NCBI GenBank assembly: GCA_001412365.1 | Contig: LKUE01000301.1 | Coordinates: 1 to 30,508, forward strand | DNA: 30,508 bases | Source of the DNA: Desulfuromonas sp. SDB | GTDB taxonomy: Bacteria; SDB-A | Reading direction: 5' to 3' | Made by a program: the position numbers and the translations under genes | In this document: one piece after another, positions 1 through 30,508 of the stretch | Layout of the letters: each line of letters begins with the position of its first letter | How positions within the stretch are numbered: position 1 is the first letter of the stretch | Notes under the pieces: generated by a model | Databases searched by the model: none | What the model was told of the DNA's origin: nothing | Seen by the model: the letters and a program-made list of their open reading frames with translations, nothing else

Positions 1-30
1 AATAATTTTTTATAGGTCCGATAAGAATAT

Positions 31-60
31 TCTGTTGGGGGAATATTTGCCCCCAACAGA
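31..60. terminator. Strong hairpin downstream of the YbjN-like gene
   Basis: A perfect 11-bp inverted repeat (TCTGTTGGGGG / CCCCCAACAGA) with an 8-nt loop lies about 50 bp past the stop of the leftmost minus-strand gene. It could terminate that transcript or one entering from the left. No clean T-run follows on either strand, so factor-independent termination is likely but not certain. Confidence 0.6.
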
Positions 61-108
61 AAAACAATAATAAATAGAGCTTTACCAAAACATATTCATT
101 TTATTAAT

Positions 109-558
109 CTATTTAGTGCCGCCAAATTCCTTCATCAAAATGTCATCCCAATAATCGGCAAAAAACCTCACCTCATCAACCATTACTTTAAGCTCCTGAT
201 AGTCAATCCCCTCACATTCACGAGTTGAAATAAGCATAACCAAATTTCCCCTGAGTGCGAAATAAACCCCCACTGAAGTTGAGTTAAGCTCTAAAAGTTT
301 ACGGTAAAAAGGCAGAATATTTTCATCGGGAAGCTTCATTATTATCGCACCTACTTCAATGCAATCAACTTCACCGTAATTCTGTCCTTTGTTGTATTTA
401 AAAATCTCTATGTGAAAATCAGCAGATCCCTGTTTTAAATACCATAAATTTTTCTGTTTATCCTTCAATTTTTCCGGATCAAGATTCCACTCCTTAATCA
501 ACTTTTCTATCATTTTCATTGATGTATCAAGGGGACTACTATCGCTTCTTCCAAACAT
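109..558 (-). CDS. YbjN / secretion-chaperone-like fold protein
   Basis: This is a 149-residue cytoplasmic protein with no signal peptide or membrane segment. After a short N-terminal stretch it has alpha-beta alternation with strands at about 38-55, 60-75 and 95-112, the order typical of YbjN-domain and type III secretion chaperone-like (CesT/Tir chaperone) proteins. In particular, the central pattern of a strand, 'LPDENILPFYRKLLELN', then a small-residue-rich strand matches that family. Such proteins are often chaperone- or adaptor-like, but no specific partner can be named here. The start is well supported by GGAGG six bases upstream of the ATG. It lies downstream of the S41 peptidase gene on the same strand after a 94-bp gap, so the two may or may not be cotranscribed. 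The family assignment is from pattern recognition only. Confidence 0.6.
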   Translation of the reverse strand: MFGRSDSSPLDTSMKMIEKLIKEWNLDPEKLKDKQKNLWYLKQGSADFHIEIFKYNKGQNYGEVDCIEVGAIIMKLPDENILPFYRKLLELNSTSVGVYFALRGNLVMLISTRECEGIDYQELKVMVDEVRFFADYWDDILMKEFGGTK

Positions 559-619
559 TTAAACCTCCGGTTAAATGGTTAATCTTAAAAAATAGTACCA
601 GAAACCGGAAAATTATTTT

Positions 620-638
620 AGTAAAATCTTCTTTTACT
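620..638. terminator. Weak AT-rich hairpin between the peptidase and YbjN-like genes
   Basis: AGTAAAA / TTTTACT forms a 7-bp stem with a 5-nt loop just past the stop of the minus-strand S41 gene. It is almost entirely A-T pairs and is followed by a mixed AT stretch rather than a clean U-run, so terminator function is doubtful. Confidence 0.25.
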
Positions 639-652
639 TGTAATTTACTGGA

Positions 653-1984
653 TTAATCTGTTCTCATATTTTTGTCACTATGCCCGGAAATATAGATGCC
701 CATCAAAGCATTGACCTCACCCTGGCTATCTCTTTGAAATTTTATCCTGAAATCTTCATTTCCTTCCAGCATGAACTGGTCATCACCCATAGGAATTAAG
801 GGGTAAGCAAGACGATTTTCACGTTGATAGATCAACCGATTATTCTCCAAGAAGATTTTTCTAGGACCGTATTGTCCGATATAACCATTTAAATCAACAC
901 TATCCAAATAAACAGGATTGTCAAGAGTTTGCAATCCCTGTAAATACCATTCAGCGGTATTTATTTGATCCTGATCAGTTGAATTTTCAACAATATAATT
1001 CAAAGCGAGCTGGTAAGCACAATCCAACGCTTTTTCCTGAGAAATACAGATATCCGGAATAATTCCAACCTGTTCCCAATTAGAATTAGTCACCGGATTG
1101 ATTGCCCGGGCATAGGGGATAACAATAAAAATATTTAGATCAGGAATATCCTGGCGGAAAACCGGATGGGCTCCTCCTCCGGTGGTATCTCCTACAATGG
1201 TTGCTCTATTTAAACACTGCAAATTATAAGTAAATTCTTCCGCCGCGGAAAAGGTTCTCCTGCTGGTAAGCACCCACACCGGAACATCAACTATCTTTTT
1301 TCCCGGCACATAAGAGAAAGTCCAGGATTCATCGTAATTATCAGTGGGTCTTTCATAGAATGTATTTAAATGAACTGCGTTTTCAAAAAGATAACTGCTG
1401 ATTAATTTTATCATCCCCGCATCCCCTCCCCCATTTTCTCTCAGATCTATAATTATTCCATCACAGTTAGCCATAAAATTCATCGCCGCTACTGCAGTTT
1501 CGCCTCCATAGGCAGCATCGCAGAATTCATTTAATTTCAAATATCCTATATTGCCGGGAAGATGTTCTAACTTTTCAAAACCATAGTTTTCCATTCTCAT
1601 CCGGTTTAAGTACATTTCATACAGCTCCTGATCCTGTTCTTCTTCATTTGCCCAGGGTGGTCTTCTTTCCATAACATCCACCCCCAGATGACCATCCTGA
1701 CAAACTGATCTTAGATCCTGGTGTAAAACCAACAAAAATTCCTCAAAAATATCAATGCTGTCATATACTCCACTATAATAATTTTCTCTGATTTTATTCT
1801 CCATTTCTTCTGCCACTTCAGGGAATACATAGTTAAAGTTCAAATAATAACTGATACTGTCAATAATTATTTCTTTCTGTTTAGGATTTAAAAAATTTAT
1901 CCCTTGGCAGTTAATATTAACGGTATAAGCAATCATAGCAAAAAAAATAACTATCCCTGTTTTAAATTTAACAACAACCGTCAT
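653..1984 (-). CDS. Exported S41-family (tail-specific-type) serine peptidase
   Basis: The 443-residue protein begins with a hydrophobic segment (about residues 8-24), so it is predicted to be exported or membrane-anchored. Residues 31-105 look like the helical N-terminal domain of IRBP-type S41 peptidases. The catalytic core starts near residue 143 (strand 'GNIGYLKL'), followed by the S41 landmark 'IIIDLREN-GGG' at 177-187 and the nucleophile motif TFSAAEEF with Ser246. No PDZ domain is recognisable between the N-terminal domain and the core, which fits the IRBP/tricorn-like branch better than CtpA. The C-terminal 100 residues resemble the beta-rich extension seen in exported S41 peptidases. 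An AGGAG site precedes the ATG, and TTGACA/TATAAT-like boxes lie just upstream. Substrates are unknown; family confidence is high, role is inferred. Confidence 0.88.
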   Translation of the reverse strand: MTVVVKFKTGIVIFFAMIAYTVNINCQGINFLNPKQKEIIIDSISYYLNFNYVFPEVAEEMENKIRENYYSGVYDSIDIFEEFLLVLHQDLRSVCQDGHLGVDVMERRPPWANEEEQDQELYEMYLNRMRMENYGFEKLEHLPGNIGYLKLNEFCDAAYGGETAVAAMNFMANCDGIIIDLRENGGGDAGMIKLISSYLFENAVHLNTFYERPTDNYDESWTFSYVPGKKIVDVPVWVLTSRRTFSAAEEFTYNLQCLNRATIVGDTTGGGAHPVFRQDIPDLNIFIVIPYARAINPVTNSNWEQVGIIPDICISQEKALDCAYQLALNYIVENSTDQDQINTAEWYLQGLQTLDNPVYLDSVDLNGYIGQYGPRKIFLENNRLIYQRENRLAYPLIPMGDDQFMLEGNEDFRIKFQRDSQGEVNALMGIYISGHSDKNMRTD

Positions 1985-2028
1985 ATTTCACTCCTTTTTA
2001 GTGTTTATGATTACGTTACCTATTACAT

Positions 2029-2055
2029 ATTATAAATCAAATAAGTTTTTGTCAA
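2029..2055 (-). promoter_or_regulatory. Sigma-70-type promoter of the S41 peptidase gene
   Basis: On the minus strand TTGACA (2055-2050) and TATAAT (2034-2029) are both perfect hexamers but separated by 15 bp, shorter than the usual 17. The overlapping TAATAT two bases further gives a 17-bp spacer. Transcription would start near 2022, about 38 bases before the ATG. Confidence 0.5.
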
Positions 2056-2284
2056 TCTAAAATAATCAATGTATATCTTCTCACCAACCACCTGCCATAT
2101 CCGGAAAGATGATATTTATAATGACCCTCCCTCATTCACAGTTTAAGAACTCATGTTATTGCAGATTGTACAAAGAGCAAGTTTTTCAGAACTTAAATTC
2201 ATCACAGTCCACAATAATTACTAATTCACTTAATGGGAATTATGTTTAGCAATTGACCACAATTTGTATTATAATATCTCATTG

Positions 2285-2334
2285 CTGGTTCCTTTTATTG
2301 AGATTGTAAAAGCAAATTACTTTTTCGGAACCAG
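2285..2334 (+). promoter_or_regulatory. Inverted repeat in the glycosyltransferase leader
   Basis: CTGGTTCC (2285-2292) and GGAACCAG (2327-2334) are perfect 8-bp complements with a 34-nt interior and are followed by TTTTTA. In RNA this would be a long stem-loop ending in a short U-run, 57 bp before the glycosyltransferase ATG. It could be an attenuator-like leader element or a terminator; the evidence is only the dyad and its position. Confidence 0.3.
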
Positions 2335-2391
2335 TTTTTAGTTTTACAGGACTGTAATATCATAAAATAATATTTACCAGAATAAACTTTA

Positions 2392-3495
2392 ATGATGAAA
2401 ATTTTACAGGTATCTGATTCATACTATCCTGATCCTGGAGGAGTCAGTGAAGTAATTCATCATCTTACCCAAGAACTGAGGAATCTAGGCCACAAAGTAG
2501 AGATATTAACCTCAGGAATTCCTGTTGAAAATACAAAACATTTTGTCACCAGACTTGGCAAAAGAAAAAAATTCCATGCCAATAAATGTGAACTAAATTT
2601 TGCTTTCTCTCCTGAATTATTTTTTAAAGTTAGATCCTTTATTAACCAGAACTCATTTAATATTATTCACACCCATGGTCCTTTTGCCCCAAATCTTTCT
2701 TTTATAACCCTTCTTTATTCAAATGCTACCAATATCGCAACATTCCATACTGCCTTTTCAAATTTCAACTACTACAAAATATCAAAATTCTTTTTCACTC
2801 CAATATCAAAAAAAATAGATGGTTCAATATGTGTATCCAAACATGCGTTAGATGAAATTTATCCTCATTTCCCCAGGGGTAATTATGAAATTATTCCAAA
2901 TGGTGTAGATACAAATCGTTTCAATCCATCTGGGAAAAAAATAGATGAATTTTCAGACAAAAAAATTATACTGTTTCTGGGGAGATTGGATCCCAGAAAA
3001 GGTTTACCCGTTTTATTAAAAGCTTTTCCTTTAATTTTAAAAAAGATTCCTAACGCTCTTTTGATAGTTGTAGGTAAAGGGAAACGCCCAAATAATATTC
3101 CTGAAAATATAAGAAATTCTATAATATTCAAAGGAATAATTCCCAATGAAATGGTGCCTGTTTATTATCGAAGTGCTGATCTATACTGTTCACCAGCTCT
3201 GTCAGGTGAAACTTTCGGGATTGTACTGCTTGAAGCAATGGCTTGCGGCACACCTGTTATCGCTTCAGATATAAAAGGTTACAGAGAAGTTATCCCCCAT
3301 AAAATAATGCTTTTTAAAAAAAACAACCCGGTATCTCTTGCTGAAAAAGCAATTTCAATACTTAAAAACAATGCAAAACAAAGAGAAATCATTAAAATTG
3401 GTCTGGAAACTTCTAAAAAATTTGACTGGCTTAATATTGCGTTACAAACTGAAAATTTCTATAAAACTGTTTTAAACAAAAAATCAGGGCAATAA
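2392..3495 (+). CDS. GT-B glycosyltransferase, family 4 (PimA/WbaZ-like)
   Basis: This 367-residue protein has the full two-domain GT-B layout of retaining family-4 glycosyltransferases. The N-terminal acceptor domain carries the 'DPGGVSEVIHHL' glycine loop (about 14-25) and a conserved 'TFHTAFS' segment with His119. The C-terminal nucleotide-sugar domain starts at about residue 190 with 'LFLGRLDPRKGLPVLL' and contains the E-x7-E motif (Glu273 and Glu281) followed by 'MACGTPVIASDIKGYREVI'. It should transfer a hexose from a nucleotide sugar to a lipid or glycan at the inner membrane face; the exact substrate cannot be read from sequence. It stands alone, without neighbouring polysaccharide genes. 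There is no Shine-Dalgarno sequence before ATGATG, unlike most genes here, so the start could be either ATG. Confidence 0.9.
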   Translation: MMKILQVSDSYYPDPGGVSEVIHHLTQELRNLGHKVEILTSGIPVENTKHFVTRLGKRKKFHANKCELNFAFSPELFFKVRSFINQNSFNIIHTHGPFAPNLSFITLLYSNATNIATFHTAFSNFNYYKISKFFFTPISKKIDGSICVSKHALDEIYPHFPRGNYEIIPNGVDTNRFNPSGKKIDEFSDKKIILFLGRLDPRKGLPVLLKAFPLILKKIPNALLIVVGKGKRPNNIPENIRNSIIFKGIIPNEMVPVYYRSADLYCSPALSGETFGIVLLEAMACGTPVIASDIKGYREVIPHKIMLFKKNNPVSLAEKAISILKNNAKQREIIKIGLETSKKFDWLNIALQTENFYKTVLNKKSGQ

Positions 3496-3502
3496 AGTCA
3501 AT

Positions 3503-4021
3503 TTACTTCTTCTGTTCAGGATCATCAATAGATAATTTTTCAAATTTGTAGTACAGTGTTCTGTCTTCATTTACTACAACTGCTTCCACAAAGTAGGAAT
3601 CATTATATAAAATATAGGAGTTTATATATTTGCCCAGTGGTGGTTCATAGAACAAATACCCCCCTCTGGCTTCCTGCCAATACCCGGTTAGATTGTATTT
3701 ACATAAACTGTCTCTTATCCTTGTGTTCATAGAATCATCATATTCAAGATTGTACAGGGGGCTGGATCTTATATTTTCTATTAATTCCAGAAAATCAAAA
3801 TCGGAATAAGTTATCTGAACATTGTACTGAAAATTTTCAGTTTTAGTAAAAGAAGAATTAAAAGTCATATAATTGTAGCTATCTGGTAAATCAATTCCCA
3901 AAAAAAAGCTGATTTCTTTAAATGATTGTTGGCTGCAGGAAATAGCAGTTACTGAAGTTAATAAAATAACCATGAAAACTCCAGGGAGGTAATCAGAAAA
4001 TTTACAGTTAAAATTTTTCAT
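3503..4021 (-). CDS. Putative lipoprotein of unknown function
   Basis: From the ATG chosen here the protein has 172 residues. It opens with a basic-to-neutral segment, a hydrophobic run and a lipobox-like 'TAISC' ending at residue 29, so it is probably a lipoprotein. The mature part (about 143 residues) is rich in Tyr, Asn, Asp and Ser and has no family I recognise. The frame is open upstream to 4228, but that would overlap the oppositely oriented esterase gene and add an implausible Cys-rich leader. An alternative ATG at 3973 has a better ribosome site (GGAG five bases upstream), but would leave only a 12-residue signal lacking any positive charge. It converges with the glycosyltransferase with a 7-bp gap. 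Confidence 0.6.
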   Translation of the reverse strand: MKNFNCKFSDYLPGVFMVILLTSVTAISCSQQSFKEISFFLGIDLPDSYNYMTFNSSFTKTENFQYNVQITYSDFDFLELIENIRSSPLYNLEYDDSMNTRIRDSLCKYNLTGYWQEARGGYLFYEPPLGKYINSYILYNDSYFVEAVVVNEDRTLYYKFEKLSIDDPEQKK

Positions 4022-4052
4022 AGGTTTAAAATAGCATCTTAACTCAATAAAC

Positions 4053-4060
4053 ATTATAAT
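4053..4060. promoter_or_regulatory. Possible shared -10 element for divergent genes
   Basis: ATTATAAT reads TATAAT on the plus strand (4055-4060) and TATAAT on the minus strand (4058-4053). It lies between the divergent lipoprotein and TPR-esterase genes. Neither direction has a convincing -35 box at 17 bp, so this is a weak call. A minus-strand start near 4046 would favour the lipoprotein start at 4021 over the longer frames. Confidence 0.25.
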
Positions 4061-4106
4061 CACTATGTTTATTTTTAGAAACTGATTTCTTAATTGGGAG
4101 GTCTTA

Positions 4107-5201
4107 ATGAAAGTCCATTGGTTTCCAACTTTTATTTTTCTGTTTTTTGTATGGATAGTTTCATTGCATTCACAGGACATATATTCACCACAGGCGGGTG
4201 ATTTTCTGAATATAAATTTGGATTCCATACAAAGGACTGCTTGGCAGGAATATCAAAACGGAAATTATGAGTCCGCTGCTCAGAATTATCTAAACTATCT
4301 CCAGTATAATGCCAAGGACGGAGGTAATATTTACAATTTAGCTTGCTGTTACGGATTGTTAAACCAGCCGGAATTAGCTGCTTTTTTTCTTACTAAGGCA
4401 GTGGAAAACAATTTTGATGATCTGGACTGGGTTCAAGCTGATCCTGATTTTGATCTGGTCCGCACTGACCCTTATTTCGACAGCGTATTGAATACTCTGA
4501 TTAGTAAACGGCAACAGCAGCAAGAAGATCAGGGAGAGATAATATGGGTTAATGCGCCCAAGCTCACCTTGTGCCGGGTAATGCTTCCTGAAAATTATGA
4601 TCCTAGCCAAAAATACGTCCTGGTGTTGGGACTTCACGGATACGGCAGCAATGAAAATAATTTTTTGAAATTGGGGGACAACTTCCAGGAATATGATTTT
4701 ATTTATGCCACCCTACAAGCGCCCTATCCATTTCTTCTGGGAGACAATTTAGGCTACAGCTGGTTTTTATGGAATCAACAAGATTCCGCAGTGGAATTCA
4801 TATCTGGAAAGATGACTATAAGCTATGTGCTCAATGCAGTGCAAAAATTATCTGAACATTACAATCCAAGCCAGGTTTACCTGTTAGGTTTTTCCCAGGG
4901 CTGCGGTTTAACTTATTTAACCGGTCTGAATAATCCGGATTATTTTTCCGGATTAATTTGTTACGGGGGATGGCTGGACACTAATTTCGTTTCCGATGAA
5001 AATTTAAACCAAGCCAGTGACCAACTCCGCATATTTATCGGACATGGAACTGATGACCGGTCAGTTGAATTTGAAAACGCATTACAGGCAGAGGAATTTT
5101 TAACATCACATGGATTTCAGGTAGAATTCTATGACTTTGAAGGAGCTCATCAGGTTCCCCCTGAAATGGTTCAGGAGACAGAAAAGTGGATCAAAAGATA
5201 A
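4107..5201 (+). CDS. Exported TPR-alpha/beta hydrolase (phospholipase/carboxylesterase family)
   Basis: The 364-residue protein has a signal peptide (residues 1-22, cleavage after HSQ likely). Residues 41-130 form TPR-like helices: 'AWQEYQNGNYESAAQNYLNYL', then 'IYNLACCYGLLNQPELAAFFLTKAV', then the 'DLDWVQADPDF' segment that often closes bacterial TPR pairs. The esterase domain follows, with the oxyanion loop 'LHGYGSN' at 176-182, nucleophile elbow GFSQG (Ser263), acid Asp316 in 'GHGTDD' and His348 in 'GAHQVP'. This is the complete triad of the phospholipase/carboxylesterase (acyl-protein-thioesterase-like) family. GGGAGG precedes the ATG. The next gene starts 21 bp downstream, so an operon with the aminotransferase and the caspase-fold protein is likely. 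The substrate is unknown. Confidence 0.85.
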   Translation: MKVHWFPTFIFLFFVWIVSLHSQDIYSPQAGDFLNINLDSIQRTAWQEYQNGNYESAAQNYLNYLQYNAKDGGNIYNLACCYGLLNQPELAAFFLTKAVENNFDDLDWVQADPDFDLVRTDPYFDSVLNTLISKRQQQQEDQGEIIWVNAPKLTLCRVMLPENYDPSQKYVLVLGLHGYGSNENNFLKLGDNFQEYDFIYATLQAPYPFLLGDNLGYSWFLWNQQDSAVEFISGKMTISYVLNAVQKLSEHYNPSQVYLLGFSQGCGLTYLTGLNNPDYFSGLICYGGWLDTNFVSDENLNQASDQLRIFIGHGTDDRSVEFENALQAEEFLTSHGFQVEFYDFEGAHQVPPEMVQETEKWIKR

Positions 5202-5222
5202 TCCATCAAAAAGGGAGGGATA

Positions 5223-6431
5223 ATGGATTACAGCTTTTCGACAATCTCTAGAAGGATAAAAAGGTCGGAGATCAGGGAAATTCTGAAATTAACCAGAAAA
5301 CCGGGCATAATTTCATTTGGAGGGGGATTACCAGATTCTGATCTTTTTCCCACTGAAGAAATATCAAAAATTACTTCTTCCGTGCTTATGGAGAAAGGTT
5401 ATCTAGCTCTTCAGTATGGTCCCACTCAAGGGGAACAGCCCATGATTAACAGCCTAATCAAACATATGAATGAACACCAGGAGCAAGCCCTTAACAATCA
5501 AATTTGTGTTACCTCATCTTCTCAACAGGGACTGGATCTACTTTCTCTGTTGTTTCTGGACAATCATTCTCCCATTATCATGGAGCTGCCCTCTTATCTT
5601 GGAGCAATTCAAGTATTTAGCCGATGCGGAGCGGATATGTACGGTATTCCCATGGATGAACAGGGGATGAAAATAGATGTGCTGGAAAATGTGGTCAATG
5701 AACTAGATCACCAACACCGCAAACCTAAATTTATCTACACCATCCCTGATTTTCAAAATCCTGCAGGAATAAGTCTTTCCCTGGATAGAAGAAAAAAATT
5801 AATAGATATGGCAAAGATCCACCAAATCCCCATAGTAGAAGATTCTCCCTACCGGGAATTAAGTTTTAGCGGAGAAATTTTACCCAGCTTATGGACTCTT
5901 TCCGGAGGGGAGGGAGTGATTATGCTTAAAACTTTTTCTAAAATGCTTTTTCCCGGCATGAGAATGGGTTGGCTGGTGGGTGAAACTGAATTGGTGGAAA
6001 AGATAATTCTGCTGAAACAATCGGTGGACCTGTGCACTCCATCCTTTAACCAGCTGATATTAGCAGAGTTCATTGAACAGGGAGGAATGAAAAATATAAT
6101 TCATCAAGCTGTTGAGCTCTACAAACCTAAAATAAAAACCATGCTTAACTCCCTGGAGAATTATATGCCTGATGAAGTTAGCTGGTCTAAACCCCGGGGA
6201 GGGATGTTTTTATGGTTGACCCTCCCTCAATCTATGGACTCAAAAGATTTGCTGTTTAAAGCAGTTGAAAACAATGTGGCATACGTAATCGGACAACCAT
6301 TCCACTGTGACGGTTCAGGTAAAAACACCCTCCGTTTGAATTACTCTTTTCCTTCATTAGAGCAGATTGAACGAGGAATAAAGCTGCTCGCCCAGGTAAT
6401 AAAACAACAAACCACATCGGGGGATTTATGA
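5223..6431 (+). CDS. PLP-dependent aminotransferase, MocR/LysN (2-aminoadipate) type
   Basis: This 402-residue class-I/II fold aminotransferase contains 'ISFGGGLPDSDLFP' near residue 30, 'LQYGPTQGEQPM' near 62, 'IPDFQNPAGISLS' near 175 and the PLP-binding lysine Lys240 in 'KTFSKMLFPGMRMGW'. These motifs are those of the LysN/AadAT/MocR-domain group, which act on 2-aminoadipate, aromatic or branched-chain amino acids with 2-oxoglutarate as partner. There is no N-terminal GntR DNA-binding domain, so it is an enzyme rather than a MocR regulator. AAGGGAGG precedes the ATG. The stop codon overlaps the next start as ATGA, indicating translational coupling. The precise amino acid substrate cannot be assigned from this region, as no other amino-acid biosynthesis gene is nearby. 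Confidence 0.88.
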   Translation: MDYSFSTISRRIKRSEIREILKLTRKPGIISFGGGLPDSDLFPTEEISKITSSVLMEKGYLALQYGPTQGEQPMINSLIKHMNEHQEQALNNQICVTSSSQQGLDLLSLLFLDNHSPIIMELPSYLGAIQVFSRCGADMYGIPMDEQGMKIDVLENVVNELDHQHRKPKFIYTIPDFQNPAGISLSLDRRKKLIDMAKIHQIPIVEDSPYRELSFSGEILPSLWTLSGGEGVIMLKTFSKMLFPGMRMGWLVGETELVEKIILLKQSVDLCTPSFNQLILAEFIEQGGMKNIIHQAVELYKPKIKTMLNSLENYMPDEVSWSKPRGGMFLWLTLPQSMDSKDLLFKAVENNVAYVIGQPFHCDGSGKNTLRLNYSFPSLEQIERGIKLLAQVIKQQTTSGDL

Positions 6432-7354
6432 AAAAGTTTACATGGGGATTAGCTTTATTTGTAATAACTGTAAATTTATCTGCCCATCATCCTGATTTTT
6501 CAGGAGTATGGCAAACTACCTATGGTACATTGACTTTAGTGCAGAATGGCAATGAGGTTAAAGGATGGTACAACCTCAGCGGCATCAGTACTATTCAGGG
6601 CACTATTGATGATCAGGGAAAATTGAATTTCACCTACCAGGAACCATTTGCTTCAGGAGAAGGCTGGTTTGAGTTAAGTGATGACCAAATGACTTTTCAA
6701 GGGCAATGGCATGAACAAAACAGTATTCAATGGTATTCCTGGGAAGGAATCAGGTCGGAGCAGCGTTCTGATTTAAAATGGTTAGTTATCTTGGAAAGTG
6801 AATGGCAGCAATCACTCTCTGAATCTGAATACTCCTTCGGGGAAATGCTTGATGCTTTTCTAAGCAGAATTGCTTCGTTAAACATCAGGCACCGTTTCAT
6901 CCACAATGATCAAGATTTATTTAAATACTGCCTGGAAGCCTCATCGCTACCCGGAGAAATTTATCTGATTATAGCTACTCATGGAGATAAGGATGGATTG
7001 ATTGCAGGGGATGGTTTGATTAATGCTCAACAAATTGTCCGGGCAATAGAACCCATAGGCAATTTACATCTTATTCACTTCAGCTCCTGTAATATAATGG
7101 GAGGTTCTATTCCAGATGAAATCCTGAATTCCAGATCTGAATGGCCTGGTGAATTTATAGTTTCAGGCTATACCAAAGACATTGATTGGGGAGGCAGTGC
7201 AGTCATTGAATTTTTTTACCTGGATATGATTTTCGACAAAAATCTCACCCCCCAACAGGCAGCTCAAGCGGTATTAGACGATATCAGATTTGCCGGAACT
7301 AATTCCACTGAGTGGATGGATAATTGCGGTTTTAAATACTTTAAACCACACTAA
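6428..7354 (+). CDS. Exported caspase-fold (clan CD-like) protein with N-terminal beta domain
   Basis: The 308-residue protein begins with a signal peptide (1-19). Residues 22-108 form a repetitive beta domain of the 'G.W.T.YG.L.L.Q.G..V.G.Y' type often found in front of bacterial exported enzymes. Residues 115-305 look like a caspase-like domain. A hydrophobic strand leads into 'ATHGD' (His185), and a second strand leads into 'HFSSCNIMGG' (Cys221), the His-Gly and Cys dyad order of clan CD peptidases (caspase, gingipain, CHAT). The segment after the Cys ('VSGYTKDIDWGGSAV') matches the usual loop and helix. It is translationally coupled to the aminotransferase (ATGA overlap). Protease activity and substrate specificity are inferred, not shown; the domain call rests on the two motifs and strand spacing. 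Confidence 0.65.
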   Translation: MKKFTWGLALFVITVNLSAHHPDFSGVWQTTYGTLTLVQNGNEVKGWYNLSGISTIQGTIDDQGKLNFTYQEPFASGEGWFELSDDQMTFQGQWHEQNSIQWYSWEGIRSEQRSDLKWLVILESEWQQSLSESEYSFGEMLDAFLSRIASLNIRHRFIHNDQDLFKYCLEASSLPGEIYLIIATHGDKDGLIAGDGLINAQQIVRAIEPIGNLHLIHFSSCNIMGGSIPDEILNSRSEWPGEFIVSGYTKDIDWGGSAVIEFFYLDMIFDKNLTPQQAAQAVLDDIRFAGTNSTEWMDNCGFKYFKPH

Positions 7355-7387
7355 AATTATTGCAATTAAAACAACAAAGAAAACAAA

Positions 7388-7416
7388 TTGATTTGTCCTT
7401 AAAATACTAATAAAAT
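7388..7416 (+). promoter_or_regulatory. Promoter placed for a leaderless transcript
   Basis: TTGATT (7388-7393), a 17-bp spacer and TAAAAT (7411-7416) precede the glutaredoxin-fold gene. Only six bases separate the -10 box from the ATG, so transcription should begin at or next to the start codon. This fits the absence of any Shine-Dalgarno sequence there. Confidence 0.45.
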
Positions 7417-7422
7417 TGTATT

Positions 7423-7887
7423 ATGGATATAATTTTTGATATATTACTTCATCCAGTTACTAAAATAGCGGCAATAGTAATTGCCCTATTGGTCATTGCA
7501 AGATATTTATTCAGATTTTTAAAACCTCTATTAATCCCTCCCCCCATCAATCTTGCTGATCATTTTCCCCTTGAAGTACTTGATAAAATATCCATCACCT
7601 TATTTGCCTTTGAAATTTCTCCCCCTAATTCCGATTCCCGCAAAATGAAGGATTTCCTTGATGAGCATGAATTTCTCTATCAGTTTAAAGATATTAAAAG
7701 CGATGAAAATTACCGGGAAATGGTTGAAGAATCCAGGCAGAAGAAATATCCCGCATTAATTATTAAATCTGATAACAATTCCCCTCGAATAATCATTGGT
7801 TTCAATAAAAAACAAATGAATCAGCTGTTAAAAGATATCTTCTCCCAGTATACTGAAATCAAAAACAAGTATTATAAACTGTCTTAA
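7423..7887 (+). CDS. Membrane-anchored glutaredoxin-fold protein lacking the redox cysteines
   Basis: The 154-residue protein has one N-terminal membrane segment (about 12-38) and a soluble domain (about 55-140) with a glutaredoxin-like order. It shows strand 'ISITLFAF', helix 'SRKMKDFLDEHEF', strand 'LYQFKDI', a helix, the cis-Pro segment 'KKYPALII' (Pro110), then 'IIIGFNKKQMNQLL', which closely matches the 'GFD...L..LL' ending of glutaredoxin/NrdH proteins. The CPYC position aligns with Asn69-Ser-Asp-Ser72, and the domain contains no cysteine at all. It is therefore not a dithiol oxidoreductase; a binding or structural role is inferred. The gene has no ribosome site and probably a leaderless mRNA. 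Its 3' end overlaps the convergent helicase gene by 4 bp. The fold call is by eye. Confidence 0.6.
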   Translation: MDIIFDILLHPVTKIAAIVIALLVIARYLFRFLKPLLIPPPINLADHFPLEVLDKISITLFAFEISPPNSDSRKMKDFLDEHEFLYQFKDIKSDENYREMVEESRQKKYPALIIKSDNNSPRIIIGFNKKQMNQLLKDIFSQYTEIKNKYYKLS

Positions 7888-10244
7888 TGCCAAAATTCAT
7901 CCAGGATTATTTTTAATTGACTCAGATTGTCCACTGAAATGCGGTGAGACCATTCATCAGGAAGTATCTGGTCATAAATACTCTGGTTGTATCTGGAATC
8001 AACTAAAATAATAATACCCCTGTCCTTATCAGATCTGATAACTCTACCCCCCGCCTGCATAACTTTATTTGCCCCCGGTATAATATAGGCGTATTCAAAA
8101 CCTCTGCTATAATTTTCCTCAAAGTAACTCTTTAAAATATTTAACTCCAGACAAATCTGGGGTAATCCAACTCCCACAATAATGACTCCGATTAGCTTGT
8201 CCCCGATCAAATCAATGCTTTCCGAAAAAACTCCTCCCATTACTGCAAAACCCAGCAAGGAAGCATTTTGTCCTGTTTGAAAATTTAAAAGAAATTTTTC
8301 CCGGGCTAATTCACTCATCGCCGGTTTTTGTACAACCGTATTGACCTGGGGGAAACAACTGACAAAAAACTGATGAACGCTGTCCAGATAACGGTAACTG
8401 GGAAAATAAACCATATAATTTCCTGTTTTTCCCTGAATTGAAGTTTGGATAATTTCCGCCACCTGCCGGAAACTTAAATGTCTCTTGCGGTAAGTGGTGT
8501 CAATATAACTGGTAGAAATTATCTTCTGATTCAACGGATTAAACGGTGATGGTAAATTTAAACTGTGATCAAGTTCATTTCCTCCCAGAAGCTGCTGATA
8601 GTAATCCAAGGGCTGAAGGGTGGCGGAAAAGAACACTGCACTGCGGACTCTGCAAATAGTTTCTCTTATCATTTTCGAAGGATCCATGCAAAACTGCTTT
8701 ACAACCATATCCGATTTATTTATCTCTAGGTAGCTGGAATAATTTAAGTCATAGTATTCTGAAACCTTAACATAGAAAACTATATTAAAATAAAAATCAA
8801 GAATTTCATGATGGTGGGGATGATGCTCATTGTTGGCAAGCCATTGCTCTAAATAACCTGAAATATCCTTCAGTTGTTGAAGTAACTGCGAAAATGGTTC
8901 GATTTGCACTAAATAATGATAACCTTCGGTCATCTTACTTAAGTACTCAAAGCGTTCTATGATTTCACGGATTTTATCATTTATCTGTTTATAGTTAATT
9001 TTTTTCGCGATTTTTCGAAATTGACTTAATTGGATTTTTTCAGAATACATCTCTCGTGCCCGGGAAACCAAGTTATGAGCTTCATCTACAAGTAAGATGA
9101 AGGGCATTTTTTTAAGATATAAGAATCGTTTTAAATATACCCTCGGATCAAAGAAGTAGTTATAATCTCCTACTACCAGATCAGCCCATAATGCAATATC
9201 TAGGCTGAATTCAAAGGGACATAGTTGATATTTCCGGGCATATTGGGTAATTATAACCCGGTCAATAATTGTATGGTGATGTAAAATATCCCATATTGCC
9301 TCCCCCAAACGGTCATAGTAACCGATTGCATAAGGACAGCTATCCTGATCACATTTATCTGCTTTTTGCGGACAGATTTTTTCTTTAGCGGTAATTATCA
9401 ATGCAATTATATGAAGTCCCTTATCCTTCATCCGGTTAAGGGTACTAATCACAATTTCACGGGTAAGGGTTTTTGCAGTCAAATAAAATATCTTCTCTAC
9501 TTTTCCTGAACACATAGATTTCAGGGCGGGAAATATAGTGGCTGCAGTTTTTCCTATTCCGGTCGGAGCTCTGATAAAAATATTTCTTTCAGCATCTATA
9601 GCCTGTTCAATCCCGTTGATCATATCATCTTGACCATGCCTTAATTTTTCAAAGGGGAAATTCAACTGTTTAATTGACTGATTACGGACTTCCTGCCGTT
9701 GAACTTCGAAATCAATCCATTTAACAAATTGAAGTAAGATATTTAAAAAAAAAGCTTTTAGGGTTTTATAATCGTAGTTTTGGGAAATTGTTTTTTCCTG
9801 TAGGTTATGAATATTAAAGTATAATAGCTGAACATTTACTTCGGGGAGATCATTGATGGATGCATATAAATAAGCATAGCATTTTACCTGATTCCAATGG
9901 TGGTCGTTTGAATACTGCTCAACAGAAGATAAATCTAAACCAGTAGTCTTTATCTCTTCAATTAATGGAGGATCGCTGTTTTGATAAACCCCATCAATTC
10001 TGCCGTTGATATTAAAATGGTAGGAGTGAAATTCAGTTTGGTAGTTGAGGGCATATTCACTCTGATATCCATCTGTTTTTTTATGACTGCGCTGAATTCT
10101 GCGGTGAATTGTAATTCCCTCAGAACTTCTGGAAGTATCTCTCACCCCTGAACTTAGATTACCGGATAGAAAGACCCAGTTAATTAATTCCTTGACCGAT
10201 ATGGAAACCGTTCTATTATTAGCAGTTAAGTAATTACTTATCAT
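7884..10244 (-). CDS. Iron-sulfur superfamily-2 helicase (XPD/DinG type) with N-terminal RecB-like nuclease domain
   Basis: This 786-residue protein joins two domains. Residues 15-180 carry PD-(D/E)XK nuclease features: 'GRIDG' (Asp84), 'EEIKTT' (Glu97, Lys99) and 'NQVKCYAY' (Gln119, Tyr123), as in Cas4/RecB nucleases. From about 200 it is an XPD/DinG-type DNA helicase. It has Walker A 'APTGIGKT' (226-233), four cysteines for the [4Fe-4S] cluster (291, 298, 303, 342), DEAH at 387-390, 'SATLQPLDYY', and the C-terminal 'QAGGRVIRSDKDRG' motif VI. It should unwind 5'-tailed or structured DNA in repair or replication stress. No Shine-Dalgarno sequence precedes the ATG, which instead lies in a 10-bp inverted repeat. 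It is downstream of the aminopeptidase gene (34-bp gap), so cotranscription is likely. No CRISPR context was found. Confidence 0.88.
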   Translation of the reverse strand: MISNYLTANNRTVSISVKELINWVFLSGNLSSGVRDTSRSSEGITIHRRIQRSHKKTDGYQSEYALNYQTEFHSYHFNINGRIDGVYQNSDPPLIEEIKTTGLDLSSVEQYSNDHHWNQVKCYAYLYASINDLPEVNVQLLYFNIHNLQEKTISQNYDYKTLKAFFLNILLQFVKWIDFEVQRQEVRNQSIKQLNFPFEKLRHGQDDMINGIEQAIDAERNIFIRAPTGIGKTAATIFPALKSMCSGKVEKIFYLTAKTLTREIVISTLNRMKDKGLHIIALIITAKEKICPQKADKCDQDSCPYAIGYYDRLGEAIWDILHHHTIIDRVIITQYARKYQLCPFEFSLDIALWADLVVGDYNYFFDPRVYLKRFLYLKKMPFILLVDEAHNLVSRAREMYSEKIQLSQFRKIAKKINYKQINDKIREIIERFEYLSKMTEGYHYLVQIEPFSQLLQQLKDISGYLEQWLANNEHHPHHHEILDFYFNIVFYVKVSEYYDLNYSSYLEINKSDMVVKQFCMDPSKMIRETICRVRSAVFFSATLQPLDYYQQLLGGNELDHSLNLPSPFNPLNQKIISTSYIDTTYRKRHLSFRQVAEIIQTSIQGKTGNYMVYFPSYRYLDSVHQFFVSCFPQVNTVVQKPAMSELAREKFLLNFQTGQNASLLGFAVMGGVFSESIDLIGDKLIGVIIVGVGLPQICLELNILKSYFEENYSRGFEYAYIIPGANKVMQAGGRVIRSDKDRGIIILVDSRYNQSIYDQILPDEWSHRISVDNLSQLKIILDEFWH

Positions 10245-10265
10245 CTAAATATAAAGATAAGTAAT
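10233..10265. promoter_or_regulatory. Perfect 10-bp inverted repeat over the helicase start codon
   Basis: ATTACTTATC (10233-10242) and GATAAGTAAT (10256-10265) are perfect complements with a 13-nt interior. The helicase ATG (10244-10242) spans the loop and the end of one arm. In RNA this hairpin would hide the start codon; in DNA it could be an operator. It begins 14 bp after the stop of the upstream aminopeptidase gene. Confidence 0.5.
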
Positions 10266-10278
10266 GTAATTAAAGTGT

Positions 10279-11382
10279 TCAATCTCCAATTATGAACTTA
10301 CCATTCTTATAAATTACTTCTGAATCAGCGATAATTTCACTGTCTTCCCGCATGTCCGCAAGCAAATCCCAGTGGATGGTGGACTTATTCTCTCCCCTGC
10401 TGTCCGGGAGTGAATGTCCCAAAGCCATGTGGATGGTTCCCCCTATTTTTTCATCAAAGAGCATGTTCTTGGTAAACTCATTTATGAGGTAATTGGTTCC
10501 CACCGCAGCTTCTCCAAATCTTCTTGCCCCGGGAATACCCATAATCTGATCGAGCAGTTTCTGACCTTTTTCTGCCTTCCACTTAATGACCTGGCCATCT
10601 TTTATCTCCAGCAGGATATCCTCAATTTCATTTCCCATGAATATACCCGGATAGGAAAATCTAATTTTTCCATTAACTGAATCTTCAACCGGAGAGGTAA
10701 AAACTTCTCCATCGGGCATATTTACCTTTCCGTCACAGTTTACCCAAGGTCTTCCTTTGCAGCTGAATTCCACATCAATATCTTTTCCCCGGTACTGTAT
10801 CTTTTCACACTTATTCAGGTAATTTACTATTTTTTGTTGATGGTCATGAAGTTCCTTCCACTTAGCCACAGGATCATCCTCAAAAATAAAGCAGGATTTC
10901 AGCAAAAAATTTTCATAGTCATCTAAACCCATCCCACATTCCTGAGATTGAGCATAGGAAGGATATTCGCATCCGCACCAGCGAAGTTCTCCATTCTTGG
11001 TTCTTTCAAAAAACCTTTCGGTAACCGGTGTATTTGATTCATTGGCAATTTTAATTTTTTGGGGATCCACTCGCTGTAACGATTTCAAGCTGTAAGGAGC
11101 GTTGATATTTAGAAAAACATCAAAATTATCCACGAAAAACAAGGCGGTGGGAGATAAATACTTAATTTGCTCTTCTGTTCCATAGTCCAATAGTATTTTC
11201 CCCATACCGCTGATGTTTAAAAAAGTTTCAGGATGCGCTCCTGCCAACACTGCTTCTTTATAACAGTACTTGACCAGAGGAGCGGCATTGGGAGTAGAAC
11301 GTATCATGAGTTTTTCATTTTTTTTCAATTCTAAGCTGTAGTGGATTAGAACTTGGGCATATTTCTCATATATTGAAATCAT
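10279..11382 (-). CDS. M29-family (thermophilic-type) metalloaminopeptidase
   Basis: The chosen ATG gives 367 residues and has an excellent GGAGG four bases upstream. An in-frame TTG eight codons earlier lacks a ribosome site. The sequence matches AmpS/AmpT-type M29 aminopeptidases along its length. The N-terminal domain carries 'KKNEKLMIRSTPNAAPLV' and 'AGAHPETFL'. The catalytic half has 'NMPDGEVFTSPVEDSVNG', 'RRFGEAAVGTN', 'IHMALGHSLPDSRGEN' and 'TIHWDLLADMR', which supply the Glu, His and Asp ligands of the two-metal centre. It should remove N-terminal residues from peptides in the cytoplasm, usually as a dimer. It probably heads a two-gene transcript with the helicase, though no functional link between them is evident. 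Confidence 0.92.
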   Translation of the reverse strand: MISIYEKYAQVLIHYSLELKKNEKLMIRSTPNAAPLVKYCYKEAVLAGAHPETFLNISGMGKILLDYGTEEQIKYLSPTALFFVDNFDVFLNINAPYSLKSLQRVDPQKIKIANESNTPVTERFFERTKNGELRWCGCEYPSYAQSQECGMGLDDYENFLLKSCFIFEDDPVAKWKELHDHQQKIVNYLNKCEKIQYRGKDIDVEFSCKGRPWVNCDGKVNMPDGEVFTSPVEDSVNGKIRFSYPGIFMGNEIEDILLEIKDGQVIKWKAEKGQKLLDQIMGIPGARRFGEAAVGTNYLINEFTKNMLFDEKIGGTIHMALGHSLPDSRGENKSTIHWDLLADMREDSEIIADSEVIYKNGKFIIGD

Positions 11383-11447
11383 TGTTCCTCCAATTTTTTT
11401 AAACAATATAACTTACCCATCAGCATAAATCTAAGAAAATTTATAAG

Positions 11448-11476
11448 TTTAAAATAATAAAATTAATTGATATACT
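11448..11476 (+). promoter_or_regulatory. Candidate promoter for the GyrI-like gene
   Basis: TTTAAA (11448-11453) and TATACT (11471-11476) are spaced 17 bp apart, 25 bp before the ATG. Both hexamers are imperfect (four and five matches), so the call is tentative. The 119-bp region between the divergent aminopeptidase and this gene is very AT-rich. Confidence 0.3.
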
Positions 11477-11501
11477 GTTACCAAAAAATCAGGAGGTTTA
11501 G

Positions 11502-12038
11502 ATGAGATTTTTGTTGATCTTTTGGTTAATCGGTATTTCCGCACTAAACATTTACGGTGAAGTGTTAAATCCAGATCCTGAAATTGTGGAAAGGGATGAG
11601 ATTAAAGTTGTGGGATATCTGTCCCTTATCAGCATGAACCATAATTTGATTTCAAATTTATGGATGAGGTTCGGATCCAGAATGGAGGAAATCGAAAATG
11701 TGGTTAATTTCAACGAAATGATGGGGGTCTCTTATGACGGAGAACAGATGGATGATGACTACATGTTTTTCCACCTGGTGGGATACGAGGTTAGCGAAAT
11801 CGGGGTTATTCCGGAAGGATTAACCTATCTGGTAATTCCCTCTCACCAATATGCCAAATTCACCCACAAAGGTGAAATTGACAAATTGATGGATACTTAC
11901 AACTATATATACGGCGAATGGCTTGCTACCAGCGGTTATGAAATTGATGAAGATTTTTATGAGATTGAGTTGTACGACCAGCGTTTTAAAATGGGACCGC
12001 CGGATTCAGAATTTGATATTTACATCCCCATAAAATAA
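11502..12038 (+). CDS. Exported GyrI-like (AraC effector-binding) domain protein
   Basis: The 178-residue protein has a signal peptide (1-19). The mature part matches the GyrI-like small-molecule-binding domain found at the C-terminus of AraC-type and MerR-type regulators. It starts with 'PEIVERDEIKVVGYL', has a helix with 'LWMRFGSRMEEI', the 'YLVIPSHQYAKFTHKGEIDKLMDTYNYIYGEWL' region that forms the core strand-helix, and the closing 'FEIELYD.R' and 'SEFDIYIPIK' strands. In typical cytoplasmic members this fold binds hydrophobic ligands or proteins such as gyrase; here it is exported and has no DNA-binding part, so a periplasmic ligand-binding role is inferred. AGGAGG precedes the ATG. The next gene is 19 bp downstream, so the two are probably cotranscribed. 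Confidence 0.7.
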   Translation: MRFLLIFWLIGISALNIYGEVLNPDPEIVERDEIKVVGYLSLISMNHNLISNLWMRFGSRMEEIENVVNFNEMMGVSYDGEQMDDDYMFFHLVGYEVSEIGVIPEGLTYLVIPSHQYAKFTHKGEIDKLMDTYNYIYGEWLATSGYEIDEDFYEIELYDQRFKMGPPDSEFDIYIPIK

Positions 12039-12057
12039 TTTAAATCAAGGAAATGAT

Positions 12058-12459
12058 ATGTCCATGGAAATAATTTATGCCGCAGTCTTTTTTATATCCA
12101 CTGTTTTGATTCCGGTGGAAGCTGATTACTTCACGTTATCAGTTGGAGATGAACAAGTCAGCTTTCAACAATGTAACGATACAAGCTGGCAGGGTATTTA
12201 TGTGCCGGAAAACCAGGATATCGGAACCTGGATAATTTCCGGTAATCAGGTTATTGTAAGCCATCAACAGGAAGCGGATACCGTAGACCTCACTGAAGGG
12301 CTAGTAACTATTGAACAGAATGACCTTCATAATGCAGATTCCATAACTTCGTCCAAACATCTTTTCTCTACGGTGTATATAAGAAGAGAGGAAAATCAGA
12401 TTACTCTTTATCAAAAGGAAAATTACGACTTACCCTATAGAGTTTATATCAGGTATTAA
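12058..12459 (+). CDS. Small exported protein of unknown function
   Basis: This 133-residue protein has an N-terminal signal peptide (about 1-22, cleavage near VEA-DY) and a mature region of about 110 residues that appears all-beta, with alternating hydrophobic positions and Gln/Asp-rich turns. It contains one cysteine and no motif I recognise. An AAGGA site upstream supports the first ATG; a second in-frame ATG two codons later is also possible. Its tight spacing (19 bp) behind the exported GyrI-like protein suggests that they act together in the periplasm or at the cell surface, but the function is unknown. Confidence 0.6.
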   Translation: MSMEIIYAAVFFISTVLIPVEADYFTLSVGDEQVSFQQCNDTSWQGIYVPENQDIGTWIISGNQVIVSHQQEADTVDLTEGLVTIEQNDLHNADSITSSKHLFSTVYIRREENQITLYQKENYDLPYRVYIRY

Positions 12460-12595
12460 CCTGTAATTACATATACATCTGTTAACTGGGGGATGGGTAG
12501 TGACTGCAGTTTGAAAATAATTATTTACATAACCAGATTGAAAAAGCACATTATCCTGCTCATGGCAATTATTTCAGAAGTAAAAAGGAGGAAAG

Positions 12596-14527
12596 GTGAA
12601 GATTGGAAGTATTCTGGCATTAATTTCCTTAACTGCATGCTCTTATCTTACTCCTAAGCAGTTGTTTTTCGAAAATTCACCCCTGGTAGTCAACTGTCCT
12701 TCTCAATGGAATTATCAGTTTATGGGAGACACTTTGATAATAGACTATGATTCACTGATCATCAGAATTAACTATGAATCAGATTCAGTTCAGGAAATTG
12801 ATTTCAGGGTACTTCTTTACTATTTCAATAAAAGCCGGAATTTTCTCAGTTCAATGATAGACAACCTGGAGATACGGTGGGGTCCTTCTCTAATTGAAAT
12901 GGGAAATATCAGCGGGGTGAAGGCAGTAGTAAATTATTTTCAAAGCAAAGACATCTTGGTTTACAACCTCCACCATTCCCATGAACATTTATTTACAGTT
13001 GTAGCTTTTTGTTCTGACCATTTAACTGAAGATGAAACAGTCACTGAAGAAATCATTTCAGAGATATCCTTCAGGGGAAATGTAAATACTGCAGAAACAA
13101 ACCGCTATTACAATAATTTCGGCAAATACAGCATAAATGTCCCCCCGGATTGGGAAATAACCGAAAACCAGTCAATTCTCAGATGCAGAAGTCCCTTGGT
13201 CAGCAAGTTCAACAATGCCCATTGCAATTTGATCATCACCTCTAATCCTGTGGACAGCAGCTTCGATTTGCAATATCTATTCCGGGAAAACGTCAATCAA
13301 CTGATCAGTTCTTCCGGGCTAATACAGGCAGAAGTTATTGAACAAGGATATGATACCATTGATGGCAGTGAAAGCATGTGGCTCCATTACAGGTACGGAG
13401 TTGCAGATTACACCATGCTGGCTACCTCTTATATTTTAATCATGGATGGGATTTCCTACACCTTATCCTATCATTCCCCTGCGGATATTTTTCCTAAGGC
13501 TAAAACTGATTGTGAACAGATTATTGCTTCACTGAAGCTAGGACAAAATACAACTGACTTACTTCCGGATTCACTAACTTTAGAAGAAAAAAACCGGTTC
13601 ATAAATTATCCGGGCAATTATTCGGTAATATTTCCGGTGGACTGGGAGTTAATTTACCTAAATCCTGATCAGTCATCAATTTGCTTTATAAGCCCCCCGG
13701 AAAATGTAACTGATTCAATTCAGGAAAACTTTTTATTTAACTATTCAAATCAATGCAGCAGTTACCAGAGTGCATCTGATTTCTTTGAAGATTATGTGGA
13801 TTCTCTTGGTTTAAATTATCCCGGTTTCACTGTATTGGAACAAGATTCAGTTTTAATTGATTCAACAAATTTCATCTGGTTTATCTCCACCATTGATCAA
13901 CCAGCATTCTTTGAAAAATTTTTAAGCTACGTTACTATTAAAGATACCTTTTGCTATTTAGTTACCTTCACCGCCAGTAAAAAAACATTTGACGGTTATG
14001 TCAACCTGGCTAGAAAAATCATGGAAACATGGAATTTTCAGGATTTCTCTGCTAACACTTCAATCTCAGATCTTGATGAAGACTTTCGATATGTAAATTA
14101 TCAGGGAAATTACTCAGTTATCTTCCCCCCAAACTGGATAATAACCAATCTTGGCAAAATTGTAGTGGCAAAAGGAGTATTGGAATCACTTGATGATGAT
14201 TTCCAGGAAAATATTACAATTCTAACCAGGGACAGTTTAGGCATTTTCAGTAATTTAACCGATTATTTTGAAAACAATCTAAACCAATTAAGTGAACAAA
14301 CTGATAATTTCACCCTGTACCAACAAGGAGATTATGAAGTTGACAATTATCCTGCAAAATTTGCCGTTTACTCCTATGATTTATTTCAGAAAGAAATAAA
14401 ATTTTGTTCAATAAGCATTTACCGCTCTCCCCGAATTTATACAATTACCTTCCAGGATTATCCCCGGGATTTCCAGCGTCATTTGCCTGTTTTTTATGAA
14501 ATTATGAAAACTTTTAAGATGATTTAG
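12596..14527 (+). CDS. Lipoprotein with four tandem copies of one alpha-beta domain
   Basis: The start is GTG, supported by AAGGAGG five bases upstream. The 643-residue product has a lipoprotein signal ending in 'LTAC' (Cys15). Four related domains follow, each opening with an aromatic strand and a Pro-x-x-Trp turn. They begin near residue 26 ('VVNCPSQW', most diverged), 171 ('YSINVPPDW'), 334 ('YSVIFPVDW') and 498 ('YSVIFPPNW'), with a period of about 145-164 residues. Each later copy ends in a strand pair and 'I...WNF' or 'I.KTFK', the layout of PsbP/DcrB-like domains. The last two copies are the most alike, which suggests stepwise duplication. It likely sits on a membrane facing the periplasm; its ligand is unknown. 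It is 136 bp from the preceding exported genes, and its 3' end nearly meets the convergent nifU gene. Confidence 0.65.
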   Translation: MKIGSILALISLTACSYLTPKQLFFENSPLVVNCPSQWNYQFMGDTLIIDYDSLIIRINYESDSVQEIDFRVLLYYFNKSRNFLSSMIDNLEIRWGPSLIEMGNISGVKAVVNYFQSKDILVYNLHHSHEHLFTVVAFCSDHLTEDETVTEEIISEISFRGNVNTAETNRYYNNFGKYSINVPPDWEITENQSILRCRSPLVSKFNNAHCNLIITSNPVDSSFDLQYLFRENVNQLISSSGLIQAEVIEQGYDTIDGSESMWLHYRYGVADYTMLATSYILIMDGISYTLSYHSPADIFPKAKTDCEQIIASLKLGQNTTDLLPDSLTLEEKNRFINYPGNYSVIFPVDWELIYLNPDQSSICFISPPENVTDSIQENFLFNYSNQCSSYQSASDFFEDYVDSLGLNYPGFTVLEQDSVLIDSTNFIWFISTIDQPAFFEKFLSYVTIKDTFCYLVTFTASKKTFDGYVNLARKIMETWNFQDFSANTSISDLDEDFRYVNYQGNYSVIFPPNWIITNLGKIVVAKGVLESLDDDFQENITILTRDSLGIFSNLTDYFENNLNQLSEQTDNFTLYQQGDYEVDNYPAKFAVYSYDLFQKEIKFCSISIYRSPRIYTITFQDYPRDFQRHLPVFYEIMKTFKMI

Positions 14528-14543
14528 AATTTTTTCAAGAAAA

Positions 14544-15155
14544 TTAATCGGAAAAATACTTATTAATATATTTTTTTAATATTTCCTTTGCCTCCGGCTC
14601 GCACTTGCCGCAGCCGGTGCTGATCTTGGTCTTTTCCTGAAGCTGTTTAAAATTTCTAACTCCTTCTAATACTGCCTCTTCAATATCCTCTTGGTTAATC
14701 TGTTGACATTCACAGATTAGTTTGGATTTTAGATCAGTTTTAACTTTATCCGACATTCCATGTTTCATATAATAATCATCTATTGCCGCTCTGAGCGCTT
14801 TATCCCCCAAAACTGAACAATGAATTTTACGGTCAGGCAATCCCCCCAATTCTCTTAAAATATCTTTGGGGGTTAAACTATACGCTTTTTCCAAAGTCAT
14901 CCCCTTAACCATTTCTGAGAGAACCGAAGTGCTGGCAATAGCACTGGCACATCCATAAGTCTTCCATTTACAATCAGTTATAGTTAATTTTTCCGGATCA
15001 ACTTTAATGTACATCACCATCTGGTCTCCGCACATGACATTTCCCACCATCCCCCGGGCATGGTAATCGAATTCCTGATCATTTAAAAGAATATTGCGGG
15101 GATTAATAAAATGTTCCTTCACCCTATCTGAATACAGCCAATTTTCATTTTCCAT
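14544..15155 (-). CDS. nifU: NifU-type iron-sulfur scaffold (IscU domain plus BFD-like [2Fe-2S] domain)
   Basis: The 203-residue protein has an N-terminal IscU domain with the three cluster-assembly cysteines Cys42 ('VGNVMCGD'), Cys69 ('TYGCASAIASTS') and Cys113 ('KIHCSVLG'). It ends in a BFD/NifU-type [2Fe-2S] domain with Cys148, Cys150, Cys182 and Cys185 ('ICEC...GCGKC'). The C-terminal Nfu domain of Azotobacter NifU is absent, giving the shorter NifU form common in anaerobes. It receives sulfur from the cysteine desulfurase encoded immediately upstream and assembles clusters for transfer to target proteins. The ATG overlaps the 3' end of nifS by 11 bp and has an AAGGA site inside that gene, so translation is coupled. 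Target proteins very likely include the cluster-rich complex encoded divergently. Confidence 0.93.
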   Translation of the reverse strand: MENENWLYSDRVKEHFINPRNILLNDQEFDYHARGMVGNVMCGDQMVMYIKVDPEKLTITDCKWKTYGCASAIASTSVLSEMVKGMTLEKAYSLTPKDILRELGGLPDRKIHCSVLGDKALRAAIDDYYMKHGMSDKVKTDLKSKLICECQQINQEDIEEAVLEGVRNFKQLQEKTKISTGCGKCEPEAKEILKKYINKYFSD

Positions 15156-16344
15156 TGCATTTTCCTTTGTGGTAAATAGTGGACATTGATCTAACTTTTT
15201 TGATCACTTGTTTTAAACGGTCAATCACAAAAACAATATCTTGTTCAGTATTTTCCCGACCCAAACTAAATCTAATCGAGCTGTGAGCCCACAATTCATC
15301 CAAACCAGTAGCCAAAATTACATAGGAAGGCTCCAGGGAACCGGATGAGCAGGCAGAGCCAGTGGAAACTTCAATGCCTTCAAGGTCAAGGTAAAGCAGT
15401 ATTGACTCGCCTTCTGCCCCGCTAAATGACACATTTAAAGTGTTGTACAGGCAATCCTCAGGATGTCCGTTAAAATGCACATCTTCAATATTTTTCTCTA
15501 TTCCCTGCTTTAACAAGTTTCTGAGATTACTAATTCTATTAAAATCTAACTCCATTTCCTCGCTTCGTTTTTCAATAGCCTTGCCCAGTCCGACGATACC
15601 CAGAGTATTTTCAGTTCCTGCCCTGCGATTTCTCTCCTGATGCCCTCCTCTGATCAGGGGGCAGTAGTGAGCTTGACTGCTTACATACAGTGCTCCAATC
15701 CCCTTGGGTCCGTAAATCTTGTGACCGGAAAGAGTCAAAAAATCCACCCCTAATTTGCGTACATCTACCGGTATCTTTCCCACTGCCTGTACAGCATCAG
15801 TATGCATCAAAGCATTTTTATGATGAACCAGCTCAGAAATTCTTTGAATATCCTGGATAGTTCCGATTTCATTGTTAGCCATCATAACTGAAACCAACCC
15901 CACTTTTTCATCTAAATTGTCTTCTAAATAATTCAGATCAATTTTCCCATACCGATCAACCGGTAAATATATAACTTCTATGCCTTTATCCTTTAAACAC
16001 TTAGAGGTTTCCACTATACAGGGATGTTCAATGCTGGTGGTGATTATTTTTCGCTTGTTACAATGGTCAAAGCCGCATCTCAGTGAAGAACAGGCAATAG
16101 ATTGGAGGACAGTATTATTGCCTTCTGAACCACTGCCAACAAAAATTATCTCTTCCGCCCGGGCATTAATAAATGAGGCAATCTGCTGACGGGATTGTTC
16201 AATTAATGCCCTTGCCCTTCTGCCCAAGGTATGCAAACTGGACGGATTGCCGTATTCATTTATATTGTCTATCATAAATTCAGCTACTTCCGGATGAATG
16301 GGAGTAGTTGCATTGTTATCCAGATAAATAATTTTCTTATTCAA
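15145..16344 (-). CDS. nifS: Cysteine desulfurase NifS/IscS
   Basis: This 399-residue class-V PLP enzyme has 'YLDNNATTPIHPEV' at the N-terminus, the PLP-binding Lys209 in 'TLSGHKIYGPKGIG', 'RGGHQERNRRAGTEN' near 232-246 and the mobile-loop nucleophile Cys332 in 'STGSACSSG'. It removes sulfur from cysteine as a Cys-persulfide and passes it to the NifU scaffold encoded next. The start is a TTG, preceded by GGAGG four bases upstream; no better start fits the conserved N-terminus. A good sigma-70 promoter lies upstream (TTGAAG-N17-TATAAT on the minus strand). It is divergent from the sigma-54-driven flavin/iron-sulfur operon and overlaps nifU by 11 bp. Confidence 0.95.
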   Translation of the reverse strand: MNKKIIYLDNNATTPIHPEVAEFMIDNINEYGNPSSLHTLGRRARALIEQSRQQIASFINARAEEIIFVGSGSEGNNTVLQSIACSSLRCGFDHCNKRKIITTSIEHPCIVETSKCLKDKGIEVIYLPVDRYGKIDLNYLEDNLDEKVGLVSVMMANNEIGTIQDIQRISELVHHKNALMHTDAVQAVGKIPVDVRKLGVDFLTLSGHKIYGPKGIGALYVSSQAHYCPLIRGGHQERNRRAGTENTLGIVGLGKAIEKRSEEMELDFNRISNLRNLLKQGIEKNIEDVHFNGHPEDCLYNTLNVSFSGAEGESILLYLDLEGIEVSTGSACSSGSLEPSYVILATGLDELWAHSSIRFSLGRENTEQDIVFVIDRLKQVIKKVRSMSTIYHKGKCNGK

Positions 16345-16397
16345 GATACCTCCAGAAATTTTATAAAAGAATTATGAATTCCTGTTGTTTCTTGCTG

Positions 16398-16426
16398 ATT
16401 ATAATTCATCACTAAGCGGACTTCAA
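16398..16426 (-). promoter_or_regulatory. Sigma-70 promoter of nifS-nifU
   Basis: On the minus strand TTGAAG (16426-16421) and TATAAT (16403-16398) are separated by exactly 17 bp, so transcription would start near 16391, about 47 bases before the TTG start. This is among the best-formed sigma-70 promoters in the window. Confidence 0.65.
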
Positions 16427-16538
16427 TATTATATTGATATTTATGCATTTTTAAAATTTACCCCTGCCGTTTAGCAAAACTTCAACTCTGTAATTATCTT
16501 AACTTTCAATATGCTAATATATTTTGCAGTCTTGTTCA

Positions 16539-16574
16539 TTTAACCTGGTGTTAAAATTATTAACACCGGTTAAA
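16539..16574. promoter_or_regulatory. Long dyad, candidate activator (UAS/enhancer) site
   Basis: TTTAACCTGGTGTTAA and TTAACACCGGTTAAA form 15-bp arms with a single bulged T and a 5-nt centre. Each arm is also itself a dyad: TTAAC-N5-GTTAA on the left and TTAAC-N4-GTTAA on the right, so this may be two adjacent protein sites. Its centre is about 128 bp upstream of the sigma-54 -24 box, the usual place for an NtrC-type enhancer site. No U-run follows, which argues against a terminator. Confidence 0.6.
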
Positions 16575-16683
16575 TTACTTAAAAACGAATTTTGTCATTC
16601 CAGATGTAAAAAATGTTTATATTGCCTGAAAATATATATTTTTAGTAATTTTGTAATTCACATTATTACGTGGTTTAATTTTT

Positions 16684-16700
16684 TGGCACAAAAATTGCTT
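16684..16700 (+). promoter_or_regulatory. Sigma-54 (RpoN) promoter of the NuoEF/GltD-fusion operon
   Basis: TTGGCAC followed by AAAAA and TTGCTT matches the sigma-54 consensus TGGCAC-N5-TTGC(A/T) essentially perfectly. The GG of the -24 element (16685-16686) and the GC of the -12 element (16697-16698) are spaced by the required 12 bp. Transcription should begin near 16710, followed by AAGGAGG and the ATG at 16733. Such promoters need an NtrC-type AAA+ activator, and the operon's last gene encodes one. Confidence 0.88.
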
Positions 16701-16732
16701 AAATATTATAAATTGAAAAACAAGGAGGAAAA

Positions 16733-17710
16733 ATGAATAATAGAGTTTTATTGATTGATGATGAACAATCCTTCAGGAGGACTTGTTCAGTAGGATTAAT
16801 GCAGAATGGATTTGAAACTGTTCCCTGTGAAAACGGAATCAGCGCATTGAAAAAACTGGAGTTGTTTATGCAAAACAACCTCCCTCCAGTTTGCGCAGTA
16901 GTGGATATTAAACTTCCGGATATTGACGGAGTAAGATTAGTTAAAATTATTAAATTTAAATATCCTGACCTTCCCATAATCTTAATATCCGCATATGCTG
17001 ATTACCTACAGTCCGATGAGGTAAAAGAACTGGAAGTAAATGCAATACTGGAAAAACCATTTAATATTGATGAATTAACTGAAAAATTCAAAAATATCAC
17101 TGAAATACCAGCTTCTCCAGATGAAAAAACTGAAAAATCAGTTCACAGTGCCTACATAATGCTTAAATTGCAACATACTGCGGATGTCTATGACATTTAC
17201 CAAAAGCTTTATTACCATAAAAATGTTCTTTACTGTGATGCTACTAACGGTGATTACGACATAATTTTGCTGGTTCAAGATAAATCTGCAGACCAGTGTG
17301 TTAAATTTTTTAACAATGAAATTCAAACCATTCCTGAATTAGAACATGCAGAAATCTGTCCTGTACATAATTTAATTCTGGAAGAAAGTACGATTTCTAT
17401 ATTAAATCTTGCAGACAAGGCATTTACCGAAGATGAATATCTCTCTCCTAAAAAATTCGACAAGAATAAAGTATCATCATATTTATTTCTAAAAGTTGAG
17501 CCGGAAAAGATTGAAGATATTTATCCTTCTTTAAAACTTAACAAACATGTAATTTACTGTGATTATACCTCCGGTTACTACAATTTTGTGATTTATTTAG
17601 AAGGCACTCATTATCATAAAATTGATAAAATCATTGAACAAGAAATTTTAACTAATCCCGGAATTTTAAAGGCAGTTGAATTCCCCATCATCAATATGAT
17701 GGAAATGTAA
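16733..17710 (+). CDS. Response-regulator receiver fused to two Lrp/AsnC-type ligand-binding (RAM) domains
   Basis: The 325-residue protein starts after AAGGAGG. Residues 1-122 are a receiver domain with acidic pair Asp9-Asp10, phosphoacceptor Asp58 ('VVDIKLPDIDG'), switch Ser86 and Lys108 ('LEKPF'). Two homologous segments follow, residues 139-216 and 249-320. Each begins 'SAYIMLKL' or 'SSYLFLKV', contains an alpha helix, and has 'VLYCDATNGDYDIILLV' or 'VIYCDYTSGYYNFVIYL', the layout of the Lrp/AsnC C-terminal (RAM) domain. There is no helix-turn-helix, so it should act through protein or ligand binding rather than DNA. A possible cognate kinase is encoded later in the same operon. It is the first gene under the sigma-54 promoter; the next gene starts 2 bp after its stop. 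What it controls is unknown. Confidence 0.75.
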   Translation: MNNRVLLIDDEQSFRRTCSVGLMQNGFETVPCENGISALKKLELFMQNNLPPVCAVVDIKLPDIDGVRLVKIIKFKYPDLPIILISAYADYLQSDEVKELEVNAILEKPFNIDELTEKFKNITEIPASPDEKTEKSVHSAYIMLKLQHTADVYDIYQKLYYHKNVLYCDATNGDYDIILLVQDKSADQCVKFFNNEIQTIPELEHAEICPVHNLILEESTISILNLADKAFTEDEYLSPKKFDKNKVSSYLFLKVEPEKIEDIYPSLKLNKHVIYCDYTSGYYNFVIYLEGTHYHKIDKIIEQEILTNPGILKAVEFPIINMMEM

Positions 17711-17712
17711 TA

Positions 17713-18189
17713 GTGGAAATGCACATGAAGACTACACCCTCTAAGAAAAAGTTTAAAGTTGATCTAATTAATCTTAAATCTCAACAAGGATCTCTGATAA
17801 AACTGCTTCAATCAGCCCAGGAAACCTACGGTTATATTCCTGAACCGGCAATATACAATATCAGTGAGTTAGTGGGAATATCTCCGGCGGAAATTTACGG
17901 GGTGATTACTTTTTACTCTCAATTCAGACTAAAACCATTGGGCAAATATGTTATTAAAATTTGTGAAGGGACTGCCTGTCATGTCAATGGAGCCAGGGAA
18001 ATTCTCCGAGCCATAAAAAATGAGCTGGGAATTGGAATTGATGAAACTACTGATGATGGTTTATTCACCATGCTTTCAGTAGCCTGTTTAGGCTGCTGTT
18101 CTCTCTCCCCGGTAATAATGATTAATGACAAAACCTATGGCAAATTAACTCCTGAAAAGATCAGGTCAATATTAAGAGAATATAAATGA
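17713..18189 (+). CDS. NuoE/HydC-like [2Fe-2S] subunit
   Basis: The 158-residue protein is a thioredoxin-fold 24-kDa-type subunit. An N-terminal helical part carries 'QETYGYIPEPAIYNISELVGIS' (split by a short loop) and 'GVITFYSQF', both diagnostic of NuoE. The cluster ligands are Cys84 and Cys89 ('CEGTACHVNG') and Cys125 and Cys129 ('CLGCC'). It passes electrons between the NuoF-like subunit and other clusters. The GTG at this position follows the previous stop by 2 bp; in-frame ATGs two and four codons later (17719, 17725) are also possible, with no strong ribosome site for any of them. NuoE, NuoF and NuoG-type genes in this order are typical of soluble hydrogenase, formate dehydrogenase and Bfu-type bifurcating complexes. 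Confidence 0.9.
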   Translation: MEMHMKTTPSKKKFKVDLINLKSQQGSLIKLLQSAQETYGYIPEPAIYNISELVGISPAEIYGVITFYSQFRLKPLGKYVIKICEGTACHVNGAREILRAIKNELGIGIDETTDDGLFTMLSVACLGCCSLSPVIMINDKTYGKLTPEKIRSILREYK

Positions 18190-18216
18190 TAAGCAGATAA
18201 GTTAATTGAAGTTTTC

Positions 18217-18255
18217 ATGATAAACAATACTGCCAATTCCGGGGAGAATGTATGA
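18217..18255 (+). CDS. Possible 12-codon minicistron before the NuoF-like gene
   Basis: ATG at 18217 opens a 12-residue frame whose TGA overlaps the NuoF-like ATG as ATGA. The 62-bp gap it lies in is the only sizeable gap in an otherwise tightly packed operon. The upstream ribosome site is weak. It might couple or tune translation, or be chance. Confidence 0.2.
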   Translation: MINNTANSGENV

Positions 18256-20015
18256 AAAAAGTAAAAGTAGGCATGGCAACCTGTGGAATTTCAGCAGGAG
18301 CTGAACAGATATATAAAATCCTTCAGGATTCAATCCAAAAAAACGATATTGAGGTGGAATTAGTTGAAACAGGATGTATGGGAAGGTGCTTTCAGGAAGT
18401 TTTAGTTGAAGTTGAAGATAAAAACCAGAATTACCTTTATGGAAATGTAACTCCGGAGAAGATAAATCAAATTATCCATCAGCATTTAATTGATAATAAA
18501 CCGGTAAACCAATATCTAGCGCTAGATTTAAACAACCAAAGTGAAGATCAGTTTTTTCAAAAACAAAAACGAATTGTATTAAGAAACTGTGGAATTATTG
18601 ATCCCACCTCAATAGAGGATTATATATCCAGGGGGGGGTACCAGGCACTGAAAAAAGTTCTAAAAGAGTTAACTCCGGAACAGGTTATCCAAGAAATAGA
18701 CAGCTCAGGACTCAGAGGAAGAGGAGGAGGAGGTTTTCCCACCGGAATGAAATGGAGTTTTGCCAGAAAAGCGGAGGGAATTAAAAAATACATCATCTGC
18801 AATGCAGATGAAGGTGATCCGGGGGCATTTATGGACAGAAGTGTATTGGAAGGCGACCCCCATTCAGTGATTGAAGGAATGATCATTGCTGGTTATGCAA
18901 TTGGTGCCTGCCTGGGTTATATCTATGTTAGAGCTGAATATCCCCAGGCTATCCAAAAACTCAAAACAGCAATTGAGCAATGTCACCGGCAAAACTATTT
19001 AGGGGAAAATATATTAAACAGTAATTTCAGCTTCGATCTGATTATAAAGGAAGGGGCAGGAGCATTTGTGTGTGGAGAGGAAACTGCATTAATTTCCTCC
19101 ATAGAGGGTAAACGGGGGGTTCCTCGAATTAGACCCCCTTTTCCCGCAGTCAAGGGATTATGGGGTTGTCCTACCAGCATAAACAATGTGGAAACTTTTG
19201 CCAATATTTCCTGGATAATTTTAAACCGCGCAGATAAATTTTCTCAGCTGGGAACTGCTAAAAGCAAGGGAACTAAAGTTTTTGCCCTGGCCGGTAAAAT
19301 TAAACGAAGCGGATTAGTAGAAGTACCCATGGGAATTACAATTAATGAAATCGTTTATGAGGTGGGAGGAGGAATTATCAACAACCGCCAATTCAAAGCA
19401 GTTCAGATGGGAGGACCTTCCGGAGGGTGCATTCCTGCCAGTATGGGTGACTTAAAAATTGATTACGATGAGATAACCAGCACCGGAGCGATAATGGGTT
19501 CAGGGGGGATGATTGTTCTGGATGACTCTAACTGCATGGTGGATGTTGCCAAATTCTTTTTATCTTTCACTCAAAACGAATCATGCGGAAAATGCACTTT
19601 TTGCCGTATAGGAACCAAAAGAATGCTGGAAATACTGGAAAAAATCTGCCTGGGGCAAGGAGAATTAGAACATCTGGATATACTGGAAGATCTTAGCTAT
19701 CAAATCAAAAAGACCAGTTTATGCGGATTAGGTCAAACTGCCCCCAATCCTGTGCTCACCACCCTTAAATACTTCCGGGACGAATATCTGGCTCATATTC
19801 AGGACCATCGCTGTCCTGCAGGAGTTTGCTCAGCCCTGCTAACTTATCAAGTCAATCCTGATCTGTGTAAAGGCTGTACACTGTGTGTAAAAAAATGTCC
19901 GGTCAATGCAATCCAGGGAGAAAAAGGAGAAACTGCCTATATTGATCAGAATAAATGTATAAAATGCGGGCAGTGTTTTGATGTGTGTAAATTCAAAGCA
20001 ATAATTAAAAATTAG
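18252..20015 (+). CDS. NuoF/HydB-like NADH-binding flavoprotein subunit
   Basis: The 587-residue protein combines an N-terminal thioredoxin-like [2Fe-2S] domain (about 1-90; Cys11, Cys42, Cys46, a three-Cys 'CGISAGA' form as in HndB-type proteins), the NuoF core and a C-terminal ferredoxin. The core has FMN/NADH motifs 'GRGGGGFPTGMKW' (156-168) and 'CNADEGDPGAFMDR', an SLBB region, and the N3-type [4Fe-4S] ligands Cys445, Cys448, Cys451 and Cys491. Residues 539-579 carry two CxxCxxCxxxC [4Fe-4S] motifs. This is the layout of HydB and FdhB-type subunits of flavin-based electron-bifurcating complexes: NADH is handled at FMN, and ferredoxin-type clusters receive low-potential electrons. GGGGAG precedes the ATG. 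It lies 8 bp before the GltD-fusion gene. Confidence 0.93.
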   Translation: MKKVKVGMATCGISAGAEQIYKILQDSIQKNDIEVELVETGCMGRCFQEVLVEVEDKNQNYLYGNVTPEKINQIIHQHLIDNKPVNQYLALDLNNQSEDQFFQKQKRIVLRNCGIIDPTSIEDYISRGGYQALKKVLKELTPEQVIQEIDSSGLRGRGGGGFPTGMKWSFARKAEGIKKYIICNADEGDPGAFMDRSVLEGDPHSVIEGMIIAGYAIGACLGYIYVRAEYPQAIQKLKTAIEQCHRQNYLGENILNSNFSFDLIIKEGAGAFVCGEETALISSIEGKRGVPRIRPPFPAVKGLWGCPTSINNVETFANISWIILNRADKFSQLGTAKSKGTKVFALAGKIKRSGLVEVPMGITINEIVYEVGGGIINNRQFKAVQMGGPSGGCIPASMGDLKIDYDEITSTGAIMGSGGMIVLDDSNCMVDVAKFFLSFTQNESCGKCTFCRIGTKRMLEILEKICLGQGELEHLDILEDLSYQIKKTSLCGLGQTAPNPVLTTLKYFRDEYLAHIQDHRCPAGVCSALLTYQVNPDLCKGCTLCVKKCPVNAIQGEKGETAYIDQNKCIKCGQCFDVCKFKAIIKN

Positions 20016-20023
20016 GGGATTTT

Positions 20024-23000
20024 ATGAGTTTAATTGAGATAACTGTGAACGGTGAAAAAATTAAAACACAATCAGATCAAACTATACTGGAAGTTATATC
20101 TCAACACCAATTAGATAATATCCCCACTCTTTGTCATGATCAAAGAACTACTGCTTACGGGTCATGTTTTCTATGTGTGGTGGAAGTTAAGGGGATCAAC
20201 CGACTGGTCCCTTCCTGCTGCACCTTGATCAAAGAAGGGATGGAAATAATCACCAAATCCGAACAGATAATCAAGGCAAGGAAGACTGCTCTGGAATTAT
20301 TATTATCCAATCATTATGCTGATTGTATCGGACCCTGTAAAAACAATTGCCCCGCTGGAGTTGATGCTCAAGGTTATATTTCACTTATATCTCAAAACAA
20401 ATATCATCAGGCGGTAAAATTAATAAAGGAAAACAATCCCCTTCCTTTATCCATAGGCAGAATTTGTGTGAGGGACTGCGAATTAGCCTGCCGCAGAAAT
20501 TTAGTTGATCAGCCGGTGGGCATAAATTACCTAAAGCGGTTCAGTGCAGATATTGACATTGATAATCCCTGGACTCCTTCCTCTTCTCCCTCCCTAAATA
20601 AAAAAATTGCCATCATCGGGGGAGGACCTTCCGGATTAACCTGCGCTTATTATTTAAATTTATACGGCTACCAGGTCACTATTTTTGAAAAACTGCCTGA
20701 ATTAGGAGGGATGCTGCGTTACGGCATACCTTCCTACCGTCTTCCCAAAGATGTTTTAGATCAGGAAATAAGCTGGATAGTGAACCAGGGAATTGAAGTT
20801 GAACTGAACTGTGAATTTGGAGTTGACCTCAGTTTGCCCCAATTAACTGCAAAAGGTCATGAGGCGGTATTCCTGGCGCCCGGAGCCCAGAATCCAAGAT
20901 TTATGAAAATTCCCGGAGAACAATCCCAAGGGGTTTTATTTGGAGTGGAGTGGTTGAGATCTCTGCATACCCGGGGTATTCCTTCCCTGCAGGGAAAAAT
21001 AGTGGTAGTGGGAGGTGGAAACACTGCTATTGATACAGCCAGAACTGCGCTGCGCTGCGGAGCAGATTCAGTTGTAATTATTTACCGGCGTTCCCGTAAA
21101 GAAATGCCGGCTAATGATGATGAGATAAAGGCGGCTTATGAAGAAGGTATAGAATTCAAGTTTTTGACTAATCCGGTTAAAATCAATACTGACCATCAAG
21201 GTAAAATATCTTCGGTCACCTGTATGAAAATGAAACTGGTGGAAACAGATGCCCACAGCAGGCCTAAACCGGTTCCCCTGGAAAATTCTGAATTTTCAAT
21301 AAACTGCCAGGGATTAGTCAGCGCCATCGGGCAAGTTGTTGATACTCAGAGTTTTAACTCCATAGAAAATTTAAAGATTAATTTCAGCAACACTATCCTG
21401 GTTGATCAAACTACCTTGGAAACTTCTGTGCCCGGACTTTTTGCAGGAGGAGATGCAGTGACCGGTCCCTGGACGGCAATAGGAGCAATTGCCCAGGGTA
21501 AAAGGGCAGCTATATCCATTGATCAATATTTAACTGATCGTACTCATTTAAAACTACAAAAACCAGTGGTCAGCTTAAAGCAGAACTTCCAGGAAGTTAC
21601 CTCCGGGGAATACTCCCAATATCCGAGAATAGCCAGGGAAAAAATGCCTGAACTTAATATTGACCAAAGAATAGATAATTTTGATGAAGTTGAACTGGGA
21701 TTAACTGCAAAGCAAGCTAAGGGTGAAGTCCTCCGGTGTTTACAATGCGGATGCAGTCAATATCATGACTGCCAGCTAATTGCTTATGCCCGGGATTATG
21801 AAATTGATATTACCCGGTTTAGCGGCGATTTTAGAAGATATCCGGTAGATAAACGTCATCCTTTTATCATTTTAGATCCCAATAAATGCATTAACTGCGG
21901 AAAATGTGTCCGCACCTGCTCGGAGATACTTAAAGTTTCAGCTATCGAATTCATCCACCGTGGTTTCAGAGCCATAGTCAAACCAGCAATGGAAAAAGCA
22001 TTGTTAGATACAAACTGTGTCAGCTGCGGGAACTGCATAGATGTCTGCCCCACCGGAGCTATTACTGAAAATTTACCATTAAATATTGCAGGAACCCTGC
22101 CCCGTCAGAACAAATCAACCTTATGTAACTACTGCTCTCTGGGCTGTCAATTGAATTATCAGGTTGTAGATGACCAAACCTATTACGTTACCAATAGAAC
22201 TGATGAGGTCATCCAAGGGTTTAATCAAGGTTATCTCTGCGTCAAGGGTAGATTTGGCTATCGTTTTAATATTGAAGAACCGCGGATTAATAAACCGGTA
22301 ATCAAAAGAGGTCATCAGCATATTGAAACTGAGTACTGGGAAGCATTTGATCATATTGCAGATAAATTAAACAAAATTATCCAGCAGCACGGAAAATCAT
22401 CAATTGCTCTATTTGGTTCCCCCAAGTTGTCCAACGAATCATTATACCTGATTGGGAAATTGGGCAGGGCAGTTATAGGCACTAATAATATTGCCTGCTT
22501 ATCCCATCTTGTTCATAATCCCCCGGTTAGCTGCTTAAATGAGGGAATGGGTATTACTACTTCCACTGCCTGTTTAGAAGATCTTGCTCACGCTGATGTC
22601 ATTGTGGCTTTAAATGCCGGTTTAAATGAAGAGAACCTGATCATGGAGCTTCAAATTAAACAGGCACAGAAAAGAGGGACTAAACTGGTTTTAGTTAGTT
22701 GTTCAGAGGAAAAGCTTACCAAATTTGCTGACCTGTGGATAAACTCAGTGAAAGGCACCAATACTTTATTAATGGATCTGATTATGGGTGAAATTATCAG
22801 TAAGCAGATCTATCCTGTTAACCATGTAGGTGAATTCACCCGGGGATTTGAAAATTTAAAGAAATTTACCACCCAACTGGACTTAGAGAAAGTTTCATCC
22901 ATCACCGGAGTGTACAAAGATAAAATAAACCAGATGATAAATTGGCTTTCCCCCAGAAATAATAAAGTTGTATTTATTTATAACCTGGAAAATTCAGCCC

Positions 23001-23794
23001 AGCGTTCAGCTAATGATGTTAAATCAATCTTCAATTATCTGGCATTGACCAACCGTCTTCAGGGTAAAGGAAATGGTCTGCTTTTATTTAAAAAATATTC
23101 AAACAGCTCTGGAATTATTGACATGGGCATCCATCCTCAATACCTTCCGGGTATGGTGAAGAAATCAGACCATCCCTGGATAGACAAAATTTCCCAACTA
23201 TGGGGATGTGACCTGGAAAATTTAACCGAACCCGTTGATATTTCAGAGAAATTAATTCAGGGAAAAATTAAGGCTGCCCTTATATTTCAGGAAGATCCTT
23301 TGCGGTACAATGAAAACATTCACTTATTCAACAACCTGGAATTTTTAGTGGCAGCAGATTATGTCCCCACCTTTACCACTCGGGAAGCTGATGTGGTGCT
23401 GCCTTTGAAATATCATCTTGAACAATCAGGGACTTACACCAGTTGTGATAACCGGATTCAGAAAGTAAATCCCATCATCAACCATGCTAAATTAATGGAT
23501 AATTACCAGATAATATGTGAATTGGGGAAGAGATTTAATCCTGCCTTCACCTATAATTCCAGTGATCAGGTTTTCCAGGAAATAAAGAAAGCAAATCGTT
23601 TTTATACCAAAGCCCAGTTTAATAAATCCTGGTCAAAACATATTTTCAATAATCATCAATATCTGACTCCGGATAAAAAATTACATTTTATGATTTACGA
23701 TATTGATTTGACCACTTATCCTTATTATCAGAATGAATTGCTTTCAGATGAAATATTTTATAATGAAAAAATAAAATCGAAACTAAGTATCTAA
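20024..23794 (+). CDS. NuoG-type ferredoxin - GltD - ferredoxin - molybdopterin-oxidoreductase-like fusion subunit
   Basis: This 1256-residue protein is a chain of electron-transfer modules. Residues 1-75 are a [2Fe-2S] ferredoxin (Cys37, Cys48, Cys51 and Cys65 or 66). From 97 the NuoG-like 'HYADCIGPCKNNC' runs into a GltD-type N-terminal cluster domain (Cys148, Cys152, Cys156). GltD FAD and NAD(P)H Rossmann motifs follow: 'IIGGGPSGLTCAYYL' (197-211), 'VVVGGGNTAIDTART' (327-341), 'YRRSRKEMPA' and 'AGGDAVTGPWTAIGAI'. Next come 'CLQCGCSQYHDC' (572-583) and two [4Fe-4S] ferredoxin motifs (622-632, 665-675). The rest resembles the formate dehydrogenase/NuoG molybdopterin fold, with its cluster Cys701, Cys704, Cys708 and Cys739. 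The position of the catalytic Cys/Sec of formate dehydrogenases appears to be Val830 ('LVHNPP'), and the usual C-terminal dinucleotide-binding domain is missing. It probably couples NAD(P)H to the NuoEF partner; the reaction is unproven. Confidence 0.85.
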   Translation: MSLIEITVNGEKIKTQSDQTILEVISQHQLDNIPTLCHDQRTTAYGSCFLCVVEVKGINRLVPSCCTLIKEGMEIITKSEQIIKARKTALELLLSNHYADCIGPCKNNCPAGVDAQGYISLISQNKYHQAVKLIKENNPLPLSIGRICVRDCELACRRNLVDQPVGINYLKRFSADIDIDNPWTPSSSPSLNKKIAIIGGGPSGLTCAYYLNLYGYQVTIFEKLPELGGMLRYGIPSYRLPKDVLDQEISWIVNQGIEVELNCEFGVDLSLPQLTAKGHEAVFLAPGAQNPRFMKIPGEQSQGVLFGVEWLRSLHTRGIPSLQGKIVVVGGGNTAIDTARTALRCGADSVVIIYRRSRKEMPANDDEIKAAYEEGIEFKFLTNPVKINTDHQGKISSVTCMKMKLVETDAHSRPKPVPLENSEFSINCQGLVSAIGQVVDTQSFNSIENLKINFSNTILVDQTTLETSVPGLFAGGDAVTGPWTAIGAIAQGKRAAISIDQYLTDRTHLKLQKPVVSLKQNFQEVTSGEYSQYPRIAREKMPELNIDQRIDNFDEVELGLTAKQAKGEVLRCLQCGCSQYHDCQLIAYARDYEIDITRFSGDFRRYPVDKRHPFIILDPNKCINCGKCVRTCSEILKVSAIEFIHRGFRAIVKPAMEKALLDTNCVSCGNCIDVCPTGAITENLPLNIAGTLPRQNKSTLCNYCSLGCQLNYQVVDDQTYYVTNRTDEVIQGFNQGYLCVKGRFGYRFNIEEPRINKPVIKRGHQHIETEYWEAFDHIADKLNKIIQQHGKSSIALFGSPKLSNESLYLIGKLGRAVIGTNNIACLSHLVHNPPVSCLNEGMGITTSTACLEDLAHADVIVALNAGLNEENLIMELQIKQAQKRGTKLVLVSCSEEKLTKFADLWINSVKGTNTLLMDLIMGEIISKQIYPVNHVGEFTRGFENLKKFTTQLDLEKVSSITGVYKDKINQMINWLSPRNNKVVFIYNLENSAQRSANDVKSIFNYLALTNRLQGKGNGLLLFKKYSNSSGIIDMGIHPQYLPGMVKKSDHPWIDKISQLWGCDLENLTEPVDISEKLIQGKIKAALIFQEDPLRYNENIHLFNNLEFLVAADYVPTFTTREADVVLPLKYHLEQSGTYTSCDNRIQKVNPIINHAKLMDNYQIICELGKRFNPAFTYNSSDQVFQEIKKANRFYTKAQFNKSWSKHIFNNHQYLTPDKKLHFMIYDIDLTTYPYYQNELLSDEIFYNEKIKSKLSI

Positions 23795-23795
23795 T

Positions 23796-26129
23796 ATGGA
23801 AAGAGGATTTAAGTGGCTTGCTGAAATTCTGGATGATGTAGTTATCATCAACAGCAAATACAGCATTAAATTTTTAGGAAGAAATATTCATAAATACTTG
23901 TTTAATGAAAAAAAAATAAACTTCACCAATGTCCTCAAAAATTTTTCGGAATCTGATGCCACAGAACTTAAAACTGCCTTAAAAAATTCATTAGACCGTA
24001 AACAAGCTCAACAAGTTAAACTGAAAAAAAAAAGAAAACCAATTTACATCATTGCCAACCGGCAGCAGCAGCCCTATTTTCTTGGCTCCATTAATAAGAA
24101 AATTTCCCAGGCGGAAAGAATTCACCACGATTTAGATGAAAGAGTTAAAGAGCTGGAATGTTTATACCGTATTAGCTACGAATTGGACACCAACGATCTG
24201 GATCAAGCTCTGGAAAATTCAGTTAATCATCTGGTTCAAGCTTTTCAATATCCTGAAATTACTTCAGCTCATATCAATATAAATCAGAAAATTTTCACCA
24301 ACCAATCTAACTTTAATAATCCGGGATTAGTCTGTCTTGCCCGGGATATCACCGTCAATGATGTTAAAATTGGCGAAGTAAAAATTTGTTATCACCGGAA
24401 AGAGAAATTTATAACCGAAGAAAAAAAATTGTTAAATGAAATTACCTCGCTGATTTCCAAAACCATTGAAAAAAGAGACCTGAGAATAGAATTAGGACAG
24501 TATTTAGGTAAATTAGAGGAACTAGTTAAAATCAAAACAAATCAACTTGAAGAATCCAGGAAAAGATACCAGGATTTATTCCATAATGCCCCTGACAGCA
24601 TTACTATTTCTGATACCAAGGGACAAATCATTAAAGCAAATGAGGTTTTCAAAAAATTAGTTAAATATCCTGATGGCGATGATTTGAATTATGTAAAGCA
24701 TAAACTGATAAAAAAGGCTACTAAGACCTGGCATGAGATTGTACATGAGTTGCATCAAAAAAAATATTTAAAAGGATTTGAATTAACGGTGGTGGATAAA
24801 AACGGCACTTTATATCCGGTTATCGGTTCCTTCCGCTTGTTTAATTCACCCCAAGGTGAACAAATTGAAGCTATTTTCAAGGATATTTCTACAAAAAAAG
24901 AACAGGAAAATAATTTAATTGCTCAGAAGAATAAACTGGAAAAAATTGTAAAGGAAAGAACCAAGGACCTGGAACATCAAAAACACCTTCTGTTGATGAA
25001 AAATAAAGCATTGATTAGACTGACCGGGGAATGTTACCGGAGCAGGAAAAACCTGGAAACTTTATTCAGCGCAATTACCGATCCCATTATTGTGGTGGAC
25101 CATGAACTTAACATTGTTAAATCCAATAAAGAATATATTAACAGCGGGGAAAAATGTTATAAGAAAATATTCAATATTGATACCATCTGTGAAAACTGTC
25201 CGGTGATTACTTCTTTTCAAACTAAGACCTCTGTTACCCTGGAGAGGAAAATTGATAAAAATTATTACATGCTGCAGGCTTATCCAATTATCAATAAACA
25301 GGGAGAAGTGGAAAATGTGTTGGAAGTATGTAATGATTTGACCAGGGAAAAACAGATGGAGATGCAGCTAATTCAAACTGATAAACTGGCCTCATTGGGA
25401 AAAATAGTCTCAGGAGTAGCTCACGAGATTAACAATCCTAATACATTCATCAAAGGGAATATCAATATCCTCAAAGAATCATTGAAGGATATGCTGCCAA
25501 TTCTAGATCAGATTTACTGTTCTAACCAAGATTTAAAAATTGCCCGTTTGGACTACCCTGTTTTTAAGGAAAATATTTTAGTTTTAATTGAGGATATGCA
25601 GGAGGGAACTACCCGCATAAAGAAAATAGTGGATGACCTTAGAAATTTCGCCAGAAGAGATGAAGGATTGTTGACTGAATCTGTAAATGTCAACCAGGTT
25701 ATTGAAAACAGCATTAGATTGGTTGAAAAACAAATTAGAAGAAATTCCGAACTCAAAATCAAACTAAACCCCATCCTTCCAAAAATAAAAGGTAATACTC
25801 AAAGATTAGAGCAGGTTATGGTCAATCTGCTGATCAATGCTGGACAAGCAATAGAAGACAAAGCCGGAGAAGTATCTGTGGAATCCCGCTGGGACCAAAA
25901 CAACGGAAAAATTATAATCTATGTCAAAGATAACGGTTCAGGGATGGACCAGGAAACTATCCAGCACATATTTGACCCCTTTTTCACCACCAAGAAAAAC
26001 CGGAGCGGCACCGGTTTAGGACTTTCCATCGTCTACGGAATAATTGAAGAACATTTAGGAAAAATTGAAGTATTCAGCATGCCAGGGCAAGGATCCACAT
26101 TTAAAATTTCCCTTCCCACCATAAGTTAA
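23796..26129 (+). CDS. Soluble GAF/PAS sensor histidine kinase
   Basis: The 777-residue protein has no membrane segment. It contains a diverged N-terminal PAS-like region (about 5-60), a GAF-like domain (about 118-230), a coiled coil, a PAS domain (about 256-372), a second coiled coil and a second PAS (about 418-520). This second PAS has a cysteine cluster, Cys454, Cys465 and Cys468 ('ICENCP'), suited to redox or metal sensing. The kinase core has the HisKA motif 'VAHEINNPN' with phosphoacceptor His543, then a HATPase domain with N-box 'QVMVNLLINAGQAI', 'DNGSGM' and 'GTGLGLSIVYG'. The ATG begins 1 bp after the stop of the GltD-fusion gene. The sigma-54 activator encoded next is its likely partner; the operon's first-gene receiver could be a second one. 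Redox sensing is inferred. Confidence 0.87.
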   Translation: MERGFKWLAEILDDVVIINSKYSIKFLGRNIHKYLFNEKKINFTNVLKNFSESDATELKTALKNSLDRKQAQQVKLKKKRKPIYIIANRQQQPYFLGSINKKISQAERIHHDLDERVKELECLYRISYELDTNDLDQALENSVNHLVQAFQYPEITSAHININQKIFTNQSNFNNPGLVCLARDITVNDVKIGEVKICYHRKEKFITEEKKLLNEITSLISKTIEKRDLRIELGQYLGKLEELVKIKTNQLEESRKRYQDLFHNAPDSITISDTKGQIIKANEVFKKLVKYPDGDDLNYVKHKLIKKATKTWHEIVHELHQKKYLKGFELTVVDKNGTLYPVIGSFRLFNSPQGEQIEAIFKDISTKKEQENNLIAQKNKLEKIVKERTKDLEHQKHLLLMKNKALIRLTGECYRSRKNLETLFSAITDPIIVVDHELNIVKSNKEYINSGEKCYKKIFNIDTICENCPVITSFQTKTSVTLERKIDKNYYMLQAYPIINKQGEVENVLEVCNDLTREKQMEMQLIQTDKLASLGKIVSGVAHEINNPNTFIKGNINILKESLKDMLPILDQIYCSNQDLKIARLDYPVFKENILVLIEDMQEGTTRIKKIVDDLRNFARRDEGLLTESVNVNQVIENSIRLVEKQIRRNSELKIKLNPILPKIKGNTQRLEQVMVNLLINAGQAIEDKAGEVSVESRWDQNNGKIIIYVKDNGSGMDQETIQHIFDPFFTTKKNRSGTGLGLSIVYGIIEEHLGKIEVFSMPGQGSTFKISLPTIS

Positions 26130-26131
26130 CC

Positions 26132-27505
26132 ATGAATAAAGTAATTATCATAGATGATGATCAAGCGATATTAAACTATCTTAAGATTATGCTTCTGCAA
26201 ACCGGAAAGTTCGAAGTCACCTTATTGGGTGATAGCACCAAAGCACTGGATATTCTGAAAAACAAATCCTTTGATCTTCTGCTTCTGGATATGGATATGC
26301 CCAAAGTCAGCGGATTAGATATATTGAAATTTATAAATGAGCAGAATATCCCTATAACTACCATAGTACTTACCGGAGTGGAAGATGTTGATTTGGCAAT
26401 ATCCGCAATGAAATTAGGCACCTATGACTATCTTTTAAAGCCGGTGGAAGAAAAAAAATTAATTTCCATCATGGAAAAAATAGTTAAACTGGATTTGCCG
26501 GAAAAAGAAGTTTGTGCCAGCGAACTTAGTAAAAAACTGAAATATCCTCAATGCTTTGCTCATATAATTACTGATGATGAAAAAATGTTGAAAACATTTC
26601 AACAAGTGGAGCAAATTGCCCCATCGGATACAGGAGTTTTAATCTGGGGTGAAAGCGGTACTGGTAAAGAATTGGTAGCCAAAGCAATCCACCAGATAAG
26701 CCCCCGGAATAATAAAAAATTCGTAGCAGTAAATGCAGGACTATTTGCCAATGAATTATTCTCCTCGCAATTTTTCGGATACACCAAAGGAGCTTTTACC
26801 GGCGCGGATACAGATAAGCATGGTTTTATTGAAGAAGCTCATCAGGGCACTTTATTTTTAGATGAAATCGGCGAACTTTCCCTGCCCATACAGGTTAAAC
26901 TACTTCGTTTTCTTCAGGAAGGAGAATTTTACCGGTTGGGTTCCACTGAGTACAGAACTGCAGATGTGAGGATTATTGCCGCAACTAATAAAAATCTTTT
27001 TGACGAAATAAATAAAGGCACCTTTAGAAAAGATCTCTTCTTCAGGCTAAATATTAACTCAGTTTTCCTTCCTCCGTTAAGGGACAGGAAATCTGATTTA
27101 CCTAAATTGGCTTATTATTTTCTGGAAAAATTCAGCAAATTACACCAAAAAAATATAAATAAAATATCCAAGCCGGTTTTAAATCTGCTGGATTATTACA
27201 ATTATCCGGGAAATGTCAGGGAACTTATGAATATCATCAACAGTGCAGTAATTGTAGAAAATAAATCAGAAATACGAAAGGATTCCCTCCCTGTTTATTT
27301 TCTGGAAGCTACTCAATATAAAATTTCAAATCAAATTATCCCCTCATCCTTAACTGAACTAGAAAAAAATCACATTAAAAAAACACTGGATTTCACTAAA
27401 TGGAACAGAAGTAAGGCAGCTGAAATCCTGAAAATATCCAGGGTAACTTTAATATCGAAAATAAAAAAATATAATCTCTCTCCCCTACCCCCGTCAGAAA
27501 AGTAA
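26132..27505 (+). CDS. NtrC-family sigma-54-dependent response regulator
   Basis: The 457-residue protein has the standard three domains. The receiver (1-120) has Asp8-Asp9, phosphoacceptor Asp53 and Lys103. The AAA+ domain (about 140-385) has Walker A 'GESGTGKE' (173-180), the sigma-54 contact motif GAFTGA (220-225), Walker B 'LFLDEIGE' (241-248) and 'YPGNVRELMN'. A Fis-type helix-turn-helix (about 408-448) contains 'NRSKAAEILKISRVTLISKIKKY'-like sequence in two parts. It should be phosphorylated by the adjacent kinase and activate RpoN promoters. The start follows the kinase stop by 2 bp. Because its own operon begins with a sigma-54 promoter with an upstream dyad, positive autoregulation is the simplest model. 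Its 3' end overlaps the convergent secreted-protein gene by 12 bp. Confidence 0.95.
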   Translation: MNKVIIIDDDQAILNYLKIMLLQTGKFEVTLLGDSTKALDILKNKSFDLLLLDMDMPKVSGLDILKFINEQNIPITTIVLTGVEDVDLAISAMKLGTYDYLLKPVEEKKLISIMEKIVKLDLPEKEVCASELSKKLKYPQCFAHIITDDEKMLKTFQQVEQIAPSDTGVLIWGESGTGKELVAKAIHQISPRNNKKFVAVNAGLFANELFSSQFFGYTKGAFTGADTDKHGFIEEAHQGTLFLDEIGELSLPIQVKLLRFLQEGEFYRLGSTEYRTADVRIIAATNKNLFDEINKGTFRKDLFFRLNINSVFLPPLRDRKSDLPKLAYYFLEKFSKLHQKNINKISKPVLNLLDYYNYPGNVRELMNIINSAVIVENKSEIRKDSLPVYFLEATQYKISNQIIPSSLTELEKNHIKKTLDFTKWNRSKAAEILKISRVTLISKIKKYNLSPLPPSEK

Positions 27506-29851
27506 ATTAAATTTTGCACTGATGCAACGGTTGCCGTTATTTAAGCTGAGAAAATACACCCCAGGGGTAAAGGATTTTAATGTAATATTCACCTGCTGGC
27601 TGCCCGGAGTGAGGTGATATTTCTGATGAATTATCTTCCTTCCGGATAAATCAAAAATATCCAGCTGAACCTGGGAGGAAACAATAAGGCTTAAGTTTAC
27701 GGTTAATACACCATCTGCTATTTGCCACGAATAATCTTCACTTCCATTGCTTAGGGGGGGAGTTTGGGGAGTACTGCTGTACTGAAAAGACCATTTAAGG
27801 GCATCAAAAGCAATTTTTCTACCCTGAATACCAGTGGCGTCTCCAAGATAGACATAATCTCCGCTGCTGTCAAATTGATATCCTCCCAACAAAACCCACT
27901 GATTGGAATATTGACTCTGATCTAATATAACTGTATCCATCCCCAGGGTATGATGAACTTTATATATTGCCTGCTGAGCATCGGCATTATCTCCGGGGAT
28001 CCAAGCATATAAGTGGTAATAACCATTGCAGGGCAACTTAGGAGTCCAGGTGGCATAGCAAGTATCAATCCCCTGGGCTGCGGTGGTATAAGTCCACCAG
28101 TAATGTCCTGCATATCCGTTAACCCCGTCTCTCCAGTAACCCATACGGGCAGGGGGATCATTGTATAAAGTAAATCCGTCATATTGTAAATCGTCCACAA
28201 TGCTATCCGCAGGAGCAGGCATATCTCCTCTGCTGGTAACTGCCCAGTACACCTGATTTAAATTTTGATAACCGTTGTTGTAACCAGGCCAGTCATACCG
28301 GGAATACTTTCCGTCATAACTGGGATATCCAGCAGTGTTTTTGTTGCCATAGGGATCGTTAAATATTAAGGTATGCCAGGTGGAGACCTGACCTAATGCT
28401 AACACTAAATGTCCTGAACCGGTCAACCCCACACATAAAGAAAAAGGGAAACCTGAATCAATTTCACTAACCACCTCATTAAAAGAAGGATAGTCAATGC
28501 GGTCAGCATTTAGGTGGTGCTGGGAAATGTAATCAGCCATCCTTGAATAAGGTGAATAACTCCCATACCACATGAAACCATAACCTCCCTGGGCAGGATT
28601 ATTACTAGGATCTAAGGCTTCCCAGTTGTATTCAGTGGAAAAATAATGATATCTTTCACAGACATATCTGCCCATACTGCTGGGGTGACCATAAGGGCTT
28701 GTACACCAGCAGTCCCAGGGGGGTAGTTTCTTATAATAGTCAATTGCCATTATCGCAGTGGTGGGGGCGCAAGCCCAGTGACCGTTAAACCAATCGGGCA
28801 CATCGTAAACCTGGTGATAATAAGGAACATCAAAAGAATCACGGGGATAGCAGTCATTTTCCGGAAGTAAATGTTCAAGGGGAAATATTGAATAATGGTC
28901 ATCCCATTGTTGCTCAATTACTAAACAATTATTCACAATTTCCGCTTTAATTAAACAAGGTTCATTCATCTTTGCATATATTATCTGATTATCTGTCAGG
29001 AAACGGGGAGAAATCTCATAATCATCTAAACTGTGGGTGAGTTTAATTTTATCAAAACCTCTATAATCCGAGATGAACAAATCGGAATTGATTAATTTTA
29101 AATTTTCTGATTGCTGAACTGAATAAATTAAATTTTCACCCGAAGGATCCCAGCAGTACTGACTTCCCTGGCCCAAACTGTAGTTAACCTCTTCATTTAA
29201 ATCATAAACCCAAATCTGTCCGCCCAAACTTGAAAAAGCCAATCTTTGCCGGTTAGGTGACCACCGGGGATTGCAAAATCCTCCCGGTAGATTCTGAGTT
29301 ACCCATACTTTCTCATCGCTGCTGAGATTGAGAATCCAGATTTGATCATTCTGATCATTATAGGCAATGAAATTCCCTCGGGGAGAGACCGCAAAATCAT
29401 TTACATAATAACCTAAAAAGTAAAAATATGTGGAGTCAGCACAAATTCTATAAAGGGTGTCCTCTATACTAAAAAACACCTGATGGGGATGGGCAAATCT
29501 AACTTGTCCGCATTGTTGCACCGGTGAATGAAGCTGATAAATACAATGATCATCCAGGTCATACAGGGCAGGAAATTGAAGGCCACTGCGGTCAATATGC
29601 TTAAATCCAATTAAATTACCGGAATAATCATAATCCACATATCTTCCACATCCCGGAGTATTCACTAATATCTGCACATTGTCATTTAGCGAATACAGAG
29701 AAGAGTAATAATTGTCCGTGAATACAATGCCCCCAGTGGTTAGCACTGGATCGGTAAAATAATATTGAGCTTCTCCGCTTCTATCAGTATTTACATTAAC
29801 TGCCGATATTAACATAGAATTCAGCAGTAACTTCAATATAAACCAAAACAT
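27494..29851 (-). CDS. Secreted beta-propeller / C39-like / golvesin-like protein with T9SS type-A sorting tail
   Basis: The 785-residue protein has a signal peptide (about 1-18). Residues 25-330 form repeated TolB/WD40-like propeller blades ('GNFIAYNDQNDQIWILNL', 'RWSPNRQRLAFSS', 'CWDPSGENLIYSV'). Residues 340-530 resemble a C39-like papain-fold domain, with Cys361 in 'WACAPTTAIMAIDYY', His481 in 'GSGHLVLALG' and Asn498-Asp499 in 'FNDPYG'. Residues 575-695 match the golvesin C-terminal/CBD-like domain ('YGYYHLYAWIPG'-type strand, 'WVLLGGYQF', 'GRKIAFDALKW'). The last 80 residues are a type-A sorting domain with 'LDIFDLSGRKI' and 'GVYFLSL'. It is probably a surface-attached or secreted hydrolase or binding protein exported by type IX secretion. 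There is no ribosome site, and a possible leaderless promoter lies upstream. Confidence 0.82.
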   Translation of the reverse strand: MFWFILKLLLNSMLISAVNVNTDRSGEAQYYFTDPVLTTGGIVFTDNYYSSLYSLNDNVQILVNTPGCGRYVDYDYSGNLIGFKHIDRSGLQFPALYDLDDHCIYQLHSPVQQCGQVRFAHPHQVFFSIEDTLYRICADSTYFYFLGYYVNDFAVSPRGNFIAYNDQNDQIWILNLSSDEKVWVTQNLPGGFCNPRWSPNRQRLAFSSLGGQIWVYDLNEEVNYSLGQGSQYCWDPSGENLIYSVQQSENLKLINSDLFISDYRGFDKIKLTHSLDDYEISPRFLTDNQIIYAKMNEPCLIKAEIVNNCLVIEQQWDDHYSIFPLEHLLPENDCYPRDSFDVPYYHQVYDVPDWFNGHWACAPTTAIMAIDYYKKLPPWDCWCTSPYGHPSSMGRYVCERYHYFSTEYNWEALDPSNNPAQGGYGFMWYGSYSPYSRMADYISQHHLNADRIDYPSFNEVVSEIDSGFPFSLCVGLTGSGHLVLALGQVSTWHTLIFNDPYGNKNTAGYPSYDGKYSRYDWPGYNNGYQNLNQVYWAVTSRGDMPAPADSIVDDLQYDGFTLYNDPPARMGYWRDGVNGYAGHYWWTYTTAAQGIDTCYATWTPKLPCNGYYHLYAWIPGDNADAQQAIYKVHHTLGMDTVILDQSQYSNQWVLLGGYQFDSSGDYVYLGDATGIQGRKIAFDALKWSFQYSSTPQTPPLSNGSEDYSWQIADGVLTVNLSLIVSSQVQLDIFDLSGRKIIHQKYHLTPGSQQVNITLKSFTPGVYFLSLNNGNRCISAKFNLLF

Positions 29852-29857
29852 ATACTT

Positions 29858-29886
29858 ATTATCGTAATTTTTTTTAATTCAGGCAA
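29858..29886 (-). promoter_or_regulatory. Promoter placed for a leaderless transcript of the secreted protein
   Basis: On the minus strand TTGCCT (29886-29881), a 17-bp spacer and GATAAT (29863-29858) precede the secreted-protein gene. Six bases separate the -10 box from the ATG, the same geometry as at 7388-7423, and there is again no Shine-Dalgarno sequence. Confidence 0.35.
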
Positions 29887-29901
29887 GTTGATAAATTTAT
29901 A

Positions 29902-29929
29902 TTGACTTTTCCTGAAAAAGATTTATTTT
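29902..29929 (+). promoter_or_regulatory. Candidate promoter of the Lys-rich protein gene
   Basis: TTGACT (29902-29907) and TATTTT (29924-29929), 16 bp apart, precede the histone-like gene by about 27 bp and overlap the divergent regulatory zone. The -35 box is good, and the -10 box has four matches. Confidence 0.35.
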
Positions 29930-29956
29930 TGGCTAAGGTTCAAAAAAGGAGGAAAA

Positions 29957-30259
29957 GTGCCAACTAAAGAACCTAAAAGAACAAAGCAAGCCAAGCCCAA
30001 AAAAACGGTAGGGACCAAAAAGAAAGCTGTCAGCAAAACTGCTAAACCCAAAAAAACCACTACCAAGACTGCCAAACCAAAAACTGCTAAAACCAAAAAA
30101 ACCACTGTCAAGACTGCCAAAGCAAAAACCACCAAAACTAAAAAAACCACTGCCAAAACTGCCAAACCTAAAAAAACCACGGCTAAAACTTCCAAACCAA
30201 AAACTACCAAGTCCAAAACTGCCAAAAAAACTGGAGGTAAAAAAACAAAAACCAAATAA
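29957..30259 (+). CDS. Histone H1-like Lys/Thr-rich repeat protein
   Basis: The start is GTG with AAAGGAGG just upstream. Forty of the 100 residues are lysine, and most of the rest are Thr, Ala and Pro; there are no aromatic residues and only one acidic residue. Residues 27-91 consist of five units of 10 or 15 residues built on 'KTAKPKKTT', the SPKK/KTAKP style of eukaryotic H1 tails and bacterial H1-like proteins (HctB, AlgP, Hc1-like). Such proteins bind DNA or RNA nonspecifically and can compact the nucleoid; a nucleic-acid-binding role is inferred from composition. The gene is followed at 38 bp by a second tiny Lys-rich frame and then a terminator. The opposite-strand frame covering it is only a mirror of the repeats. 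Confidence 0.8.
   Translation: MPTKEPKRTKQAKPKKTVGTKKKAVSKTAKPKKTTTKTAKPKTAKTKKTTVKTAKAKTTKTKKTTAKTAKPKKTTAKTSKPKTTKSKTAKKTGGKKTKTK
30035..30229 (+). repeat. In-gene tandem repeat encoding KTAKP-type units
   Basis: Five direct repeats of 30 or 45 bp (order 30-45-45-30-45) encode the Lys/Thr/Ala/Pro units of the histone-like protein. All unit lengths are multiples of 15 bp, so copy number could change without breaking the frame. Confidence 0.75.
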
Positions 30260-30297
30260 CTGATTGGATCTTTTGAACTACTCAAAGGCAGGAAACG

Positions 30298-30405
30298 ATG
30301 ACTATCTGTAAGAGGGACAAGCACAAAAAGAAAAAAATCAAAAATCAACAACAAGCTAAATTAAATTCTCCAGTTAAAAACAAGAAAAAGAAGAAAAATA
30401 ATTGA
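30298..30405 (+). CDS. 35-residue Lys-rich peptide
   Basis: An ATG with AGGA five bases upstream opens a 35-residue frame containing the clusters 'HKKKKIKN' and 'KNKKKKKNN' with a central Gln-rich stretch. It lies 38 bp after the histone-like gene and 15 bp before a hairpin terminator, so it probably forms the last cistron of that transcript. The very basic composition matches its neighbour and suggests nucleic-acid or ribosome binding. The AT-rich sequence could also produce such a frame by chance, so it needs protein evidence. Confidence 0.5.
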   Translation: MTICKRDKHKKKKIKNQQQAKLNSPVKNKKKKKNN

Positions 30406-30420
30406 TTTTATTTAATTTAT

Positions 30421-30442
30421 CAGCCCCTGAATTAAGGGGCTG
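30421..30442 (+). terminator. Hairpin terminator after the Lys-rich genes
   Basis: CAGCCCCT / AGGGGCTG forms a perfect 8-bp GC-rich stem with a 6-nt loop, 15 bp after the stop of the Lys-rich peptide. The downstream tract (GTAGTTTAA) is only moderately T-rich. AT-rich sequence on the left side would also suit termination of a transcript from the right. Confidence 0.65.
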
Positions 30443-30508
30443 GTAGTTTAACTGCACATAAAGTTTAATCAGATAGTAAAGCTATTATATCACCAAAAAA
30501 TTTTATTT

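Follow-up and report, generated by a model that had tools for sequence, protein, structure and literature searches.

The locus studied here raises the question of which enzyme is encoded by three adjacent genes of Desulfuromonas sp. SDB, and of what the genes around them contribute. The genes lie in a window of 30,508 nt (contig LKUE01000301.1), and the original prediction read their products, a NuoE-like protein, a NuoF-like protein, and a fusion of ferredoxin, GltD-type, and MopB modules, as a candidate for an undescribed bifurcating enzyme. The reading favored here, with a probability of about 75%, is that of an Stn transhydrogenase under signal control, with a regulatory RAM partner and sigma-54 autoregulation. 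Family membership, cofactor ligands, operon order, promoter, and co-inheritance were tested on the sequence; from these we infer the activity of this copy, the contact between the RAM protein and StnA, the phosphotransfer routes, the signal, and the functions of the promoter and of an upstream palindrome.

Identity of the Three Subunits

The three open reading frames were confirmed; they lie on one strand and nearly touch. The first (17713..18189, plus strand) has a GTG start and encodes a NuoE/HydC-like protein of 158 aa with one [2Fe-2S] cluster (Pfam 2Fe-2S_thioredx). The NuoF/HydB-like product of the second (18252..20015, plus strand; 587 aa) has an FMN/NAD site, a Zn linker, and a C-terminal 2x[4Fe-4S] ferredoxin docking domain, and its Pfam matches comprise an N-terminal thioredoxin-like domain, Complex1_51K, NADH_4Fe-4S, and two Fer4 domains. 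The third (20024..23794, plus strand; 1256 aa) joins a ferredoxin, a GltD-type FAD/NADP(H) module, and a NuoG/MopB chain, with Pfam domains in the order Fer2_4, Fer4_20, Pyr_redox_2, Fer4_Nqo3, Molybdop_Fe4S4, and Molybdopterin. As had been proposed, the GltD-type part is thus placed between the [2Fe-2S] ferredoxin and the NuoG/MopB rest of the chain; this GltD/NfnB-like FAD-NADP(H) module (residues 103-508, 20330..21547, plus strand; Fer4_20 and Pyr_redox_2) matches the structures 4ylf and 5jca. The reported absence of an H-cluster was also borne out, Pfam giving no [FeFe]-hydrogenase catalytic domain and no Fe_hyd_lg_C match.

All three proteins match solved complexes of the Stn/Nfn-Bfu type. 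The largest protein scores 797 bits against 9bov_A and 701 bits against 8oh5_C, the NuoF-like protein 852 bits against 9bov_B and 824 bits against 8oh5_B (residues 3-584), and the matches of the smallest are 9n5u_C, 9bov_C, and 8oh5_A. We take 8oh5/8oh9 to be StnABC of Sporomusa ovata, given the chain set, the chain lengths (1172 aa for StnC), and the K170/C114/R239 numbering. The purification of Stn from S. ovata dates from 2020 (PMC7483475); in 2022 the enzyme was placed in the Bfu family under the name Nfn-Bfu (PMC9304861), and its cryo-EM structure followed in 2023 (PMC10482914; PDB 8oh5/8oh9). An undescribed enzyme is ruled out by the structure-database matches and this literature, and, judged by sequence, the genes at 17713-23794 are StnA, StnB, and StnC of the Stn (Sporomusa-type Nfn, Nfn-Bfu) family. 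Nor is a catalytic partner missing, as had been supposed, because the GltD module of StnC itself supplies the third catalytic/substrate site.

The cofactor ligands are highly conserved. The cysteines of seven clusters, a lysine ligand, and an arginine are invariant in all aligned StnC sequences (86/86); the unusual lysine ligand of cluster C7, K170 in S. ovata, corresponds to K171 of the window protein and is kept in 86/86 sequences, as is R239, whereas C114 of S. ovata is replaced with Ala at a position reported as variable (PMC10482914). The ligands of the StnA cluster (C84, C89, C125, and C129) are present in 66/66 relatives, the cluster cysteines of StnB are invariant in the alignment of its relatives, and 21 aligned residues of the StnB FMN/NAD site and the loop Asp D186 are identical to those of S. 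ovata. Homology to S. ovata Stn (PMC10482914) raises the number of iron-sulfur clusters from the original estimate of about ten to 12. Overall, the sequence of the window StnC remains far from identical to that of characterized Stn.

In S. ovata, NADPH is oxidized at the FAD of StnC, the StnC clusters carry the electrons to the FMN of StnB, and StnAB bifurcates them to NAD+ and ferredoxin, while the FdhF-like domain of StnC is inactive and required for assembly (PMC10482914). The predicted activity of the window StnABC is NAD+-dependent reduction of ferredoxin with NADPH. NADPH would reduce the FAD in the GltD module, the StnC clusters would pass electrons to the StnB FMN, and the StnAB module would split them between NAD+ and ferredoxin; in the reverse direction, NADH and reduced ferredoxin would yield NADPH. 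The MopB part would serve structure only, and a D2 tetramer built by StnC is expected of an Stn complex. What is known biochemically of the characterized Stn family is consistent with the earlier guess of an NADH/NADPH/ferredoxin transhydrogenase built on a HydBC-like core.

The FdhF-like MopB domain (StnC residues 699-1201, 22118..23626, plus strand; Pfam, YjgC alignment, and the alignment column of 86 homologs) bears on a different reading, in which the complex would be an undescribed bifurcating enzyme with an unknown third substrate, e.g., a formate dehydrogenase acting via this domain. Its likeness to formate dehydrogenases is strong, with 318 bits against TIGR01591 and a gapless alignment around the active site to the formate dehydrogenase-like YjgC, but the catalytic Cys/Sec is replaced with Val830 (nt 22511-22513), none of the 86 StnC homologs has Cys or Sec at the catalytic column, and StnC has no Pfam match to the C-terminal molybdopterin dinucleotide-binding domain (Molydop_binding). 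Val830 and the absent cofactor-binding domain rule out StnC as a formate dehydrogenase, and the domain is a non-catalytic, structural remnant without a metal active site. Furthermore, the Stn family is biochemically a transhydrogenase (PMC7483475, PMC10482914, PMC9304861), the known characterized homologs being neither formate dehydrogenases nor hydrogenases, and no extra catalytic gene recurs near the block, NfnA being the only recurrent neighbor (6 loci). The unknown-substrate reading, which these observations already largely refute, is therefore very improbable. In short, the transhydrogenase function of the original prediction stands, whereas its claims of an undescribed enzyme and of no catalytic partner do not.

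The Six-Gene Operon and Its Promoter

StnA, StnB, and StnC are the middle of a six-gene operon located behind a near-perfect sigma-54 promoter, with all genes on one strand in the order RR-RAM, StnA, StnB, StnC, histidine kinase, and sigma-54 response regulator, and with intergenic gaps of 1-62 bp. The RR-RAM gene ends 2 bp before StnA, and the kinase gene starts 1 bp after StnC. The gene coordinates of the original prediction were correct, but the flanking operon members at 16733-17710 and 23796-27505 had been missed.

RR-RAM (16733..17710, plus strand) consists of a receiver and two RAM (Lrp/AsnC ligand-binding) domains (Pfam Response_reg and AsnC_trans_reg), with no DNA-binding domain detected by Pfam. 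All 27 relatives keep the receiver residues D9, D10, D58, and K108, and the AlphaFold model (pLDDT 84) contains the receiver and two RAM-type folds. The kinase (23796..26129, plus strand; Pfam HisKA/HATPase_c/PAS) is a soluble PAS-GAF-PAS-PAS histidine kinase with no transmembrane segment; only the domain order was used from its AlphaFold model, the pTM of which is low (0.30). Its C122 is conserved in 21/22 relatives, and C454, C465, and C468 in 22/26. The last gene (26132..27505, plus strand) encodes an NtrC-type sigma-54 response regulator with receiver, AAA+, and Fis HTH domains (Response_reg, Sigma54_activat, HTH_8), in which the GAFTGA loop, the receiver Asp, and the Fis HTH are all present. 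A redox-sensing role of the window locus is possible. At one locus of the window clade (L028, 9889-11070), a remnant of this signaling layer is found: the kinase is deleted and the sigma-54 regulator is left with a truncated receiver.

Two other regions of the window are outside this set. The operon adjoins a divergent pair (14544-16344, minus strand) of a class-V aminotransferase (cysteine desulfurase-like) and a NifU-like Fe-S scaffold, which lies outside the conserved block and plausibly provides Fe-S supply. A cell envelope of the Bacteroidota/FCB-like kind is suggested by the product of 27494-29851 (minus strand), which combines a C39-like peptidase domain with a Golvesin C-terminal domain and a sorting domain for type IX secretion.

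The sigma-54 (-24/-12) promoter TGGCACAAAAATTGCT (16684..16699, plus strand) is located 49 bp upstream of the RR-RAM ATG and scores 22.5 of a maximal 23.5, being the only window site with a score of 20 or more. The pattern TGGCAYN5TTGCW with at most one mismatch has one match in the window versus 2.26 expected by chance, a count not above chance; the exact pattern has 16 matches in the genome versus 0 for the reversed-pattern control, and rpoN is present in this genome. Such promoters were also observed at comparable loci of related operons. Within the 110 bp before the first gene of each locus, a score of at least 21 was found for 8/30 signaling-type loci (window included) versus 0/24 others. 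The regulator clade without GAFTGA (Krumholzibacteriota, Eiseniibacteriota, and kin) is also without the sigma-54 promoter. Since the presence of the promoter covaries with both the signaling type and the GAFTGA loop, the comparison supports a regulator that acts on its own operon, i.e., predicted sigma-54 autoregulation. Eight loci (L061, L064, L066, L070, L073, L074, L081, and L083) combine an NtrC-type regulator lacking GAFTGA with an operon lacking the sigma-54 promoter; the activator of this clade probably works with another sigma factor. Among the genes behind other exact sigma-54 promoters (L101, L105, L111, and others) are those for a prepilin-like protein and for regulators of the receiver or GAF type.

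A perfect palindrome revealed by the repeat search, GGTGTTAA-AATTA-TTAACACC (16547..16567), is located approximately 120 bp upstream of the promoter as a candidate enhancer (UAS). Its core GTGTTAA-N5-TTAACAC has no other mismatch-free occurrence in the 3.14-Mb genome, and the palindrome could be the site of the sigma-54 activator. It is not repeated upstream of related loci and was rejected as an enhancer motif common to related operons.

Conservation of the Block and the Probable RAM Partner

The contig scan yielded 80 loci, most of them from MAGs, that are the most window-like of a larger set, and the frequency of the signaling version among all Stn is therefore overstated in this sample. 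Within the limits set by contig ends, the six-gene order is shared by loci of at least 10 phyla. MAGs containing the block belong to Bacteroidota, Ignavibacteriota, Calditrichota, Acidobacteriota, Aminicenantota, Myxococcota or "Deltaproteobacteria," and further to Krumholzibacteriota, Eiseniibacteriota, Elusimicrobiota, Chrysiogenota, and Pseudomonadota. For 43 of the 80 loci, the contig extends far enough on both sides; the full set of three regulators was found at 19 of them, a partial set at 4, and none, as judged by similarity to the regulators of the window, at 20.

The last figure, i.e., the existence of many Stn operons without regulatory genes, would suit a view of these genes as chance neighbors of an ordinary Stn operon. 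This view is contradicted by the same gene order and strand in approximately 40 loci from at least 10 phyla, and by the distribution of the signaling states, which are clustered on the StnC tree (7 changes versus 21.9 after shuffling), the window falling within a clade of 27 rows (SH-aLRT 100) in which nearly all loci are of the signaling type. Pairwise distances point in the same direction: their correlation with StnC is 0.91 for RR-RAM and 0.87 for the kinase, close to the 0.94-0.96 for true subunits (StnA-StnC, 0.94); that of the sigma-54 regulator is lower (0.69). A reverse search with RR-RAM only, which avoids the bias of the StnC-based locus search, detected it in 5/296 and 12/297 genomes of two phylum samples; all 17 genes (17/17) are directly upstream of StnA-StnB, and 11 of these copies come from genomes absent from the StnC-based set. 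Chance neighborhood, already refuted by synteny, can be given hardly any credence.

The RAM part extends beyond the signaling loci. A RAM-only protein precedes StnA in 10 kinase-less operons among the same best 80 loci. In the clade of Zixiibacteriota, Ignavibacteriota, and Bacteroidota that has neither kinase nor regulator, a receiver-less tandem-RAM protein of ~164 aa is found, in most loci ~10 bp upstream of StnA. Two loci within the signaling clades (L034 and L080) are likewise without kinase and regulator, with the RAM part kept and the receiver gone. At one locus (L069, 994-2049, from a Bacteriovoracaceae MAG), RAM-RAM and StnA form a single open frame of 351 aa, a fusion known from this one MAG, which hints that the RAM protein contacts StnA. 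Read in the simplest way, the gene order and this fusion assign the RAM pair to StnABC, with StnA as its probable point of contact, and the receiver, the kinase, and the regulator would be gained and lost together as a signaling layer. The most likely role of RR-RAM is that of a regulatory subunit or partner, in contact with the complex through its RAM part and probably at StnA.

For the favored signal-controlled enzyme, these elements suggest the following sequence of events. The soluble PAS/GAF kinase would phosphorylate the RR-RAM receiver and/or the sigma-54 regulator. RR-RAM would adjust StnABC through its RAM part, and the regulator would activate transcription of all six genes at the sigma-54 promoter, closing a positive autoregulatory loop.

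Enzyme, Sensor, and Known Systems

The genome of the window contains a second, unlinked, canonical StnABC (contig C386) and NfnAB (contig C206); the window itself lacks the NfnA partner. In three species of the same family, only one StnC is present, and it groups with the canonical copy. The NfnAB contig also carries a Hyd-type operon (L012, 65-11049) with NuoE, DRTGG and PHP proteins, and small HATPases, followed by a 418-aa [FeFe] hydrogenase-like protein and NuoF; its 773-aa NuoG-like subunit ends in MopB and a dinucleotide-binding domain instead of an H-cluster and is directly followed by NfnA and NfnB. This is another Bfu-like complex. At six other loci (L030, L035, L036, L039, L073, and L083), NfnA/NfnB lie a few kb upstream of a signaling-type Stn operon.

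NfnA is present in 25/28 signaling-type genomes versus 5/21 others (2/12 RAM-only genomes and 3/9 with neither; Fisher 4e-6). After phylogenetic correction, only 3-4 independent contrasts are left, because the labels change few times on the tree, and their median p of 0.25 comes from too few contrasts for power. In acetogens, Stn and Nfn have been reported to exclude each other almost completely (PMC7483475). Should the present pattern hold, Stn would take the place of Nfn where it is unlinked and would be an additional, conditional enzyme where it is linked to signaling. A spare Stn in every signaling-type genome was considered and proved false, a second long StnC match being found in 3/29 only.

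The chief rival of the signal-controlled enzyme is a sensory function, in which StnABC would monitor the NADPH/NADH/ferredoxin poise and signal via RR-RAM and the kinase to the sigma-54 regulator, as in HoxBC. The parts are those of HoxBC-HoxJ-HoxA, i.e., a cytoplasmic redox enzyme, a soluble PAS kinase, and an NtrC-type regulator (PMC6978683). The tight linkage and co-inheritance, the conserved kinase cysteines, and the second, unlinked StnABC of the window genome fit a sensor as well, as does the usual presence of NfnA, since the metabolic job could then be done without Stn. On the other hand, all catalytic ligands are kept, and the alignment of 86 StnC contains no diagnostic residues separating signaling-linked from unlinked Stn, by which a degenerate sensor copy was rejected. 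Most signaling-type genomes have this StnC as their only full-length one, and through its promoter the whole operon is its own target, which plain regulation of an enzyme explains equally well. Full ligand retention argues for an active enzyme, as does the fact that a second full-length StnC is usually lacking; we therefore favor the signal-controlled enzyme and regard the sensor as unlikely, whereas the tight linkage leaves open a combined role as enzyme and sensor. The boldest reading, itself rather unlikely, holds that RR-RAM is a phosphorylatable fourth subunit, and that the circuit of StnABC, RR-RAM, kinase, and regulator turns redox poise into transcription and/or phosphorylation gates bifurcation.

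In acetogens, Stn has been known as a substitute for Nfn. The present loci suggest that it is wired into signaling in many anaerobes, and that many uncultured anaerobic phyla keep it beside NfnA/NfnB and control it by a kinase of its own, a sigma-54 switch, and a RAM partner protein. We know of no described regulatory subunit of a Bfu-type bifurcating enzyme; the RAM protein, if it is a subunit, would be one. If the enzyme informs the kinase, the cell would possess a direct gauge of its NADPH/NADH/ferredoxin balance.

Stn joined with a two-component system was not found in the literature searched, with most subscription journals and preprints outside its coverage. Within that literature, the enzyme family is known, whereas the operon type, the tandem-RAM partner, and the predicted sigma-54 autoregulation were not found and appear to be new. 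S. ovata Stn shares with the window the three subunits, the domain order of StnC, the cluster ligands, K170 and R239, the StnB ferredoxin domain, and the inactive FdhF-like MopB domain. The differences are in StnC, with 1172 aa in S. ovata versus 1256 aa in the window, divergence in the MopB half, and C114 versus Ala, and in the operon, to which the window adds RR-RAM, the kinase, the sigma-54 regulator, and the promoter, none of them mentioned for Stn (PMC7483475, PMC10482914). Nfn-Bfu of Thermococcus sibiricus (Bfu clade 53) has the same BfuBC core with an NADP(H)-binding BfuA and the reaction type predicted for the window, NADPH-dependent ferredoxin reduction coupled to NAD+, whereas its BfuA is ~200 residues shorter, and kinases or sensors are not discussed for it (PMC9304861). 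NfnAB catalyzes the same net reaction, and the GltD module of StnC is NfnB-like; however, its bifurcation site is another one, and its partner subunit is the DHODB-like NfnA, which stands beside NfnB. The HydBC core of HydABC [FeFe]-hydrogenases is homologous to StnAB, but the H-cluster domain is absent from Stn, in which the third site is for NADP(H). Finally, the regulatory hydrogenase HoxBC, which signals through HoxJ and HoxA, provides the same combination of a redox enzyme, a histidine kinase, and a DNA-binding response regulator (PMC6978683); its enzyme is unrelated, it has no RR-RAM, and its sensing has been described, whereas a sensing role of the window locus would be a prediction from the gene arrangement and the soluble PAS kinase.
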